Assembly: GCF_026798195.1 (NCBI RefSeq)
Contig: NZ_JAPQEZ010000002.1
Coordinates: 186,001-250,000 of the forward strand
Direction: 5' to 3'
Origin: Lentilactobacillus senioris
GTDB lineage: Bacteria; Bacillota; Bacilli; Lactobacillales; Lactobacillaceae
DNA length: 64,000 bases
Part shown: one piece after another, positions 1-64,000 of the stretch
Position numbering within the stretch: the stretch's first letter is position 1
Layout of the letters: every line of letters starts with the position of its first letter
The notes under the pieces: model-generated
The model's input: only the letters and a program-made list of their open reading frames with translations
Told to the model about the DNA's origin: nothing
Database searches by the model: none
Made by a program: the position numbers and the translations under genes

Positions 1-1
1 G

Positions 2-1612
2 GCAGCTGGTTCTGGGAAAACAGCGGCAATTTTGCAACGGGTGGCGTATTTGCTGTACCAATACCGCGGTAATTTAAATTCAGCACAAGTGATTTTATTT
101 TCACCTAACCAGCTTTTTAACGATTACATTAACCAAGTGTTACCGGAATTAGGCGAACAAAACATGGTGCAGATGACCTTTTATCAATATAGTTCTCACC
201 GACTACCTAACATGCAGGTAGAAACTTTAGGAGAACGGTTTGACGAACAGTTTAACCCCGAAAAAAAGGCGGCTACCACTATGAAGGGCAGCCTGCAATA
301 CTTTAAAGCAGTCACTGCCTACGCGAACCACTTAAATAAAGAAGATATGCGATTTAGAAATATCGTCTTTAAGGGCCGAGTGTTGATTTCTAAGGAAAAA
401 ATCGCTGAAATCTATTATGGTTTCAATGAAAACTATAATCTAAGAAACCGATTGGACGGTACTAAAGAAGCCCTACTCAAGATTTTAAACCGGAAAATTC
501 ACGTAGAAATGAAAACTGATTGGGCGGAAGAAGCAGTCCAAAACTTAACTAAAGAACAAATTCAACGAATGCATCACGATGCCGAAACTGAAATTCAGGA
601 TGCCGACAAGGAGTTTAATTTCTTGGCACGAGCGATCGTAACCCAGGCCTTCCAAAAGGTGCGGCGCCAAATTGTCCGGAACCACTTCCTAACGATTACC
701 CATCAATTTGTGCACTTTTTAAGAAGCGTACCTCAAATTATTAATCTGCAAGATTATGGATTAACCAGAGAAGAATGGCTGGATAATGTGGCCAGCGTAA
801 TTGAAGACATTAAGCAAAACAAGCTGGCAATGGCTGATGTAGCCCCATACTTGTACTTATATGATTTGATGACCGGTAAACGGGGTCAAAAAGATATCAA
901 ATACCTATTTATTGATGAAGTGCAAGATTATAGTGCCTTTCAGTTGGCGTTTTTGAAGTTTAGTTTTCCGCGGGCTAAATTCACGTTGCTGGGAGATTTA
1001 AACCAAGCCATCTTTACTCATGAAAATAGCCAACAACTACTAAATGAGTTAGGGACCATGTTCGATCAAGCCAAAACGCGGGTAATTCAGTTAACTAAGT
1101 CGTATCGTTCAACCGCTCAAATTACTAACTTTACGAAGTACTTACTCACTGATGGTGCCGCCATCGAAGCGTTTGATCGGCCAGGGGAATTACCGCAAAT
1201 TCACGTGGCAGCTGACGAAGCTAAGGCTTTAGAAGCCGTTAAAAGTCAAGTGGCCTCTAACCTAGAAATCCATGAAACGACTGCTATTATTGGTAAAACT
1301 TTAGCAGAATGTGAGCGCATCTTTGAATTGTTGAAAGCGGCCGGAGTTAGATCCACTTTGATTCGTACCGAAAATCAACGGTTAGTAAATGGTGTGATTA
1401 TCGTGCCATCTTACTTAGCTAAGGGACTAGAATTTGATAGTGTGGTAATGTGGAATGCTTCTGCGACTGAATATCCGGATGATGCAGATCGGCAATTGGT
1501 GTACACGATTTGTACGCGGGCAATGCATCGCCTAACGATTGTTGCCATTGAACAACTTTCACCGTTATTTAACGGCGTCCCTAAAACAGAATATGAATTG
1601 ATTACAGATTAA
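2..1612 (+). CDS. helD: HelD-like UvrD/Rep-family helicase (5' partial)
   Basis: Superfamily 1 helicase of the HelD type, which in Gram-positive bacteria releases stalled RNA polymerase. The gene is cut by the window start: the frame is open from base 2 and begins inside the Walker A motif (GSGKTA). Other helicase motifs follow in order: DEVQD (Walker B, near base 914), GDLNQAIF, SYRST, KGLEFD, and a final YTICTRAMH arginine-finger motif. About 536 residues are visible; family members are usually around 760, so the N-terminal part lies upstream. The TTG at base 32 is internal and not the start. A strong terminator follows directly. Family assignment is firm; the RNA polymerase role is inferred from the family. 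Confidence 0.9.
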   Translation, partial: AAGSGKTAAILQRVAYLLYQYRGNLNSAQVILFSPNQLFNDYINQVLPELGEQNMVQMTFYQYSSHRLPNMQVETLGERFDEQFNPEKKAATTMKGSLQYFKAVTAYANHLNKEDMRFRNIVFKGRVLISKEKIAEIYYGFNENYNLRNRLDGTKEALLKILNRKIHVEMKTDWAEEAVQNLTKEQIQRMHHDAETEIQDADKEFNFLARAIVTQAFQKVRRQIVRNHFLTITHQFVHFLRSVPQIINLQDYGLTREEWLDNVASVIEDIKQNKLAMADVAPYLYLYDLMTGKRGQKDIKYLFIDEVQDYSAFQLAFLKFSFPRAKFTLLGDLNQAIFTHENSQQLLNELGTMFDQAKTRVIQLTKSYRSTAQITNFTKYLLTDGAAIEAFDRPGELPQIHVAADEAKALEAVKSQVASNLEIHETTAIIGKTLAECERIFELLKAAGVRSTLIRTENQRLVNGVIIVPSYLAKGLEFDSVVMWNASATEYPDDADRQLVYTICTRAMHRLTIVAIEQLSPLFNGVPKTEYELITD

Positions 1613-1618
1613 AAATTC

Positions 1619-1647
1619 GGAACCTATTTAGATTAGGTTCCTTTTTT
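1619..1647 (+). terminator. Terminator of helD
   Basis: An 8-bp perfect stem (GGAACCTA / TAGGTTCC) with a 7-nt loop is followed by six T. It sits 7 bases after the helD stop. Confidence 0.9.
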
Positions 1648-1724
1648 GTGGCTAAAATCTCAATAGTTGACTTCCCTAATGCTAATCGGTAACGTTAATA
1701 ATAGAAATTAATGGAGAGAATAAT

Positions 1725-2642
1725 ATGATTAAATCAATGCAGTTTACTCCGGAATGTCAATTGGTTGATGTATTTCAGCCGGATGAAACCGAAAAAAAGC
1801 ACCTTCAAAAACACTATGGAATGACCGATGAAATGTTTGGGTATGCCTTTGATATTGACGAACGAGCTCGAATTGAATCAGCAGATGATACCCCGTTAAC
1901 GTTAATTGTTTATGACGTTGTAGTTTCAAAGGACAGTGATGGTGAGAAGGATCCAACCGCGCCAATTACATTTGCTTTAGATGGAGAAACGTTGGTGATT
2001 TTTTCAGCACCAATTAATAGATTTGTAGTGGAACAGTTGTTACTTGAACAAACTAAGTTACAAGCTAAGCATGCTACGGCGTTACAAGTAATGCTTCACG
2101 TGATGTACAAATTATCTGGTCGGTATTTTGACGTGATTCACGCTATTGATAAGCGCCGGCAACACCTCCAAAAGAACTTAAAAATTAAAACTAGTCGGGA
2201 TTCCATTACTCAGTTGATGGATTTACAAACTAACTTGGTGTACTATTTGACTTCACTGCGTTCTAACACTTCTGTGGTGGCAGATATGTCTTATTCTAGA
2301 AATTTTCAAGTTTCTGAAGCAGATAAAGAGTTGATTGATGACATTAACGTTGAATTGCGTCAGGGGCTAGAAATGGCTCAAATGGCCAGTGAAGTGATTG
2401 CACACTTGTCAGATGCATACACTAATGTATTGGACAATGATTTGAATAATACAATGAAATTTTTAACCGTAATTTCAATTTTAATGGCAATTCCAACCAT
2501 TATTTTCGGATTTTTTGGACAAAATGTGGATTTACCGTTTTCCCACGCTAAAAGTGGTTGGCTAGCTACAGTTTTGGTAGCAATTGTATTTACACTGCTT
2601 GTGGGTGTCTTAGTCAAAATGCATGATTTCAACAAAAAATAA
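1725..2642 (+). CDS. CorA-family divalent cation transporter
   Basis: Membrane channel of the CorA family, expected to import Mg2+ or a related divalent ion. The 305-residue protein has a long charged, mostly helical N-terminal part and two C-terminal membrane helices (roughly residues 241-262 and 275-297), the CorA plan. The signature GMN at the end of the first helix reads GQN here (context FFGQNV, near residue 264). The start ATG has GGAGAG 7 bases upstream. A possible promoter, TTGACT at 1667 with a weak -10 17 bp later, lies in the gap after the helD terminator. The family call is good; the ion is not certain because of the altered signature. Confidence 0.82.
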   Translation: MIKSMQFTPECQLVDVFQPDETEKKHLQKHYGMTDEMFGYAFDIDERARIESADDTPLTLIVYDVVVSKDSDGEKDPTAPITFALDGETLVIFSAPINRFVVEQLLLEQTKLQAKHATALQVMLHVMYKLSGRYFDVIHAIDKRRQHLQKNLKIKTSRDSITQLMDLQTNLVYYLTSLRSNTSVVADMSYSRNFQVSEADKELIDDINVELRQGLEMAQMASEVIAHLSDAYTNVLDNDLNNTMKFLTVISILMAIPTIIFGFFGQNVDLPFSHAKSGWLATVLVAIVFTLLVGVLVKMHDFNKK

Positions 2643-2663
2643 GTTCTATGAAACCGATTTCAA

Positions 2664-2672
2664 TGTTATAAT
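2664..2672 (+). promoter_or_regulatory. Extended -10 promoter for coaA
   Basis: TGTTATAAT is a perfect TATAAT with an upstream TGn extension, 36 bases before the coaA start. The -35 region is poor, which is usual for extended -10 promoters. Confidence 0.6.
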
Positions 2673-2707
2673 TATTTATTACTAATAAGCTGAGGTTGTT
2701 GTGAATC

Positions 2708-3631
2708 ATGAATGATTTAATTAATTACTATTCATTTGACAAAGACGAGTGGAAACATTTTTATGAAAAGAAAACGGTTCCCCTCACTGCTTCAGAATTA
2801 CGGAGCATTAAGGCGTTTAACGATAAAATTTCACTCCAAGATGTATCTGATATTTATATTCCGTTAGTGCACCTGTTATCGCTACAACTAAACAGCTTTA
2901 ACGACTGGCAAGAAACTAAGGCTAATTTTTTACATAAAGCAGCCCGCAAAGTGCCATTTATCATTGGGATTTCTGGAAGCGTGGCGGTGGGCAAATCTAC
3001 CACCGCCCGTTTACTAGAGGAATTGTTAAGTTATTATTTTCCGGAAAATAAAGTCCAACTAATTACCACGGATGGTTTTTTATACCCGACAGCAGAACTG
3101 AAACGTCAAGGAATCATGGATCGTAAGGGCTTTCCAGAAAGTTACGATATGGCAGCGTTGATTAACTTTTTAAATAACGTCAAATCCGGCGTTTATAACG
3201 TGAAGGTACCGGTTTATTCCCACCAAGTCTATGATATTGTGCCAGGAGAATTTGATATTATTGATCAGCCCGACATCTTGATTATTGAGGGAATCAATGT
3301 TTTACAATTACCAAGCAACGAACAAATTTATGTGAGTGATTTTACTGATTTTTCGATTTATGTAGATGCCGATGCTAATCAAATTCGGGAATGGTACTTA
3401 GAACGATTCGGTAAATTAATGGAGACGGCGTTTCAAGATCCGCAAAACCATTACTATAAATACGCCCAAGGTAACCGGGCCGAGGCGTTTGCAATTGCCA
3501 ATAATGTTTGGGATACGATTGATTTACCTAACTTGGAAGAAAATATTTTACCGACTCGCAGTAGGGCCGACATGATTATGCATAAAACTAAACATCATAT
3601 TTTTGATAAACTTTATTTACGCAAATATTGA
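2708..3631 (+). CDS. coaA: Type I pantothenate kinase
   Basis: Phosphorylates pantothenate with ATP, the first and usually rate-setting step of coenzyme A synthesis in the cytoplasm. The 307 residues match the bacterial CoaA length. A P-loop (GSVAVGKST) sits near residue 93 in the usual type I context, followed by the TDGFLYP segment that lies at the pantothenate site. The ATG has GAGG 12 bases upstream. It is transcribed from its own extended -10 promoter and lies 77 bases before guaA, which has a separate promoter. High confidence. Confidence 0.95.
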   Translation: MNDLINYYSFDKDEWKHFYEKKTVPLTASELRSIKAFNDKISLQDVSDIYIPLVHLLSLQLNSFNDWQETKANFLHKAARKVPFIIGISGSVAVGKSTTARLLEELLSYYFPENKVQLITTDGFLYPTAELKRQGIMDRKGFPESYDMAALINFLNNVKSGVYNVKVPVYSHQVYDIVPGEFDIIDQPDILIIEGINVLQLPSNEQIYVSDFTDFSIYVDADANQIREWYLERFGKLMETAFQDPQNHYYKYAQGNRAEAFAIANNVWDTIDLPNLEENILPTRSRADMIMHKTKHHIFDKLYLRKY

Positions 3632-3658
3632 TGAATGTTTGTCTTTTATGAAGATGTA

Positions 3659-3687
3659 TTGACCTCGGGACTAAAAATGGATAGAAT
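3659..3687 (+). promoter_or_regulatory. Promoter of guaA
   Basis: TTGACC and TAGAAT are separated by exactly 17 bp, ending 30 bases before the preferred guaA start. It overlaps no gene and is a near-consensus sigma-A promoter. Confidence 0.8.
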
Positions 3688-3717
3688 AGTAATATTAAAT
3701 TTGAAAGGGTGGACCTC

Positions 3718-5271
3718 TTGGCAAACGTTGACTTATCAACATTCGATAAAATTTTAGTGCTAGACTTCGGTAGTCAATATAACCAATTGATTACGCGGCG
3801 CATTCGTGATTTAGGCGTATATTCTGAACTTAAGTCTCATAAAATGTCCGCAACTGAAATCAAGGCAATGGCTCCTAAAGGGATTATTTTCTCTGGCGGA
3901 CCTAACAGTGTGTACGATGATGGTGCTTTTCATATTGACCCAGAAATCTTTAACCTAGGGATTCCAATCCTGGGAATTTGTTATGGGATGCAATTAATGG
4001 CCTACGATCTTGGTGGGACAGTTGAAAAAGCAGATAACAGTGAATATGGACACGCCACCATTAAGATTACTAATGATGGCGCTCGTTTATTTGAAGGCTT
4101 ACCACGGGAACAAACCGTTTGGATGAGTCATGGCGATTTAGTTACTTCAGTACCTGAAGGCTTTGAAGCCGTTGCAACTAGTGAATCTTGCCCAATTTCA
4201 GCAATGCAAGATACTAAGCGCCAATTCTATGGTGTTCAGTTCCATGCCGAAGTTCGCAATACCGAATATGGTATTGATATCTTGAAGAACTTTGCGTTTA
4301 ACGTTTGCCAAGCCACTGCTAATTGGTCAATGGATGATTTCATCGACCTTTCAATCCAAAAAATCAGAGATACCGTTGGCGATAAAAAAGTATTGCTCGG
4401 CCTTTCTGGTGGGGTAGATTCTAGTGTGGTTGGGGTCTTATTGCACAAAGCAATTGGCGACCAATTAACTAGCATCTTTGTAGATCACGGTTTGTTACGG
4501 AAAAACGAAGCGGAACAAGTAATGGATAGTTTAGCCGGCAAATTTGGATTGAACATCGTCCAAGTGAACGCGCAAGAACGGTTCTTGTCTAAGTTAGCCG
4601 GAGTTAGCGATCCTGAAAAGAAACGTAAGATCATTGGAAATGAATTTATCCAAGTTTTCAACGACGAAGCCCAAAAACTAGAAGGAATCGATTTCTTAGC
4701 TCAAGGGACTTTGTACACTGACGTGATTGAAAGTGGGACTGACACTGCGCAAACCATTAAGTCTCACCATAACGTTGGTGGATTACCAGAAGACATGCAC
4801 TTTGAATTGATCGAACCGCTTAACACCTTATTTAAGGACGAAGTTCGGGAATTAGGTGAAAAGCTCGGAATTCCTCATGATTTAGTTTGGCGGCAACCAT
4901 TCCCAGGACCTGGTTTGGGAATTCGGGTAATCGGTGAAGTGACTGAAGACAAACTTGAAATCGTTCGCGAAAGCGATTGGATTTTACGTGATGAAATTGC
5001 TAAAGCTGGCTTAGATCAAGAAGTTTGGCAATACTTTACCGTCTTACCTGGTTTCAAGAGTGTCGGTGTCATGGGTGATGGTCGGACTTACGACTACACC
5101 ATTGCTATTCGGGCCGTTAGTTCCATTGACGGTATGACTGCTGACTTCTCTAAGTTACCATGGGACGTTCTACAAAAAATTTCAACCCGTATCGTAAACG
5201 AAGTAGAAGGGATTAACCGCGTAGTGTATGACGTTACGAGCAAGCCGCCTTCGACAATTGAATGGGAATAA
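3718..5271 (+). CDS. guaA: GMP synthase (glutamine-hydrolysing)
   Basis: Converts XMP to GMP using glutamine and ATP, in purine synthesis. It has an N-terminal class I amidotransferase (GGPNSVYD; catalytic Cys in GICYGMQ; His and Glu in FHAE), an ATP-pyrophosphatase domain (SGGVDSS) and a C-terminal dimerisation domain ending PPSTIEWE. I chose the TTG at 3718 because AAAGGGTGG ends 5 bases upstream; the in-frame GTG at 3709 would overlap that ribosome binding site. The length is 517 residues. The last 21 bases are the phage attachment core. Integration leaves the protein intact but separates the gene from its own terminator, now at 49958-49985. Confidence 0.97.
5251..5271. other. attL core
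   Basis: Twenty-one bases starting TCGACAATTG and ending AATGGGAATAA, identical to 49911-49931. They encode the last residues and the stop of GuaA. The match ends abruptly on both sides, as expected for a site-specific recombination core. Confidence 0.93.
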
Positions 5272-5310
5272 CTCCCCAAAAGATTCTATTGGATCATATA
5301 GGATCGTATC

Positions 5311-5341
5311 AAAGACTGACGTTAATTTGTCAGTCTTTTTT
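5311..5341 (+). terminator. Phage-supplied terminator downstream of guaA
   Basis: A 10-bp stem (AAAGACTGAC / GTCAGTCTTT) with an 8-nt loop and a T run, 40 bases after the guaA stop. It lies on the phage side of attL, so it replaces the original guaA terminator. Confidence 0.85.
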
Positions 5342-5382
5342 GTTTGCAATAATCTATTTAAATTCGATAGAACTCGATGAAA

Positions 5383-5431
5383 TTGTGGTACATCTTGTGG
5401 TACAAAAAATATTTTGAAAAATGTACCACAA
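5383..5431. promoter_or_regulatory. Integrase arm-type sites, left side
   Basis: Three copies of TTGTGGTACA: two direct (5383-5392, 5395-5404) and one inverted (5422-5431). The 9-base core TGTGGTACA recurs three times beside attR. The position between the att core and the integrase gene fits arm sites bound by the integrase N-terminal domain. Function is inferred. Confidence 0.7.
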
Positions 5432-5437
5432 ACGAGC

Positions 5438-6613
5438 TTAATTTTTAATATCATCTTCCACACCACTGAACAGATCTAAAGCTCCGTCTTTAGAAGCCCT
5501 AGTATAATCAGCGGTTTGCTGGATATTAGCATGACCCAACCAGTGCATGGTTTCCGTGTTGGACATTCTGTTAGCCATAGCACGTGTAGCAAAATAGTGG
5601 CGCAACAAGTGAGGGTGAACTTTAATTCCTGAACGTTCTGATAATCGCTTCATTAAGGTAGAGGGTTGAGCGGGGTGGTATGGTTTTGCAGTTGTTGGAT
5701 TGAGCCACAAAAAATGATCTGGTGTAACTTCCATGCCTTTATTTTTTAAAATGCTGTCAGAGTATTCAATGGCTTCTTTGATCATATCGACAATTTCACC
5801 ATAAACCCAAATGGTCCGATAAGCAGAGGGGGTCTTTAATGGGCCACCTTTTTTAGCCACTGTAGTTCTACCAGTTTCAAAAGTAATTGCACAAATTTCT
5901 CTTTTGGCTTTTTCATCATACTCAAATTTAAAAGAAGATTTTTTTAATCCCATCAGTTCAGAACGTCGTTCACCTAGAGTAAGCATATAGATCATGCAGT
6001 AGTTGTATCTAGTAAGATGTTCTTTTGCACAGCTCATAAATTTTTCATAATCTTCTTTAGATAAAGATTGGCTCTTGGGTGATTGGCCGTTAATGTTCAT
6101 GTGGCGAAGCTTATTTTTAAAAATAACGTCATTAGTTTCAGCGTCATTCATGATCATTTGCATAACGGAATCAATGCGTTTGATAGTGAGTTCAGCAAGT
6201 CCTTTGGTACTAATGTCATCTAAAAACGCCTGATAACTCTGGCGGCTAATGTCTTGAAGATTATCTTTGCCAAACGGTTTTTTAAACCACCTATTATAGT
6301 AGTTTTTCATACTTCTGGCAGTAATTGGACGCCAAATATTTAGTTTAACCTTACGTTCATAGATACTAGTGAAGTAGGCGTCTAAAGTGACGTTTCTACC
6401 CTCAATTTTGCCAACTAAGCCATTAGCAAGGTCAACTTCAAAGCGTTTAAGCGCAACGTCGGCATCACGCCAACTTGAAAATCCAGATTTTGTCCACTCG
6501 GAAAACTTACCGTTAGGTTTTTTATATCTGGTTCGCACGCCATAACGCTTGCCTTTCTTAGTTTCATATACATAAATGTTTGGGTGCTTTTTCATCGGTT
6601 CCCAATTTCTCAT
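5438..6613 (-). CDS. int: Phage tyrosine integrase
   Basis: Catalyses integration and excision between phage and guaA attachment sites. The N-terminal 50 residues look like an AP2-type arm-binding domain, followed by a SAM-like core-binding domain (about 75-160) and the catalytic domain. The catalytic set is visible: Arg in GERRSEL, HLLRH (His-x-x-Arg), His in LGHAN, and the nucleophile Tyr in TADYTRA. The start at 6613 has GGAGG 7 bases upstream, so the protein has 391 residues; an upstream in-frame ATG at 6634 lacks such a site. It reads toward attL, as is usual. Confidence 0.95.
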   Translation of the reverse strand: MRNWEPMKKHPNIYVYETKKGKRYGVRTRYKKPNGKFSEWTKSGFSSWRDADVALKRFEVDLANGLVGKIEGRNVTLDAYFTSIYERKVKLNIWRPITARSMKNYYNRWFKKPFGKDNLQDISRQSYQAFLDDISTKGLAELTIKRIDSVMQMIMNDAETNDVIFKNKLRHMNINGQSPKSQSLSKEDYEKFMSCAKEHLTRYNYCMIYMLTLGERRSELMGLKKSSFKFEYDEKAKREICAITFETGRTTVAKKGGPLKTPSAYRTIWVYGEIVDMIKEAIEYSDSILKNKGMEVTPDHFLWLNPTTAKPYHPAQPSTLMKRLSERSGIKVHPHLLRHYFATRAMANRMSNTETMHWLGHANIQQTADYTRASKDGALDLFSGVEDDIKN

Positions 6614-6685
6614 TTTGATTCCTCCATAATTCATGATCGGTTCTTGACTATGCCTAGTTTTAGGGGTACGTATGTTCTTTTGGCT

Positions 6686-6712
6686 TCAAAAATAAAACCC
6701 CAAATGGGGTAT
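6686..6712 (-). terminator. Terminator for the leftward gene at 6716-7318
   Basis: On the minus strand, ACCCC-ATTT-GGGGT is followed by TTTTATTTTT, directly after the stop of the zinc-ribbon membrane protein gene. The stem is short (5 bp) but the T tract is good. Confidence 0.6.
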
Positions 6713-6715
6713 TAT

Positions 6716-7318
6716 TTAGTATTTGATCATAAATCTACGGCCACAATCCATACATACAGAACGATATTTTTTACCATGACTACCGTTAAAACCAGCTATG
6801 CTGCCACCAATGATTCCTTTAGTTAAAGAAAAAGCGTGGCGCTTGTTATCCAAAATTTGGATATTAGTAGACTTACATTTGGGACAATGTGGTACTTTTT
6901 TGGAAATATGTTTTTTCTTTTTGGCTTCTGCTTTTTGTTGTTCCAAAACAATTTGCTGAGCTAAGGCCTTACTGTCTTTTTCTTTTTGCTTAGCCTGTTT
7001 TTTGATTTCTTTTTTAGATACCGAAATATTTTCGGCTGGATCGCTTACTACAGCCTTAGTATGTATAACCTCATGATCTTTATTTGCACTGTGATTATTG
7101 TTGCTTGAGCTATCCACCCATGACGAAAAACGATCACTTAAAGGTTTAAACCACCAAGTTGCAAAGCCACTTATTAAGCCGGCTGTAAGGCCTACATGAT
7201 GAATACCAGTAAACATACTTACAAAAAATCCTAAAAAACCAACTAGACAGAATATGATAACGCCGTTAAAGACTTCGCCATGCTTATTGTTGCTGGATTC
7301 TTTTTCATTATTTTCCAT
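6716..7318 (-). CDS. Membrane protein with C-terminal zinc ribbon
   Basis: A 200-residue protein of unknown role. Two hydrophobic segments lie near residues 17-37 and 43-58, followed by a long Lys/Glu/Gln-rich linker that should be helical, and a C-terminal zinc ribbon with CPKC and CMDC pairs. The start at 7318 has AAGGGG 8 bases upstream. It sits between the integrase and the repressor on the strand expressed in lysogens. In many lactic phages that slot holds superinfection-exclusion or immunity proteins, so an exclusion role is a fair guess only. Confidence 0.6.
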   Translation of the reverse strand: MENNEKESSNNKHGEVFNGVIIFCLVGFLGFFVSMFTGIHHVGLTAGLISGFATWWFKPLSDRFSSWVDSSSNNNHSANKDHEVIHTKAVVSDPAENISVSKKEIKKQAKQKEKDSKALAQQIVLEQQKAEAKKKKHISKKVPHCPKCKSTNIQILDNKRHAFSLTKGIIGGSIAGFNGSHGKKYRSVCMDCGRRFMIKY

Positions 7319-7364
7319 AGTAATTACCCCTTTTAAATGTTGTTTTTGCTTCACTACGTTAAAT

Positions 7365-7463
7365 AGTAAGCAAGTTAGTACACAAGATAGTACGCAAATT
7401 AGTGTGAGAGTTGTACGAGACTTGTACGCAAATTAGTGTGAGAGTTGTACGAGACTTGTACGC
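7365..7463. repeat. Distant iteron-like cluster with a 34-bp tandem duplication
   Basis: Four 9-mers lie exactly 12 bp apart: AGTAAGCAA (7365), AGTACACAA (7377), AGTACGCAA (7389), AGTGTGAGA (7401). A 34-bp unit is then repeated perfectly in tandem (7390-7423, 7424-7457) and begins a third time at 7458. The 9-mer and the 12-bp spacing match the iterons inside the replication gene at 13663-13753. There is no gene here. Confidence 0.8.
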
Positions 7464-7469
7464 CATTAT

Positions 7470-7510
7470 ATAAACTAAACTAAACATAAACTAAACTAAA
7501 TAAAATAATA
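7470..7510. repeat. AT-rich direct repeats beside the iteron-like cluster
   Basis: A 15-bp unit, ATAAACTAAACTAAA, occurs at 7470-7484 and 7486-7500, followed by more A/T. Lying next to an iteron-like array, it resembles a DNA-unwinding element. Function is inferred. Confidence 0.5.
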
Positions 7511-7545
7511 CTTTGTCATCGCTTAGCAGCGTGACGAAAAAATTT

Positions 7546-8187
7546 CTAATACTTTCTTTTTGTTTCAACCAATCTACCGGCTATAAGAATTTCGTTCATT
7601 TGAGATCCGACAAAAACTCTTGGTTGGTAAACAGGGTTAGAAGCTGTCAGCACGATTGAATCTTTTGATTTGGTGACATGTTTTAAAGTACCTTCTTCAC
7701 CGTCAACGATGATTGCACAAATATCACCATTGTTAAATTCAGGAGTTCGCTTGATTAAAGCAAAGTCACCGTCATAGATACCGTCACCAATCATAGAATC
7801 ACCAGAAACAACAAGCCAAAAATAATCATGACCTCCACCAAGATCTTTCTTCAATACGCTTTCAACCCCTTGATAATTTTCAAGTGCTAGACCGTTCGGA
7901 CCAGCTTTGATAGTTCCGACTACCGGAACTTCAGTGAAGTCAGTGGGGGAGGTGGGAATGATATTACTTGCGGTATTATATTTATCTAGCAATTTATCGG
8001 TAGTTATTCCGTATATTTCAGCAAGTCTAATTATCATTTCGGAACTTGGTTCTGATTTGCCATATTCCCAATTAGCATAGGTTTGCATGTTTTTAAGGCC
8101 CAATTTATTAGCGACTAAGGTTTTACTCCAGTCTTTGCTTTCACGTAGGTTAATTAATTTTTTAGATAACTTTGGCAATTCCTCCAT
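7546..8187 (-). CDS. CI-like repressor with S24 autoprotease domain
   Basis: Maintains lysogeny. The N-terminal XRE helix-turn-helix (about residues 8-60, with NKLGLKNMQTYANWE) should bind the operators at 8243-8325. The C-terminal half is a LexA/CI-type S24 peptidase: cleavage site Ala-Gly in GTIKAG, catalytic Ser in SGDSMIGDG, catalytic Lys in GTLKHV. It should self-cleave when RecA filaments form, inducing the prophage. I prefer the ATG at 8187 (GAGAGGTG 6 bases upstream) over the GTG at 8196. It is divergent from cro. Confidence 0.92.
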   Translation of the reverse strand: MEELPKLSKKLINLRESKDWSKTLVANKLGLKNMQTYANWEYGKSEPSSEMIIRLAEIYGITTDKLLDKYNTASNIIPTSPTDFTEVPVVGTIKAGPNGLALENYQGVESVLKKDLGGGHDYFWLVVSGDSMIGDGIYDGDFALIKRTPEFNNGDICAIIVDGEEGTLKHVTKSKDSIVLTASNPVYQPRVFVGSQMNEILIAGRLVETKRKY

Positions 8188-8242
8188 ATACAACACCTCT
8201 CTGGTAAATAGAATAACATCATTAAATTAAAAATTTAGTTTT

Positions 8243-8325
8243 TTAAACAAAACATTTAAAAGATATCTTGACTTAAACAAATTATTTAAGTATACTTAAT
8301 ACATAAAGTTAAACAAAATATTTAA
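8243..8325. promoter_or_regulatory. Switch operators O1-O3
   Basis: Three 17-bp near-palindromes of the form TTAAAC-N5-ATTTAA lie at 8243-8259, 8273-8289 and 8309-8325. O2 exactly fills the spacer of the rightward promoter and O3 lies just before the cro ribosome binding site. These are the probable CI and Cro binding sites. Confidence 0.85.
8268..8296 (+). promoter_or_regulatory. Rightward early promoter PR
   Basis: TTGACT and TATACT are separated by 17 bp. The spacer contains operator O2, so repressor binding would block polymerase directly. Confidence 0.88.
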
Positions 8326-8338
8326 AGGTGGTGAAAAA

Positions 8339-8575
8339 ATGGAAATTCCTTTGGTAAAAGAAAACGCTGGTGAGATCTTAAGAATCGAACGTGAGAAACG
8401 TGGGTTAAGTCAAGTGTCATTAGCTTCCAAGATGGGGCTTAAAAGCTCGCAACATCTATGGAACATAGAGCACGGGGCTAATAGTTTAACTTTGGAAATG
8501 ATTGACCAAGCCTCTAAGGCTTTGGGTATTTCGCCAGATATTTTTTTGCGCAATAAAGTTAAACAAAATATTTAA
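8339..8575 (+). CDS. cro: Cro-like XRE regulator
   Basis: First gene of the rightward early operon and probable lytic-side regulator of the switch. It is a 78-residue single-domain helix-turn-helix protein (LSQVSLASKMGLKSSQHLWNIE region, residues 23-45). The ATG follows AAAGGTGGTG. The last codons (KVKQNI and stop) lie inside a fourth copy of the switch operator, so its C-terminus is operator-derived sequence. Cro function is inferred from position and fold. Confidence 0.85.
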   Translation: MEIPLVKENAGEILRIEREKRGLSQVSLASKMGLKSSQHLWNIEHGANSLTLEMIDQASKALGISPDIFLRNKVKQNI

Positions 8576-8576
8576 A
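8553..8576. promoter_or_regulatory. Fourth operator copy (O4) in the 3' end of cro
   Basis: These 24 bases are identical to 8303-8326 and contain the 17-bp operator TTAAAC-N5-ATTTAA at 8559-8575. The repeat flanks cro. Confidence 0.85.
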
Positions 8577-8599
8577 AAATGACTGAAAGGAGTGTTTTT

Positions 8600-8782
8600 A
8601 TGTCACGTGATGAAAAGATCAAGTATTTGATGGATCACAGCAATCTCGGCTACAACATGGCGAAAAAGATTAAAAATGACGCCAGTCAGTTAGCAAAGTA
8701 TTCCGATGATCAAATTAACAATTTTGTTAAAACCGTTAGGGATTCACGTTCTCAAGGCTTCACTACCGTGTTGCTTTATTAA
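8600..8782 (+). CDS. Small early phage protein
   Basis: A 60-residue charged protein not recognised. AAAGGAG ends about 9 bases before this ATG; the in-frame ATG at 8579 has no site and overlaps the O4 operator. The sequence is likely all helical (YLMDHSNLGYNMAKKIKND...). It is the second gene of the early operon, where small regulatory proteins are common. Confidence 0.6.
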   Translation: MSRDEKIKYLMDHSNLGYNMAKKIKNDASQLAKYSDDQINNFVKTVRDSRSQGFTTVLLY

Positions 8783-8843
8783 CTTAATTGTATGACGTGT
8801 TAAACGCCTATGAAATAACAACTTATGAAAGAAGATGATGGCG

Positions 8844-9398
8844 ATGAACCTAATTACCGTATCAGATCAAGCAGATGTCAGCAGTGTGCTGGCAACAGCC
8901 ATGGAGCGTTCACATTTAACCACAGTCAAAGCCGGAGAGGTTTTGGGGTATGACCAATCTTCTATTTCCAAAATGAAGTCAGGGAATATGAAGTTAAAAA
9001 TTGAAGATTTTCCAAGGCTTATGAAGGAGCTGCAGCCGGGAGAAGCGGCGCTATTGTCGTTTAACTTTGCTTCTGAAATAACAGGCCACATGATCCCGTC
9101 AACGGTCAGCAGCGAGCTAATAAGGGTTGATCCTTATGATTTAACCGGTCGTGTTGAAGATGAGATCAAACAAATGATTATTGCATTTAATGACGCTGCA
9201 GATGAACTAAGGTCAATGCCTAGCGTGGTAACTGATAGGCGTGATGTTGTTGAAGCTTTTAAGCAAGCTTATGACGTTTTTAAATTTTTAACTAATTTCT
9301 TTGCTAGTTTGTATAGCACTTATCCAGATGAGAATTGGCAAGAAATGGCTTATAAGCGTGATAGGCAGGTTAATAAGTTTCCGCAAAAAGCAATCTAG
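8844..9398 (+). CDS. Early phage protein with helix-turn-helix
   Basis: About 185 residues. The N-terminal third has a lambda-repressor-like helix-turn-helix (AGEVLGYDQSSISKMKSG, about residues 30-47); the remainder is helical with no motif I can place. It probably regulates early genes or replication. Three in-frame ATGs lie close together (8835, 8838, 8844); I prefer 8844 because AAAGAAG is 9 bases upstream of it and too close to the others. Confidence 0.65.
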   Translation: MNLITVSDQADVSSVLATAMERSHLTTVKAGEVLGYDQSSISKMKSGNMKLKIEDFPRLMKELQPGEAALLSFNFASEITGHMIPSTVSSELIRVDPYDLTGRVEDEIKQMIIAFNDAADELRSMPSVVTDRRDVVEAFKQAYDVFKFLTNFFASLYSTYPDENWQEMAYKRDRQVNKFPQKAI

Positions 9399-9410
9399 AA
9401 AGGAGAAAAA

Positions 9411-9710
9411 ATGGCAATTACTGTAAGTGACATTGATGTCAGCACAGACGCATTTTTAGAGCTACTAGCCAACAAGGTTGTGGATAAATTAATGCCGATT
9501 GTGGATAAAAAGATTGATGAAAAAACCAAGAATGACGAGTTTTTAACCGCCCAGCAATTAGCCACTGAAGTATTTCATTGTTCAGCGGAAATGGTTACAA
9601 ATTTTTATCTATATCAGCCCGGTTTTCCAGTGAACCACAAAGGAAGCCAAAAAGTTTTTTCACGCAAAGCGGTTGAGCGTTGGATGTTAAACAGCAGTCA
9701 ACCAGTTTAA
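9411..9710 (+). CDS. Excisionase-like DNA-binding protein (DUF771-like)
   Basis: 99 residues. The N-terminal half is a short helical stretch; the C-terminal half (FLTAQQLATEVFHCSAEMV ... FSRKAVERWM) has the winged-helix layout of MerR/excisionase-type proteins, ending in the usual small-protein dimer tail. AGAAAGGAG lies just upstream. As a likely DNA-bending partner of the integrase it could serve as excisionase, but DUF771-type proteins have no settled function. Confidence 0.55.
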   Translation: MAITVSDIDVSTDAFLELLANKVVDKLMPIVDKKIDEKTKNDEFLTAQQLATEVFHCSAEMVTNFYLYQPGFPVNHKGSQKVFSRKAVERWMLNSSQPV

Positions 9711-9723
9711 GGAGGATAACAAA

Positions 9724-9888
9724 ATGCTAGAAAGAATTTTTAATTTTGCTTTATGCCTAGCTTTTTATGGATCAATCGTTCTTGTGATTGAACATCGCAA
9801 AGCGTTGTTTGACTTTCCCAAAGTTAAAGATATGTGGGAGGAATTAACCAATGATTTTTTCGGAACTGAAAAAAGCACAAAAAAATAG
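9724..9888 (+). CDS. Small membrane protein
   Basis: 54 residues with one N-terminal hydrophobic helix (about 5-22) and a charged tail. AAGGAGG precedes the ATG. Its 3' end overlaps the next gene in another frame. No family recognised. Confidence 0.6.
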   Translation: MLERIFNFALCLAFYGSIVLVIEHRKALFDFPKVKDMWEELTNDFFGTEKSTKK

Positions 9889-10021
9889 CCCTAAACAACC
9901 GGCATTGTCTAGAGCTACGAAGCAAAAGTTAATTGCTTATCAAAATGTTATTACCTCTAATGATAAGCCCAAAATTAACTTATTTCAATATTTTGTTAAG
10001 CAAATCAAAGGAGAAAAGTAA
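9851..10021 (+). CDS. Small phage protein
   Basis: 56 residues, basic and not recognised. GGGAGG lies 8 bases before the ATG and its stop TAA shares bases with the next ATG (TAATG), so translation is probably coupled on both sides. The overlap and ribosome binding site are the main support. Confidence 0.55.
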   Translation: MIFSELKKAQKNSPKQPALSRATKQKLIAYQNVITSNDKPKINLFQYFVKQIKGEK

Positions 10022-10449
10022 TGAATATTTCAAATTTTAAAACAGTTGTAGACGTTTCAAGCTTTAAGCCATTGTTAAAAATAACAGGACAACAAGATGG
10101 CAATAAACAATTTTTCACCGTCGCTTCTAAAATAATGGGATTAAGTACAGCTTTTAGAAATCATCACCCTTCCTATAAGAGTGTTGAAATCCGGATTAAC
10201 AAGCAACAACTTTTGTTAATTTTTAAGCGGGAAGTTGAAAAATTTGATTCCAAAACATGGTCAGTTCATAGCACGGGTACAGGATATGCTTTTGGTTCAG
10301 ATGCGATCGTTAAACAAATCAAAAAAGCCAGTAAGACAATGAACAAAGAAAACCGTTACCGATTTGATGTTGAGCCAATTGGCGACGATATGTACCTCGT
10401 AAATATCGATCGTCCAATCCAAGTGTTCAATGCTATCAACCGGCATTAA
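10021..10449 (+). CDS. Phage protein of unknown function
   Basis: 142 residues, mixed alpha/beta by appearance, no motif recognised. It starts on the stop codon of the previous gene and has GGAG upstream, so it belongs to the same early operon. Confidence 0.65.
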   Translation: MNISNFKTVVDVSSFKPLLKITGQQDGNKQFFTVASKIMGLSTAFRNHHPSYKSVEIRINKQQLLLIFKREVEKFDSKTWSVHSTGTGYAFGSDAIVKQIKKASKTMNKENRYRFDVEPIGDDMYLVNIDRPIQVFNAINRH

Positions 10450-10461
10450 AGGAGACTTCTA

Positions 10462-10803
10462 ATGACTAATCGTAACGAACCCGTTGCTAAAGAGTGGGAA
10501 AGATACATGGATAAATATATCATTCCGTCATTAAATAGCTATGAAACTGAAATGCTAAACGACTTGAAGTGGGATTGGTTTTATAACGGCATTTTAACCA
10601 CTGACGAATTGAAACAAGTTAAACGTAACTTCTTAAACTTAAATAACCAGCATGAATTGATAAATTCTATTCATCATGTTTATCAAGATCTTTTGAAGTC
10701 AGGGAAAGTTGACAAGGATCAAACAGACGAAAGCGAACCCGGATTTAGTTTTGAAGTATATTCGGTTTTCTATCAAATGATTGATGCTGAAGGAGGATTC
10801 TGA
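10462..10803 (+). CDS. Phage protein of unknown function
   Basis: 113 residues, Trp- and Tyr-rich, mostly helical, acidic tail. AAAGGAG precedes the ATG. Its TGA overlaps the next start (TGATG). No family recognised. Confidence 0.65.
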   Translation: MTNRNEPVAKEWERYMDKYIIPSLNSYETEMLNDLKWDWFYNGILTTDELKQVKRNFLNLNNQHELINSIHHVYQDLLKSGKVDKDQTDESEPGFSFEVYSVFYQMIDAEGGF

Positions 10804-10934
10804 TGGGGCCTGAAGATGGATATTTTCCGGGAGACAACAATTTTTTGTTTAAAGATCCCGTTGATCCTGATGAAGAAGAAAACGATCGCTATTTAAATGG
10901 CGACCATGAGTGGGAGGAGAAAAACGAAAGATGA
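10803..10934 (+). CDS. Very small acidic phage protein
   Basis: 43 residues, strongly acidic (DPDEEENDRY). Start and stop both overlap neighbours (TGATG and ATGA), typical of coupled small phage genes. It could mimic DNA or bind a host protein, but nothing in the sequence proves it. Confidence 0.55.
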   Translation: MGPEDGYFPGDNNFLFKDPVDPDEEENDRYLNGDHEWEEKNER

Positions 10935-11092
10935 TCAACTGTTATGAACACGTTAAACAGCTTGATAACAAAATTCAAAAAGCTTTGGCCAAAGGTAGTT
11001 CTGATGGTTATATCGCTGGACTTATGAATCGAAGAAATGTCTGGAAAATCCAGTTAGTAGAAATGGAGGCAATAAAAAATGGACGAAGTTAA
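10931..11092 (+). CDS. Small phage protein
   Basis: 53 residues, basic and helical, not recognised. GGGAGGAG lies upstream and the ATG overlaps the previous TGA. The end overlaps the Gam-like gene by 14 bases. Confidence 0.6.
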   Translation: MINCYEHVKQLDNKIQKALAKGSSDGYIAGLMNRRNVWKIQLVEMEAIKNGRS

Positions 11093-11603
11093 AGAACGTT
11101 TTTTTCTCAAAAATGATGATGAAGCTGATTGGGCATTTGAAAAGCTGGCAGGGTATAAACGCCAATCCAAACAGTTAGAAAACCAACGAGAAAAATTTGC
11201 CAAGAAGTACCAGAAGCGAATTGATGACTGGTATAACCCGCAAAATACCAGCATTCAAGATCAAATTAGTTATTTTCAAGGTTTGATTGAAGAATATCGG
11301 CTAACTAAGCCAGACGGAAAGGTTAATGTTCCGTCAGGTAAAACGTCCGTCAGAACTACTAAGAAGTTCATCAAAGACGAAAATGTATTGCTGGCTTACG
11401 TTGAATCCAATCACCCAGAATTTATCGAAAGCAATCCCAAAGTTAAATGGGGCGAATTTAAAAGGACGCTTAAGCCAGTAAATGGTAAGGCAGTTGATGA
11501 AAATGGTGAAATCGTTGAGGGAATCACTACTCAAGAAGAAACCAAAGTAACTTACAAGCCTAATATGGAAGCAATCGGGTTATCAGAAAGCGAGGAAGAA
11601 TAA
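11079..11603 (+). CDS. gam: Host-nuclease inhibitor, Mu Gam-like
   Basis: 174 residues fitting the Gam family: a long N-terminal coiled coil (residues 1-75, many Lys/Gln/Glu) and a small C-terminal domain (KKFIKDENVLLAYV ... KWGEFKRTL). Gam proteins bind double-strand ends and block host exonucleases, protecting linear phage DNA and recombination intermediates. The gene precedes ERF annealase and SSB, the usual phage recombination trio. AATGGAGGC lies upstream. Confidence 0.85.
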   Translation: MDEVKERFFLKNDDEADWAFEKLAGYKRQSKQLENQREKFAKKYQKRIDDWYNPQNTSIQDQISYFQGLIEEYRLTKPDGKVNVPSGKTSVRTTKKFIKDENVLLAYVESNHPEFIESNPKVKWGEFKRTLKPVNGKAVDENGEIVEGITTQEETKVTYKPNMEAIGLSESEEE

Positions 11604-12379
11604 TGGCAGATGAAAAATTGCTAAACGCCGCAATCGAAAGCGGAAATATGGAAATGGCTAAGTACCTCATGGAACTCAAAGCAGAGTTTAACAATGGTCT
11701 TGCTAAGTTTAGATCCAAAGTAGAAGCCCCTAAGAAAAATGGTCATGCTAATTTTCCAAGTAAAAAAGGTGGAAGAATTAAATACGACTATGTGGTTCTT
11801 GATGATTTAATTGCCGCTATTGATAAAGCGATTAAAGATACCGGCATTACTTGGACGCAAGATACAGTTAACGCCAATGGGCTTACCCGTGTGCGTACGG
11901 TACTAAGATGCGTAAATGGTTGGTCAGAAGCTAGTAGTTGGACAGAGCTTCCGTCAAAGGGTTCAGCTCAAGACATTGGTAGCGCAATTACTTACGCTAA
12001 GCGTTATTCACTAAGTGCGACATTTGGCGTTAGCAGCGATGCAGACGATGACGGGGAACTTGCTACTGAATCATACGAAAACGGCGCTCAAGCACCACGA
12101 CAAGCACCAAATAAACAACAGCGTCCTCAACCAGTACCTGCTAATTTAGCTGATGAGAAACAACGACAAGAACTAATTGATTTGATCAGAAAATTAGCAG
12201 TTGTTGCTGATGTAGAAGATCCAAACATTGTTTTGGAAACGATCCGAAAAAATAAAAATGCTCATGATTGGGCCAACTTAACTAAAACCGACTACTTTGT
12301 CATGAAAAAAGAAGTTGAAACTCAACTGATGGAAGCTGAACAAAAAGCTACTAAGGAGGCAATGGCTAATGCTCAATAG
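11603..12379 (+). CDS. erf: ERF-family single-strand annealing protein
   Basis: Phage recombinase that anneals complementary strands, used for circularisation and recombination-dependent replication. The core (residues 15-150) has the ERF signature [12 protein letters not shown] followed by an acidic DADDDG. The C-terminal third is a Gln/Pro/Ala linker and a charged helix. The start overlaps the gam stop and the end overlaps the SSB start. 258 residues. Confidence 0.9.
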
Positions 12380-12830
12380 GGTTACTTTAACCGGACGGTT
12401 AACCAAAGATGCTGACCTCCGTTACACACAAGGCGGCACAGCCGTTGGAACGTTTAATCTTGCAGTTAATCGTAATTTTAAAAACCAACAAGGTGAACGG
12501 GAAGCAGATTTTGTAAGTTGCGTCATCTGGCGCAAATCAGCAGAGAACTTTGCCAATTTTACTCATAAAGGAGCGCTTGTTGGGATTGACGGGCGCATTC
12601 AAACTCGCAACTACGAAAATCAACAAGGTAATCGGGTTTATGTAACAGAAGTGATTGTTGAAAATTTTGCTCTGTTAGAAAGCCGAGATACTAATTCAAA
12701 TGGCAACAGCAATCGAAATAATCAAGCAGGCAATCCATATGCAGGCGATCCGTTTGCTAATAGCAGCGATCCATTTGCTAACAATGGTGATCCCATTGAT
12801 ATTTCTGATGACGATCTCCCTTTTGATTAA
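12369..12830 (+). CDS. ssb: Phage single-stranded DNA-binding protein
   Basis: Coats single-stranded DNA during replication and recombination. The OB fold covers residues 1-107 ([12 protein letters not shown] start, [11 protein letters not shown]), then comes an Asn/Gly/Ala-rich linker and the acidic tip DDLPFD that binds partner proteins. The start lies within the ERF 3' end, after AAGGAGG. 153 residues, usual for phage SSB. Confidence 0.95.
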
Positions 12831-12844
12831 TGGGGGTGTCTTAA

Positions 12845-13387
12845 ATGAATAATTGGAAAGATATCCCCGGATATGAAGATATTTATCAAGTTAATGAAAT
12901 TGGCGATGTTAGAACAGCTCCAGGTAAAACTACGTATACAAGATGGCATGGTGTGCGTCATTGGAAGGTACGAATCTTAAAACAAAAAACAGATCATCGA
13001 AATTATAAGCGAGTTAGCTTATGGAAAAACGGTAAAGAAAAAACCTATCTGGTTCATAAACTAGTTGCTGAAACATTCATTCCTAAAATATCAGGGAAAG
13101 AACTTATCAACCACAAAGATGGTAATCCAGCAAATAATCAAGTTTCTAATCTTGAATGGTGTAACTATTCAGAAAATCTACACCACGCATATTTGAATCA
13201 TTTGAATGAAAAAAATAATGAAATTGTTTTAGTTGATAAAAAAACTACCCAAACTTATTTTTGTTTAAGTTTTTCAGAAGCAGATAAATTTTTGGGGAAG
13301 TATAGCGGTTATATAAGCAGAACACTCAAGGCGGGGAAAGTTGAAACAGATAGGTATCAATTCTTCTTACCGGCGAAAACTAATTAG
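12845..13387 (+). CDS. NUMOD4-HNH homing endonuclease
   Basis: A freestanding intron-type endonuclease: NUMOD4 at the N-terminus (WKDIPGYEDIYQVNEIGDVR, residues 3-22), HNH core with HKLVAETFIP and INHKDGNPANNQVSNLEW (about 76-115), and a C-terminal DNA-binding region. 180 residues. It sits between SSB and the replication initiator without being needed there, as expected of a selfish element that invades phage genomes at conserved replication genes. Confidence 0.9.
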   Translation: MNNWKDIPGYEDIYQVNEIGDVRTAPGKTTYTRWHGVRHWKVRILKQKTDHRNYKRVSLWKNGKEKTYLVHKLVAETFIPKISGKELINHKDGNPANNQVSNLEWCNYSENLHHAYLNHLNEKNNEIVLVDKKTTQTYFCLSFSEADKFLGKYSGYISRTLKAGKVETDRYQFFLPAKTN

Positions 13388-13396
13388 GAGGCGCTG

Positions 13397-14155
13397 ATGA
13401 ATTATTTACAACAGATTCTGGCATTTGATGACTATAAGATGTATCGACAACGCCTTTCCGCTGGTCAAGTCAGTTTGTGGCATGCGCTTATGAGTATCAA
13501 CAACAAGACTGGGTGGGCAAGTTGGTTCACTGCTGCCAGCAAAACGCTTGAAATTAGTAGTGGTCTCTCACGATCAGGAGTTTTAAAAACCAGAAATACC
13601 TTGAAACAACTGGGATTGATTGACTTTGAAACGCATGGCACTAATGCCACTAGTTATCACATTTGCGTACTTTATACGTCAGATAGTACGCAAGTAAGTG
13701 TGCAACCAAGTGCGCAAGATAGTAAGCAAGATGGTGTGCAAGGCAGTACGCAAGTGGAAGAAGATCCAGCACCTGAACCGGAAGAACCCAAACCACAGAA
13801 ACCGAAAAAGCCTAAAAAACAAGAGCCAAAATATTCTGAGGATTCGCAAGAGTTCAAGGCAGCCAAGTATCTTTTTTCAAAAATCAAAAGTAATAATGAC
13901 AACGCTAAAGAACCGAATTACCAAAGTTGGGCTAATGATTTTCACCTAATATTTGATGTTGATAAGCGTTCTAAGCGTGATGTTATGAAACTTATTGATT
14001 GGACACAAAAAGATCCATTCTGGTGTTCAAACATCTTGTCACCAAAGAATTTGCGGAAACAGTTTGATAGGTTAATGCTGCAAGCTAAGATGACTGATAC
14101 TACTGATACTACTAGTTCTGGTGAAAAGAGGTGGACAAATGCTCAAGTCAATTAA
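13397..14155 (+). CDS. DnaD-like phage replication initiator
   Basis: Probable origin-binding protein. Residues 1-95 form a winged helix like DnaD/RepA-type initiators (SRSGVLKTRNTLKQLGLIDFE). Residues 97-120 are a run of six tetrapeptides ending in Gln, encoded by six 12-bp iterons. A Pro/Lys/Glu linker follows, then a C-terminal domain (QEFKAAKYLFSKI ... NLRKQFDRLM) of the kind that recruits the helicase loader. The loader gene follows and overlaps it. 252 residues; AGGAGG upstream of the ATG. Confidence 0.85.
   Translation: MNYLQQILAFDDYKMYRQRLSAGQVSLWHALMSINNKTGWASWFTAASKTLEISSGLSRSGVLKTRNTLKQLGLIDFETHGTNATSYHICVLYTSDSTQVSVQPSAQDSKQDGVQGSTQVEEDPAPEPEEPKPQKPKKPKKQEPKYSEDSQEFKAAKYLFSKIKSNNDNAKEPNYQSWANDFHLIFDVDKRSKRDVMKLIDWTQKDPFWCSNILSPKNLRKQFDRLMLQAKMTDTTDTTSSGEKRWTNAQVN
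13663..13753. other. Replication origin iterons inside the initiator gene
   Basis: Six direct 9-mers of the form AGTRNGCAA start at 13685, 13697, 13709, 13721, 13733 and 13745, exactly 12 bp apart, plus one perfect inverted copy (AGTACGCAA on the minus strand) at 13663-13671. Iterons inside the initiator gene are the usual origin of many phages of this type. Confidence 0.8.
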
Positions 14156-14921
14156 AGGATTATTCACTCAAAAAGAGATTGAACAATTCGCCAAAGAACA
14201 TGGTGTTGATATGGACACTTTGCCTACCAAAGAAGAAATCAACCAGAAAACACTACAAAAAGCTTTTGAAAAAAACGAGGAAAAGAAACGAAAAATTTAT
14301 TTCAAGCACTCGTTGTGGAGTGGTAATCGAGAGTTGAATTTCACGTTTAAAGATTGGAATGTTGATTTACAAACTAATCGAGATCAAGCCAGAGCGTTAG
14401 GCAACCAAGCCTTTACGTTAGCTCAACAGTTACGAGTTAAAAGTTTTAACGTCGTTTTGCTAGGTGATAAAGGTGTTGGGAAAACTTCATTGGCGTTAGC
14501 TATGCTGAGTGATTTAAAAGCAGCGAAGAAAAGTGTCATCTTTGTTTCAACTGCCGAACTGTTGAACTTGATTAATCGGCGCTATGATGATCCGTCATTA
14601 AACGAAAAAATAGACCGTATTAAACGGTCAATGATTGAAGCAAATGTCTTAGTTCTTGATGATTTTGGAACAGAGGGAAGCATGACAGCGAGTGGCATTA
14701 AACCCGTTCATAAAGATATGCAAGACCTTATGTATCAAGTAGCCAATGCCCGTGTTGATTTCAATAACAACAAAGTCAAAGGCGCAACGATCATCACCAC
14801 TAACAACACCCAGAGCGAACTGGAACAGATGTACGATCACAAATTGATCAACCGATTGTTTCCAGATAATGCTGCTCATCAATTAATTTTTGAAGGAATG
14901 AAAGGAGTACGGAACGTATGA
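14139..14921 (+). CDS. DnaC-like helicase loader ATPase
   Basis: AAA+ ATPase that loads the replicative helicase onto the phage origin. Walker A GDKGVGKTS (near residue 110), Walker B LVLDDFG (near 172), and sensor-like IITTNN. 260 residues. The ATG lies inside the end of the initiator gene after AAAGAGGTGG, so both are translated together. No phage helicase gene is visible, so it probably loads host DnaC/DnaB-type helicase. Confidence 0.92.
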   Translation: MLKSIKGLFTQKEIEQFAKEHGVDMDTLPTKEEINQKTLQKAFEKNEEKKRKIYFKHSLWSGNRELNFTFKDWNVDLQTNRDQARALGNQAFTLAQQLRVKSFNVVLLGDKGVGKTSLALAMLSDLKAAKKSVIFVSTAELLNLINRRYDDPSLNEKIDRIKRSMIEANVLVLDDFGTEGSMTASGIKPVHKDMQDLMYQVANARVDFNNNKVKGATIITTNNTQSELEQMYDHKLINRLFPDNAAHQLIFEGMKGVRNV

Positions 14922-15097
14922 CAGACTGTCTTTTATGTAGTGGAACTCACGTTTTCTGGTCGGGTCCGGAGTTTGAAATGACTGCTGAACCTTGTCCAGT
15001 ATGTGGGCCAATTAGTGAAGAAGAATCACACAAGCGAATTGAAGCAATCAGGAAAGAATGGGCGCCATATGCTCCTAAGGAATTAGTTCATGGTTAA
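14918..15097 (+). CDS. Small zinc-ribbon protein
   Basis: 59 residues with two cysteine pairs (CLLC and CPVC) that could hold one zinc. Overlaps the loader stop (ATGA) and the next start by a few bases. Role unknown. Confidence 0.65.
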   Translation: MTDCLLCSGTHVFWSGPEFEMTAEPCPVCGPISEEESHKRIEAIRKEWAPYAPKELVHG

Positions 15098-15515
15098 GTA
15101 TCCAACTGGCACTAAGCGCCCTAAAGCTAAGAGAAATAGTAAGGCTAAGCGCAAAAGTAAATTTAATAACCGTCACGTCGTTATTGACGGTATTGAGTTT
15201 GATAGCCAGCTAGAGGGTAATTACTACCTGCACATCAAAGCGTTGAAGCTTGACTTTAAATATCATGAATCGTTTGAAATTTTACCTAAGTTTTCACTGT
15301 CAGGTAAGAATTATCAGCACCGTATTTATACGCCAGATTTCACGATATACAGCAAAGGCGAACTAGTAAGTGTAATTGACTGTAAAGGTGGGAATGCCAC
15401 CATAACTGCTGATTCTCGCTTGCGTATGGTGATGTTTATGGAAAAGTACCGAGTTCCAGTAGTTATCGCCAAGTGGGACGCCAAAGCAAAAGTATTTCAT
15501 GAAGAAATAAAGTAA
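15090..15515 (+). CDS. DUF1064 phage nuclease-like protein
   Basis: 141 residues. A very basic N-terminus is followed by an apparent PD-(D/E)XK-like core: Glu in SQLEGNYY, Asp in YTPDFTIY, and the DCKGG motif. DUF1064 proteins are common next to phage replication genes and are thought to be Holliday-junction or related nucleases. The family call is good, the substrate inferred. Confidence 0.8.
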   Translation: MVKYPTGTKRPKAKRNSKAKRKSKFNNRHVVIDGIEFDSQLEGNYYLHIKALKLDFKYHESFEILPKFSLSGKNYQHRIYTPDFTIYSKGELVSVIDCKGGNATITADSRLRMVMFMEKYRVPVVIAKWDAKAKVFHEEIK

Positions 15516-15534
15516 ATAAAAAAGGAAGTTAGCA

Positions 15535-15948
15535 ATGAAAATTAATAAAGCAGCTCGGACTTTGATTAATTTCTTTCAAAGCAGGGGAATCAAGATCATG
15601 AGATATGATTCCTACTCAACTAACAGCATTTATCTGAAACTTGACTATGGATTGTTGTACAGCATTCGGATAAGCGATCATCAAGGTAAGCAGCACTTGA
15701 ATTACAGATTCAACGTTATCAAGAAGTACCGAGGGCCAAGATATGTAGCTTCAAAGTATGACTGGAAACGTGAATTTTATGACTTATCTCCTGATGATTT
15801 GAATGATTTATGTATCAGTATTTTGCAGCTTAAAAAGCAACTACTACTAGAATTTGGATTATATGGCTACCAAAATGCCATGGACTACCGCAAACATAAA
15901 AATTCCGGTACAAAAGGATTTTGGAAGCAAGCTAAGGATTTAGGGTAG
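15535..15948 (+). CDS. Phage protein of unknown function
   Basis: 137 residues, basic, Tyr-rich, no recognised motif. AAGGAAG precedes the ATG. It lies in the middle-gene block between two nuclease-like genes. Confidence 0.65.
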   Translation: MKINKAARTLINFFQSRGIKIMRYDSYSTNSIYLKLDYGLLYSIRISDHQGKQHLNYRFNVIKKYRGPRYVASKYDWKREFYDLSPDDLNDLCISILQLKKQLLLEFGLYGYQNAMDYRKHKNSGTKGFWKQAKDLG

Positions 15949-15985
15949 TAGAAATCAACTAATAAAAGAAAATGAGGAAATCAAA

Positions 15986-16342
15986 ATGAACGAAGAATTA
16001 TTAAAGCAATTAGCCGAACAATTTTTAAACAACGTGAAGGACGACCAAGAAAATCAGTCAAATCAAGATGATCAAATGCAACGTGCTGAAGAAGTAATTG
16101 GTGAAATGTCTTTTGATATGTTTGGTGATCAATCATTGTCGGTGGTTTTGAGTAAGGACGGATTTTCCACCAAGTTGCCAAAAGATGAAAAAGCAATGCT
16201 TTCATTGATAGCATGGATTTTTGACACAGTCGAACACCATGTTGTCTTAAGTGATAAAGGAATGCTTCAATACTTATCAATTCTAAATGACGCCAGTTCA
16301 AAATTGGCTGGTGAAATTTCAAGTTACCTAGAAGAGGAATAG
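15986..16342 (+). CDS. Acidic phage protein of unknown function
   Basis: 118 residues, strongly acidic, helical at both ends, not recognised. GAGG upstream of the ATG. Followed after 2 bases by the HNH-type nuclease gene. Confidence 0.65.
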   Translation: MNEELLKQLAEQFLNNVKDDQENQSNQDDQMQRAEEVIGEMSFDMFGDQSLSVVLSKDGFSTKLPKDEKAMLSLIAWIFDTVEHHVVLSDKGMLQYLSILNDASSKLAGEISSYLEEE

Positions 16343-16344
16343 TC

Positions 16345-17082
16345 ATGCTGTTTAGCGGTGTTTTAAAGCGGATTAACAAGCGTTGGGCGTTGATTCATTT
16401 GGATAAAGACGCCGACATTGACAAGCTGTCCATGCTGCTAGACGGAAAGACCCCCAGCGTTGACTTTAATGTCGATGATGAACGCACAATCAGTCCAGAT
16501 CAACGTAAAAAAATACATGCCATGATCGGCGAAATTGATGTTCATATGGGTAACTACTTGCCAGAGATGACCAAGGTACAGCTGAAAGAGCAGTTCTGTG
16601 TTGAAAACGAGTATTATCACGAATTTTCGTTCAGTGACTGCTCAATCAGTTTGGCTAATAAGTTCATTGAGTTTCTAATTGACTACTGTTTACGTGAAAA
16701 CGTCCCATTTTTAACCATGCCGCTGGATATGATCCAAGAGCAGTACAACTGGGATATGAAATGCCTAGAGTACCGTAAGTGCATTATTTGCGGTAAGCAT
16801 GCTGATATTGCTCACGTCTATGCCGTTGGAATTGGACGTAACCGAAACAAAATCAGCCATATTGGAAATTACGTCATGGCGTTGTGCCGAGAACATCATA
16901 CTACGCAGCACGGTATCGGCATTAAAACCTTTATGAAGAAGTATCAAGTCAAAGGCTTGAAGATTACTCCAGAAATTGCTGAAATGCTCAAAATTGGCAA
17001 TTATCAGGTTAATACAGGCGATCCGCTAGTGGTAACTGATCGGAGTTATACAGCCTTTTGGAAAGGTGAAAAAAGTGATTAA
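16345..17082 (+). CDS. Putative HNHc nuclease
   Basis: 245 residues. The C-terminal region has a zinc-binding HNH-like site (CIICGKHADIAHVYAVG ... ALCREHHTTQHG, about residues 148-192) of the phage HNHc type. The N-terminal half is unassigned. Such proteins lie in the replication-to-late transition of many lactobacillus and staphylococcus phages and may process recombination intermediates. The HNH call is good; the role is inferred. Confidence 0.8.
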   Translation: MLFSGVLKRINKRWALIHLDKDADIDKLSMLLDGKTPSVDFNVDDERTISPDQRKKIHAMIGEIDVHMGNYLPEMTKVQLKEQFCVENEYYHEFSFSDCSISLANKFIEFLIDYCLRENVPFLTMPLDMIQEQYNWDMKCLEYRKCIICGKHADIAHVYAVGIGRNRNKISHIGNYVMALCREHHTTQHGIGIKTFMKKYQVKGLKITPEIAEMLKIGNYQVNTGDPLVVTDRSYTAFWKGEKSD

Positions 17083-17491
17083 ACTTAGCGAAAACAAAAC
17101 TAGATTGCTTAATCCTAAGCAGCAAACTATGTACAGCCTGATTTTTAAGCTTCAAGACCGTTACGGGTTGAATTGGACTAAAAAAGTGACTGATGATGAC
17201 CGAGACTACAAGAAATTACAGTCGCTTTATGATCCGGACAATCCCGAAAACAAAAAGAAAAAGCCCAAACGAAAGCCGAAAGTTCATAAAACTGAAGGCT
17301 ATGACCATTTTGTAGCCGTAATTGGTGCAAAGGTTATCGCTGACAGTTCCACACTAAAAGGCATGATGGATCGTGGGGCGTTAAATACCACGTGGGGGCA
17401 TATTCATACCTACCGAGCCAGAAAAGACGCTAAAAATCAAAAAGGAATCGTCATCATGAAGATTGGTGATTGTTGCCAGATTGGAGAATAG
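17075..17491 (+). CDS. Phage protein of unknown function
   Basis: 138 residues with a Lys/Pro-rich stretch in the middle (KKKKPKRKPK). The GTG at 17075 is preferred because AAAGGTG lies 5 bases upstream; a GTG at 17066 would sit inside that site. It overlaps the end of the HNHc gene. Confidence 0.6.
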   Translation: MIKLSENKTRLLNPKQQTMYSLIFKLQDRYGLNWTKKVTDDDRDYKKLQSLYDPDNPENKKKKPKRKPKVHKTEGYDHFVAVIGAKVIADSSTLKGMMDRGALNTTWGHIHTYRARKDAKNQKGIVIMKIGDCCQIGE

Positions 17492-17493
17492 CG

Positions 17494-17676
17494 ATGAAAG
17501 TTTACGCAGTTAAATTTAATGATGTCGTATTTTTAAGAAGCTATGAATCTTTGAGTGACAATATTATGGTTACTAGCAATGTTTCAAACATTCATTTCTT
17601 CAGCGATTATGACGAAGCTAGCGAAATCGCCGAAGATGTTGATGGTTATGTAGCTGTATTCAACGAGGCGAAATGA
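17494..17676 (+). CDS. Small phage protein
   Basis: 60 residues, acidic, mixed alpha/beta (MKVYAVKFNDVVFLRSY...). TGGAGA lies 8 bases upstream of the ATG. Its stop overlaps the next start. It resembles the next gene in layout (a beta start, then helix), but no family is recognised. Confidence 0.6.
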   Translation: MKVYAVKFNDVVFLRSYESLSDNIMVTSNVSNIHFFSDYDEASEIAEDVDGYVAVFNEAK

Positions 17677-17909
17677 TGAAGATGTATTTGGCTTACTCAA
17701 CGGAATATTCCGACGAAACTAAAGAAGTCGGCAGCACTGCCCCTATAGGAGTATTCAAAACCAGAAAAAAGGCTATTAGCGTTATTCAAGATCTATCTCA
17801 AATTGACCACGCTATGCAGTTTAAATCTGGTGGAAACGTTGAAGATTTTATTTATAACAACGCTCAAGAATTGATATACACCGTAACGCAGGTAGAAGTG
17901 GAGGAATAG
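17673..17909 (+). CDS. Small phage protein
   Basis: 78 residues, acidic, starting MMKMYLAYS, followed by a KTRKKAISVIQD helix as seen in small host-interaction proteins of phages. Coupled to the previous gene by ATGA. Unknown role. Confidence 0.6.
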   Translation: MMKMYLAYSTEYSDETKEVGSTAPIGVFKTRKKAISVIQDLSQIDHAMQFKSGGNVEDFIYNNAQELIYTVTQVEVEE

Positions 17910-17911
17910 CG

Positions 17912-18229
17912 ATGAAAAATTCAGAACGGAAATATGTACTTATGACTTCTAAACATGCTTCAGTAGAACACCCTTTATTTTGGGGTAGTCGTACCAAAGA
18001 TAATGAAACACGTTCATTTGGCGGATATACGAATGATCCTAATGAAGCTGAACTTTACTCAATGGACGATATTACCCAAAAATTCGGTCCGAGTGAAACT
18101 TTACTTGGATATTCAGCAGAAGATTTAGGAACTCATATTCTTGATTACAGTTTCAGTGATTGGATATTTAAAGCTAAGTCTAATGATGTATTTATAACGT
18201 TGCTAAGTGAAGCAATGGCATTAAAATAG
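17912..18229 (+). CDS. Phage protein of unknown function
   Basis: 105 residues, not recognised. GGAGG lies 8 bases before the ATG. Part of the same run of small middle genes. Confidence 0.6.
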   Translation: MKNSERKYVLMTSKHASVEHPLFWGSRTKDNETRSFGGYTNDPNEAELYSMDDITQKFGPSETLLGYSAEDLGTHILDYSFSDWIFKAKSNDVFITLLSEAMALK

Positions 18230-18252
18230 CGGTTTTATTGGAGGTTTAAAAA

Positions 18253-18642
18253 TTGGGAAACAAAATTTCAGATTACAAAAACGAATTAAAAGTTATTTTT
18301 GGATGGTCTGTTGATGAGGAAAATGGGAAACCAAAGGTACCATTAATTATTTTCCCTGATGCGGTAGCTGACAGAATCAAATTTTTCGTTGACCAAATGG
18401 GAGATGGATTGCTGTTCACAGGAGCTTTGAATTTTATTTTTGCTTACGATGAAGAACGTGATAAGCAAGACTGTGAGGAAGGCGGTGAATGGCTTCCGGT
18501 ATCTGATGAATTTAAAGAGTGGCGTGACAAACATTTTGCTGATAATCACGAAATAGTTGTTGCGCTCGGAATGATGTATGGGTACTTACCTGAAAGTGAA
18601 GCTAAGCAAAAAGGGCTACCACTGGATATGGAAATAAAATAA
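18253..18642 (+). CDS. Phage protein of unknown function
   Basis: 129 residues, acidic, several Trp, not recognised. TTG start with GGAGGT 7 bases upstream. Confidence 0.62.
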   Translation: MGNKISDYKNELKVIFGWSVDEENGKPKVPLIIFPDAVADRIKFFVDQMGDGLLFTGALNFIFAYDEERDKQDCEEGGEWLPVSDEFKEWRDKHFADNHEIVVALGMMYGYLPESEAKQKGLPLDMEIK

Positions 18643-18660
18643 CAATTTCATTGGAGGTAA

Positions 18661-18726
18661 TTACAAGGTGGCATTGAAATTTGTGATGACGAAACCGGAC
18701 AATCTATGTATGTGATTGGAGGGTAA
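18661..18726 (+). pseudogene. Possible 3' remnant of a small gene
   Basis: A protein-like tail ending DETGQSMYVIGG and stop follows a GGAGGT site, but no start codon lies in that frame. The GTG at 18668 reads another frame and stops after 15 codons. It looks like a small gene that lost its 5' part, but the stretch is too short to be sure. Confidence 0.3.
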
Positions 18727-18728
18727 TG

Positions 18729-18926
18729 ATGAAATATATTAAAAGCTATTTATCTGCTTTGGGTAACGGGTTATTAGGGATCGTGTTTCTGTTTTTTGTA
18801 TTTGTATTACTAGCTGTTCTTTTATTACCTTTAATTTTATATTTTTTACATTTAAAAATTTTAGCAATAGTTGCAGGTGTTTTAGTAACACTCCCTACGG
18901 TTGGAATAATGATGAGAAATCAATAA
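18729..18926 (+). CDS. Small two-helix membrane protein
   Basis: 65 residues with two hydrophobic segments (about 12-40 and 43-60) and almost no soluble part. GGAGGG lies 5 bases upstream. Position far from the lysis genes argues against a holin; exclusion or a membrane anchor is possible. Confidence 0.6.
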   Translation: MKYIKSYLSALGNGLLGIVFLFFVFVLLAVLLLPLILYFLHLKILAIVAGVLVTLPTVGIMMRNQ

Positions 18927-18949
18927 AAATCACATTTTAGGAGGAAATC

Positions 18950-19402
18950 ATGGAAGTACAAATTCAAAGTAAAGAATTATACGACATGTATAGACAAGTA
19001 ATTGCACTACACAATGGGGAAGATCCTATTGTTGTGGCTGGCTTTTTTTGGAATTACGCCTTAAACCACAAATCATGCTGGTTAAAAAAGGAGATTGAGG
19101 AAGCTCGTCTCATCTTTGATTCAATTCTTGATAGTTTTGATATTGAGCTTGCTGATCCAGAGTATTACGTACGAGTTAAAGGATTTTCAGATTATCACAG
19201 GCAAAACAACTTTTTAAAATTTTTTGAGGAAGATGACATATTTGGTTTGTCAGATTTCGAAGAAGAAGAGGGTTATTGCAAAACAACATTTACTATCTCA
19301 TGGCTAGAAGGAAATTGGGACTTCTATGTAGCTTATAAAGATGCTGGATTGCTTGAATTTTATGATGCTTGGGAGCCCGTTGACTTTATCAAATCTTTAT
19401 AG
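18950..19402 (+). CDS. Phage protein of unknown function
   Basis: 150 residues, acidic, Phe/Trp-rich, not recognised. AGGAGG precedes the ATG. Last gene before the late regulator. Confidence 0.62.
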   Translation: MEVQIQSKELYDMYRQVIALHNGEDPIVVAGFFWNYALNHKSCWLKKEIEEARLIFDSILDSFDIELADPEYYVRVKGFSDYHRQNNFLKFFEEDDIFGLSDFEEEEGYCKTTFTISWLEGNWDFYVAYKDAGLLEFYDAWEPVDFIKSL

Positions 19403-19439
19403 GTGTAAGCCGTAATTAAATTTTAAAGGAGAGTTAGAC

Positions 19440-19895
19440 TTGATCAACGACAAAATCGACGTTAAAAAAACAATCGAAAAAGCTAAGCAGGTGTTAAACA
19501 GCTACCAAAGATTACATCGGGTGGAGATTAAGGAAAGCATTCAAGCGTCTGTGATTTCAGACTTGCCCGGTGGAGGATCTGGTTCAGGCAATTCTTCTGA
19601 AAATAAAAATATCAGCCGTATGGAAGCTTCACAGTATTGCTCAATCGTCAGGCACGTGATCAGAGCCATTGAAAATGATGTTTACCAGCAAATATTGACT
19701 GATGTTTATATCAAGGATAGCGATTATACGGGTAAAGATGTTATCCAAAATATTTCATCTTCATTTGGTGCTAGTTTGTCCGAAGCGCAGTATTACCGGA
19801 AGAAAAATGCTGCATGCTACTGCTTCGCTGAAATTTGCCCACCGTTGCCATTAAACGGCGAAGATTACTCCGATTTAGTCGTTTATAAGCGATGA
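19440..19895 (+). CDS. arpU: ArpU-family late transcription regulator
   Basis: 151 residues. The C-terminal half (QILTDVYIKDSDYTGKDVI ... LSEAQYYRKKNAACYCFAE) is a sigma-region-4-like helix-turn-helix typical of ArpU proteins, which switch on phage late operons; a Gly/Ser linker separates an N-terminal helix. TTG start with AAAGGAG upstream. The GATAG repeats and the extended -10 directly downstream are its probable target. Family call by pattern and position. Confidence 0.8.
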   Translation: MINDKIDVKKTIEKAKQVLNSYQRLHRVEIKESIQASVISDLPGGGSGSGNSSENKNISRMEASQYCSIVRHVIRAIENDVYQQILTDVYIKDSDYTGKDVIQNISSSFGASLSEAQYYRKKNAACYCFAEICPPLPLNGEDYSDLVVYKR

Positions 19896-19951
19896 TAGTA
19901 AATTGATAGTAATTTAAAGCGATTGGAAGATAGTTGATAGTCCGTTGATAG
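19894..19951 (+). promoter_or_regulatory. GATAG repeats, candidate late-activator sites
   Basis: GATAG occurs at 19894, 19905, 19929, 19936 and 19947. Two pairs (19894/19905 and 19936/19947) are 11 bp apart, one helical turn. They overlap the end of arpU and run up to the extended -10 at 19960. Confidence 0.6.
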
Positions 19952-19959
19952 AGCCTAGC

Positions 19960-19968
19960 TGGTATTAT
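19960..19968 (+). promoter_or_regulatory. Extended -10 of the probable late promoter
   Basis: TGGTATTAT fits TGnTATAAT with one mismatch. No -35 lies at the right distance (TTGATA ends 12 bp upstream), as in activator-dependent promoters. It would start transcription near 19975, at the 5' end of the structured region. Confidence 0.55.
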
Positions 19969-20036
19969 TGTAGAGTAGATGATTTGGATAATGGTTTTCG
20001 ATCATTTGCCTCCTTAAAAAAAGTCATGATTGGTAG

Positions 20037-20081
20037 TGTCTAGCGCTAAGAACGCATGGCGGTTTAAGCCCGCCCTAGATA
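20037..20081 (+). other. tRNA-minihelix-like element E1
   Basis: Stem TGTCTAG/CTAGATA (20037-20043 with 20075-20081, one G-T pair) continues directly into a T-arm-like hairpin GGCGG-TTTAAGC-CCGCC (20058-20074). The 14-nt linker replaces the D and anticodon arms. Confidence 0.55.
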
Positions 20082-20137
20082 TTTTATCGCCTATGCTTCC
20101 GAGTGTGACTGTTACGCTTACATAACAGCCGGTATAA

Positions 20138-20179
20138 GCGAGTTTATCCAGTGTATTTACCTCGCAGTTTAGACTGGAT
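20138..20179 (+). other. H-type pseudoknot
   Basis: GCGAG (20138-20142) pairs with CTCGC (20161-20165). ATCCAGT in the loop (20146-20152) pairs with ACTGGAT downstream (20173-20179). All pairs are Watson-Crick. Confidence 0.5.
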
Positions 20180-20221
20180 TAAAGGGGAGAGCGGACTGAC
20201 AGGTTATGCGATGACCCCCGT

Positions 20222-20272
20222 GACTGAACTCTAACTGGTAGACACATGGTGGTTCGATTCCACGTTTAGTCA
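20222..20272 (+). other. tRNA-minihelix-like element E2
   Basis: Acceptor-like stem GACTGAA/TTTAGTC (one G-T), a D-arm-like segment CTA-ACTGG-TAG, and a T-arm with consensus-like loop TTCGATT. The anticodon arm is absent; total 51 nt. Confidence 0.55.
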
Positions 20273-20356
20273 TTTTGCCCCACAAAACATCAAAGTTCAA
20301 AAATTAAAATTCAAAAATCTGCCATAAGCAACGTTTCATCTAATCTGGGGCAAATT

Positions 20357-20400
20357 GGAGTAGGCTTTAAGGCTATGAGGTTCAAATCCTCGCTACTCCG
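20357..20400 (+). other. tRNA-minihelix-like element E3
   Basis: Acceptor-like stem GGAGTAG/CTACTCC (7 Watson-Crick pairs), a 12-nt linker, and T-arm TGAGG-TTCAAAT-CCTCG with a perfect consensus T-loop. Only 44 nt, so it has no room for D or anticodon arms. Confidence 0.6.
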
Positions 20401-20529
20401 TAGACCACATGAACCCAACTTTAAAAAAGACTAGGAGGATACCCCCTCTTTCTTGTCAAAAATTAACGTTGTGGTTGAACTTGTATGAGGCACACAATCG
20501 AATAGACGTACTCAAACCAAGTACAAGGT

Positions 20530-20553
20530 AAAGGCGTTGGGAACGTCTTTTTT
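20530..20553 (+). terminator. First terminator after the structured RNA
   Basis: A 9-bp stem (AAAGGCGTT / AACGTCTTT, one G-T pair) with a 3-nt loop, followed by T. Confidence 0.75.
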
Positions 20554-20570
20554 AATTCCCAAAAAGTAGC

Positions 20571-20595
20571 AGCGTGTTAATAGCACGCTTTTTTT
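20571..20595 (+). terminator. Second terminator before the ParB-like gene
   Basis: AGCGTG / CACGCT with a 7-nt loop and seven T. Only 29 bases separate it from the next start, leaving no room for a full promoter, so late transcription probably reads through. Confidence 0.8.
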
Positions 20596-20624
20596 ATACG
20601 CAAATTTAGAAAGGTGGTTATCAC

Positions 20625-21188
20625 TTGAAGATTGAAAATTGGAGCATTGATGATGTTAAGCCGTATGAACGCAATCCGAGAAGTAATGACGATGCCGTAG
20701 AATCCACAGCCAACTCAATCAAACAATTTGGTTGGCAGCAACCTATCGTGGTTGATAAAGCTGGAGTGATTATCGTTGGGCATACCCGTTTAAAGGCAGC
20801 TAAGCAGTTGAAACTGGAGGAAGTGCCAGTAGTAGTTGCTGATACTTTATCAGAAGAACAGGTTAAGGCTTACCGACTTGCTGATAACAAGACTGGTGAG
20901 CTAGCCAACTGGGATTTCGATAAATTAGGCTCTGAATTGTCTGACATTATGGATATTGATATGACTGAGTTTGGTTTCTCTGACTTTGAATATGATGATG
21001 AAGACGAAGATTTAGACGACTACGAAGAACCTAGCGATGGTTCAACCAAAACGCAACTAAAATGGCCCGGCACGACTATTAACCTTGGCGGTATGGAGTT
21101 AGACGCTCTTAATGAAATTTATGATCTGTTTGACCAAACTACCCGTGGCGAAAGTTTTGTAGAGTGGCTTAAAAATAAGGTGTTTTAG
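20625..21188 (+). CDS. ParB-like nuclease-domain protein
   Basis: 187 residues. Residues 1-100 are a ParB/Srx-type domain (NPRS, QPIVVDKAGVIIVGHTR, YRLADNKTGELANWD). It is followed by a very acidic segment (about residues 120-140) and a short C-terminal domain. Such domains are often fused to, or beside, DNA-modifying enzymes. Here it lies 2 bases before the DpdA-like gene. In characterised bacterial dpd clusters DpdA works with DpdB, which as I recall also belongs to the ParB/sulfiredoxin superfamily, so a partner role is likely. TTG start with AAAGGTGG 7 bases upstream. Confidence 0.85.
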   Translation: MKIENWSIDDVKPYERNPRSNDDAVESTANSIKQFGWQQPIVVDKAGVIIVGHTRLKAAKQLKLEEVPVVVADTLSEEQVKAYRLADNKTGELANWDFDKLGSELSDIMDIDMTEFGFSDFEYDDEDEDLDDYEEPSDGSTKTQLKWPGTTINLGGMELDALNEIYDLFDQTTRGESFVEWLKNKVF

Positions 21189-21190
21189 TC

Positions 21191-22027
21191 ATGAGGATTT
21201 TCCTAAGTGCATTAGAAAATAATGTCGATTCAACATTTAACTACTTAGACCAAAAAGGCAAGAAAATTAAGTCTGGTTTGATTAGTTATTTTTACTTAGA
21301 AAAGAACCAAAAGAGCCGTCCAAACCTGCTTGAAGATATTCAAATGCGTTGCGATGAACTACTAGTCGATAGCGGGGCGCATTCTTTCCAGAGTGGCGCT
21401 CGCGTGAGTTGGCTTGAGTACACCAAACGTTATGCAGAGTGGATCAAAAAAGTTGATTGTGATCAAATTATTGGCTTCTTTGAAATGGACGTTGATAACG
21501 TCATCGGCTATGAGAAAGTTCTGGAACTAAGAAAGATATTGGATCAGGCTACAGATAAAATTATCCCCGTTTGGCATAAAAACCGAGGTATTAGCGAATT
21601 TAAGAAAATGGTCAAGGAAACTAAGGGTGATATCATCGCCGTTGCTGGTTTCCAAAATGAAGATATTTCAGATGACCAGTTTAATAAGTTTGTTAACTAT
21701 GCCCACCACAGGGGTAAAAAAGTCCATGCATTAGGTATGACCCGCCAAAAGGTATTACGAAAAGTTCCGTTTGACTATGTAGATAGTTCTTCTTGGAAAC
21801 AAGGAGCAATTTACGGAAACGCTCTGACTTATCAAGGGGGGCGGATCAAGACTAAAAATGTTTCTGGACGTTTTGACACTAAAGAATTGATGACGATAGG
21901 TCTTGAAGCGTATATGCAGTTAGCTGACTACTATAACGCCATGTGGGATCACGTCAATCACGATCTATATAAAATTTGGCAGTTCGTAATTTCCTGCCTA
22001 ACTCAAAAAACTAAGGTGGTATTTTAA
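21191..22027 (+). CDS. dpdA: DpdA-like DNA deazaguanine transglycosylase
   Basis: 278 residues, similar in layout to the tRNA-guanine transglycosylase superfamily. Visible motifs: DSGAHSFQSG (Asp60, the substrate-binding loop), FFEMDVD (about 96-102), HALGMT (179-184) and VDSSSW (Asp198, the probable nucleophile position), then GGRI. The length and the DSGAH/VDSSSW pattern match phage DpdA proteins rather than tRNA enzymes, and the usual C-x-C-x2-C zinc site is missing. DpdA swaps guanine in DNA for a 7-deazaguanine, which shields DNA from restriction. It sits between the ParB-like gene and queT. Assignment by motif recall, not by search. Confidence 0.75.
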   Translation: MRIFLSALENNVDSTFNYLDQKGKKIKSGLISYFYLEKNQKSRPNLLEDIQMRCDELLVDSGAHSFQSGARVSWLEYTKRYAEWIKKVDCDQIIGFFEMDVDNVIGYEKVLELRKILDQATDKIIPVWHKNRGISEFKKMVKETKGDIIAVAGFQNEDISDDQFNKFVNYAHHRGKKVHALGMTRQKVLRKVPFDYVDSSSWKQGAIYGNALTYQGGRIKTKNVSGRFDTKELMTIGLEAYMQLADYYNAMWDHVNHDLYKIWQFVISCLTQKTKVVF

Positions 22028-22028
22028 T

Positions 22029-22532
22029 TTGAAAGCAACAAAAGTAAAAACACAAAACATCGCATTACCTGCAATGATCGCTGCATTATATGTGGCGATT
22101 TCTTTAGTTTTAGCACCAATTAGTTTTGGAGCAGTACAACTAAGATTTGCGGAAATGTTTAATCATTTAGCAGCGTTTAATAAACGATATATCTACTCAT
22201 TGATTTTAGGCTGTTTGATCGTTAACATGTTTAGCCCACTGGGGATCATTGACATTGTTGTCGGTACGGCTGGTACTTTAATTGGCTCAACTGCTACCTA
22301 CTACTTAACTAGAAAAACAACTAAGCATTTATGGTGGTATATGATTGCTAGCCTATGCCAAATTCCGGGTGTGATTTTAGTAGCGTCTGAATTAACTATT
22401 GTGAACCACATTCCGTTCTGGCTTACATTAAGTTCAGTATTTGTAGGTGAAATGCTATCAATGGCGGTAGGTGCAGTGGTAATTGAAATGCTAAGTAAAA
22501 GAATTGATTTTACTAACGGGAAAAGGAAGTAA
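22029..22532 (+). CDS. queT: QueT-family queuosine precursor transporter
   Basis: 167-residue membrane protein with five to six hydrophobic helices, matching the QueT substrate-binding (S) component family of ECF transporters (N-terminal ALPAMIAALYVAISLVLAPISFGAVQLRFAEM region). QueT imports preQ1 or preQ0. TTG start with AAGGTGG 9 bases upstream, 1 base after the dpdA stop, so the two are surely co-expressed. In a phage it would supply the modified base to DpdA using the host energising module. No preQ1 riboswitch fits in the gap. Confidence 0.85.
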   Translation: MKATKVKTQNIALPAMIAALYVAISLVLAPISFGAVQLRFAEMFNHLAAFNKRYIYSLILGCLIVNMFSPLGIIDIVVGTAGTLIGSTATYYLTRKTTKHLWWYMIASLCQIPGVILVASELTIVNHIPFWLTLSSVFVGEMLSMAVGAVVIEMLSKRIDFTNGKRK

Positions 22533-22536
22533 TCAA

Positions 22537-22761
22537 ATGGAATTTAGTGAAGCATTAACACAATTAAAAAAAGGCAAGCGGATCCGGAGAACTTCTTGGA
22601 GTGCTGGAGAAGAATTTGTATTTGAAGTTGCTAACCACAAATGGGGAGATAACGTCATTAATCCCTTTATGCTGATTAAAACCAATGAAGTACCAGCATA
22701 TTCTGTTTTTCAACCAAATTCATGTGAGGTATTGGCTAATGACTGGGAGGTCGTTAAATAA
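22537..22761 (+). CDS. DUF2829 protein, Tad2-like anti-Thoeris
   Basis: 74 residues fitting DUF2829: MEFSEALTQLKKGKRIRRTSW at the start, FMLIKT in the middle and LANDWEVVK at the end. Tad2 proteins of this family form sponges that bind the cyclic ADP-ribose-type signal of Thoeris defence. The ATG follows AAAAGGAAG. The stop overlaps the SDR start (TAATG). Family call firm; anti-defence activity is inferred, since only some members have been tested. Confidence 0.8.
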   Translation: MEFSEALTQLKKGKRIRRTSWSAGEEFVFEVANHKWGDNVINPFMLIKTNEVPAYSVFQPNSCEVLANDWEVVK

Positions 22762-23480
22762 TGGCTCGCTATGACGATTTAAAAGGTAAAGAGGTATTAG
22801 TTACCGGAGCAGCTAGTGGAATTGGTAGAGCGCAAGTAATTGCCTTTTTACAGCAAGGCGCAAATGTCACTGGTTTGGATATTAAAAAGAGTGATGTAGT
22901 TGATCCGAATTATTCATCAATCCGTATGGATCTAAGAAATACTGATAGTTTAGAAACATTTATAGAGCAGTGTAAGTTTGACATTGTATGTAATACTGCT
23001 GGGATTCTAGATGACTTTCTAAGTGTTGAGGGTACAGATTACTCTTACTTTTCTGACATTATGAAAGTTAATTTGGACGCTATGTTTTTAATCTCCAAAG
23101 GATTGATTGAGCAGGATAAGCCAGTAACGTTTGTAAATATGAGTTCTTACGCTGGATTGTTTGCTAGTGGTGGTGGAGTAAGCTACACAACATCAAAGCA
23201 CGCCATTAATGGTTTAACTAAAGAAATTGCCTTTGAGTATGGTGGACGTGGTGTCAGAGCTAACGCTATTGCGCCATGCTTAGTTAAAACTGATATGGTA
23301 CGAGACGATTTTGAAAGTGGACTAGATTATCGACTGGCAAAGAAAACAGTTTTTAATCGTTATGCTGCACCAGAAGAGATTGCTGACTTAACTTTATTCT
23401 TGGCGTCTGATAGTTCTAAGTACATCACTGGTCAAGTGATTAGCATTGATGGCGGCTATTCATTGGGCAACGAAGTGTAA
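22761..23480 (+). CDS. Short-chain dehydrogenase/reductase
   Basis: 239 residues, classical SDR: nucleotide-binding TGAASGIG (residues 14-21), NTAG in place of NNAG, catalytic Ser in MSSYAG, Tyr and Lys in SYTTSKHA, and the C-terminal GQVISIDGGYS. Uses NAD(P)H; the substrate is unknown. It is close to host FabG-like enzymes and is translationally coupled to the Tad2-like gene. A host-type oxidoreductase in a packaging operon is unusual: it could tailor the deazaguanine, process an NAD-derived signal, or be a lysogenic conversion gene. Confidence 0.9.
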   Translation: MARYDDLKGKEVLVTGAASGIGRAQVIAFLQQGANVTGLDIKKSDVVDPNYSSIRMDLRNTDSLETFIEQCKFDIVCNTAGILDDFLSVEGTDYSYFSDIMKVNLDAMFLISKGLIEQDKPVTFVNMSSYAGLFASGGGVSYTTSKHAINGLTKEIAFEYGGRGVRANAIAPCLVKTDMVRDDFESGLDYRLAKKTVFNRYAAPEEIADLTLFLASDSSKYITGQVISIDGGYSLGNEV

Positions 23481-23508
23481 TCTAACCGAAAGGAGGCTAA
23501 TCAATGAA

Positions 23509-24000
23509 ATGGCAAAAGGTAAATACGAAAAGTGGCTAGAGCCAGAGAATTTGGTTAGGCTTCGTGGTTGGAAGATGCAGGGCCTAACTGATGAGCAAAT
23601 AGCAGATAACATCGGTATTTCTCATCGAACATTTGAACGTTGGAAAAATGATCATAGTCAGATTCGTCAGGCTATAAAAGGCGGTAAGGAAGTAGCTAAC
23701 TTTGTTATCGAAAATGAGTTGTATAAGAAAGCTAAGAGCGGCAATGTTACCGCAATGATTTTCTTTTTGAAAAACAACTACCGTGAAAAGTACACTGATG
23801 ACCAAACTGACCCAGCATTGCGGAAAGCTCAAATCAGAAAAGCTAACGCCGAAGCAGATATTGCCGAAGCTAGAGCCAGAATTGAGGGCGACATTGATAT
23901 GTTCGACGATCAAGAAGCTGATGGGTTCTTGTCAGCTATCAGTAAAGGTGTAGCCCAGTTGAACGATGACGACGATGAGGATGGTGATTACGATGAGTAG
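23509..24000 (+). CDS. terS: Terminase small subunit
   Basis: Recognises phage DNA for packaging. 163 residues: N-terminal helix-turn-helix (LTDEQIADNIGISHRTFERWKND, about residues 23-45), then helical oligomerisation region and a very acidic tail. AAAGGAGG lies 12 bases before the ATG; the start at 23504 is in another frame and soon stops. Overlaps terL. Confidence 0.9.
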   Translation: MAKGKYEKWLEPENLVRLRGWKMQGLTDEQIADNIGISHRTFERWKNDHSQIRQAIKGGKEVANFVIENELYKKAKSGNVTAMIFFLKNNYREKYTDDQTDPALRKAQIRKANAEADIAEARARIEGDIDMFDDQEADGFLSAISKGVAQLNDDDDEDGDYDE

Positions 24001-25339
24001 CGTGCATTTAAAGGCGCCACAATTCAAATACGCTCCGTTCTCTCGGAAACAGTTGCAGGTTTTAAGTTGGTGGCTAGATCCAAGAGCCAAACAATTTGGC
24101 AATCTTTCGGAAGTTAAAAAAAAGCATCCGGAGTGGCTTAACCGCAGTGATAAAGAAGTTTTGATTGCTGACGGATCTATTCGTGCAGGTAAGACGCTGA
24201 TTATGTCCATGTCTTACATTGAGTGGTCAATGACTAACTACAGCAATGAACAATTTGGGATTGCTGGTAAGACGATTGGATCACTAAGGCGTAACGTTAT
24301 CACACCATTAAAACGCATGTTGGCTGGACGTAAAGGCTACAGGGTTAAAGATCGACGAGCTGATAATCTTCTTGATATTACCTACAACGGCGTCACTAAT
24401 CATTACTACCTGTTTGGTGGTAAAGATGAAGGTAGCCAAGACTTGGTTCAAGGTTTAACTGTAGCAGGATTCTTTTTTGATGAAGTAGCTTTAATGCCAA
24501 AAAGCTTTGTCAATCAGGCTGCTGGACGTGTTTCTGTTGATGGTGGGAAGCTGTGGTTTAACTGTAATCCGGCTGGCCCTTATCATTGGTTCAAGACCGA
24601 ATGGCTAGATAAATTAAAAAAACATAAGGCAATTCACATTCACTTCACTATGGATGACAATCCGTCACTAGCAGAATCCGTTAAAGATAGAAACAGGCGA
24701 ACCTTTTCAGGGGTGTTTTATCAGCGCTATATTTTAGGCGAGTGGGTATTATCTGATGGAATTGTTTATGACAACTTCAATAAAGATACTATGGTTGCCA
24801 CTCCACCAAAAGGTGTAGCAGAAAAGTATTATGTATCAGTCGATTATGGTACGCAAAACCCTACGGTATTCTTGCTGTGGGGTCGTTTTGATGGCGTTTG
24901 GTGGTGCTTGAAAGAGTATTACTATGATGGGCGGCACAGCTCACGCCAAAAGACTGACGAACAATATGCTAATGACTTTCTTGAGTTTGTTGGCAAGTTA
25001 AAAGTAAAGGCGATTGTTGATCCGTCTGCTGCTAGTTTTATAGCACAGTTACGAGCCAAGGGCGTTAGTGTTGAGAAAGCAAAAAACGATGTTTTAGATG
25101 GTATTCGTGAAACCCAATCAGCAATGAACCTTGGCAAGATTATGTTTGCGCCCGGTTTGGTTAATTTATTTAAAGAGTTAGCCAGTTACGCATGGGACCC
25201 TAAAGCAGCAGAGCATGGTGAAGATAAAGTTATCAAGCAACATGACCATGCCTGTGATGCTGTTAGATACTTTGTTTACCGTGTAATAAGAACTGGTGGC
25301 GTTGTGAAACCTAAAGTTAAGCCAAAAGCATTTAGATAA
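23993..25339 (+). CDS. terL: Terminase large subunit (PBSX type)
   Basis: Packaging motor and nuclease. ATPase domain with Walker A SIRAGKT (near residue 64) and Walker B FFFDEVAL (near 165); nuclease domain with VDYGTQNP, IVDPSA and HDHACDAVRYF acidic residues. 448 residues, usual length. Starts within terS. The type (SPP1/PBSX-like neighbours) suggests headful packaging, but no pac site is proven here. Confidence 0.93.
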   Translation: MSSVHLKAPQFKYAPFSRKQLQVLSWWLDPRAKQFGNLSEVKKKHPEWLNRSDKEVLIADGSIRAGKTLIMSMSYIEWSMTNYSNEQFGIAGKTIGSLRRNVITPLKRMLAGRKGYRVKDRRADNLLDITYNGVTNHYYLFGGKDEGSQDLVQGLTVAGFFFDEVALMPKSFVNQAAGRVSVDGGKLWFNCNPAGPYHWFKTEWLDKLKKHKAIHIHFTMDDNPSLAESVKDRNRRTFSGVFYQRYILGEWVLSDGIVYDNFNKDTMVATPPKGVAEKYYVSVDYGTQNPTVFLLWGRFDGVWWCLKEYYYDGRHSSRQKTDEQYANDFLEFVGKLKVKAIVDPSAASFIAQLRAKGVSVEKAKNDVLDGIRETQSAMNLGKIMFAPGLVNLFKELASYAWDPKAAEHGEDKVIKQHDHACDAVRYFVYRVIRTGGVVKPKVKPKAFR

Positions 25340-25349
25340 GGAGGTAAAT

Positions 25350-26777
25350 ATGGCATTAAAAATTGATGCAAAATTAATTGAAAATGTTGACGATCCGTCA
25401 TTTGATCTGTTGAATTACGCTATCACTGAAAAAATGAACAAATGGACGGAATACGATAAGCTCTACAATTACTATCTTGGTCAACAGTTAATATTAAATC
25501 GAAACTTTGGTAATCCTGCCGTTAATGATCAGCATGTAGTTGTTAATCACGCTAAGTATTTTACTGATATGATCACTGGCATGATGACTGGTAATCCAAT
25601 CACTTACGTGCCACAAGATGGCAACAACATTGATGCGATTACTGAAGCATTAAGCAAAATGGATATTGCAGCCCATGACACTGACCTAGAATTGCAGTTA
25701 AGCATTTATGGTGTGGGTTATGAGTTGGTTTACTTAAAAGTAGTTGAGGGCGCTAAAACTGAAGAGCAAATTGCCTGCTTAGATCCTAGATACACCATTG
25801 TGATTACTGATGATACTGAAGAAGAGAACGAAATCTACGGTATTTACTTGCAGCCTAAAAAGACTTTAAAAGGTGAGGACAATGGTTATCTGATCAGCGT
25901 TTATACACCTGATAAATTAATTCAGTATCGAACCCGAATGGGGTACCAGTTAAGTGAAGGCAACATTGATGAGACTACTGAAATTGAAAGTTACTGGAGC
26001 GAAGAACCTATCACCGAGTTCTACAACAACGGCCAACAGCAAGGGGACTTTGAACAGCTTATTCCTTTGATTGATTCATATAATTCTTTACAGTCAGATC
26101 GGATTACTGATAAAGATAACTTTATTGATTCAATTCTGTTGGCTTATGGAACATCTGTTGAAGGCAATCTTCAAAAAGGGCAGATGCTAGATGATTTGCC
26201 ATCGGATGCAAAGATTGAATGGCTAACTAAAGCCCTTGAAGAAAATGACGTCCAAACTTTGTCAGATTCAATCAAGAATGATCTCCATGAAATGGCTAAC
26301 GTTCCTAATATGACTGACAAAGACTTTGCCGGTAATATTTCTGGTGAGGCTATGAAGTATAAGCTATTTGGCTTACTTAATTTAATTTCAGTTAAAGAGC
26401 AATACCTAAATAAAGGATTGAAAAGACGCCTTAAGCTACTAGCTCACATGATTGGTGGAGTTAAGCAACAGGCTGTTGATATTACGGGGGTAAGAATTCA
26501 GTTAACTCCTAACATTCCGGTTAACCTGACAGATACTATCACCAATATCCGCAACGCCGATGGCATTATCCCACGTCAAGTAACCTTTGGTTGGCTACCG
26601 GAAGGATATGACCCACAAAAGCTTATTGAAATGATGGATGAGCAGAATGCTAAGCAAATTCAACAGAACAAAGATGCTATTGGCGAGGGTGATCCCGAAG
26701 AATCAACTGCTAATGTAAATGAAGAAGATCAGGAGGGATACCGTGATTCAAGTACAAATAACGAAGACGAAAAATAA
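25350..26777 (+). CDS. Portal protein, SPP1 gp6-like
   Basis: 475 residues forming the dodecameric DNA gate of the head. Recognised by the SPP1-type features: the early NHAKYFTDMITGMMTGNPITY segment (about residues 62-82), the central beta region, the MANVPNMTD/FAGNISGEAMKYKL stretch and an acidic C-terminal tail. The tail overlaps the start of the Prp gene. Confidence 0.92.
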   Translation: MALKIDAKLIENVDDPSFDLLNYAITEKMNKWTEYDKLYNYYLGQQLILNRNFGNPAVNDQHVVVNHAKYFTDMITGMMTGNPITYVPQDGNNIDAITEALSKMDIAAHDTDLELQLSIYGVGYELVYLKVVEGAKTEEQIACLDPRYTIVITDDTEEENEIYGIYLQPKKTLKGEDNGYLISVYTPDKLIQYRTRMGYQLSEGNIDETTEIESYWSEEPITEFYNNGQQQGDFEQLIPLIDSYNSLQSDRITDKDNFIDSILLAYGTSVEGNLQKGQMLDDLPSDAKIEWLTKALEENDVQTLSDSIKNDLHEMANVPNMTDKDFAGNISGEAMKYKLFGLLNLISVKEQYLNKGLKRRLKLLAHMIGGVKQQAVDITGVRIQLTPNIPVNLTDTITNIRNADGIIPRQVTFGWLPEGYDPQKLIEMMDEQNAKQIQQNKDAIGEGDPEESTANVNEEDQEGYRDSSTNNEDEK

Positions 26778-27084
26778 ACTTTCTGCTATTTCTTCAACTG
26801 TTGAAATCAGCGTGCGTGGTCATGCAATGTCTGCACCATATGGGCAGGATATTGTTTGTGCTGCTATCTCCGTATTGTTTACAGCGGTTGCGAACCACTT
26901 AAGTAACCCAGTAGTTGATTTTATTGGTGACGAATCGATTATTTCTGCTGATGATGTCAACCCAGCCAACAGGAGATTATTAGTCATGTTTGAGGATACT
27001 GTAAAAGAAATTGCTGAACAATATCCTGATAATGTTCATTTACTAATTCAGGATAACGTTCCTCCGTTGATTCAAGGTGATTAG
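26743..27084 (+). CDS. prp: Prp-type cysteine protease
   Basis: 113 residues of the Prp family, which cleave the N-terminus of ribosomal protein L27 in Firmicutes. The catalytic pair is visible: His27 in VRGHA and Cys39 in GQDIVCAA. GTG start, with AGGAGGG 5 bases upstream, inside the portal 3' end. A Prp gene here, between portal and minor head protein, is explained by the L27-like LNLQxFA motifs at the N-termini of the scaffold, capsid and tail-tube proteins of this phage. It should process them during assembly. Confidence 0.88.
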   Translation: MIQVQITKTKNKLSAISSTVEISVRGHAMSAPYGQDIVCAAISVLFTAVANHLSNPVVDFIGDESIISADDVNPANRRLLVMFEDTVKEIAEQYPDNVHLLIQDNVPPLIQGD

Positions 27085-27086
27085 TT

Positions 27087-28271
27087 ATGACGGACAAGGA
27101 TAAGCTTAGTTATTGGGAACGGCGTGCATTAGAGCTGGAGCAATCTAACCATGATGACGGTGATAAAGTCATTGCTAAGCTCGCTAAGTCATACGGGATC
27201 GCTCAAGAGTATCTTACTGGTGAAGTTGAAAAGATCTACAAGCGATACTTGAGTAGGTCAGGGTTAAGCGAGAGTGAAGTCGATAAAATTCTTAATACCG
27301 CTATTACCTCGGACCAACTGGTAGAGCTTAAGGCCATGGTTAAAAAGACCGAGAATAAAGAACTCAAAAAGCAGTTGCAAATTTATTTAAGTGGTTTAGC
27401 AGCTAAAGGACGTATTAGTCGGCTGGAGTTACTTAAAGCTAAAGCCTATCTAGTAGCTAAGCAGCTTGCTGACGTACAGTTAACTGAAACTACCAAGTAT
27501 TACACCAAGACCATTGAAGATGCCTATAAACACACTGCCGCCAGTTCTATTATTGGACAAACTCAAAAAGATTTTAACGTCTATCAAAATGGAGCTGTTC
27601 CGGAAGCTAGTAAGGTTAAGAAAACTATCAAGTTTACTGAACCTGAATCGGGTAAGGTACTGCATGAAGTTGATGTAATGCCTGATAAGCCTACTACTAA
27701 GCTAACAGAGCTTACTACTGAAACAGTTAAGCAGCAGTTGACTGCTCCATGGGAAGGTAAGAACTACTCTCAACGTATCTGGAAGAACACTGATGAATTG
27801 GCTGATCGCTTACAAGAATTATTCACTGCCAAAGAATTATCGGGCATGCCAGAGCGTGAGATGAGACTACGATTACAAAAAGAATTCGGCGTTAGTGCTT
27901 ATCAAGCACGGCGACTTGTTAGAACTGAATCAGCTTATATGGCTAATCAAGCCAGACTAAAAGCATGGAACGACCACCACGTTGAGGAATACTCACTGGT
28001 GGCCGTTTTAGATTTCAGAACTTCTGAATTCTGTCGGGATCATGATGGGCGAGTTTATAAAGTAGCCGATGCAAAATGCAATGGCTTCTATGGCAACTTC
28101 CCACCGTTTCACCCTTTCTGCCGTACTGTTCCAGTTGCTTACTATGGGAAGTCAAAAAATGGCGGTTATCGTACTGCTCGTGATCCAAAAACCAAGGAAA
28201 CAATGAAGATTCCACGTGATGCAACCTATCGTGAATGGGAGCAAATGATTATCAAAGGAGACCACAAATGA
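27087..28271 (+). CDS. Minor head protein, SPP1 gp7/MuF-like
   Basis: 394 residues. The C-terminal domain has the MuF signature: RLVRTESAYMANQARLKAW, TSEFCRDHDGRVY and FPPFHPFCRTVPV (about residues 270-355). It is carried in the capsid and may help DNA exit or entry. Directly after Prp, in SPP1 order. Confidence 0.9.
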   Translation: MTDKDKLSYWERRALELEQSNHDDGDKVIAKLAKSYGIAQEYLTGEVEKIYKRYLSRSGLSESEVDKILNTAITSDQLVELKAMVKKTENKELKKQLQIYLSGLAAKGRISRLELLKAKAYLVAKQLADVQLTETTKYYTKTIEDAYKHTAASSIIGQTQKDFNVYQNGAVPEASKVKKTIKFTEPESGKVLHEVDVMPDKPTTKLTELTTETVKQQLTAPWEGKNYSQRIWKNTDELADRLQELFTAKELSGMPEREMRLRLQKEFGVSAYQARRLVRTESAYMANQARLKAWNDHHVEEYSLVAVLDFRTSEFCRDHDGRVYKVADAKCNGFYGNFPPFHPFCRTVPVAYYGKSKNGGYRTARDPKTKETMKIPRDATYREWEQMIIKGDHK

Positions 28272-28441
28272 TTACATTTTTTAGTATTGGAATGTTTATC
28301 GTCATGCTGCTATCGTGTTTAGCGTTATTTAGCCAAGATTTACTAGGCGATCGACAAAAATATCAGCAGTACGCTGCTGTTTGTATTGCCTCAATTATTT
28401 GTTGGGCAGTGGTAATGGTAACAGCACTAGTTCTTGCATAA
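28268..28441 (+). CDS. Small two-helix membrane protein
   Basis: 57 residues, two membrane helices (about 2-22 and 36-56). AAAGGAG precedes the ATG, which overlaps the MuF stop (ATGA). Its place between head genes is odd for a membrane protein; no family recognised. Confidence 0.6.
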   Translation: MITFFSIGMFIVMLLSCLALFSQDLLGDRQKYQQYAAVCIASIICWAVVMVTALVLA

Positions 28442-28511
28442 TAGCCGACCTAAGCATGTCGTTAAACTGCTAATAAAATTATATTTGCATGGGTTTAATG
28501 GAAAGTATCGA

Positions 28512-28555
28512 GGACACTGTGTGGGAGCCGTTAGGTTTCTGTGGGGTGTCTTTTT
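28512..28555 (+). terminator. Weak terminator or attenuator before the scaffold gene
   Basis: GGACAC / GTGTCT (one G-T pair) encloses 28 bases and is followed by five T. In the 157-base gap before the scaffold gene. The long loop makes this a weak call. Confidence 0.35.
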
Positions 28556-28598
28556 GTTATCCGGAAATTAGGCGTGTGTGAGTAAGGAGATTTTACTT

Positions 28599-29225
28599 AT
28601 GCGTGATTTATTGAAATTGAATTTACAAATGTTTGCTGATGATGGTGACGGTGGTAGCGGTGATGATGGTGGAAACAACGAAAATCTATCAAACGACAAT
28701 CAAGGCAGCCAAGGGAGTAACCCAGACGCTATTATCTTTCAAAATCAGTCAGAACTTGATAGCTGGTTTGATAAGCGATTAGACAAGGCTACAGATACTT
28801 TACGGGCTAACTGGGAAAAGGAAAAAGCTACCCAGAAATCCTATGAAGAAATGACGCCAGAAGAACAACGTGCCTATGACGCTGATCAACGTGAACAAGA
28901 ATTAGCTGAACGGGAACGCAAAGTAACGATTGACGAAAATCGTGCAACTGTTATCCAGCAATTAACTGATGATGAGTTGCCAGTTGCTTTAGCTAAAGTA
29001 TTTGAACCGGCACTTGCTGATTTTGAAAACTTTGATGAAGCCTATAAGAGCGTTACTGATACTTACCGTAATGCAGTTAAAGAGGGCGTGGATAAGCAAC
29101 TTGCTGGATCTGCTGTCATTCCGGGCGTTGGATCATCTGCTACTAAGTCAGCAGGTCAAAGTGCTGCGGAACGCCGTAATAGCAATAAACAGACGACTGG
29201 CAACAGTCTTTGGAAAACCAAATAG
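28599..29225 (+). CDS. Scaffold protein (DUF4355) with Prp site
   Basis: 208 residues, acidic and helical (YEEMTPEEQRAYDADQREQELAERE), the DUF4355 scaffold pattern; guides capsid assembly and is then lost. Start ATG with TAAGGAG upstream. The N-terminus contains LLKLNLQMFA (residues 4-13), nearly identical to the L27 leader cleaved by Prp, so the first 13 residues are probably removed. Followed by decoration and capsid genes. Confidence 0.88.
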   Translation: MRDLLKLNLQMFADDGDGGSGDDGGNNENLSNDNQGSQGSNPDAIIFQNQSELDSWFDKRLDKATDTLRANWEKEKATQKSYEEMTPEEQRAYDADQREQELAERERKVTIDENRATVIQQLTDDELPVALAKVFEPALADFENFDEAYKSVTDTYRNAVKEGVDKQLAGSAVIPGVGSSATKSAGQSAAERRNSNKQTTGNSLWKTK

Positions 29226-29236
29226 GAGGAACAATT

Positions 29237-29623
29237 ATGTTTGTAGGAAAAAACCAACATTTTGAAGAAATTAACTTTTTAGCATCTGATAAAACTGTAC
29301 CTTTTTCAATGATGATTGATGCTGACAACGCATTGGCTACCGTGGACGAAGTAACAGGTCACAAAATTATTAAGGCGGGTACTCCAGTGCCTGCTAACGA
29401 TGCTACAGCTCAAGGTATTTTGCTTGATAGCGTTGATCTTACTGAAGGACCACAAATGGCAGCCGTTTTACGTGGAGCATGGGTTTACACCAAACGCCTA
29501 CCAGTTGCCGTTGATGCAGCTGCTAAAACTGCTATGACCGGCATTCACTTTATTGATCAAACAGATGCTGGTGATACTAGCGATGCTGGTACTGGTGATA
29601 CTGGTAGCACTCCAGCAAAATAA
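29237..29623 (+). CDS. Putative head decoration protein
   Basis: 128 residues, beta-rich by appearance, with a Gly/Asp/Thr/Ser tail. The position between scaffold and capsid is the usual slot for decoration or cement proteins. AGGAGG precedes the ATG. No diagnostic motif, so the call is positional. Confidence 0.6.
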   Translation: MFVGKNQHFEEINFLASDKTVPFSMMIDADNALATVDEVTGHKIIKAGTPVPANDATAQGILLDSVDLTEGPQMAAVLRGAWVYTKRLPVAVDAAAKTAMTGIHFIDQTDAGDTSDAGTGDTGSTPAK

Positions 29624-29652
29624 TCTATTAAAAAGTAATTAGGAGGAAAATT

Positions 29653-30717
29653 ATGTATACAGAAAAAATTGCGTTGAACTTACAACGTTTTGCTTCAATC
29701 GCTGAAAACTTTAGTACCCCAGAAATCTTAGATTACGTTCGTGATCGTCAATATGCAGCTTTTAAGGGTGATGAATTATTCCCATCACGACGGGTAAATT
29801 CATTAAAGTTAGATCAAGTTTATGCAGGTAACCGTACTCCGGTTATGGCTCACGTTGCTGCCTTTGATGCTGAAGCTGAAATTGGTAGTCGTGAAGCGGA
29901 CAAGAGTTCTTTAGAACTTGCTTTGATCAAGCGGAAAATGAAGCTATCTGAAGAAGATTTAATCGCTTTGCAAAATCCACGTACTGCTGCAGAAGCTAAG
30001 TATCTTAAAGATCGTGTCTATGATGATATTGATGTTTTGAGCCAAGGAGTTTTAGCTCAAGTAGAAAAGATGTCAATGGACGCTTTGGCTAACGGTAAAG
30101 TTTCTGTTATTGACCCCGATAGTGGTAAAGAAACATTGTTTGACTATAAAGTTCCTACTGCTCATCAAGCTAACTTGACTTCAAAGGGAACTGCTTGGGA
30201 CGATGCTTCTTCTAATCCATTAAAGGATATTGAAAACTGGGTAGACGCAATGGATATTACTGCCACCCGTGTTATTACATCTCGGAAAATTTATCGGTTA
30301 TTTACTCAAAATGAAAATGTTTTAAAGGCGATTTATGGTACTTCTACCCGTGCTTTGGGACAAGCTGATCTTGATGCTTTCATGGAAGCTCAAGGGTTAC
30401 CAGTTATTCGGAGTTATGATGACAAATACCGTGACCAAGGCGCTACTGGTAAATACGTTACTAAGCGTTACTTCCCAGAAAACAAATTCGTTTTGCTTGG
30501 TGACGATAACCCCGGTGAAAAACTATTTGGCCCTACACCAGAAGAAATTGGTTTAGCTGGTGATCCTAGCGTACAAAAGACTGCTATTGGTAACTTGTTT
30601 GCTACCGTCTACACCGAAACCAAAGATCCAGTTGGCACTTTTGCAAAGGTTACTGCTGTTGCATTGCCTTCATTCCCTGGCGCAAGCGAAGTATTCCAAG
30701 CACAAGTAATTAAGTAA
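29653..30717 (+). CDS. Major capsid protein, HK97-fold, with Prp site
   Basis: 354 residues, resembling the phage capsid protein E group (NFSTPEILDYVRDRQY, the GSREADKSSLELALIKRKMKLSEEDL segment near residues 78-104, and a C-terminal metal-like VYTETKDPVGTF). It builds the head shell. Residues 6-14 (IALNLQRFA) match the Prp cleavage motif, giving a mature start at Ser15. AGGAGG upstream. Confidence 0.9.
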   Translation: MYTEKIALNLQRFASIAENFSTPEILDYVRDRQYAAFKGDELFPSRRVNSLKLDQVYAGNRTPVMAHVAAFDAEAEIGSREADKSSLELALIKRKMKLSEEDLIALQNPRTAAEAKYLKDRVYDDIDVLSQGVLAQVEKMSMDALANGKVSVIDPDSGKETLFDYKVPTAHQANLTSKGTAWDDASSNPLKDIENWVDAMDITATRVITSRKIYRLFTQNENVLKAIYGTSTRALGQADLDAFMEAQGLPVIRSYDDKYRDQGATGKYVTKRYFPENKFVLLGDDNPGEKLFGPTPEEIGLAGDPSVQKTAIGNLFATVYTETKDPVGTFAKVTAVALPSFPGASEVFQAQVIK

Positions 30718-30732
30718 TTGGAGGTGAGGTGC

Positions 30733-31056
30733 ATGGATAACGATGCTCAAATCAATAGCTTGCTAACTCGATTCGGTGTTGACCCCAGCACCGATGAAGC
30801 TTCAATCCTTAAAGATTTGTACACTGATGCAGTGGCTCAAGTGCTGGACTATACTAATCGAACTAAAATGACTGGAACTATGGCCGTTTATGCTAAGCAA
30901 TTGGCAGTGATAGCTTACAATCGCATGAATACTGAGGGCGAAACCCAACGAAACGAAGGAAGCGTTAGCCGCTACTTTGAAAAAGGGATTCCTCTAGATA
31001 TTCAGCAATCACTTAATCGCTACCGGAGAGTAGTTTTTAAGAAGGTGTCCAGATGA
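30733..31056 (+). CDS. Head-tail connector protein
   Basis: 107 residues, helical (DEASILKDLYTDAVAQVLDYTNR, YAKQLAVIAYNRM), typical of gp6/gp15-type connectors that extend the portal. GGAGGTGAGG lies before the ATG. Overlaps the next gene. Confidence 0.8.
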   Translation: MDNDAQINSLLTRFGVDPSTDEASILKDLYTDAVAQVLDYTNRTKMTGTMAVYAKQLAVIAYNRMNTEGETQRNEGSVSRYFEKGIPLDIQQSLNRYRRVVFKKVSR

Positions 31057-31409
31057 GATTAGCAAGGCAAGGTCTAAAAACTGTCTATTTAAAGCATAGA
31101 GTGACTGGTGAAGATCTTGAGGGCAATACCATTGATTCTTGGGGTGATCCAGTCCCAATTAAGGTAAATATTCAGTCCGCAGGTGGAAGTGTTAATACGG
31201 CCATTTATGGGCAGGATTTAGCCTACATGAAAGTGATGTTGTACCAAGGAGATCTAATTGCTGAAACTCAAAATGAAAATGATGGTATTTGCTTAAATGT
31301 TGACAGCACGAATGACCCTGATTATCAGATAACTTCCATATCGCAATATTTTGACCATTTAAAGGTCTTAATTAAGAAGGTGGATACTCATGCCTCAGGT
31401 AAGAGTTGA
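31053..31409 (+). CDS. Head-tail stopper-like protein
   Basis: 118 residues, beta-rich, in the position of the SPP1 gp16-like stopper that closes the head after packaging. ATGA overlap with the connector gene and 20-base overlap with the next. Positional call with a fitting length. Confidence 0.7.
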   Translation: MRLARQGLKTVYLKHRVTGEDLEGNTIDSWGDPVPIKVNIQSAGGSVNTAIYGQDLAYMKVMLYQGDLIAETQNENDGICLNVDSTNDPDYQITSISQYFDHLKVLIKKVDTHASGKS

Positions 31410-31941
31410 GGGCCTGGATGGATTAATGCAAAAGCTGGAAATGCTACCTGAAAAGTTTAGTGATGCCCTTTGGGACGCTAACTTTGATGTTGTGGAAGAA
31501 GCCGATCAAATCGCAGTCAGAGAGCTGCAATCGTCTATGATCCACAGCAGCGGTGAATTAGCCAGTTCGCTACATTACGAGGTATCACAAGATGAGGATG
31601 GCCATATACGTGGTCGTCTTTTTTCAAATGATCCGGTCGCAATGTACCGTGAATTTGGTACTGGTCTTGTCGGTGAGCGATCCAGTAAAGATTTACCTAC
31701 AGGGGTTGACCCCGTTTATACTCAACACCCATGGTTCATTCCGGCTACTGCAGTTGATGTTGACCTAAATGAGGTTTATGGTATGCCGCTTATCAAAATA
31801 GGTGGTAAAGAGTATTACCGGACTAATGGTCAACCAGCAAGGCAATTTATGACCCCAGCAATTAAAGAAGCTGGCGAAAAAGCTCCAGATATTATTAAAG
31901 ATCGCATTCATAGAAAGTTAGGTGAGCTAAGTGATTTATAA
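31390..31941 (+). CDS. HK97 gp10-like tail component
   Basis: 183 residues, with the gp10-like core (VRVEGLDGLMQKLEML near the start, then MYREFGTG near residue 90). These proteins act at the head-tail joint. Overlaps both neighbours. Confidence 0.8.
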   Translation: MPQVRVEGLDGLMQKLEMLPEKFSDALWDANFDVVEEADQIAVRELQSSMIHSSGELASSLHYEVSQDEDGHIRGRLFSNDPVAMYREFGTGLVGERSSKDLPTGVDPVYTQHPWFIPATAVDVDLNEVYGMPLIKIGGKEYYRTNGQPARQFMTPAIKEAGEKAPDIIKDRIHRKLGELSDL

Positions 31942-32296
31942 CGTCAATCAAGATGTGAATTCCATTTTGAAGTCTGTACATGCCTTAAAGGTTGTTCGTC
32001 CAGCGTATCCTGATGAAATCACGACTTTTCCAATGGCGGTATATCAAACGAGGCGTACCACCTACAGTCGAGATGCGCATAACGTTGAAACTGATACTTC
32101 ATGGCAGATTGTCATTGATGTTTTTATTCAAGAAGGGAGTTTAACTCCTATCGTTGATGAAATAACTCAAGCTTTTGCCAATATCGGTTTCGTTGCTACT
32201 GTTCAACAAGCCAATCAAGCTGGCTTTAATCGTTCGATTATTACGCTGGTTGGTGTTGTTGACAACACGTCAAATCGAGTTTATCAAGCTCGATAA
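31931..32296 (+). CDS. Tail completion protein
   Basis: 121 residues, fitting the SPP1 gp17-like tail-to-head joining proteins (PMAVYQTRRTTYSRD, WQIVIDVFI). GTG start, overlapping the previous gene. Call from position and general pattern. Confidence 0.75.
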   Translation: MIYNVNQDVNSILKSVHALKVVRPAYPDEITTFPMAVYQTRRTTYSRDAHNVETDTSWQIVIDVFIQEGSLTPIVDEITQAFANIGFVATVQQANQAGFNRSIITLVGVVDNTSNRVYQAR

Positions 32297-32315
32297 CTAA
32301 GAAAGGAATTATAAA

Positions 32316-32837
32316 ATGAAAACTTCTTTAAAGAACTCAATTTATCAAGTGCGTTTAAACCTACAACGCTTTGCAGATGCAGAAAAAGTTGATTCAGTCC
32401 GTGGGCTTGTATCAACTGGTACACTTTTGGAAATGGCTGAACCGGGTAACACCAGCGACTATGAAAATGTTGCTGACATCAAAACCGTTCCTGCTTTAGG
32501 TGGTGCGCCACAAGAAGTTGATGTTACTACTTTGGCTGATGATCAAGTTAAACAACTTGAAGGGATTAAAGCTGCAACATCTGTTGCCTTTTCTGTTCAA
32601 TACAAGGGGCCATCATGGAATAAAGTTCATGCCAAATCTGGTGATCGTAAGCAATACAACTGGCGAGTTACTTATCCAGATGGAATGCAAGCAACTTTTA
32701 CTGGATCTTTCTCAATTCAATTTGGTGAAGCGCAATCTAACGGTGCTTTAACTTATACCATCACGGTTTCTGTATCAGATGGACCAAACTTCACTGACTC
32801 ACCATCTACTGGTGAAGCAGCACCGAGTAACGCCTAA
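32316..32837 (+). CDS. Major tail (tube) protein with Prp site
   Basis: 173 residues, beta-rich tube protein that polymerises around the tape measure. The N-terminus has VRLNLQRFA (residues 12-20), the same Prp motif as the capsid. The rest (TTLADDQVKQLEGIKAATSVAFSVQY, GSFSIQFGEAQSNG) fits phage tube proteins. AAAGGAA upstream. The stop is followed by an in-frame-shifted 18-codon open tail (see findings) and then a terminator. Confidence 0.85.
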   Translation: MKTSLKNSIYQVRLNLQRFADAEKVDSVRGLVSTGTLLEMAEPGNTSDYENVADIKTVPALGGAPQEVDVTTLADDQVKQLEGIKAATSVAFSVQYKGPSWNKVHAKSGDRKQYNWRVTYPDGMQATFTGSFSIQFGEAQSNGALTYTITVSVSDGPNFTDSPSTGEAAPSNA

Positions 32838-32900
32838 ATTATCAGAAAATATTTTATCTGATGAAGAAAATGCTAAGCAGATAACTGAATAATTTTTATA

Positions 32901-32942
32901 GTCGCCAACGAAATTCACAATACCGAATGGGGCGGCTTTTTT
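32901..32942 (+). terminator. Terminator after the tail tube gene
   Basis: GTCGCC / GGCGGC (6 bp, one G-T) with a 24-nt loop and six T. It lies before the chaperone genes, which have no promoter of their own, so it is probably partial and keeps tube protein levels above downstream genes. Confidence 0.6.
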
Positions 32943-32971
32943 ATTACTTTAATTTATGGAGGAACAATTAT

Positions 32972-33376
32972 ATGACTGCAAAAAAAACTGCAATTACTAA
33001 CGGAATCGAACTTCAATTTGGTACTTTAACTCTTAACTTAAAACTAGATGGTAACGCAGTGCTTAAAGCTGAAAAACGTTTAGGAAAATCAATCATGGGT
33101 CTTTTTATGGGTGGCAATGGTGGCGTTCAATTACCTGCTACTAACGAAGTTCTAATTGTTTTACAAGCTGCTAATCAAACTAGTGGTGTGAATGATGCGA
33201 TGTTAGTTAAGAACTTCCAAACTTATTTAGATGAAGGCAATACTACTATGGATCTTTTCTTGAAATTAACTGAAGTAGTTGAAGCTGCAGGTTTTTTCGG
33301 GAAGAAGAATTCGGACGAACAAGAGGAAGAAGCAACTCTGGACAACAGCTTGGACGATCAGGAAGAAATTCTTTAG
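32972..33376 (+). CDS. Tail assembly chaperone (gpG-like)
   Basis: 134 residues, cytoplasmic chaperone that holds the tape measure for tube assembly. Core resembles tail tube assembly chaperones (NGIELQFGTLTLNLKLDGNAVLKAEKRLG). Ends with an acidic Gln/Glu/Asp tail when translation stays in frame. Contains a TTTTTTC slippery heptamer before its end. TATGGAGGA precedes the ATG. Confidence 0.88.
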   Translation: MTAKKTAITNGIELQFGTLTLNLKLDGNAVLKAEKRLGKSIMGLFMGGNGGVQLPATNEVLIVLQAANQTSGVNDAMLVKNFQTYLDEGNTTMDLFLKLTEVVEAAGFFGKKNSDEQEEEATLDNSLDDQEEIL

Positions 33377-33759
33377 AGACTGAACAATACGAAACAATTT
33401 CAGAAATGTTGTGGGCCATGTATCCTCTAGCCGTTAATGCTGGCATTGATGCTACAGAGTATTGGGACATGACACTTGAAGAAATTATTGTCCAGTCTAA
33501 AGGGATCAAAGAGCGCCACATGCGTGAATTAAAGGAACGAGCTGTTATGGATCACAAGTTATCACAATTAATGGCTTACGCCTTTAATGAACCTAATAAA
33601 ATGCCGGACGTCGATAAGATGTATGGCTTTTTAGATGATGGTGACAAAGCAGCGGATCAATCTGAACCTATGGAGGATTGGCAAAGAGATCGGCTTGAGT
33701 TTATGAAGCAAGCTGAACTCATCAAAGCAACTAATAACGCTAAAAAAGGAGGTGGGTAA
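32972..33759 (+). CDS. gpGT-like chaperone made by -1 frameshift
   Basis: A -1 slip at TTTTTTC (33292-33298) joins the first 109 codons of gpG to the frame that runs to 33759, giving about 262 residues. The frame after the slip (FREEEFGR...) is open without a stop until a domain starting about ETISEMLWAMYPLAVNAG. That domain has no start codon or ribosome binding site of its own. The layout matches the lambda G/GT strategy of siphophages, in which the T part binds the tape measure. Strong call from sequence. Confidence 0.85.
33292..33298 (+). promoter_or_regulatory. -1 frameshift heptamer TTTTTTC
   Basis: In the gpG frame it reads T-TTT-TTC, the canonical X-XXY-YYZ form, followed closely by a GC-containing stretch. 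It joins the gpG and T frames. Confidence 0.85.
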
Positions 33760-33761
33760 TT

Positions 33762-36700
33762 TTGGATTTAGACACTTTACAAGTTATTTTTGATATGAAT
33801 ACCGAACGCATCAAGCCTAAGTTGGATCAGTTGAAGCAGACAATTTCTGAATCACTAGGTGGAATTTCTGATACTACAGAAAAAGAAACCGATAAAGCCG
33901 GTGATAATATCGACTTTTCTCGCATTACTGAAAAAATGGGTAAAGAATTTGAGGCCACACAACAGAAGATTGATGAGTTTTCTGATAAGGTTAAATCTTC
34001 TCTTGAAGGCACTGATGACGGTACTAAGTCCGTAACTAAAAATTTTACGAAGATGCGATCTAGTGTGGGTAAAGATGTTGATGCCATGGTAGCTGAAATT
34101 GATGCCAAAATGGATCAGGCACGAGCAGCTCAACAACGAATGTCAAATCTTAAAAACATTAGTGGCATGGCTGGTAACCGTGGTGACTACAAAACAGCCA
34201 CTAAAACTAATGAGCAAGCAGCCAGTGAACAATCCAAAATGGTTAAACAGCTTAACCAAGCCAAAGACCTTGCTCGCTCAATGAAGAACGAGTACAAGGA
34301 GATTCCGTCTGTATTAGAAAAGATTGCTAGTCAGATGGACGATAACGAAGCCAAAATTAATACTTATCAGCGTAAGATCAAGGCACTAGAAATTGCTGAA
34401 AAGGACGCTATGAAGTTTGATTCGTCCAAAGGATTTAACGCTGAACCAACAATTTCTACTGAAGAATCACGCAAGATTGCTGACCAAGTAGCAAAGGTCA
34501 GAGCGCAAATGAATAAGGCTATTCATACCAGTGATAGTCTTAACAGCCAGTATGGTAAGTTAGAAGATCGGTACGGTGAACTAGGTAAAGCAATCCCTAA
34601 GGTAAATACCGATTTCAACGAAAACTATACGGCTACTCGTAAGGTTAGAGCGTCATTAAGTGAGTTAGGCTCATCTGGAACTAAGGCTCAAAAAGCTTTG
34701 AAGTTAGTTGCTAGTGCTGCCGGTAAAATGACGGGTATTTCTTACTTGCTCAAACGTGGATCAAACGGAATGGGTGACATGGGTCGTAAGGCTCGCAGCT
34801 TAGGAAGCATTATGACTTCGCTAGGCAATCGTTCCAATAGTTCACTGAACAAGATGAACAAAGGTATCAAACACTCTGACAGCCAACTAAAAGAGTTATC
34901 TCGTGGCATTAAGTCATTGCCAGCGCAATTCTTAATTTGGGGTGTTGGTTTTGCTGCCCTGCAAAAACTTTCCGAAGGATTTGCAAATGCTTTTAAGGCA
35001 AATAAACAATTTAATAACAGCATGAATCAGATCAAGGCTAACTTGATTGCTGCTTTTTATCCACTCTACTCAACAGTTATGCCGTGGATCAACCAATTTA
35101 TGGAAGTCTTATCTAAGGCAACTGGTTGGCTAGCTAAATTTAGTTCAGCGCTTTTCGGCATGAGTAATGCAGCTTCTCAAGCAGGGGCAATCAAATTGTA
35201 TGACGGTGCTAAAGCTGCTGGTGAAGAAGGTAAGAGTACTTCTTCTAATAGCAACAACGATTCCGTTAAGAAAGCGATTCAAGCCCAGAATGCTGCAATT
35301 CAAGCTCGTAATGTCGCTGGACGTAAACAGGTTCAAGAAGAAAACGCCAGAATTAAAGCTCGTAATGCTGCAAGGCGTAAAGCAATTCAAGAACAGAATT
35401 CTGCTATCAAATCAGCTAATCAAAAACGAAAGGAAGCAGTTGAGAAGGCCAATGCCGCAATTACTGCTTCAAATAAGAAAGCTGATGACGCTGTAGCCGC
35501 CTATAACAAGAAACAAAAAGAACGCATTGAAGAACTCAAGAAAAAATATCAAGATTACAAAAATAATCTGATGGGCTTTGATGAAATCAATACCCTTGAT
35601 GTTTCTAAAGAAATTCCCGACTACACACCTAAAACTGCAGATCACAAGGATAAAGAAAAGTACAAGCCAAAACCAACAGTTTCTGACAACGGTAGCGATG
35701 AGGCACTTAAGACCTTTAATCCTGAACAAACCAAGTCCTTAAATGATGCTTTAGATACTGCAGCTAAGAAATTAGATGGTGTTCAAAAAGCATTGCGTAA
35801 CCTCGGACCATCTTTTGGTGGTGCTAATGAAGCAGCTAAGAAGTTTCGTGATATTTTAGCTGATCTTTACAAGCCTATGAAAGCTGCATGGAACGCTGAA
35901 GGTAAAGATGTCATTAACTCCTTGAAGTACGCTCTTAAAGAAATTGGGCGACTGCTGGGCGACATTGGGCGGTCTTTCCTTAAAGTTTGGGATAGTAAGC
36001 TGGGGATTCAGACACTTACTGATCTACTGAAACTGCTAGCAGATATGCTTAAACTAGTTGGTGATATTGCTAAGGCGTTTGCCAAAGCATGGGAAGATGA
36101 CGGACGTGGTACTAAATACATCCAATCAATCTTTGAAGCATTAGACGCAATTTTTAAGCTTTTAGATGACATCACTAATTCATTCCGTAAGGCTTGGAAT
36201 GACGGCACTGGCGAAAGAATTGCTAAGAACTTGTTAATTTTGTTCACCGACATTAACAACATGATTGCGGATTTTGCCGATTCATTCCGTGCTGCATGGA
36301 ATGAAGGTGACGCCGGAACTAAGCTATTTAAGGTATGGCTCGAAGATATTGCCAAGATCCTTAAAGATTTAGACGAAGTTGTCAGATCATTTAAAAAAGC
36401 TTGGGATTCTGGCAATGTTGGTAAAAAGATTTTTCAAGAACTTATTAGCATCGTTACTAACATTGGGAAATTAATTGGTGCTTTTGCTGATAGTTTTAGT
36501 GACGCTTGGAAGTCTGGTAATACTGGAACAAAAATGTTCAAGAGTTGGCTTGGTGCAGTTAAAAACGTCCTTGCTGTACTTGATGATTTTGTCAGTTCCT
36601 TTACTGCTGCTTGGAAAGAGGGAGCTGTAGGAACTGGCATTTTTAAAGACATTTTCAAAATTTCAGGAAGTATTGGTGAGACCATTGGTAACTTAGCTGG

Positions 36701-39700
36701 TCAGTTTAAGAAAGCATGGGACGCTGGAAAAACTGGTCAAAGTATTTTTCATACCATTCTTGAAGCTGTTAAAGATATTGCTGATCACATTAGTGATATG
36801 GCTGGTGCTACCGCTAAATGGGCTAAAAAATTAGATTTCACACCGCTACTTAAATCTATTGAAGGCCTTTTTAAATCCATTAAAGGATTAGATAAAACGG
36901 TTTGGGACGCACTTAGTTGGGGTTATCAGAATGTTCTTTTACCACTTGGGAAATTCACAATCACCAAAGCATTACCAGCTTTCTTTGATTTACTTTCTGG
37001 AGCTATCAAAGTAATTAATTCAGTTTTAAAAGCTTTAGCGCCATTAGGAAAATCCCTAATCAATGGATTTTTAAAACCTATTGCTGGATTCACGGGTGGT
37101 AAAGGTATTGGAGCTATTGAGGGTATTTCTAAAGCGCTTGGCAAACTATCTACATGGATTGATAAACATCAAAAAGCTGTACAAACTTTTGCTAAAATTC
37201 TTGGTACTATTTTCGTTGTTAAAACGAGCTTTGGCGCATTAAACAAAGGTGCTGGACTTGTTGAAGACTTACTAACAAGCAGCACTAAGCTTAGTGGTAA
37301 AAAATCGCTATTAAAGGAATTTTTCGGCAAGATCACAGGCGTTACAGACCTTAAAAACGCTGTTTCTAACGTTAAAGACTTATGGGGGTATGCCAAAAAC
37401 AACTGGAAAGGTTTTGCTTCAGCAATTTCTAATGGTTGGCAAGCTCTTAAGAACTGGTCAATTTGGGGCAAAGCAGCTGCGGTCGCTCAAAAAGCTTTAG
37501 ATGTTGTTATGGCACTTAATCCATATGTACTAATTGCTGCCGCTATTGCTGCAGTAGTTGTTGGCTTAGTTGCGTTGTATAAGCACAATAAAAAATTCCG
37601 AGATTTCGTTAACGGAATTTATAACAACATCAAAAAATGGATGGGCAAGGCCATTGATTGGCTTAAGAAGAATTGGCAAGATGTAGCTCTATTTATCATA
37701 GATCCAGTTGGTGGCATTGCTAACTGGTTCCTCAAAGACACTAAAACAGGTAAGCAGATTCAGAAATGGGGTAAAAAAGCCCTTAAGGCAGCTACTAATT
37801 GGGCCAAAAATGTTGGTAAAGATATAAGTGACAAAATATCTTCCGGCAAAAAGTGGGCTGAAAAAGCTGGTAAAAACGTTGGTAATTGGGTATCTAATAA
37901 CGTTAAAAAAGGCTCAACAGCCATAAAAACATGGTCTAAAAATATCGGTAAAGATATTAATTCCAAAATATCAGGAGCCAAAAGCTTAGCATCTAAAGCT
38001 GGTAAAACGGTAGGTGGCTGGGTACACACTGGTATTTCTAAGGCATCTACGACTATTAAGTCATGGGCTAAAGGTTTGGGATCAACCATTAATAAAGCTG
38101 TTTCTGGTGCTAAATCGTTAGCTTCTAAAGCCGGTAAAACTGTGGGCGGCTGGGTTCATTCTGGAATCTCTGGATTGAATACAAAAATTAAATCTTGGTC
38201 AAAAGGTTTAGGATCGCTCATAAATAAAGCTTCTTCTGGAGCTAAATCGTTGGCTTCTAAAGCTGGTAAGACAGTTGGTGGCTGGGTTCATTCTGGCATT
38301 TCCGGCGTTAACAAAAAGATTCAGTCTTGGTCTAAGGGTTTAGGATCTTTTATCAGCAAACATGTATCTGGTAGTAAGTCTGCTGCTTCTAAAGCTGGTA
38401 AAACAGTTGGTGGCTGGGTAAGCAAAGGAATTACTAGCGTTGGCAAAACCATTTCTAAATGGTCAGGCGGTTTAGGTGGCAAAATTGCTAAAGGTTTAAA
38501 GAATGGCGTTTCTGCCATTAAAAATGCTGCTGCTTCAATCGCTAATGGAATTGTAGGTACTATCGGTAAAGCTGTTAATGGCGTTATCAAAGGTATTAAA
38601 TGGATTCTTGATAAAGTTGGCGCTCACGGTGCTTCAAGTGGTCTATCTTATTGGGACGTTCCTAAGTTCGCTACTGGTGGTCAACATAGAGGCGGCTTAG
38701 CAATCGTCAATGATGAAAATGCTGAACATTACCGAGAAGCTTATCAACTTCCTAATGGTAAACAAGGCATTTTCCCAGCCCAACGCAATATGATGGTTAA
38801 CTTGCCAGCCGGAACTCGCATTAAAAATGCTCAACAAACTTTGCGAGAAACTCAGGCTAAACTACCTCACTATGCTGGTGGGTTATTTGGTGGATTTGAT
38901 CTTCATATGCCAGATTTTGGCGACCTCTTTAGTGGCATTGGTGGGGCTGTTAGTGGTGCTATTGAATCAGTTGAAGATCGTGTAAAAGACATCATTAGTG
39001 GCATTCAAGGCATTGCAGGTAACATTGCTTACGATGCTACACACCCTAAGGAAGTTATTAATAAAGGTGTTAGTCAATTCTTGAATTTCGGTTCAGCAAC
39101 TGGAATTGGTTTAGATATAGCCAAGGGTGGTGTTGACCAAATTAAAGATGGTGCTGTTTCTACTGTTGAAAAAGCTTTAAAAGATGCTCTTAAAAAGGCT
39201 GAAGATAAAGCTCGAAAAACAGCACAAGCAGCATACGATGCAGCCAAAAAAGCTGCTGATTCCGTTAAAGATTCAGTAGGTTCAATTTTTGGTGGCGGTG
39301 GATTCAATATTGACTTAAGCGGTTTGGACAGTTTAAGTCACTTGCACTTCCGTAATGGTGGATTTGTAAACAAGAGCGGCATGTATAGCTTGTCCGAAGA
39401 TGACACCCCAGAAGTAATTCTTCCGCTTGGACAACCTGAAAGAGCTATGGACTTGATCCAAGGCGCAATGAAGTTTATGCACACTAACTTCAGTGGTGGA
39501 ATCGGCATTCCACAAACAATGACAAGCCTTAATAGCGAAATTCCTAACGTATCAACCTCACCATCAGAAATCCGTGGAGGCGGTACTAGTGGACTTCAAG
39601 ATGCACTTATGCAAGCGATCAGTGCTTCATTTGCTAATCAACAAATTAATAGTAATTCTCAAGGCAACCAAAAGCCTATTGAGATTACTGTTAAAGTGGG

Positions 39701-39782
39701 CGATGAAACACTTGCCAAACATACTATTAAAGGTATTAACAAGGTCAACCGAAAAAACGGTCGACAAATGCTAGATTTATAA
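33762..39782 (+). CDS. Tape measure protein
   Basis: 2006 residues; sets tail length. Residues 1-300 are a long coiled coil. Residues 430-650 hold hydrophobic and Ala/Lys/Asn-rich helices. Residues about 730-1040 have seven to eight repeats of some 44 residues centred on SF..AW..G. Residues 1343-1570 have a second set of about 46-residue repeats around KAGKTVGGW. The C-terminus (YWDVPKFATGG, SLSEDDTPEVILPL) is typical. TTG start, with AAAGGAGGTGGG just before. By the rule of about 1.5 angstrom per residue, the tail would be near 300 nm; this is an estimate. Confidence 0.93.
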   Translation: MDLDTLQVIFDMNTERIKPKLDQLKQTISESLGGISDTTEKETDKAGDNIDFSRITEKMGKEFEATQQKIDEFSDKVKSSLEGTDDGTKSVTKNFTKMRSSVGKDVDAMVAEIDAKMDQARAAQQRMSNLKNISGMAGNRGDYKTATKTNEQAASEQSKMVKQLNQAKDLARSMKNEYKEIPSVLEKIASQMDDNEAKINTYQRKIKALEIAEKDAMKFDSSKGFNAEPTISTEESRKIADQVAKVRAQMNKAIHTSDSLNSQYGKLEDRYGELGKAIPKVNTDFNENYTATRKVRASLSELGSSGTKAQKALKLVASAAGKMTGISYLLKRGSNGMGDMGRKARSLGSIMTSLGNRSNSSLNKMNKGIKHSDSQLKELSRGIKSLPAQFLIWGVGFAALQKLSEGFANAFKANKQFNNSMNQIKANLIAAFYPLYSTVMPWINQFMEVLSKATGWLAKFSSALFGMSNAASQAGAIKLYDGAKAAGEEGKSTSSNSNNDSVKKAIQAQNAAIQARNVAGRKQVQEENARIKARNAARRKAIQEQNSAIKSANQKRKEAVEKANAAITASNKKADDAVAAYNKKQKERIEELKKKYQDYKNNLMGFDEINTLDVSKEIPDYTPKTADHKDKEKYKPKPTVSDNGSDEALKTFNPEQTKSLNDALDTAAKKLDGVQKALRNLGPSFGGANEAAKKFRDILADLYKPMKAAWNAEGKDVINSLKYALKEIGRLLGDIGRSFLKVWDSKLGIQTLTDLLKLLADMLKLVGDIAKAFAKAWEDDGRGTKYIQSIFEALDAIFKLLDDITNSFRKAWNDGTGERIAKNLLILFTDINNMIADFADSFRAAWNEGDAGTKLFKVWLEDIAKILKDLDEVVRSFKKAWDSGNVGKKIFQELISIVTNIGKLIGAFADSFSDAWKSGNTGTKMFKSWLGAVKNVLAVLDDFVSSFTAAWKEGAVGTGIFKDIFKISGSIGETIGNLAGQFKKAWDAGKTGQSIFHTILEAVKDIADHISDMAGATAKWAKKLDFTPLLKSIEGLFKSIKGLDKTVWDALSWGYQNVLLPLGKFTITKALPAFFDLLSGAIKVINSVLKALAPLGKSLINGFLKPIAGFTGGKGIGAIEGISKALGKLSTWIDKHQKAVQTFAKILGTIFVVKTSFGALNKGAGLVEDLLTSSTKLSGKKSLLKEFFGKITGVTDLKNAVSNVKDLWGYAKNNWKGFASAISNGWQALKNWSIWGKAAAVAQKALDVVMALNPYVLIAAAIAAVVVGLVALYKHNKKFRDFVNGIYNNIKKWMGKAIDWLKKNWQDVALFIIDPVGGIANWFLKDTKTGKQIQKWGKKALKAATNWAKNVGKDISDKISSGKKWAEKAGKNVGNWVSNNVKKGSTAIKTWSKNIGKDINSKISGAKSLASKAGKTVGGWVHTGISKASTTIKSWAKGLGSTINKAVSGAKSLASKAGKTVGGWVHSGISGLNTKIKSWSKGLGSLINKASSGAKSLASKAGKTVGGWVHSGISGVNKKIQSWSKGLGSFISKHVSGSKSAASKAGKTVGGWVSKGITSVGKTISKWSGGLGGKIAKGLKNGVSAIKNAAASIANGIVGTIGKAVNGVIKGIKWILDKVGAHGASSGLSYWDVPKFATGGQHRGGLAIVNDENAEHYREAYQLPNGKQGIFPAQRNMMVNLPAGTRIKNAQQTLRETQAKLPHYAGGLFGGFDLHMPDFGDLFSGIGGAVSGAIESVEDRVKDIISGIQGIAGNIAYDATHPKEVINKGVSQFLNFGSATGIGLDIAKGGVDQIKDGAVSTVEKALKDALKKAEDKARKTAQAAYDAAKKAADSVKDSVGSIFGGGGFNIDLSGLDSLSHLHFRNGGFVNKSGMYSLSEDDTPEVILPLGQPERAMDLIQGAMKFMHTNFSGGIGIPQTMTSLNSEIPNVSTSPSEIRGGGTSGLQDALMQAISASFANQQINSNSQGNQKPIEITVKVGDETLAKHTIKGINKVNRKNGRQMLDL
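37790..38480 (+). repeat. Tandem repeats in the tape measure gene
   Basis: Five diverged repeats of about 138 bp encode a segment around SKAGKTVGGWV and SWSKGLGS. Length changes in this array would alter tail length in 46-residue steps. Confidence 0.75.
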
Positions 39783-39800
39783 AATAGGAGATGAAAGACG

Positions 39801-40163
39801 GTGAATTATTATTTGGCAGTCAACGGGACCACCTTACCAGCACCGAATCAGTATTCTTTTACCGTTAACGATATTGACGGTAAGTCAACACGTAACGCAA
39901 ATGGAAAACTTTCCAGAGATCGTGTTGCAGTTAAACGTAAACTTACAATTAATTGGGGGCCGTTGTCGATTGAACAACTTAGCCAAATCCTTCAAGCTAT
40001 CAAAGATCCATTCTTCCAATGCACTTATCTTGATGGACAAGAAGGTAAAATGATGACTAAAACTTTTTATGTAGGTGATCGAACATCGCCGGCATATTCG
40101 TGGAACGAAAAATTAAAATTGTCTGCTTGGCAAGGACTGCAATGTGATTTCATTGAACAGTAG
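39801..40163 (+). CDS. Small distal-tail protein (DUF6711-like)
   Basis: 120 residues, GTG start after ATAGGAGATG. Beta-rich with the pattern YYLAVNGTTLPAPNQYSFTV ... WQGLQCDFIEQ seen in proteins between tape measure and baseplate in lactobacillus phages. Probably part of the tail tip. Family call moderate. Confidence 0.65.
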   Translation: MNYYLAVNGTTLPAPNQYSFTVNDIDGKSTRNANGKLSRDRVAVKRKLTINWGPLSIEQLSQILQAIKDPFFQCTYLDGQEGKMMTKTFYVGDRTSPAYSWNEKLKLSAWQGLQCDFIEQ

Positions 40164-40174
40164 GAGGTGATAAA

Positions 40175-43100
40175 TTGCTGAAACAGTCAGACGCTTTTAA
40201 CGCTGCTTTTCGCAATACTGATCGAACCTTAAGTATTAAAATGACGATTAATGATGATGAAAAGCCGTTTACGTCAGAAGATATTGTCAGCGTTCAGTAT
40301 GATTCGGCTGCCTACACGGGGGATACCTTCGGTATTGGATCAACATATGAGAACAGCATTAAAGTAGTATTTTCTGAACTACAAGAAAACATTAAACAAA
40401 ATGATATTTTAAAACCTCAAATTGGCATTCAACTTCCAGACGGAACGTTTGAATACTCGCCACTTGGGGTTTTTATTGTTTCTGATCAAATTGAACAGGA
40501 TCGAAATAACGAGCAAACCACTGTTACTGCAGTGGACAAGATGGCGTATCTTGAAGGAACTTATACGCCTTCAATAAATACACCGGGATCAGTCAGAAGT
40601 TGGGTGTTAGAAATTGCCAACATGGCTGGAGTAGTTATCAATGAAGAAAATATCGGAAGGCTTCCTACTGAAATTAGTATTGCTCCTATCTTTAAACAAA
40701 CTTATCGAACAGCTCTTGGCATGCTGGCTCAATTTGTCGGTGGCTATGTGGTGTTTAACCGTGCTGGTGAATTAGAGATTAGAGGACTGAGCGATACCGT
40801 TTATCCAGTCTCTCCAGATAACTATGAGTTTCAAGGGTTAACTAAAAGCGAAACACCATACTCACTTTCTGGTATTTCGTGTGAAGTAACTAAAACATCT
40901 ACTGATAGTGATGGAAATTCAAGTGATTCCACTGTCTCTCTTCATACTGGGAAAGAAACTGGATCACAAGTTGCACTGAATAATCCCTCGATGACCCAAT
41001 CTTTACTGGACGATATACTTTTCAAACTTAGAGGACTTAATTTTTATCCTTATACCCTGAATTGGTTTGGTAATCCAGCAGTTGAAGCCGGTGACTTTCT
41101 AGAAATTGAAGATACCAAGGGAAATAAATTTAAAGTTCCTAATAATAGTTATGTTTTAACTTTTGATGGATCGGTTTCAGCCGTTTCTTCAACCTCAGAA
41201 ACCGTAACTAACAGTTCAAGCTATTCATACCAAGGTTCTCTTAATCAGGTTCTTCATGATATGAACGGCAGAATCAGCGCTGGCGGTGGCAACTTTGTTT
41301 ACACTGGCACAGATGAACCCGCATATCCTAAGGAAAATGATATTTGGTACAAAGATGTTAACGGTAAAACCCAAATGTACATCTATGAAAATGGCGAATG
41401 GGTTTTAAAAGCTGACGATTTAACCGGATCTGATCTGCAAAAACAAATTGACGATACGGTAAACGATGTAAAAAATGCTCAAGATGCCGCTAACGACGTT
41501 AACGATAAAGTAGATCAGGCGGTTACTGACTGGAATAAATCTAAAGATGAAATCAATGACAGCATTCTAGCTAACCAAAAAGAAGCTGACGACAAAATTG
41601 CCGCTGCTGATAAGGCTATTAGTGACGCTAATACATCAATTACCGATGTTAACAAGAAAATCAGTGACGCGAATGCATCAATTACCGATGTTAACAAAAA
41701 AATTAGTGATGCAAATACTGCTATCACTAATGCTAACAATAAGGCACTTTCTGCCTATAGCGATGCTCAAGATGCGCTTAATAAGCTGATATTGGTCAAC
41801 AGCCGTGTTGATAATTTAAGTAGTGATACACAAGCGAAATTTGACACGCTTAATAATGGGTATCAACTAACGTTGAATAAGATTGATAACCTTCAAATTG
41901 GTGGTCAGAATTATGTTCGTAATGGTAACCTAGCTGATTTAACTGGTAAGTACTGGCGCGATTGGAATGGTGCAACCGGGGCTACCCGTACAATTAATGC
42001 GGCCGGTGACGATTGGCCAGCTAACACCCCCGGCTTAATGAGACTAGATAATCCCAACGGTGGCCAGTGGGGGTACGCTCAAGATGGGATTAAAGTAGAT
42101 GACAATGCTTACTACGTAATCTCTGCGTTAGTTGGTGCTACAACGACAACCACAGTTGCTTTACAGCATGGTGACGGTAATGCAGATCCATGGGAAGCAA
42201 AAGAATTTACAATCCCTAGTGGAAAAACCAGAATCACGTTTACTTTTAAAACTGGCTCTGCAGTTAAAACTACGAATGCCTATGTCGGCTTTGGCAATAA
42301 TGGAAAAGGGACAATTTGGATTTCACAAATTAAGTTAGAACGTGGTAACAAGGCTACCGACTGGACACCCGCTCCTGAAGATATGGCTACGCAAACGCAA
42401 ATTACAACAATAACGGGACTGATTGATAGTAAGGTATCACAAGGTCAATACGATTCCGATCGACTACAAACAGCGCAACAAATTGCTGACAAAGTAAGTA
42501 ATAACGACTTCAATTCGTTTAAAAGTCAAACGGCTAATTCGATTGAGCAAACTGTTGAAGATATAAGTAATTCCGGACAAAGAAATCTAGTTTACAACTC
42601 AGAGTATGAAAATAATGCTGACGGTTGGACAACAACGAATGTATATATTACCAATGCTCCCGGCTCGATGTATCAAGGATCACTAGGTTTGGCGGTTAAT
42701 CAAAAGGGTAGCGGTTGGCTGCAATTTGGAGCGTCTAAGCCGTATAAGCTTCCTAATCCTACTGTTGATCCGGCTAATGTTTATTCAGCATCTGCAATGG
42801 TGAAAGTTTACGATGGAACATCAGCAGACGCATCTATTGGGATCACTTTGGCATTCTTAAATTCATCCGGTACCAGAATCACTGGCTGGAAAGATGCTTT
42901 AGTTAAAAGTGATGCCAGCATTTTTAATAAATGGGTTTTGGTTAAAGCTGAAAATGTTCCAGTTCCTGCAGGGGCTGAATCAGTAGTTATTCAATATCAA
43001 GCCTACCGCGGTACAGTTGCAACGAATTATGTTCATGGCGTTATTACTCACCCAATGCTAACTTTCGGCCCTAAGGTGGGTGCGTATAATCCAGATATAG

Positions 43101-45316
43101 TTGAAAAATCAACCATTACGCAGCTTTCAAACCTGATTGATTCCAAGGTTTCTGATGCTACTTACCAATCAGACAAATTGCAAATGTCTAACTTGATTTC
43201 TAGTAAGGTAAGTAGCACGGACTTCAATTCATATAAAACCCAGACTGACGGTTTAATTTCTAGTAAGGTTAGCAGCACGGATTTTAATTCGTACAAAACG
43301 CAGACTGACGGCTTAATTTCTAGTAAGGTTAGTAGCTCTGATTTTAATTCCTACAAAACTCAAACTGACAAATCAATCAGTATGAAAGTTAGCCAAAGCG
43401 ATTTCGATAATTTGCAAACAGGCGGGATTAACCTTTTGCAAAACAGCAACTTTGCTGATTTAACTGGTAAATACTGGCGGAATTGGGGAGTCATGACAGG
43501 TGCAACTCGTGAAATTATTAAGGCGGGGGCTGATTGGCCTACCAATACTGGAGGAACAATGCAGTTGGTTAGCCCGAACGCGGGTCAATGGGGCTATGCT
43601 CAAGATGGGATTAAAGTTGCTAAAGGTGGCACTTATACTCTTTCGGCTGTAGTTACGGGAGCGCAGGGAACTAAACTAGCACTGCAACACGGTGATGGTA
43701 AAATCGATCCTTGGGTAGAACAAGAAATAATAAAACCAACTGCTGGTATGGATACAATTAGTTACACTTTTAAAGTTAGTAATACTGCTGAAACAACAAA
43801 CATCTATGTCGGCTTCGGCACTAATGGTAAAGGTAAAGTTTGGATTTCTCGAATCAAGCTAGAAGAGGGAAATCATGCTTCACCTTGGACAGCAGCATTA
43901 GACGACCTTGCTTCAGCCACTGACTATGCAAATTTAGAAATTGAAGTAAATGGAATTCAAGGCACAGTTGCTAATAAGGCTGACAAATCACAAGTAACGC
44001 AGTTGGCGGATCAAATCACTAGTGTAGTATCGGATGTTGATAGCAATACAAGCCAAATCGCCCAAATGGCTGACGACATTAATTTGCGTGTTAAAGAGGG
44101 AGATGTAGTTAATCAAATTAACGTTGATGGTAGTGGTGTTTTGATTGACGGTGAAAAAGTCCATATTACAGGACAGACCACCATTGATAACGGAGTTATT
44201 GGCAATGCAGCAATCGGTGATTTATCCGCTGATAAAATTACTACTGGAACGATCAATGCTTCAAACGTAAATCTAATAAATTTAAATGCTAGCAGCATTT
44301 CCACGGGTACTTTAACAGGTAGCAACTTAAGCCTGAATCTGAATACTGGTTCTGTTAAATTTCAAAAGGGAAAAATTTATTCTGCTGATGAAGCTGTCGA
44401 TATTGATATTGATAAGAAATATATTTCTGTTGCTGATACCGATAACCGAATCCTTTTAAAAGGCGGAGAATTACAATTTGTTGAACCACTTTGGGTATTT
44501 GATCCATCAACTGAACCATATTTGAAAATTTATAATAAGACTTTTCAAGGTGGTATTATAGCTGGCCGTGATGTTGTTACTATTGGGGTAATGGGATACG
44601 TAGATGGTGGTATGTCAAGTGTTGGTTTACAATCAGTCAAAGGATTATTTGTCACTTCAGCCGAAAACGGAACTCCTGCTGCTTTACTTGGTGGTGGTGA
44701 AGCTGGAATTGAGATTTCGGGTGGTACAGGAGTAAGCCGAGATATGATTAAATCGTCTCCACACATTGATGTGGGTATTAGTAGCTCATCTGGTGGGACT
44801 TTTGGCAGTAATAACATTAGATTGCATGGTGAACACATTTATATAGATGGATCGTCTACCACTACTTATTCCACCTACATTACCCCAACCAGCCAATCGG
44901 CAAATATGTACGTTGATGCTAATGGTACGCTGACCCGCTCCAGTTCTGCATCAAAATATAAACTGAATATCAATGAATTCAAAGATGAGGAGCAAGCACA
45001 CGCTTTGCTAGCTATTTCTGCTAAATCTTGGTTTGATAAGAGGGAAACTGAAGAAATAGCTAAAGAATTAACCGATGGGACAAAACCTGAATCTGCAACA
45101 CCAAGGTTAATGCCTCACTTAGGCTTTGTTGCTGAAGATTTGGCTAATGCAGGTTTAGAAATGTTGGTTGATCGTGGTAAAGATAACCAGCTTGAAGGGA
45201 TAAATTACGATAGAATTTCGGCTCTTGAACATCTAAATGTTCAGGAGCTTTTTAAACGTGTTCTTGAATTAGAACGTGAAGTTTATGAATTGAGGAGAGA
45301 TTTAAATGAAAGCTAG
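40175..45316 (+). CDS. Baseplate/receptor-binding tail protein with S74 chaperone
   Basis: 1713 residues. Residues 1-400 form a Tal/gp21-like baseplate hub. A coiled coil of short DANTSITDVNKKI-type repeats follows (about 450-560). Then come three carbohydrate-binding-like modules: two near-identical (about 580-740 and 1085-1240; shared ADLTGKYWR, GQWGYAQDGIKV, LQHGDG) and one different (about 805-965). Three copies of ISSKVSSTDFNSYKTQTDG link them. The C-terminus (from about 1590) fits the peptidase S74 intramolecular chaperone (Ser and Lys in SSASKYKLNI; GFVAEDL; INYDRISAL), which should trimerise and cut itself off. It decides host range. Confidence 0.88.
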   Translation: MLKQSDAFNAAFRNTDRTLSIKMTINDDEKPFTSEDIVSVQYDSAAYTGDTFGIGSTYENSIKVVFSELQENIKQNDILKPQIGIQLPDGTFEYSPLGVFIVSDQIEQDRNNEQTTVTAVDKMAYLEGTYTPSINTPGSVRSWVLEIANMAGVVINEENIGRLPTEISIAPIFKQTYRTALGMLAQFVGGYVVFNRAGELEIRGLSDTVYPVSPDNYEFQGLTKSETPYSLSGISCEVTKTSTDSDGNSSDSTVSLHTGKETGSQVALNNPSMTQSLLDDILFKLRGLNFYPYTLNWFGNPAVEAGDFLEIEDTKGNKFKVPNNSYVLTFDGSVSAVSSTSETVTNSSSYSYQGSLNQVLHDMNGRISAGGGNFVYTGTDEPAYPKENDIWYKDVNGKTQMYIYENGEWVLKADDLTGSDLQKQIDDTVNDVKNAQDAANDVNDKVDQAVTDWNKSKDEINDSILANQKEADDKIAAADKAISDANTSITDVNKKISDANASITDVNKKISDANTAITNANNKALSAYSDAQDALNKLILVNSRVDNLSSDTQAKFDTLNNGYQLTLNKIDNLQIGGQNYVRNGNLADLTGKYWRDWNGATGATRTINAAGDDWPANTPGLMRLDNPNGGQWGYAQDGIKVDDNAYYVISALVGATTTTTVALQHGDGNADPWEAKEFTIPSGKTRITFTFKTGSAVKTTNAYVGFGNNGKGTIWISQIKLERGNKATDWTPAPEDMATQTQITTITGLIDSKVSQGQYDSDRLQTAQQIADKVSNNDFNSFKSQTANSIEQTVEDISNSGQRNLVYNSEYENNADGWTTTNVYITNAPGSMYQGSLGLAVNQKGSGWLQFGASKPYKLPNPTVDPANVYSASAMVKVYDGTSADASIGITLAFLNSSGTRITGWKDALVKSDASIFNKWVLVKAENVPVPAGAESVVIQYQAYRGTVATNYVHGVITHPMLTFGPKVGAYNPDIVEKSTITQLSNLIDSKVSDATYQSDKLQMSNLISSKVSSTDFNSYKTQTDGLISSKVSSTDFNSYKTQTDGLISSKVSSSDFNSYKTQTDKSISMKVSQSDFDNLQTGGINLLQNSNFADLTGKYWRNWGVMTGATREIIKAGADWPTNTGGTMQLVSPNAGQWGYAQDGIKVAKGGTYTLSAVVTGAQGTKLALQHGDGKIDPWVEQEIIKPTAGMDTISYTFKVSNTAETTNIYVGFGTNGKGKVWISRIKLEEGNHASPWTAALDDLASATDYANLEIEVNGIQGTVANKADKSQVTQLADQITSVVSDVDSNTSQIAQMADDINLRVKEGDVVNQINVDGSGVLIDGEKVHITGQTTIDNGVIGNAAIGDLSADKITTGTINASNVNLINLNASSISTGTLTGSNLSLNLNTGSVKFQKGKIYSADEAVDIDIDKKYISVADTDNRILLKGGELQFVEPLWVFDPSTEPYLKIYNKTFQGGIIAGRDVVTIGVMGYVDGGMSSVGLQSVKGLFVTSAENGTPAALLGGGEAGIEISGGTGVSRDMIKSSPHIDVGISSSSGGTFGSNNIRLHGEHIYIDGSSTTTYSTYITPTSQSANMYVDANGTLTRSSSASKYKLNINEFKDEEQAHALLAISAKSWFDKRETEEIAKELTDGTKPESATPRLMPHLGFVAEDLANAGLEMLVDRGKDNQLEGINYDRISALEHLNVQELFKRVLELEREVYELRRDLNES

Positions 45317-45530
45317 TGAAGCAATAACGATTATCAACGTGGTTTTTCCTAAAGGCGATGAAAAGTTTTATGGAATTGCTTATAACCTTAATACGGAAAA
45401 TACCAACCAGCACGGGAACGTCAGACTGACTGAAGAAGAATTTAATTCAATTAGTAATGGCGCTGCTGGTTACCCCAATGCAGTTTTATCTAAAATTAAT
45501 GCTGAAAATACAGCTATTGAGGAGGATTAA
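45306..45530 (+). CDS. Small tail-region protein
   Basis: 74 residues, not recognised. Overlaps the fibre gene end and follows GAGGAGAG. Possibly a tip accessory protein. Confidence 0.6.
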   Translation: MKASEAITIINVVFPKGDEKFYGIAYNLNTENTNQHGNVRLTEEEFNSISNGAAGYPNAVLSKINAENTAIEED

Positions 45531-45531
45531 T

Positions 45532-45672
45532 ATGGATGATGTCAAAATTAATGCAGAAGATCTCATTAAACAAATGACTTCTGACTATGCTCAAAACATT
45601 GCATCGAAAGATTTGCAAATTGCACAACTAAAAACAACTATTAAAGTTTTGAAGAAAGAAGAGGAAAAATAA
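45532..45672 (+). CDS. Small coiled-coil protein
   Basis: 46 residues, one long helix ending LKTTIKVLKKEEEK. GAGGAGG lies before the ATG. Similar XkdX-like or hemolysin-type small proteins occur before holins, but I cannot place it. Confidence 0.55.
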   Translation: MDDVKINAEDLIKQMTSDYAQNIASKDLQIAQLKTTIKVLKKEEEK

Positions 45673-45674
45673 TT

Positions 45675-45908
45675 ATGAATATCACAATGAACAATTTAAC
45701 TTATAAGTTTAATGGTGACGAAACTACAGGAGTTTCAGTTGGATTTAACGGAAATTTGGATGGTAACTTTATTAGTGCAACCATCTTGATTGATCCTACT
45801 GATTTAGCAGCAGATCAAACATTTGATGATGTTACTAAAAAAGAACTTACAGAGTTGGCTCGCGCCAAGTTAACCGGATTTGTAACTACTAAAGAATCAG
45901 GTGAATAA
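45675..45908 (+). CDS. Small phage protein before holin
   Basis: 77 residues, beta-rich start (ITMNNLTYKFNGDETTGVSVGFNG) then a helix. Starts 2 bases after the previous stop. Not recognised. Between it and the holin a 14-codon reading frame (45911-45955) is too short to call. Confidence 0.6.
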   Translation: MNITMNNLTYKFNGDETTGVSVGFNGNLDGNFISATILIDPTDLAADQTFDDVTKKELTELARAKLTGFVTTKESGE

Positions 45909-45956
45909 TCATGATTGAAAAATCAAATCAAGCTCACCTGAAAAAGGAGGTTTGAA

Positions 45957-46457
45957 TTGAATTATTTTGGATTATTCAAGCAAACTTTAACTCATATGAA
46001 CTCTAGTGGTAGTTGGTTTGTTGGTCTTGCTATGGCTGCACCAGCTTGGATGCTTAAGCAGCATGATATTTTACCTAGTGCATATCATGATTGGCTGGTC
46101 ATTGCTTTACTGCTAGTTATTATGCTGGACTGGCTTTGTGGATCAGCTTTAGCAAGACGTTCAAAAGTTATGACTAAACGAAGCTCAACAGCTATTGATT
46201 CTCTTATTCGTGATTGCATGATAATGATTTGTGTAGGATTAGCATATTTAATGGACTACGAATTGCGAACAGGATCTTTCATCTTTGTAGCTTTTACTAT
46301 AGCTTTTATTTGGCAAAATTTTATTTCAGTGATGGCTAATGTCTATGTACTAGGCTGGGAAAAGTATTTTCCAATGTGGTTAGTAAAAATCATTGATAAT
46401 GAAATTGCTCATAAAATCAAAAAATACCTTGAAGGAGATCATCATGAAAAAAAATAA
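45957..46457 (+). CDS. Holin
   Basis: 166 residues with three to four membrane helices and a charged C-terminus, fitting the phage holin 4 (toxin secretion/lysis) family; contains VIMLDWLCGSALARRSK. Forms membrane holes that start lysis. TTG start with AGGAGG upstream. Its end overlaps the endolysin start, the usual holin-lysin pair. Confidence 0.88.
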   Translation: MNYFGLFKQTLTHMNSSGSWFVGLAMAAPAWMLKQHDILPSAYHDWLVIALLLVIMLDWLCGSALARRSKVMTKRSSTAIDSLIRDCMIMICVGLAYLMDYELRTGSFIFVAFTIAFIWQNFISVMANVYVLGWEKYFPMWLVKIIDNEIAHKIKKYLEGDHHEKK

Positions 46458-47601
46458 ATATGTATTTGGCGTCATAGCTGCTGCTATGGCGTTTTTATTT
46501 GCTCAAAATGCTTATGCTGCTCGTATGGATATGGTCGACGTATCTAATCATAATGGTAATATGACCACATCAGAGTATTTAGATATGCGTAACCACTATG
46601 GTGTTAAAGCAGTAAATACCAAAATTAGTGAAGGAAGTTACTACGCAGACCCTTACGCTGCCACTAACATTGCGAACGCTCAAGCAGCGGGACTGTACAT
46701 TAACGGGTATCACTTTGCCCGTTACAAAACCAAGTCCCAAGCAGTTGCCGAGGGAAATTATGCTGCACAGGTAGCCAAACAAGCTGGTTTGCCCGTGGGG
46801 GCTGTTTTAACTGCTGATGTTGAAGCAGCAGAACAGACGTATGTAAATAAAGCTACCAATAACGCCAACAACAAGGCTTTTATTAAAACGGTTGAAGCTT
46901 ATGGCTATCGTGGTGATGTTTACACTATGGGGTCTTGGCTAGGTTATCGCATGGACATTGCCAACGGCAAGGGGTGGATTGCCAATTATCCTAGCAGCGC
47001 AGCAGGACTAAATTATTATTCTGTTCGTCATAGCTGGCAATGGTCTAGTACCTATCATTTCCGTAATTCTTATGGTAGTTTTGACGTGAGCCAACTTTAT
47101 GATAATTATTATACTGGTGGTCAAAATCCAGCTAGCAACAGTGAAGGAAACACAGCTAACAAGCCAACGAAAATCAGTTACTACAGTTGGAATCCACGTC
47201 GAGTAAAGGCAACTAGTGGAGTATCTACCTATAGCGATGTAAACTGCAAAAAGAAAGTTGCTCACTGGTCAAAAGGAACTGAATTTGATGTAAAACGAGT
47301 AGTCCACGTCAAAGGCAAAGTTTACCGACTTCAACTAACTAACGGGAAATACTTGTCTGGTTGGGTGAGCCACTTTAAAAATATGTACTATGTTAAAAGC
47401 AACTTGAAGCAAGTTAAAACCTTGCGAACCATTAACCTATATAAAGATCAACAACGATCCAAGAAGCTTAGAAGCTATGGCGAAAATACCTACTTTAATG
47501 TGAAGTCGATTGTAAAAACTAAAAGTAGTTTGTGGGAAATTAAAACCACTAGCGGATTTTACATGACTGGTAATAAAGATTTTGTGGTAAAAACTAAATA
47601 G
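46444..47601 (+). CDS. GH25 endolysin with signal peptide and DUF5776-like repeats
   Basis: Muramidase that cuts the cell wall. 385 residues: a 25-residue signal sequence ending AYA, a GH25 domain (about 29-230) with DVSNHNG and the catalytic DVE in LTADVEAAE, and two C-terminal domains of about 70 residues (WNPRRVKATSGVSTYSD..., LYKDQQRSKKLRSYG...) that look like DUF5776/SLAP-type wall binding. GAAGGAG precedes the ATG. The signal sequence means export may be by the Sec system, with the holin acting as trigger. Confidence 0.9.
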   Translation: MKKNKYVFGVIAAAMAFLFAQNAYAARMDMVDVSNHNGNMTTSEYLDMRNHYGVKAVNTKISEGSYYADPYAATNIANAQAAGLYINGYHFARYKTKSQAVAEGNYAAQVAKQAGLPVGAVLTADVEAAEQTYVNKATNNANNKAFIKTVEAYGYRGDVYTMGSWLGYRMDIANGKGWIANYPSSAAGLNYYSVRHSWQWSSTYHFRNSYGSFDVSQLYDNYYTGGQNPASNSEGNTANKPTKISYYSWNPRRVKATSGVSTYSDVNCKKKVAHWSKGTEFDVKRVVHVKGKVYRLQLTNGKYLSGWVSHFKNMYYVKSNLKQVKTLRTINLYKDQQRSKKLRSYGENTYFNVKSIVKTKSSLWEIKTTSGFYMTGNKDFVVKTK

Positions 47602-47609
47602 TATAAATT

Positions 47610-47644
47610 AAGCCCTCAACCTTAATTAGTTGGGGGCTTTTTTT
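47610..47644 (+). terminator. Terminator of the late operon
   Basis: An 11-bp stem (AAGCCCTCAAC / GTTGGGGGCTT, one G-T) with an 8-nt loop and seven T, right after the endolysin stop. Also the border with the leftward cassette. Confidence 0.9.
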
Positions 47645-47652
47645 GTTTGGAA

Positions 47653-48288
47653 TTATTTTTCGTAGTTCGGCCAGTATTTCCGGCGCAATTTTTCTCTAAG
47701 TTCGATGGCTTCTTCCATAGAATTACAAGTTGATCCGTACTGTTTTTTCTTATACATAACTGCTACTCGATATTTTTTAACGCCATTTCGGTAAGTTATA
47801 GAGATGTTTTTTTCTCCAGATGTATTAGTAGAAGGCTTTTTATCGTTTAGTAAGTAAGGATTAGTGCCGGGATTTTCTTTTTTAATCCTTGCAACTGTTT
47901 TTAACAACTTCGCATTTTTAATATGACCACAGCTTTTACTTTCGCCACTCCTTAAAGAACCAGTACTAACATGTCTATAGTTACCGCAAGAACAGCGACA
48001 GAGCCACATTGTGAGATTGTTTTTATCACGAGTTCCATCATCCTTTATAACTGTCCACTCGCCAAACTTTTTTCCTGCTAAATCCGGTCTAAAGTTATCA
48101 TGACCACAACTGGTCTTTTTACCTTGCATAAGTTTACTAGAAATAACATCAACTTCTTTACCACAGTCGCAGCGACAATGCCAAAGAGGACGCTTTTGCC
48201 CACTGGGAGAGATATACCCGTTTTTTTGACGGTAAAGTACAGTCAGGTGACCGAAAACTTTTCCCGTTAAATCTACTGCTTTTCTCAA
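47653..48288 (-). CDS. Zinc-finger and AP2-domain phage protein
   Basis: 211 residues. Two copies of a zinc-knuckle-like unit (WHCRCDCG...SCGH and WLCRCSCG...SCGH, residues 36-62 and 95-123) are followed by a C-terminal AP2-type DNA-binding domain (KNISITYRNGVKKYRVAVMYKKKQYG). Such proteins resemble HNH homing endonucleases that lost the nuclease. Last gene of the leftward cassette. Confidence 0.7.
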   Translation of the reverse strand: MRKAVDLTGKVFGHLTVLYRQKNGYISPSGQKRPLWHCRCDCGKEVDVISSKLMQGKKTSCGHDNFRPDLAGKKFGEWTVIKDDGTRDKNNLTMWLCRCSCGNYRHVSTGSLRSGESKSCGHIKNAKLLKTVARIKKENPGTNPYLLNDKKPSTNTSGEKNISITYRNGVKKYRVAVMYKKKQYGSTCNSMEEAIELREKLRRKYWPNYEK

Positions 48289-48293
48289 AAGAT

Positions 48294-48950
48294 CTACCCC
48301 CTATACGATAGTAACTTTTTACCTAAATTAGCTAAAAAATCGCTATCTTTTTTACAAATACCAATGATTTCATAGTCAGTTTTATAGGTGTGGTTTGTAC
48401 CAACTGTACTTTCAAACTCAGCGGGGTAGTAAAACCCGTCATCTTCGTTGAAGTTATCATAGCCACGCATTGAATCTGCCAGCTCTTGTAAAATATCATC
48501 TTTAGTAAGAACAAAGCTATCGTCAGGATAAACAGGGCTTAAAATAGAATCTTCATCATAGTCATCTTTATCAATGAAGTGAACTCCGAATCGTACGGTA
48601 TCACTACTAGGCAAAGTGATTTCCACGACTACCGCATCAATAGGGTAGCCTAAATCTTCATTGTATATATCTGCCTCAATTTTGTTTTCCTTGAAAATAC
48701 GATTGATTAGTAACTTAAATTCTTCTGTAGTAATATCGGTTCTCATTTCTAACTCTGTGATTTCATCTAGTACCTGACCGGGAGTTTTTCCAGTAGCCAT
48801 CGAAATGGCGCTAGGAATGTTCTTATTAAGTGAAAAAGCATCTTTATCACTTGAACGCTGTAAGGCGGTAACGCTTATACCGCCCTTTCTAGAAAGTTCA
48901 GCACGGGTAAGGCCTAAATTGTTTAAATATTTATCAAGCAGTTTTTCCAT
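48294..48950 (-). CDS. HTH-containing protein of the leftward cassette
   Basis: 218 residues. Residues 1-60 resemble an XRE helix-turn-helix (NNLGLTRAELSRKGGISVTALQR); the rest is acidic and not recognised. It may bind the two 15-bp palindromes at 49709-49748 and control its own operon. Starts 2 bases after the upstream gene. Confidence 0.6.
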   Translation of the reverse strand: MEKLLDKYLNNLGLTRAELSRKGGISVTALQRSSDKDAFSLNKNIPSAISMATGKTPGQVLDEITELEMRTDITTEEFKLLINRIFKENKIEADIYNEDLGYPIDAVVVEITLPSSDTVRFGVHFIDKDDYDEDSILSPVYPDDSFVLTKDDILQELADSMRGYDNFNEDDGFYYPAEFESTVGTNHTYKTDYEIIGICKKDSDFLANLGKKLLSYRG

Positions 48951-48952
48951 TT

Positions 48953-49609
48953 TTAGTCCTCGTTTCGTTCATTCATAATTCGTACAACTTCATCAAGACC
49001 GACAACTTCATCAACTAAGTTACTCAACTTATTACTGGTAACAATTTTGCGATTGGCATCATCAGCGTTGCTTTCCCAAACGAATTTTTCATCTGGATTA
49101 AAATTATTGTAGTAGTCATCTTCAAAGTCAGTGTCATCATCAAGGTTATCTAGGTATTCGTCGGTTAGCATGAACCGGCCAGTCTTGATAAAGTCTACTT
49201 CGTTCAAAGTGTCCAATTCATCATCAACATCATCAACACTAACATTTTCAGCGTTTAATTGTTCTACCAAGGTTTCTTCAGTCATTTGTTCTTCCTCCAT
49301 GTTTTCGTCTTCTTCGGGTTCTTCAACGGTGAATTTGGCAAGTGCTTCATCGAATAAAATTGCACTGTCGCTAACTAATTCACCAGTGTCAAGATCTAAG
49401 TAAGTTTTTGCAAATCTAAGTCCATTAGCTTTAGAGTTAGAAATTTTTTCACCGTTATTTAGGTAGGCATGGTTGACATTACCGGAGTTATAAAATTCAA
49501 CGTCGATAATATCTTCAAGGTTAAGATACATACGGTTCATGTTTTTAAAGTGCCATTCGTGACCAACTTCTTTGATGTTTGCAATAGTAGCTTCGTTTAA
49601 TTTACTCAT
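48953..49609 (-). CDS. Acidic protein of the leftward cassette
   Basis: 218 residues, very acidic in the centre (EEPEEDENMEEEQMTEE), no family recognised. The start at 49609 has GGAGG 11 bases upstream; a longer frame to 49870 crosses the promoter and operators and is not credible. First gene of a three-gene leftward operon between the endolysin and attR, a place where phages carry cargo genes. Confidence 0.65.
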   Translation of the reverse strand: MSKLNEATIANIKEVGHEWHFKNMNRMYLNLEDIIDVEFYNSGNVNHAYLNNGEKISNSKANGLRFAKTYLDLDTGELVSDSAILFDEALAKFTVEEPEEDENMEEEQMTEETLVEQLNAENVSVDDVDDELDTLNEVDFIKTGRFMLTDEYLDNLDDDTDFEDDYYNNFNPDEKFVWESNADDANRKIVTSNKLSNLVDEVVGLDEVVRIMNERNED

Positions 49610-49639
49610 TTTATTTTCCTCCAGTTTGTGTGTTATACT

Positions 49640-49694
49640 AGAAGAAGTCTTAGCGGACTGCCTACCTTTTTGGTAGGCTTTGTTTACTTCTTCT
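49640..49694 (-). promoter_or_regulatory. Structured 5' leader of the leftward cassette
   Basis: An outer 9-bp pair (AGAAGAAGT 49640-49648 with ACTTCTTCT 49686-49694) encloses a 7-bp hairpin (GCCTACC / GGTAGGC, 49660-49678). Transcribed ahead of the 49609 start. Confidence 0.5.
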
Positions 49695-49702
49695 TTACAC
49701 TT

Positions 49703-49748
49703 ATTATAATACACGTTTTGTATATCAATGTAAATACAAAATGTGTAT
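49703..49748 (-). promoter_or_regulatory. Promoter -10 and two operators of the leftward cassette
   Basis: TATAAT on the minus strand (49703-49708) abuts the first of two 15-bp palindromes ATACA-N5-TGTAT at 49709-49723 and 49734-49748, centres 25 bp apart. A repressor bound there would cover the promoter spacer and -35. Confidence 0.65.
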
Positions 49749-49771
49749 TTTATCAAAATTATTTTTATATA

Positions 49772-49798
49772 AATAAAAAAGCATCCGGTAGATGCTTT
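49772..49798 (-). terminator. Leftward terminator near the right end
   Basis: On the minus strand AAGCATC / GATGCTT with a 5-nt loop is followed by TTTTTTATTT. No leftward gene precedes it, so it probably shields the cassette from host antisense transcription. Confidence 0.6.
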
Positions 49799-49838
49799 CA
49801 TAGTAGTTTTTATTAAAAAAACGATTTTTAAAAAGAAA

Positions 49839-49869
49839 TGTGGTACAAATGTGGTACAAATGTGGTACA
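49839..49869. promoter_or_regulatory. Integrase arm-type sites, right side
   Basis: Three direct TGTGGTACA copies at 49839, 49850 and 49861, exactly 11 bp apart, ending 41 bases before attR. Same sequence as the three copies near attL. Confidence 0.75.
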
Positions 49870-49910
49870 TTTAATTTTGACCATTGATATAACGGCTTTT
49901 AAAGCATAAA

Positions 49911-49931
49911 TCGACAATTGAATGGGAATAA
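49911..49931. other. attR core
   Basis: Identical to the last 21 bases of guaA (5251-5271). Marks the right end of the prophage. Confidence 0.93.
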
Positions 49932-49957
49932 TTCTCCTAAATATTTGAATGAAATTA

Positions 49958-49985
49958 AAGGACTGGTAGATACCGGTCTTTTTTT
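49958..49985 (+). terminator. Original guaA terminator, displaced by the prophage
   Basis: GACTGGT / ACCGGTC (7 bp, one G-T, extended by A-T pairs) with a 4-nt loop and seven T, 27 bases right of attR. On excision it would again lie just after guaA. The rest of 49610-50133 holds the cassette control region, arm sites and attR. Confidence 0.8.
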
Positions 49986-50133
49986 GTGTCTAATATTTGA
50001 TTCAATAATTCATCCATTTACCCCGCTATAACTTTCATCTTAATTTTAAAGAGCTATTCCTTGGAACTTTTTTCAGGCAACGGGTACAATAAAAAATAGT
50101 AACGGAGTGATTAAAAATTTAGGGGATGGAACT

Positions 50134-50778
50134 ATGAAAACATTGGAACGGTATGGCTTTTACCTACTAATTATAGCTGTAATTAGTGAGTTGGTTTTGC
50201 CATTTGTATTAGGACGTTACATAAAGGGATATAGCCAAGCGGAAATGTTAATTTCTAGCTTTGGCGAATCTGGGATGCCCACCAAAATGGCTTTTAAAAT
50301 TTGGGAAATCATTAACGGTAGTTTATTTGTGTTAGCTGCACCTGCTTTTTATGCGCATTTTAATTCAACGTCGCATTCACTAGCTATGGGGACTGCCATT
50401 TGCATTGTGATCTTTGGAATTGGTGACTGTATTATTACGGGACTAGTTGATAGGGCTAGTTCTACCGCTGAAGTAGGTTTCGCAAGCATGTTGCATAACT
50501 ATGCTTCTGGAGCCGGGTTTGTAGCTCTCTTAATTGGTACTTTTTTATTAATTTGGCTATTTCATTTACAACAAAATAGTTTGATGGTGATTACTTTAGT
50601 GGTCATTTTCTTACTTTCTAGTTTCTTTATGTTCCTCTTTGCAATGCCTAAGATTCCATTTATTAACTCTTTGCAAATCTCTCACCGGGGATTATGGCAA
50701 CGGTTAAACCTCTTATTCTTGTACCTGCCATTCTTCATAGTAGCCGTTAAAAGCCTACCGATTTTCAAAAATCAGTAA
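50134..50778 (+). CDS. DUF998 family membrane protein
   Basis: 214 residues, six or so membrane helices, typical of DUF998 (MKTLERYGFYLLIIAVISELVLPFVLG start). Function unknown. Start chosen at the ATG with AGGGGATGG upstream rather than the GTG at 50107. First host gene after attR. Confidence 0.75.
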   Translation: MKTLERYGFYLLIIAVISELVLPFVLGRYIKGYSQAEMLISSFGESGMPTKMAFKIWEIINGSLFVLAAPAFYAHFNSTSHSLAMGTAICIVIFGIGDCIITGLVDRASSTAEVGFASMLHNYASGAGFVALLIGTFLLIWLFHLQQNSLMVITLVVIFLLSSFFMFLFAMPKIPFINSLQISHRGLWQRLNLLFLYLPFFIVAVKSLPIFKNQ

Positions 50779-50883
50779 AAATTAAACTAGAACTCAAGTG
50801 GTAAAGTGTGAATTCTACTATAGCGGTTAAGGTATGACAGCCTTAATAAAAAAACTATGAAGAAGATATAAGGGGCAAAAAAT

Positions 50884-52125
50884 ATGATAAGTAAATGGAC
50901 CAAACGGATTATTGTGTTTTTGCTAGGCTGTATTTTGGTAGTGGGGGGCACTTTTGCTGTAAAACATTACTTACAACAACGCGCACTTGCTGACCTGGTT
51001 GATGAACCTCGTGACGTTCCTAAATGGACGGCAGATCCTAGGCCGTTACAAAGCGAAGCAGCAGCTAGAAAACAGTTCACTAGTTTAAATCGGGAAAACA
51101 AATCTAAGCACGTTTCCTTTAGCGCCCTTAAATTTGGAGTGATTCCAGGGTTAAGGGGAGCATGGTCAATCAATAATCAGACTAATAAAGCAGCGTTTGG
51201 AACAGATTGGGTCCCACAAGGTTTAACCCAGTCTAATAGCAAATATTTTATTAGTGTTTATGATGGTAATCACAAATTGAATTCATTAATTTTCCAAATT
51301 GACAAAAAAACTCGTAAATACGATAAGTCGCTCATCTTAAATTCTATGGCTCATGTTGGGGGAATTACATATGAAGACAAACATAGGCAATTAATTTATT
51401 CTGATGACTTGAACGGTACCGCGGGTTTTGGGGTTATTAAGCAATCCACTATTGATGCGTATAATCCAGTAATTGCCAAGCAGGCAATTAAGTCTCAAAA
51501 AATTCCGTTTGCATTAGGAACTAGAACTTCTGCGATTACAATCTACAGGAATTTATTGGTGGTAGCTAAGTACGGTAAAAACCCCACTCATCGTTCCATT
51601 ATTTTAATTCCGACTAATAAAAATGGATTACCAAAATCTATTTCGGTGGCTCAAAGAAAAGCCGATATCCAAAAATTTATGAAGTATTATCTAAAGCATC
51701 CTAATCAGGGTAATAGCAAACAATCTACCATTGCCAACTTAATGAAATGGTTTGTTCAAAACAAGATTATTGAGGCTTATTATCCGGGCTGGAATAATGT
51801 TCAGGGAGTTTCGATGCTAAATAATGGGTTGGCAGTTTTGAGCCAATCAGCTGGCAAACAACCTAGCACAATTCTACTTAAGGCTCAAAGTTTTGCTGGC
51901 CATAATTCGCTTAATCTAGATTTTAAAAATCCGAATAGTGGTTCCGATAAATTTAAAGTTCCCCATTCAGTAGAAGAGGTGTCTGTTAACCAACAGATGC
52001 GCACTATTAGTATGATTTTTGAAAGTGGAGCTAAAGAATACCGAGAACGACAAGTTGGATCAAACTATGAGACTTATGTGGATCGGTTCGCAATCTTGCC
52101 ATACAATGTTCAGGTTTCCCAATAA
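50884..52125 (+). CDS. Membrane-anchored extracellular protein of unknown function
   Basis: 413 residues with an N-terminal signal anchor (about residues 8-27) and a large extracytoplasmic part with many short strands (FISVYDGNHKLNSLIFQIDKK, LLVVAKYG, LAVLSQSAGKQ), which suggests a beta-propeller. No cysteines of note, no recognised motif. It lies 92 bases before mprF, so a cell-envelope role is possible. Confidence 0.65.
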   Translation: MISKWTKRIIVFLLGCILVVGGTFAVKHYLQQRALADLVDEPRDVPKWTADPRPLQSEAAARKQFTSLNRENKSKHVSFSALKFGVIPGLRGAWSINNQTNKAAFGTDWVPQGLTQSNSKYFISVYDGNHKLNSLIFQIDKKTRKYDKSLILNSMAHVGGITYEDKHRQLIYSDDLNGTAGFGVIKQSTIDAYNPVIAKQAIKSQKIPFALGTRTSAITIYRNLLVVAKYGKNPTHRSIILIPTNKNGLPKSISVAQRKADIQKFMKYYLKHPNQGNSKQSTIANLMKWFVQNKIIEAYYPGWNNVQGVSMLNNGLAVLSQSAGKQPSTILLKAQSFAGHNSLNLDFKNPNSGSDKFKVPHSVEEVSVNQQMRTISMIFESGAKEYRERQVGSNYETYVDRFAILPYNVQVSQ

Positions 52126-52217
52126 TTTAGCCGTTATTATTTTATGTAAGTACAGATCAAATTTCACTCTACCCCTAAGTTTTATTTTCGCGCCGCCCAA
52201 TCTTGAAAGGATCGAAG

Positions 52218-54836
52218 GTGACCATATTGAAATCTATCGTTAATTGGATTCGTAGTAATTTTAAATTGTTAAAAACGGTATTCTTAGTTACCGTTGTTGT
52301 TATTGTTTTTAGTGAATTATTATCCATTGCTAAATCTATTTCGTTAGCGGAATTAAAGGTAACTCTAAAAGCTATTCCGTTGTACAAACTGCTAATAACT
52401 GCAGTAATTGGGATTATTTCTGTTTTACCCATGACTGGTTACGATTTTATTTTGAACAACATGTTACATACTAAGTATAAAAAACGTTATGTGTTTGAGA
52501 CTAGTTGGTTCGTTAACACCGTCAATAATATTGCCGGTTTTGGGGGCTTAATTAGTATTGGGTTACGTTCAGAATTTTATGCCAAAGACAATGAGCCCAA
52601 GGAAGTAATGTCCGCGTTATCTAAAATTTTGTTATTCTTGGAAGCCGGATTATCATTACTTAGTTTAGTTAGTTTGGTTATCGTGGTGACAGGTAACACT
52701 GTGCCATTTTTACAACAGTATTGGATTTGGCTAGTCGGGGGAAGTATTTATTTTCCAGCAGTATACGTTTTCACCAAGTTCAAAAAAAGTGGATTATTAG
52801 GTGGTTTGACCACTAAAAATCGCTTGGGATTAACTTTAACTTCGTTTCTGGAATGGTCAGGAGTAGTTATAGCTTTCATGTGTGTTGGCTGGGCAATGGG
52901 AGTGTCCGTTTCGATCTTAGAAATTCTGCCATTGTTTATTGCCGCTTCCGTAATTGGGATTGTTTCGTTGATTCCAGGTGCCTTGGGATCCTTTGACGTC
53001 ATTATGATCTTAGGCCTATCCAGCTTGGGAGTTCCTAGAGCTACTAGTGTTATTTGGTTAATTTTGTTCCGGTTAGCTTACTATGTAATTCCACTCGTTA
53101 TTGGTGGGGCCTTCTTCTTTGACAATACTTGGCAATCGATTAATGCTCAATACTCGGGTATTCCAAAGAACTTAGCATTAGAATTTTTCCATAAAGTGGA
53201 AGTTTTTTTACTTTATTTCTCCGGAATTATGATTATTTTACTAGCTACAATTCCGCAAGGCTTCACTAAAATTCCGTGGTTGAAGATGCTTAACATTTAT
53301 CATTATCACATTGTTTCGGAATTCCCTAATATCATTTTAGGTTTTTCACTATTAGTCATGGGGCGTGGGATTGCAGCACGAGTTAAAAGAGCCTACTGGC
53401 CAACTATTGCTTTATTAATAATTGCAATTCTATACACATTCTTCTTTGATTTTAGCATGATCGCCTTGTTTGTTTTAGGAATCATGTTAATTATGATTGT
53501 GGTATCACGGACTGAGCTTTACAGGGAACAATTAGTTTATTCCTGGCAATGGAAGACGGCTGATGGCTTTATTATCGGTATCCTAGTAATGTTGTATACC
53601 ATTATTGGGGTTTACAACCGAGTAGGTCGTCACCATCACCATAAGGGGACCATCTCCTTCTTCTTATTTCCATCAGAAAAGTTATGGGTCTTTGGTTTTG
53701 TTGCTATCTTTATTGTTTCCATTTTTATGATGTTGTTCTTCCGCTATTTAGAAGGAAGCAAGCATAAAATTGGGGTACCGTTAGACGAAGACCGAGTATT
53801 AAAAATTTTAAACCAGTATGGTGGTAATGTTGATAGTCAGTTGGCCTTTTTAGGTGATAAAGTAATTTACTTTTATAATGATGGCGAAGAAGATACCGTC
53901 TTTTTCCAATTTGTTACCTATAACAACAAATGTATTGTCATGGGTGATCCGGCTGGAAAAAAAGAAGATTTTCAAGATGCTATTCAAGAATTCTTAGATG
54001 TTGCAGATCGCTGGTGTTACCAACCAATCTTTTATGAAACTAATGAAACTAGTGTCATTACCCTGCATGAAATGGGCTATGATTTCATTAAAATGGGGGA
54101 ACAGGCTTTAGTAGACCTTAATACCTTTACTACTGCAGGCAAGAAAATGAAGGGAACCCGTTCGACAATTAATAAAATTACTAAAGCGGGTTACCAATTT
54201 GATGTGCTTCAACCACCGTTCGATGAAGATTTAATGGCGACCTTGCAAGACATCTCTGATTATTGGTTAAAGGGACGTAAGGAAAAAGGTTTTTCCATGG
54301 GTTTCTTCTCAGAAAGCTACTTACAACGAGCTCCCATTGCCGTAGTAAAAGATCCAGATGGCCAAATTGTCTCTTTTGCTAATTTTATGCCTACTTACAC
54401 CAAATCCGTAGGAACTATTGATTTAATGCGCCACGGCAAAGACGCACCTTCTGGGAGCATGGACTTTTTGTTTGTGAACCTGTTTGATTACATGAAGGAA
54501 CGAGGAGTTCAGTACTTTGATCTAGGGATGGCACCACTATCGAATGTGGGGCTTTCCAAGCGAAGCTTTATGCAGGAACGAGTAGCACACTTGGTTTATG
54601 AATTCGGGGCTCGCTTTTATTCCTTCCAAGGAATTCGAGATTATAAGGAAAAATATTCACCCAAGTGGATTTCACGGTACACTTTGTATCCTAGAAAAGC
54701 TTGGATTGTCTACGTTATGATTGTGATTATGTTGGTAGATAATAGAACCATTAATAAGAAATCGAAATTACTAGGGTTAAATAAAAAAGTAGATCCTAAA
54801 TTAGACGTTGGTGACAATGACGCAGCAAAAGAGTGA
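52218..54836 (+). CDS. mprF: Phosphatidylglycerol lysyltransferase MprF
   Basis: Adds an amino acid, usually lysine, to phosphatidylglycerol and flips the product to the outer leaflet, lowering sensitivity to cationic peptides. The N-terminal half has about 12 membrane helices (flippase); the C-terminal third is the DUF2156 synthase domain (GDPAGKKEDFQDAIQEF ..., DLGMAPLSNVG near the end). About 872 residues, usual length. The start is uncertain: GTG 52218, TTG 52203 and TTG 52227 are in frame, and both 52218 and 52227 have fair ribosome binding sites. Confidence 0.9.
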   Translation: MTILKSIVNWIRSNFKLLKTVFLVTVVVIVFSELLSIAKSISLAELKVTLKAIPLYKLLITAVIGIISVLPMTGYDFILNNMLHTKYKKRYVFETSWFVNTVNNIAGFGGLISIGLRSEFYAKDNEPKEVMSALSKILLFLEAGLSLLSLVSLVIVVTGNTVPFLQQYWIWLVGGSIYFPAVYVFTKFKKSGLLGGLTTKNRLGLTLTSFLEWSGVVIAFMCVGWAMGVSVSILEILPLFIAASVIGIVSLIPGALGSFDVIMILGLSSLGVPRATSVIWLILFRLAYYVIPLVIGGAFFFDNTWQSINAQYSGIPKNLALEFFHKVEVFLLYFSGIMIILLATIPQGFTKIPWLKMLNIYHYHIVSEFPNIILGFSLLVMGRGIAARVKRAYWPTIALLIIAILYTFFFDFSMIALFVLGIMLIMIVVSRTELYREQLVYSWQWKTADGFIIGILVMLYTIIGVYNRVGRHHHHKGTISFFLFPSEKLWVFGFVAIFIVSIFMMLFFRYLEGSKHKIGVPLDEDRVLKILNQYGGNVDSQLAFLGDKVIYFYNDGEEDTVFFQFVTYNNKCIVMGDPAGKKEDFQDAIQEFLDVADRWCYQPIFYETNETSVITLHEMGYDFIKMGEQALVDLNTFTTAGKKMKGTRSTINKITKAGYQFDVLQPPFDEDLMATLQDISDYWLKGRKEKGFSMGFFSESYLQRAPIAVVKDPDGQIVSFANFMPTYTKSVGTIDLMRHGKDAPSGSMDFLFVNLFDYMKERGVQYFDLGMAPLSNVGLSKRSFMQERVAHLVYEFGARFYSFQGIRDYKEKYSPKWISRYTLYPRKAWIVYVMIVIMLVDNRTINKKSKLLGLNKKVDPKLDVGDNDAAKE

Positions 54837-54865
54837 TTGTCTATTATAGTTTCGTATGATATGCT
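54837..54865 (+). promoter_or_regulatory. Promoter upstream of the MFS exporter
   Basis: TTGTCT and TATGCT are 17 bp apart, with a TGn extension before the -10. It gives a leader of about 115 bases before the exporter start. Confidence 0.7.
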
Positions 54866-54893
54866 GGTGAGACTATTTAAAAAGGAGTTGAAG

Positions 54894-54938
54894 TTGCAGT
54901 GGTTATTTACACAACCTTTATTGCTTGTGCTACTGTAG
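54894..54938 (+). CDS. Possible leader peptide of the MFS exporter
   Basis: A 14-codon frame starting TTG, 6 bases after AAAGGAG, encodes a Leu-rich peptide (MQWLFTQPLLLVLL) and stops 48 bases before the exporter. Small leader peptides before drug-resistance genes often control them by ribosome stalling. Too short to prove from sequence alone. Confidence 0.4.
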   Translation: MQWLFTQPLLLVLL

Positions 54939-54985
54939 CCGACTTAGGACGTTCTTCCGTAAATTAAATTATTAGGAGAATTAAC

Positions 54986-56179
54986 GTGAAAAACGTCCAT
55001 AAAAAAATACCATCAGTGATCTTAATTATCGCTTTAGTAGGTTTTCCTCAAATTAGCGAATCTATTTTTACCCCAGTCCTTCCTGCTATAAGTCAAGCAA
55101 TGCAAGTTAGTGCTCAAACTAGTCAGTTAACAATGAGTAGTTACTTCATTGGGTTTGCAATTGGTGTCTTGTTTTGGGGATGGCTCTCTGATCGAGTAGG
55201 TCGGCGTCCAGCAATGAGCTGGGGAATTGTTGTTTATCTATTAGGAAATATAGGCCTTTTGTTAGCTAGTAATTTTGCTGGCTTAATGGTTGCTAGGGTA
55301 GTTCAAGCGTTTGGTGCGGCTACTGGTTCAGTGGTTACTCAAACTATAATGCGGGAATCATTTGCTGGCATTAAGGGAAAAAAGGTTTTTGCCCAAGTCA
55401 GTGCTGCAATGGCATTGTCCCCAGCACTTGGCCCACTGTTAGGCGGCGAAGTTCAAAGCTATTTTGGCAATTATCGTAGCGTGTTTGCGGTACTGATTAG
55501 TATGGCAGTAATATTATATTTAGTAGTTTTGTTAAAATTACCAGAAACTAGAGTGCCAACTACTTCAGAAGTAATTAGTCCCTGGTATCGGGTAGCAATG
55601 AAAATGCTAAAAAGTCCACAGGTATGGGGTTATTGCCTTATTATTAGTGGTATCAATGGTATCTTGTTTAGTTACTATGCTGAGGCCCCGTTTGTTTTTG
55701 AACGCCATTTTGGTCTTTCAGTGCAACAATATGGTTGGCTAGGAATAGTGATGGCTGCAGCTAGTATCACTGGAGCAGTCACCGCTAATTGGCTTGCTGG
55801 TAAAGTTAGGGCTGAACAAATAACAAACTTAGGATTATTAATTGCATTAATCGGTAGTTTAGGAATGTTAATTATGGCTACTTACCTGCCGTTATTGTTA
55901 TTAACAGTTTTTATTACCTTTATGGGGGTCAATGTTACTTTACCAATCGCTCTGAATCAAGCTTTGATTGGATTTGAGGATGTGATTGGAACTGCTAGTG
56001 GTTTGTTGAGCTTCGTTTACTACTTAATCATTAGTGCGCTGACTTTTTTGATGAGTGTTATGCACGATGGAACTGTTTGGGCACTGCCTAAGTACATGGT
56101 ATTAGTTATAGTGATGATGGTGTTTGGCCGTTTGATTACTGGCGAACTAAGTAAAAAAGGCAACTTAATAAAAGAATAA
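54986..56179 (+). CDS. Bcr/CflA-type MFS drug exporter
   Basis: 397 residues, 12 membrane helices, MFS motif A (GWLSDRVGRRPAM, about residues 65-77) and the N-terminal pattern FPQISESIFTPVLPAIS of the DHA1 Bcr/CflA group. Expected to export drugs or metabolites by proton antiport. GTG start with AGGAGA upstream. Confidence 0.88.
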   Translation: MKNVHKKIPSVILIIALVGFPQISESIFTPVLPAISQAMQVSAQTSQLTMSSYFIGFAIGVLFWGWLSDRVGRRPAMSWGIVVYLLGNIGLLLASNFAGLMVARVVQAFGAATGSVVTQTIMRESFAGIKGKKVFAQVSAAMALSPALGPLLGGEVQSYFGNYRSVFAVLISMAVILYLVVLLKLPETRVPTTSEVISPWYRVAMKMLKSPQVWGYCLIISGINGILFSYYAEAPFVFERHFGLSVQQYGWLGIVMAAASITGAVTANWLAGKVRAEQITNLGLLIALIGSLGMLIMATYLPLLLLTVFITFMGVNVTLPIALNQALIGFEDVIGTASGLLSFVYYLIISALTFLMSVMHDGTVWALPKYMVLVIVMMVFGRLITGELSKKGNLIKE

Positions 56180-56183
56180 AATC

Positions 56184-56218
56184 AAAAAGCAACCGAAACA
56201 ATTTTTCGGTTGCTTTTT
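56184..56218. terminator. Bidirectional terminator
   Basis: A 15-bp stem from AAAAAGCAACCGAAA and its complement with a 5-nt loop. T runs on both strands; it ends the exporter gene and the convergent small secreted protein gene. Confidence 0.9.
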
Positions 56219-56222
56219 TGTA

Positions 56223-56468
56223 TTAATCTTCCCAGCCGCAAAGTTTGTAGTGATTTCTTTTAGCCCATTTTAAAGTGACGTGCTTTAATTTAGAGGCGTG
56301 GTTAAGTCCCCGACAGTGTTTAGCATAATGATATTTTTTCCCATGTTTAGGGGCAATCCAAACATAACGGGTCTTAGCTTGCGCTGGTGCAGCAGGAATG
56401 GCTGTCATTCCACCACCAATGGTAAATGTTGCAGCAATTAAAATTGCGGTTTTGCGTAATGCTTTCAT
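56223..56468 (-). CDS. Small secreted protein
   Basis: 81 residues: a 31-residue signal peptide ending AQA, and a basic mature part with His and Cys (YHYAKHCRGLNHA ... HYKLCGWED). The two Cys could form a disulfide or, with His, bind metal. Similar small domains occur at the ends of secreted nucleases of lactobacilli; here it stands alone. Role unknown. Confidence 0.75.
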   Translation of the reverse strand: MKALRKTAILIAATFTIGGGMTAIPAAPAQAKTRYVWIAPKHGKKYHYAKHCRGLNHASKLKHVTLKWAKRNHYKLCGWED

Positions 56469-56630
56469 GGTCTTTCATCTCCTAAATAAATTAACTAACA
56501 AACATGATAATCAATTAGCCCTTGATCTAACTGATTAGCTATTCATTAGTACTTATAGTACCTTTTTAGTATACCAAGAGATGATTAATTTGTGTGAATG
56601 CTTTTACAAACTTCTAGTTTAAATATAATA

Positions 56631-56663
56631 AAAAAACAGGATCCGTTAAGACCCTGTTTTTTT
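56631..56663 (-). terminator. Terminator of the NimT-type transporter gene
   Basis: AAAAAACAGG and CCTGTTTTTT form a 10-bp stem overlapping the stop codon, with T runs in both directions. Confidence 0.85.
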
Positions 56664-57819
56664 ATTGTGGAAATTGTTCACTGGCAGTAATTTTAAACCC
56701 GATGCTAATAGTAACTACCATGAAGATGATGAAGGTAATAATAACACTTAGCCAGCCACCAGTAACACTATGGAGCTGTCCGAATAAGAGGGGCCCAACT
56801 GCGGCAATTAAATAACCGATAAATTGAGCGAACCCAGACCTGACTGCAATAACTTCCATTCGGTTACTGCTACTGGTAATTAAAGCCATTGCAAGGGTAA
56901 AAATCAATGCACTGGTAAAACCTAGTAGCAGAGCCGAAATCCACAGACCAATTCCATTGAGCAAGATGCTTAACATTCCGCCAACGTAGCCAATTAAGAT
57001 GATGGTTAAGATGATTCGTTTATTAAAAATCCAAGTTAGTAACAACGCAGATGGAATTCCGATTAACTGGAATAAGGAAAGCATAAAACCAGCAGTGGCT
57101 GAAGAAACGCCATGGTCAACGTAAATAGATGGCAGCCAGGTGTTTAAACTGTAAAAAATTAGAGATTGTAACCCCATAAATAGAGCTAATAACCAAGCAT
57201 AGTGGTCGTGTAACAGGGTTTGCATGAAACTGATAGGTTGAGCATCAGTTTTCTTAATGGGTTGCTGTAAGCCGGTTTGTAGTTTCTTTTGAGACAATAA
57301 CCAGACTATTAAAGCTATAATAGCTGGGATACTGAATAGCTGGATGCTGAACTGCCAGCTTACTAAGTTACTCATTGGGACTACCAAACCCATTCCAATG
57401 GCCGAAAAGAGACTCATCGTCAAGGAATAATAACTGGTTAATTGGGTAGCATCACTAGGTCGGTATTGAGCAATAATGGTGGTCACCAATACATTTAAAA
57501 AGGCGATGGCTAAGCCTACCAGAATTGTTCCAGTCAACATAGTGGCTACGTTAATTACCCGTAGCAGATTAGCAACTGCCAACAATACAGCTGATAATGC
57601 TACAAACCAATTTAAACCAATTTGCTTTAAAATCTGTGGTGTCAGCATGGCTCCAATCGCAAAACATAGTAAGGGAATGGTCATTAGCAACGAAGTGTAC
57701 GTTGAATCCACTTTCCAAGCACTTTGAATGGTGCTAAAAATGGGAGTCATTCCAGTTACTGCTAATCTGAGGTTAGCGGCGATTAACACCACTACCATCG
57801 TTAAATATTTTTTGGACAA
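56662..57819 (-). CDS. CynX/NimT-family MFS transporter
   Basis: 385 residues, 12 membrane helices, with the family start AANLRLAVTGMTPIFSTIQ and the MTIPLLCFAIGA segment. Family members carry cyanate, nitroimidazole or amino-acid-like compounds; the substrate here is unknown. AAGGAG lies before the ATG. Upstream (57820-57948) there is a short palindrome GAACT-TAA-AGTTC that could be an operator. Confidence 0.85.
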   Translation of the reverse strand: MSKKYLTMVVVLIAANLRLAVTGMTPIFSTIQSAWKVDSTYTSLLMTIPLLCFAIGAMLTPQILKQIGLNWFVALSAVLLAVANLLRVINVATMLTGTILVGLAIAFLNVLVTTIIAQYRPSDATQLTSYYSLTMSLFSAIGMGLVVPMSNLVSWQFSIQLFSIPAIIALIVWLLSQKKLQTGLQQPIKKTDAQPISFMQTLLHDHYAWLLALFMGLQSLIFYSLNTWLPSIYVDHGVSSATAGFMLSLFQLIGIPSALLLTWIFNKRIILTIILIGYVGGMLSILLNGIGLWISALLLGFTSALIFTLAMALITSSSNRMEVIAVRSGFAQFIGYLIAAVGPLLFGQLHSVTGGWLSVIITFIIFMVVTISIGFKITASEQFPQ

Positions 57820-57948
57820 AACAAAAACACTCCTTCTAAATTTAGTTTCCTACCTAGAAAGCGTGCTTTACTAGTATTATGACGAACTTAAAGTTCGCTG
57901 TCGGAATTTATATGTTCTACCCTAAGTGATTTAAGGAAGAATGTAAAG

Positions 57949-58272
57949 TTAAATGTGGCGAACTACCACCAAGGATAACATGCCAATGACAACAATCCAC
58001 AACAAGCTTTTGGTGATCACTGCAGCAACGAAAGTGGGCACTGAAGCAATAATGTTATCCCAATTAGGAGTTGGCAAGTGGCCTAATCGTTGGGTAAAGA
58101 GATTTTCGAACCAGAGGGCGGCCATGATGACAATTGGAACAAAGCTTAAAAATTCAGTTATCTTTGGAGATAGTCGAAATTTTTGGAGAAGCACTAATGG
58201 TAATACTCGAGATAACCAAGTGACCAAGCCACAACCAAAAATAGTCAGTAAAACATACTCAGAAGAATTCAT
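57949..58272 (-). CDS. azlD: AzlD-family branched-chain amino acid export subunit
   Basis: 107 residues, three to four membrane helices (LLTIFGCGLVTWLSRVLPLVLL, TEFLSFVPIVIMAAL), the AzlD pattern. The small partner of AzlC. The start at 58272 lies in the last codons of azlC, so translation is coupled; an upstream frame to 58296 is less likely. Confidence 0.9.
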   Translation of the reverse strand: MNSSEYVLLTIFGCGLVTWLSRVLPLVLLQKFRLSPKITEFLSFVPIVIMAALWFENLFTQRLGHLPTPNWDNIIASVPTFVAAVITKSLLWIVVIGMLSLVVVRHI

Positions 58273-58966
58273 TTTTGAGCCACACCCCCAATCCACAGGT
58301 GATTAAGGTAACCACCAAGACTAACAAGTTGGTGGGGATAAAGATAAATCCAACGTATATTAGAATTAAGGTAATCAGGACTACTAGTAGTTGTAATGAG
58401 AGGGCTAAAACCTGTTCCGAAATAATTTGCAGGTAAAGTAACCCTAAAAACATTGCTACAATTGCAAAATCTAATCCCCAAGCTTGTGGATCGGTGATGA
58501 AATTGCCTAAAATCGCTCCTACAACGGAAGCTCCGGCCCAGACCCAATAAGCTACAAGATTGGCAGCATTTAACCACTCGAAGTTTAACCGATGATTAGT
58601 ATAGTTGATTTTATTCATACTTAAAGCAAAACTTTCATCGGTAATGAAACTTCCCAAAACCACGTTTTTCCAGGTAGCTTGAGTGGGGAGGTAGCCCGCG
58701 ACGGTGGTGCTAATTAAGATCATCCGAGCATTAACCAAGAAAACGGCAAAAACAATGGATGCTACCGGACTGTGAGCAGCTAGCATGCTGACTGCAATAA
58801 ACTGCGCCGAGCCGGCATAAATAAACAAAGACATTAATAACGTGATCCATGGACTAAATCCAGCGTCTTTAGCAACTATCCCAAAGGCCAACCCAATTCC
58901 GATATAACCAAATACGGTTGGTAAAGCCTCCTTGATAGCCGCAGAAGAATTTAATTCGTGATTCAT
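58259..58966 (-). CDS. azlC: AzlC-family branched-chain amino acid exporter
   Basis: 235 residues, about six membrane helices, with PTVFGYIGIGLAFG and FIYAGSAQFIAVSML typical of AzlC. Together with AzlD it exports leucine, isoleucine, valine or analogues. GGAGG lies about 12 bases before the ATG, a long spacing. Confidence 0.92.
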   Translation of the reverse strand: MNHELNSSAAIKEALPTVFGYIGIGLAFGIVAKDAGFSPWITLLMSLFIYAGSAQFIAVSMLAAHSPVASIVFAVFLVNARMILISTTVAGYLPTQATWKNVVLGSFITDESFALSMNKINYTNHRLNFEWLNAANLVAYWVWAGASVVGAILGNFITDPQAWGLDFAIVAMFLGLLYLQIISEQVLALSLQLLVVLITLILIYVGFIFIPTNLLVLVVTLITCGLGVWLKNEFF

Positions 58967-59111
58967 GATGTAAATCGAACCTCCTAACAGTCTAATACTA
59001 TTAAAGCATGTTTAGCTAAGAGATTCATCCCCAGATAAGATATTAGGTAGTTTCAAGTTAGATAGGCTAAAATTAAATTAGCAATTAAAACATTGGAATG
59101 GGGTGCAGAAA

Positions 59112-59729
59112 ATGGATTTGAGTTTAAGACAACAACCAGCTGGTTTAAAGCTATCTAATGATGAAATCACTATTACGGTTCAAACGGAACTTGAAGGAAT
59201 TCCGCCAAACGCGGTGTACATATATCTAAACCATAATCGGATAACTGAGATAACCACTTCAATTAAGCAGCTTAAGATGGAACGTATCGTTAGCTTAGAA
59301 GCGATGGGAAAAACCCCATTAGAGCTTAAAAACGCAATTGAATCCGAAGCGGATCCTCAACATGATTATTGGCTTAACATCTTAGGTTTGTTGGGATGTT
59401 CGCTGGTTCCGGCTAAGTCTAATGGTAAAGCCCAACATAAATTTAAGAAACAACTGTCAGATATGCCGTTTTACGTTGATTATGAAGGTAGTCAGGCAGT
59501 TGTTTATTGGCGTAAACGAGCAGAGTTAGTAATTCAAAGAGGGGCCACTATGCGAAGCACCGCACCATTAAATCAAGATGGTAAGTTAGGTTTTAGTGCT
59601 AGATTTGCCGAACAGTTGCGGGCAGAACATAGCACTCAATTTGAAAATTTTGTTACTACCGAAGATATTATTCTCAAGAGTGTTAATGAAGTCGGTCTTT
59701 TTTTGTACTATGGTGGCACTAATAGTTGA
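59112..59729 (+). CDS. Conserved-looking protein of unknown function
   Basis: 205 residues, soluble, mixed alpha/beta, no motif I recognise (LSLRQQPAGLKLSNDEITITVQ..., VDYEGSQAVVYWRKRAEL...). ATGGGGTG precedes this ATG; a GTG at 59103 is also in frame. Stands alone between two opposite operons. Confidence 0.65.
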   Translation: MDLSLRQQPAGLKLSNDEITITVQTELEGIPPNAVYIYLNHNRITEITTSIKQLKMERIVSLEAMGKTPLELKNAIESEADPQHDYWLNILGLLGCSLVPAKSNGKAQHKFKKQLSDMPFYVDYEGSQAVVYWRKRAELVIQRGATMRSTAPLNQDGKLGFSARFAEQLRAEHSTQFENFVTTEDIILKSVNEVGLFLYYGGTNS

Positions 59730-59853
59730 CTAATTTTAAAAAACCAAACTGGAAAAACAATTGATGAGTTGTCCAAGGTAAATTGAAATGAATAATATTA
59801 TACTTCTACATTGTTGTGGAATAAGGCACGGGCTGTAGTAAATTAACGAAAGT

Positions 59854-59895
59854 AAAAAGATCTAACACATATGTTCTTAAGCGTTAGATCTTTTT
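59854..59895. terminator. Bidirectional terminator
   Basis: A perfect 13-bp stem (AAAAAGATCTAAC / GTTAGATCTTTTT) with a 16-nt loop. Serves the unknown gene and the convergent NADH oxidase gene. Confidence 0.9.
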
Positions 59896-59922
59896 AGTTG
59901 GAGATTATTAAGCCATATAATA

Positions 59923-61260
59923 CTATTTTGCTTCTTGTGCCTGTGCTGCTTGGCCTAATTCATTCAAGTAGTTGAATGGGCGGTCAAATTGAGGTTGGAA
60001 GAGCATATCTACCATGGCGAGATCGTCGATGGTATTTTGGTTTTGGATCATTACTGATAGAGTGTTAGCTGATTGAGCTACATCGTATAAACTTAGAAGA
60101 GCGCCCCCTAAGATTTGCCGAGTATCAGGATTGTAAACTAATGACATTACTACGGGAGTAGTAGTTTCCATGAATTCTGGCCGGTAGTTATCGGTTAAGC
60201 GCACTTCACGAGCGTTGATGCCTTGAGCTTTAGCGGCTTCAATAGTTAAACCGGTTGAAGCAGCAGTCCGTTCGTATAATTTCAAGCCAGAAGTGGATTG
60301 AGTTCCCATGTATTTAACGGTTGGCTTAACTAAGTTCTTACCAACTAAAATTCCTTGCCGAACGGCATTAGTAGCTAATGGAATGTAGGCGTTACTATGA
60401 GTTGGGTTGTAATGCACGGCAACACTATCACCAGCACCGAAAACGTCAGGATCTGAAGTTTGCATGTAATCGTTAGTGATTAAGGCCCCATTTTGGAGCA
60501 TATCTAACTTGCCTTTGAAAAGACTAGTATTTGGTCGGAAACCAACACAAAGAATTACTAAATCAGTTTCGTAAACACCCTTGTTGGTTTTAACGGTAAT
60601 GGTGTCATCACCACTAATTTCTTCAACGGATTCTCCGAGACCTAACTTAACTCCGTTATCAGTGTAATCTTTTTCGATAATGTCAGTCATTTCTTTATTG
60701 AAGTACTTAGGCATTACCCGTTCTGCACCATCAATTAAGGTAACTTCATGACCAGTTCGGCTGTAAGCTTCTGCTAGTTCTGCACCAATGTAGCCAGCAC
60801 CAATAACGGTGATTCGTTTAGCATCGGGAGCCTTTCTGAAGAGTTCTTCAGCGTGGTTCCAATTCTTGCAGAGGTAAACTTTGTCATTATCGATTCCCTT
60901 AATTGGTGGAATGATTGGCCAAGAACCAGTAGTTACGACTAATTTATCGTAAGCATCTGTTAGTGTATCTTCTGTGTCTAGGTTCTTGATGGTTACTACC
61001 TTATTTGCCAAATCAACGTCAGTAACTTCGTGTAACATTTTAACCGTTGCACCAAGTTCTTTTAATTCCTTGGGACTAGAGTAAAATAGTCCTTGTGGAT
61101 CTTTGATTTGGTCCCCCAAATATAAGGCGATTCCGCATGAAAGAAATGAAATATTATCGTTTTTTTCGTAGACAGTGACATCTGCATCTGGGTGTTCTGC
61201 TAAAATTTGCTTAATGGCAAATGTGCCAGCGTGGGTGCAACCAATTACTACAACTTTCAT
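59923..61260 (-). CDS. nox: NADH oxidase (FAD, Cys42 type)
   Basis: Oxidises NADH with oxygen, probably to water, restoring NAD+ and removing oxygen. 445 residues: FAD-binding start (VVVIGCTHAG), redox-active Cys42 in SFLSCG, NADH-binding GAGYIGAELAEAY, and VFGAGDS. Cys42 matches the Enterococcus NADH oxidase active site; the coenzyme A disulfide reductases are close relatives. Start with AAAAGGAG upstream, 10 codons inside a longer frame. Confidence 0.92.
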   Translation of the reverse strand: MKVVVIGCTHAGTFAIKQILAEHPDADVTVYEKNDNISFLSCGIALYLGDQIKDPQGLFYSSPKELKELGATVKMLHEVTDVDLANKVVTIKNLDTEDTLTDAYDKLVVTTGSWPIIPPIKGIDNDKVYLCKNWNHAEELFRKAPDAKRITVIGAGYIGAELAEAYSRTGHEVTLIDGAERVMPKYFNKEMTDIIEKDYTDNGVKLGLGESVEEISGDDTITVKTNKGVYETDLVILCVGFRPNTSLFKGKLDMLQNGALITNDYMQTSDPDVFGAGDSVAVHYNPTHSNAYIPLATNAVRQGILVGKNLVKPTVKYMGTQSTSGLKLYERTAASTGLTIEAAKAQGINAREVRLTDNYRPEFMETTTPVVMSLVYNPDTRQILGGALLSLYDVAQSANTLSVMIQNQNTIDDLAMVDMLFQPQFDRPFNYLNELGQAAQAQEAK

Positions 61261-61381
61261 ATTATTCAATCTCCTTTTCTTGAACAGCAATTCACAAAAT
61301 GTGGTTCTACTATTATTTTACCAATTATGTAATCGGTGTCAATCATTATGACGAAATACTTACAAAAAAGAAGGTGCCATT

Positions 61382-61837
61382 ATGAAAATAGAAGTTACTC
61401 CCGTTTTACATGATCGCCAATCCCTACTGAAAATATTATTGTTGGCAGATCCAGATCCTAAGCAAGTCGCTAAATATATTGACGTTGCTGATTTATTTGC
61501 TATTATGGTAGGTTCGCAAATCTTAGGAGCTACGGCGGTCTTAAAAAGTGATGAGCATTCCGTTGAGCTTAAAAATATTGCGGTGTTGCCAGCTTATCGG
61601 GGCCGGGGATTAGCAAGTTACACTATTAGCAATCTATTTGAGCATTACCAACAATTGGGGTATTCTCAGATGCAAGTGGGGACCGCTAACTCTAGTATTG
61701 ATAATTTGCGATTCTATCAAAAATTAGGATTTCGGTTTAACAGCATTCAACCAAATTATTTTAGTAACTATGCGCAACCAATCTTTGAAAATGACATTCG
61801 GGCCGTAGACCTAATTATCTTGACCCGGCCAATTTAG
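61382..61837 (+). CDS. GNAT acetyltransferase
   Basis: 151 residues with the acetyl-CoA binding loop (YRGRGLASY, about residues 75-83) and the C-terminal FYQKLGFRF. Substrate unknown. GAAGGTG precedes the ATG. Followed after 9 bases by the pseudouridine synthase gene. Confidence 0.9.
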   Translation: MKIEVTPVLHDRQSLLKILLLADPDPKQVAKYIDVADLFAIMVGSQILGATAVLKSDEHSVELKNIAVLPAYRGRGLASYTISNLFEHYQQLGYSQMQVGTANSSIDNLRFYQKLGFRFNSIQPNYFSNYAQPIFENDIRAVDLIILTRPI

Positions 61838-61846
61838 GAGGTAATC

Positions 61847-62773
61847 GTGAAATTTACTTGGCTCAATACCACTAGTGAACCAATCAGTACCAAACGGTTT
61901 TTAAACCAGCAAGGAATTAGTCACCGTATGTATTCGGAGCTAAAGGAACTGCCTGGAGCGATTCTAGTTGATGGAAAGCAGCAGGCAGAAGTACCAATTA
62001 ATGCCGAGGTTCAAGTTAACTTCCCAGATGAAATAAGTGATCCGCGGGTGATGATCGACACAGAACCAATTCAGGTAGTCTTTGAAGATGATAACTGGTT
62101 AGTAGTAAATAAGACCGCTGGGATTTCTTCTGTGCCAGGACCTAGTGATCGCCAAACTACGTTAGTCAATAAAATTAAAGGACATTGGCAGCAAGCAGAC
62201 AGTCCGAATTTGGTTCCCCATATTATTACCAGGTTAGACCGAGATACTAGTGGAGCAGTATTAGTGGCCCATAATCGGCTAGCAAATAGTTTGGCAAATC
62301 AGCTGCAGGAAAATCATGAGATTCAAAAACAGTATTTGGCGGTAGTGAGTGGCACTGGATTAGCTGAACACGATCTGATCGATTTACCATTGGCTAAAAA
62401 TCCAATGGGCTACGATCAATTAGTAACACCCACTGGCAAAAAAGCACTTACTGAATATTGGAAATTAACCGAAGTTGATGGGAATACCATTCTTAAAATT
62501 CAGTTGCATACTGGCCGAACTCATCAAATTAGAGCACATTTTAGGCATTTGGGCCATCCGTTGGTTGGCGACGAATTGTATCGAGGGCCATTAAATCAAG
62601 GACTAACTAGACAAGCTTTACACGCAGCTACTTTACAATTTATTGATCCTTTTACTGATCAAACTCAACGATTGGTGGCCAGTTTACCGACTGATTTAAC
62701 TAATTACTTTGAACGTAATCAATTGTCAGTTGCTGATTTGCTAACTCGGTTTACCGACTCGCAGAAAGGTTGA
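61847..62773 (+). CDS. RluA-family pseudouridine synthase
   Basis: Isomerises uridine to pseudouridine in rRNA or tRNA. 308 residues; catalytic Asp in RLDRDTSG (near residue 127), also TGRTHQIRAHF and HPLVGDELY. GTG start with AGGAGG upstream. Which RNA position is modified cannot be read from sequence. Confidence 0.92.
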   Translation: MKFTWLNTTSEPISTKRFLNQQGISHRMYSELKELPGAILVDGKQQAEVPINAEVQVNFPDEISDPRVMIDTEPIQVVFEDDNWLVVNKTAGISSVPGPSDRQTTLVNKIKGHWQQADSPNLVPHIITRLDRDTSGAVLVAHNRLANSLANQLQENHEIQKQYLAVVSGTGLAEHDLIDLPLAKNPMGYDQLVTPTGKKALTEYWKLTEVDGNTILKIQLHTGRTHQIRAHFRHLGHPLVGDELYRGPLNQGLTRQALHAATLQFIDPFTDQTQRLVASLPTDLTNYFERNQLSVADLLTRFTDSQKG

Positions 62774-62824
62774 ATTTCTTCTATAATTACATAGTAGAAA
62801 TAAACTGGCTGAAGGAGAAGAAAA

Positions 62825-63550
62825 ATGAGCGAAATGCAAACTTGTTTAGTGGATCAACGACAATATTTAATTGCTGATGGGGTCATATTGTCACAATTGG
62901 ATGCCACTACTAAAAATTTAATTAAAGCTGACTATCCCAGTGCTAAAGCAACGGATTTTATTTGTAATCATCACTTGTTAAAATATCAACTGTTGCGAGT
63001 AGATGGGCTAATTAATGCTGATTTAAAGCAAACTCAAAAGATCAACAAGCGGCTCACTAAGGCTTTGGAAAGTGATGATTACGATATTATTGACGTTAAT
63101 GAAAGCTTGAAACAAAGTCTAACTTTTGGCCAAAAGGTATCGGATGCAGTGGCTCATTTTGGTGGTAGTTGGGGTTTTATTGGTATCTTTGTTTTTGTCT
63201 TAATCGCGTGGATGTTAGTTAATGGGCTGGGACTATTTGGGGTTAACTTTGATAAGTTTCCGTTTATATTATTGAACTTAGTTTTAAGCTGTGTGGCGGC
63301 CGTTCAAGCACCAATTATTATGATGAGTCAAAATCGGGCGGCTGATCGAGATCGCATGGATTCCGAAAACGATTACCATGTGAACTTAAAGTCCGAACAT
63401 GAATTGCGAATTTTACATGCTAAGCTGGATCATTTGACACAACATCAAATTCCTCATTCTCTAGAAATTCAAAAAATTCAAATTGAAATTCTTAGCCAAA
63501 TTAGAACGGAATTAGATGATTTACGAGAAGATACAACTAAAAAGAACTAG
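62825..63550 (+). CDS. DUF1003 membrane protein
   Basis: 241 residues. DUF1003 core: GQKVSDAVAHFGGSWGFIGIF, a first helix near 115-138, a second near 146-168, then MMSQNRAADRDRMDSENDYHVNLKSE. C-terminal coiled coil. Function unknown. GAAGGAG upstream. Confidence 0.88.
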   Translation: MSEMQTCLVDQRQYLIADGVILSQLDATTKNLIKADYPSAKATDFICNHHLLKYQLLRVDGLINADLKQTQKINKRLTKALESDDYDIIDVNESLKQSLTFGQKVSDAVAHFGGSWGFIGIFVFVLIAWMLVNGLGLFGVNFDKFPFILLNLVLSCVAAVQAPIIMMSQNRAADRDRMDSENDYHVNLKSEHELRILHAKLDHLTQHQIPHSLEIQKIQIEILSQIRTELDDLREDTTKKN

Positions 63551-63552
63551 CT

Positions 63553-63582
63553 TTTGACAAATTGCGTAAATAGAAGTAATAT
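63553..63582 (+). promoter_or_regulatory. Promoter of the last acetyltransferase gene
   Basis: Perfect TTGACA and TAATAT separated by 18 bp, 48 bases before the start. Confidence 0.75.
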
Positions 63583-63630
63583 GTAAAAATAATTTTAATA
63601 ACACTGTTTTTAATTACTAGGAGGATTTTT

Positions 63631-64000
63631 TTGATAACGATTAGAGATGCACAATCAGACGACGCCGGCCAGATAGCCCCGTTAATTGATATTATTTTTG
63701 ACGAAATGCAGTTAGAAGAACTTGAAGACGTTCCCGAACCTGGTTTAGCCAAGGTCATCACGAAGGCTTACCAAACAGATACCTATTTGTTTGATAAAGC
63801 ATCTACCGTGGTGGCCGAGGCCGATGGCCAAGTTGTTGGGGTAATGTTTGGTTATCCCAGCGAAAATGAACGAACAATTAATCAAGTTCTTTATAATTTG
63901 TCGAAGCAAAGTGCAGATTTTAAAACACCATTTGTAGCTGATTCAGAAACTAACAGTGATGAATGGTATTTGGATTCAATTGCTGTTCGACCAGACTATC
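63631..64000 (+). CDS. GNAT acetyltransferase (3' partial)
   Basis: TTG start with AGGAGG 6 bases upstream; 123 codons are visible and run off the window without a stop. N-terminal ITIRDAQSDDAGQIAPLID and WYLDSIAVRPDY (the strand and loop before the acetyl-CoA site) fit the GNAT fold. Substrate unknown. Confidence 0.82.
   Translation, partial: MITIRDAQSDDAGQIAPLIDIIFDEMQLEELEDVPEPGLAKVITKAYQTDTYLFDKASTVVAEADGQVVGVMFGYPSENERTINQVLYNLSKQSADFKTPFVADSETNSDEWYLDSIAVRPDY

Follow-up and report, generated by a model that had tools for sequence, protein, structure and literature searches.

A prophage cassette of ParB-like, DpdA and QueT genes in Lentilactobacillus senioris as a candidate importer-fed system for 7-deazaguanine modification of DNA

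Introduction

In Escherichia phage CAjan, dpdA mutants lose both dPreQ0 and resistance to restriction, and the DNA of Streptococcus phage Dp-1 carries dPreQ1 (PMC6884629). The 2019 survey by Hutinet et al. found that phages with DpdA alone, 76 in total, made up the largest group, for which host supply or uptake was suggested, and that YhhQ was uncorrelated with any of the groups (PMC6884629). The survey does not bear out the statement, made in a preliminary description of the locus studied here, that FolE/QueD/QueE/QueC synthesis genes are usual in phages with DpdA. The bacterial dpd island pairs a TGT-like DpdA with a ParB-like ATPase partner, DpdB (PMC12839542). In mycobacteriophage CRB2, ORF1 has been suggested to be a dpdB homologue of the ParB superfamily and ORF2 is DpdA-like, followed by queC/D/E at ORFs 3 to 5 and the terminase at ORFs 7 and 8 (PMC6392294). 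QueT and QrtT are described as predicted preQ1 importers, and a QrtT as transporting preQ1 (PMC5372724, PMC11130926).

The 2019 survey left the source of the base in the DpdA-only phages open. A clear candidate case for external supply is presented here, in a 64,000 nt stretch of a Lentilactobacillus senioris contig (the window), where positions 20625-22532 of a prophage hold a compact ParB-like/DpdA/QueT operon on the + strand.

Results

The cassette and its prophage setting

The prophage spans positions 5251-49931 and is inserted in the 3' end of guaA (NF000848, 821.8 bits). Besides the features listed in Table 1 it retains a LexA-like ORF and a holin-like ORF, and a megablast search with 15 kb of the prophage gave no match to phages. 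The cassette is located 0.9 kb upstream of the terminase genes, and a GGTG-type ribosome site is readable before each of its 3 ORFs. The tight packing noted in the preliminary description was confirmed, with gaps of 2 bases between the ParB-like and DpdA genes and 1 base between DpdA and QueT, and both the DSGAH and the VDSSSW motifs were present in the 278-aa protein. It had also described the phage as devoid of synthesis genes, and indeed a search of all frames of the window at E 0.1 gave no match for FolE, QueD, QueE, QueF, and YhhQ, while the sole weak QueC match (E 0.0012) was guaA, outside the prophage.

Table 1. Features of the prophage and the cassette (positions in the window)
Feature	Position	Strand	Remarks
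attL-like 21-bp direct repeat	5251..5271	.	last 21 bases of guaA; exact repeat of 49911-49931
Tyrosine-recombinase-like ORF	5438-6634		near attL-like repeat
ParB-like protein	20625..21188	+	187 aa, TTG start
DpdA-type guanine transglycosylase	21191..22027	+	278 aa, ATG start
QueT, ECF-type importer substrate-binding (S) component for queuosine precursors	22029..22532	+	167 aa, TTG start
Tad2-like (anti-Thoeris family name)	22537..22761	+	PF11195 E 2.2e-19; neighbour, outside cassette
Short-chain dehydrogenase (SDR)	22761..23480	+	PF13561 E 7.9e-42; neighbour
Small-terminase-like gene	23446..24000	+	by eye, precedes TerL; nucleotide similarity to TerS region of loci L104, L106
Large terminase (TerL)	23966..25339	+	by eye; served as TerL profile seed
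attR-like 21-bp direct repeat	49911..49931	.	inferred right end of prophage

The TerL profile seeded from the window recovered the annotated terminases in loci L104-L108. The SDR scored 240.5 bits against NF005118, under the cut-off of 270, and is probably encoded by a passenger gene; it was rejected as a cassette member, as a profile built from the window and L007 genes found an SDR in no other cassette locus.

The transglycosylase is related to CAjan DpdA

The 278-aa protein matched phrog_887, labelled 'queuine tRNA-ribosyltransferase', over residues 1-262 (E 4.5e-36), and this profile also matched 16 of the 16 members of our DpdA set A2. The hhalign comparison with CAjan DpdA extended over 208 columns (99.3%, E 9e-21), and the DSGA, HxxGxT, and DSSSW motifs were common to the 2 proteins. 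The protein belonged to no Pfam family, its best NCBIfam match was not meaningful (E 0.12), and no PADLOC model matched it. A single-sequence search of the PDB gave no match, and the profile against PDB sequences returned one chance-level match (Homer, E 0.18). It was also noted that BFVD contains a 449-residue protein with 56% identity to the window DpdA.

The predicted structure had a pLDDT of 88.9 and a pTM of 0.85. The best 50 matches listed by VIA-align consisted of 49 tRNA TGT entries and 1 Cap10-CdnD entry, with Z scores of 15.4 to 16.5 and 241 to 262 residues aligned. Plain Foldseek of the model against the PDB ranked aldolases, among other TIM barrels, at the top, and TGT was absent among the best 50 listed. 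The preliminary description had proposed a profile search of positions 21191-22027 together with structure prediction, and these analyses returned kinship to phrog_887 and CAjan DpdA and a TGT-type TIM barrel, in agreement with its identification of a DpdA. An unrelated barrel was rejected on the TGT matches in VIA-align and the hhalign result for CAjan DpdA, and a tRNA TGT was rejected, since the host already has one and the profile kinship is to CAjan DpdA. The comparisons thus support a DpdA with a predicted TGT fold, kin of the experimentally tested CAjan DpdA.

D60, S61, G62, A63, and D198 were identical in 71 of 71 aligned DpdA rows, and the invariant residues of this alignment included D60 (of the DSGA motif), E98, D100, D102, H129, H179, and D198. 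The DpdA profile aligned weakly by hhalign with the single host TGT, the alignment being limited to 16 columns at the DSGA motif, where D60 paired weakly with the DSGG motif of the host enzyme. By analogy, we take D198 to be the likely nucleophile and D60 the likely base. Cui et al. reportedly named the subfamilies DpdA1 to DpdA4 in 2023, and the kinship to CAjan DpdA suggests that the window protein is of the first subfamily type.

Synthesis and import genes replace one another downstream of DpdA

A total of 90 related loci were compared, to which 80 of the 95 confirmed viral loci contributed. They represent a subfamily, because most were retrieved by means of a single degenerate motif taken from an alignment in which the window protein was included, and many are metagenome contigs. 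Individually inspected records comprised 5 of 68 DpdA phage records (L001, L004, L109-L111), Dp-1 from the QueT search, 3 of 337 ParB phage records, and 2 of 7 plasmid records. L013 and L097 were dropped as repeats of the window's own locus, L002, which was itself too short downstream for the supply count. The gene profiles were home-made from few seeds each, and the DpdA tree (71 rows) omits L003, L008, L044, L058, L002 (for which the window stands in), and rows shorter than 200 aa.

TerL was located downstream of DpdA on the same strand in all 63 of the 63 loci where it was found. Among the 84 loci with enough downstream DNA, 51 contained QueD, QueE, and FolE and no importer (49 of these 51 also with QueC), 30 had YhhQ or QueT as importer but lacked QueD, 1 contained both, and 2 contained neither. 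Collapsed at 90% identity, the numbers were 38 with synthesis genes, 25 with importers, 1 with both, and 2 with neither (n=66); the mutual exclusion had a Fisher p of 8e-15 with relatedness ignored. The tree required 16 changes of supply type, and its well supported branches forced at least 6 changes for synthesis. Where relatives have synthesis genes after DpdA, the importer is found instead, and this gene content shows making and importing as interchangeable modules of one operon. No description of such an exchange was found in the literature searched.

A second genus of the host's family (L098/L100) and a phage-like Limosilactobacillus mucosae plasmid (L107) have the ParB-DpdA-QueT order as well, which argues that the order is not due to chance.

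The ParB-like protein and its possible partnership with DpdA

The ParB-like protein matched PF02195 (ParB_N; E 6.1e-11) and phrog_620 (E 9.1e-57). The glycine-rich GHxR stretch of ParB_N reads IVGHTRLKAA; across the 10 sequences of alignment A3, G52 never varies and R55 hardly ever does. Its N-terminal part matched the N-terminus of the phrog_498 DNA methyltransferase (E 6e-45), the first ~117 aa being of the kind fused to or adjoining phage DNA methylases, and PADLOC assigned it to a type II methyltransferase model (E 6.7e-27).

These similarities bear on an alternative in which the DNA is modified in the same manner while the ParB-like gene is a generic pre-terminase gene of the phage lineage, not a partner of DpdA, with DpdA-QueT having replaced a methylase. 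Phages frequently carry ParB-like genes (337 records), and going by the record labels most of these lack DpdA. The window ParB domain was 57% to 72% identical over 117 residues to the ParB domains in the best 30 of the 337 records, and 22 of those 30 were labelled methylase or methyltransferase, whereas the aligned ParB proteins adjoining DpdA were 20% to 60% identical, a figure for overall identity and thus a different measure. By sequence, the window ParB appears no more distant from methylase-linked ParB domains than from those adjoining DpdA. Moreover, no ParB match was found near DpdA in CAjan, Dp-1, Bacteroides phage BS162P1, and Streptomyces phage GiJojo, or in loci L006, L007, L008, L020, and L021.

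Against this stands the regularity of the arrangement. A ParB gene preceded DpdA in 78 of the 84 related loci with at least 300 nt upstream, its end lying no more than 60 nt from the DpdA ORF in 71 of them, distributed across the tree, with the match located further upstream in 7 more. The overlap was exactly 4 nt in 44 of 72 close pairs. In 4 of the ParB-less exceptions the upstream protein had a short ParB-like stretch, if weakly so (hhalign probability 25.6%, 22 columns); the L007 protein may be a diverged ParB, but its model was poor (pLDDT 40). No ParB-DpdA fusion was seen in the related loci searched for one, although BFVD contains a 424-residue 'ParB/Sulfiredoxin' protein (E 3e-3) along with the 449-residue protein mentioned above. 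We consider a generic, non-partner ParB gene unlikely, yet a serious contender, and the gene is an unproven candidate for a functional DpdB, by its position beside DpdA.

QueT and the queuosine genes of the host

QueT matched PF06177 (E 4.1e-37, 128.1 bits vs a cut-off of 33.7) and shared 42% identity with the QueT encoded by the host over 153 columns; it was also aligned with the Dp-1 QueT. In addition to this second QueT, the host genome encodes TGT, QueA, and EcfT (PF02361, E 2.3e-46, C12:292547-293218). No match was found in it for QueD or, with one model, for QueE, and the matches of QueC and QueF type looked like ThiI and FolE, so that no true QueC or QueF was found. The host itself thus seems only to salvage queuosine precursors. 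Weak QueE matches matter in this context, because the QueE model passed its cut-off in just 1 of 14 control genomes. No riboswitch reached the Rfam gathering score, whether in the window or at the queT and tgt loci of the host, which we counted against the substrate assignment of QueT.

Outside the cassette, 6 of 7 importer-cassette genomes had no QueD match or QueC match over the cut-off; G400 contained its own QueD-, QueE-, and QueC-type genes, and a further importer-cassette genome, G399, had a QueE-type match below the cut-off. Both of the 2 synthesis-cassette genomes contained further QueD and QueC copies.

With synthesis genes found neither in the prophage nor in the host, the base would have to come from outside the cell. 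The earlier suggestion that preQ0 or preQ1 is imported thus gained from the exchange of supply modules and from the salvaging host, but not its equal weighting of the 2 bases: with TGT and QueA present in the host and no QueF found, preQ1 is the likelier of them. The host's likely queuosine salvage would equally be fed by an extra QueT, and the phage might raise preQ1 uptake to improve the modification of host tRNAs, with DpdA a bystander. However, the host already owns a QueT, and the importer occupies the place of the synthesis genes, directly after DpdA in 3 elements of the host's family, which makes a role in tRNA modification improbable.

Discussion

We interpret the cassette, with a probability of roughly 0.72, as a phage DNA-modification operon in which guanines are replaced by an imported 7-deazaguanine, with the ParB-like protein helping DpdA. 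QueT would dock on the energising ECF module of the host and bring in preQ1, or less likely preQ0 or queuine. DpdA would then exchange guanine in phage DNA for the imported base by a TGT-type double displacement, and the ParB-like protein may act as a DNA- or nucleotide-binding partner that aids it on DNA. The product would most likely be dPreQ1-DNA, resistant to restriction enzymes, and we infer that the cassette is expressed late.

The gene was carried by only 3 of the 397 genomes searched in the family, including that of the window, as might be expected of a decayed remnant, inactive in this prophage; yet all 3 reading frames remain open and have ribosome sites, the positions conserved among relatives are unaltered, and the prophage retains att repeats and the recombinase-, LexA-, and holin-like ORFs, and decay is very improbable. 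Least probable of all is that the enzyme places deazaguanine on protein rather than DNA, as in type IV CBASS Cap9/Cap10: the Cap10-CdnD entry 9ntn was the fifth VIA-align match (Z 15.8), tied with tRNA TGTs, and QueC-family proteins have been proposed as catalysts of protein deazaguanylation (PMC13329287), but by profile comparison the enzyme is kin to CAjan DpdA, itself required for a DNA base (PMC6884629), the window cassette has no QueC, and ParB neighbours suit work on DNA.

In lactic phages, the same pre-terminase place was occupied by a ParB fused to an N6/N4 methylase, by ParB pieces adjoining a methylase, or by a ParB followed by a TAGT-family glycosyltransferase. We tentatively suggest, at somewhat less than even odds, that gut and food phages have a swappable DNA-armour slot before the terminase, combining a ParB-like adapter with a methylase, a TAGT glycosyltransferase, or DpdA, whose supply part can in turn be swapped between making and importing, with the protection of importer versions set by preQ1 or preQ0 from microbes or diet. 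Some versions, in which an importer is paired with a lone QueC, would take up an even earlier precursor and complete the base themselves. Protection of the window prophage DNA may be nutrient-dependent, as it has an importer only and does not make the base itself. If so, the restriction sensitivity of importer phages would vary with gut or food micronutrients, and host-range assays in ordinary media could mislead. The cassette also offers a clean system for studying the role of ParB-like proteins with DNA-modifying enzymes.

Comparison with known systems

CAjan has a homologous transglycosylase with the same motifs as the window DpdA, together with, in the region listed, QueC, QueD, FolE, and an annotated radical SAM protein, and with a putative preQ0 transporter (YhhQ-type match, E 2.5e-6, alongside the synthesis genes), whereas supply in the window consists of an importer alone and a ParB gene is present. 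Dp-1 resembles the window in combining DpdA with a phage QueT, but it also encodes FolE, QueD, QueE, QueC, and QueF, and its genes are located beside replication genes. The mutual exclusion of importer and synthesis genes is therefore no law of all DpdA phages, as both co-occur in Dp-1 and CAjan. In GiJojo, no supply gene was found within 4 kb of DpdA, and by gene content the more distant DpdA phages (CAjan, Dp-1, BS162P1, and GiJojo) are without the ParB-DpdA pattern.

The third group of Hutinet et al., the DpdA-only phages, some of which have YhhQ, shares with the window a DpdA without synthesis genes; in contrast to that group, importer and synthesis genes are swapped here within a single gene order, with QueT as the importer of the window. 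The bacterial DpdA/DpdB system likewise pairs a TGT-like enzyme with a ParB-like protein, although that of the window is a short phage ParB-like protein, likened to DpdB by position only, and CRB2 carries synthesis genes where the window has the importer.

The cassette and its prophage

Three tightly packed genes had been proposed in the preliminary description, and the ORF reading agreed, with intergenic gaps of 2 and 1 bases. In family searches, the first protein contained a ParB_N domain (E 6.1e-11) and the third matched QueT (E 4.1e-37). The genome comprises 1.80 Mb in 39 contigs, and the window corresponds to C12:186001-250000. Comparison of the window sequence revealed a 21-bp exact direct repeat, of which the first copy forms the last 21 bases of the GMP synthase gene guaA and the second is located at the far prophage end, while a tyrosine-recombinase-like ORF adjoins the left end. 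From these sequence features, the prophage seems to span 5251-49931 and to be integrated in the 3' end of guaA. Downstream of queT follow, in order, a Tad2-like gene, a short-chain dehydrogenase gene and, beginning 0.9 kb past queT, the terminase genes.

The Tad2-like gene, directly 3' of queT, carries an anti-Thoeris family name, so that two possible counter-defence functions may be adjacent. At another locus, L007, a short-chain dehydrogenase gene is likewise placed 3' of the importer. One non-coding element combines an acceptor-like stem of 7 bp with a hairpin similar to a T arm and a third, short one (fold -15.7 kcal/mol). It resembles a tRNA lacking the D and anticodon arms, and ARAGORN and Rfam gave no match to it. 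The T-arm motifs at loci L100 and L105 may belong to conventional tRNAs.

Features of the window and of compared loci
Locus	Position	Feature	Family match
Window	5251-5271	Direct repeat, guaA copy	
Window	20355-20404	Non-coding element	
Window	20625-21188 (+)	ParB-like gene	ParB_N
Window	21191-22027 (+)	DpdA-type gene, 278 amino acids	phrog_887
Window	22029-22532 (+)	QueT gene	QueT
Window	22537-22761	Tad2-like gene	PF11195, E 2.2e-19
Window	22761-23480	Short-chain dehydrogenase gene, between importer and terminase	
Window	49911-49931	Direct repeat, far copy	
L001 (phiFN37)	2772-4560	Three ParB-like genes	
L007	8224-8958	Short-chain dehydrogenase gene	
L106 (Lactobacillus phage phi jlb1)	3501-5076	ParB gene and, after it, TET-associated glycosyltransferase family gene, pre-terminase place	PF20691, E 1e-32
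L107 (L. mucosae plasmid)	6499-7001	ParB as two ORFs	
L110 (BS162P1)	3199-7222	QueC-like and QueE-type genes, annotated as hypothetical proteins	

The middle protein is related to DpdA

The proposed DpdA-like identity of the 278-amino-acid protein was upheld by both profile search and structure prediction. A Pfam search found no family, and the protein matched phrog_887, "queuine tRNA-ribosyltransferase", with E 4.5e-36. A structure model built from an alignment of 16 relatives reached a pLDDT of 88.9 and a pTM of 0.85. When the 1000 best Foldseek chains were re-aligned with VIA-align, tRNA-guanine transglycosylase (TGT) entries made up 49 of the best 50 rows, the remaining row being a Cap10-CdnD entry of type IV CBASS (Z 16.5 for human TGT, 16.3 for archaeal TGT, 15.8 for the Cap10 entry and 15.7 for Zymomonas TGT). 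Since plain Foldseek ranking against the PDB placed other TIM barrels above, the fold assignment relies on the second aligner together with the sequence. When profiles were compared, DpdA of phage CAjan aligned with E 9e-21 over 208 columns, in which the DSGA, HxxGxT and DSSSW motifs coincide. Across 71 aligned rows, 35 residues of the window protein were conserved at at least 93%, and D60, E98, D100, D102, H129, H179 and D198 were present in all 71. According to a 2019 survey, CAjan depends on dpdA for the dPreQ0 in its DNA and for its resistance to restriction (PMC6884629).

Two BFVD entries, A0A6J5RUN9 (424 residues, named ParB/Sulfiredoxin) and A0A6G5XZE9 (449 residues), also match the DpdA model and are possible ParB-DpdA fusions.

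Gene order in related loci

Scans with the window protein and a nine-row alignment yielded 80 of 95 confirmed viral-contig loci and 6 bacterial-genome loci. Adding the locus of the window, Dp-1 and two phage records brought the set to 90 DpdA loci, or 69 after collapse at 90% identity. In 84 loci the upstream sequence extended for at least 300 nt; a ParB gene ended no more than 60 nt from the DpdA ORF in 71 of these, a ParB match lay further upstream in 7 more, and none was found upstream in 6 (L003, L006, L007, L008, L020 and L021). In L006, L007, L020 and L021, the protein encoded upstream contains a brief ParB-like segment whose meaning is uncertain. Close ParB-DpdA pairs overlapped by 4 nt in 44 of 72 cases. 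TerL was located downstream on the same strand as DpdA in all 63 loci in which it was found.

Among 397 genomes from the family of the host, 3 carried the gene: that of the window, L100 (ParB-DpdA-QueT) and L101 (ParB-DpdA-YhhQ-QueC), the latter two cassettes also lying shortly 5' of terminase-like genes. On a plasmid of Limosilactobacillus mucosae that carries phage genes, the order is ParB-DpdA-QueT-TerS-TerL, with ParB split over two ORFs; a Monoglobus plasmid record has ParB-DpdA-YhhQ followed by terminase, and Fusobacterium phage phiFN37 has ParB-DpdA-DUF6884-YhhQ. One of the three ParB-like genes of phiFN37 comes after a PAPS-reductase/DUF3440 gene. In L033 and L036, DpdA is divided among at least two ORFs; these cases and the split ParB are either broken genes or sequencing errors.

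Synthesis and import genes replace each other

Supply genes were counted wherever 2500 nt of downstream sequence was available, which was the case for 84 loci; the locus of the window itself was too short for inclusion. QueD, QueE and FolE without an importer were present in 51 (49 of them also with QueC or a QueC-like gene), an importer without QueD in 30, both supply types in 1 (Dp-1) and neither in 2. The corresponding numbers for 66 representatives were 38, 25, 1 and 2 (Fisher p 8e-15, relatedness ignored). The four supply labels required 16 changes on a DpdA tree built from 71 rows, versus a shuffled mean of 27.8, and the starred branches, for which the bootstrap had not settled, force at least 6 changes for synthesis, at least 6 for YhhQ and at least 3 for QueT. 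The window protein clustered with the other two QueT-bearing elements from the host's family (support 100/93), and the next sister pair comprised one QueT and one synthesis cassette.

An importer with a lone QueC or QueC-like gene, without QueD, QueE or FolE, was observed in L026, L027, L030, L038, L091, L099/L101 and L009-L011. In L099 and L091, the cassette QueC scored over the cut-off of its family and the genome gave no QueD match, a combination that would suit import of a precursor from an earlier step. Genes for DUF6884 proteins occur in cassettes with YhhQ (L001, L060, L085) and with synthesis genes (L036, L080). The L001 protein also matches, below its cut-off, PF03883, the family given for DpdC, which converts dPreQ0 to dADG (PMC12839542); the gene is perhaps a tailoring step.

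Base supply in the prophage and its host

Also as proposed, no synthesis genes were found in the window: no frame matched QueD, QueE, FolE or QueF, and a weak QueC match was guaA rather than a cassette gene. In the host genome, no match was found to QueD or, with one model, to QueE. Judged by sequence, the one QueC-type match in the host resembles ThiI and the one QueF-type match resembles FolE; the cell must therefore import preQ1 or a relative. Adjoining QueA and TGT genes, EcfT and, at a separate location, a second QueT, 42% identical to the phage QueT, are present in the host. QueT and its sister QrtT have been described as ECF-type preQ1 importers, predicted or tested (PMC5372724, PMC11130926). 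Because QueF was not found, preQ1 would be the likelier base for the window cassette.

The host search covered seven importer-cassette genomes and two synthesis-cassette genomes, several being metagenome assemblies in which absence is a soft result. Outside the cassette, six of the seven had no QueD match and no QueC above cut-off, one of them (G399) having a QueE-type match under cut-off. In the seventh, G400, genes of the QueD, QueE and QueC types were grouped on a separate contig, with QueD just under cut-off. Both synthesis-cassette genomes contained extra QueD and QueC copies, separated from the cassette by coordinates. The trend is for the phage to copy its host's own way of obtaining the base.

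The pre-terminase slot

The nearest phage matches listed for the window ParB were from phages of Lactobacillus, Latilactobacillus and Weissella, which suggests that the host belongs to the Lactobacillaceae. The 30 matches listed, some of them two records of one phage, cover its first 117 residues at 57% to 72% identity, and 22 are labelled methylase or methyltransferase. Latilactobacillus phage TMW 1.2272 P1 encodes ParB and an N6/N4 methylase in one protein 5' of terminase, prophage Lj771 has ParB pieces followed by a methylase, and in phi jlb1 a gene for a TAGT-family glycosyltransferase comes after ParB. These cases point to one pre-terminase place that combines a ParB-like gene with varied enzymes acting, or thought to act, on DNA. 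This argues for DNA as the DpdA target; it also warns that the ParB of the cassette need not be a special DpdB.

Comparison with known systems

The window carries a real DpdA cassette of known kind, probably active, in an import-only variant with an informative comparative pattern. That the cassette uses an imported 7-deazaguanine to modify phage DNA has, in our estimate, a probability of roughly 0.7. Our literature search, incomplete in coverage, found no description of a ParB-DpdA-QueT cassette, and the exchange pattern may already be published. The 2019 survey lists 76 phages with DpdA alone, suggests host supply or uptake for them, and reports YhhQ in some phages, uncorrelated with any group (PMC6884629). 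For mycobacteriophage CRB2, a dpdB was suggested next to dpdA (PMC6392294).

More distant DpdA phages do not show the ParB and exchange pattern. No ParB was found by DpdA in CAjan, Dp-1 or the Bacteroides phage BS162P1, and DpdA of Streptomyces phage GiJojo had no supply or ParB match within 4 kb. CAjan combines synthesis genes with a YhhQ-type match, QueC-like and QueE-type matches flank DpdA in BS162P1, and Dp-1 combines synthesis genes with QueT. Dp-1 resembles the window prophage in carrying QueT, and its DNA contains dPreQ1 (PMC6884629).
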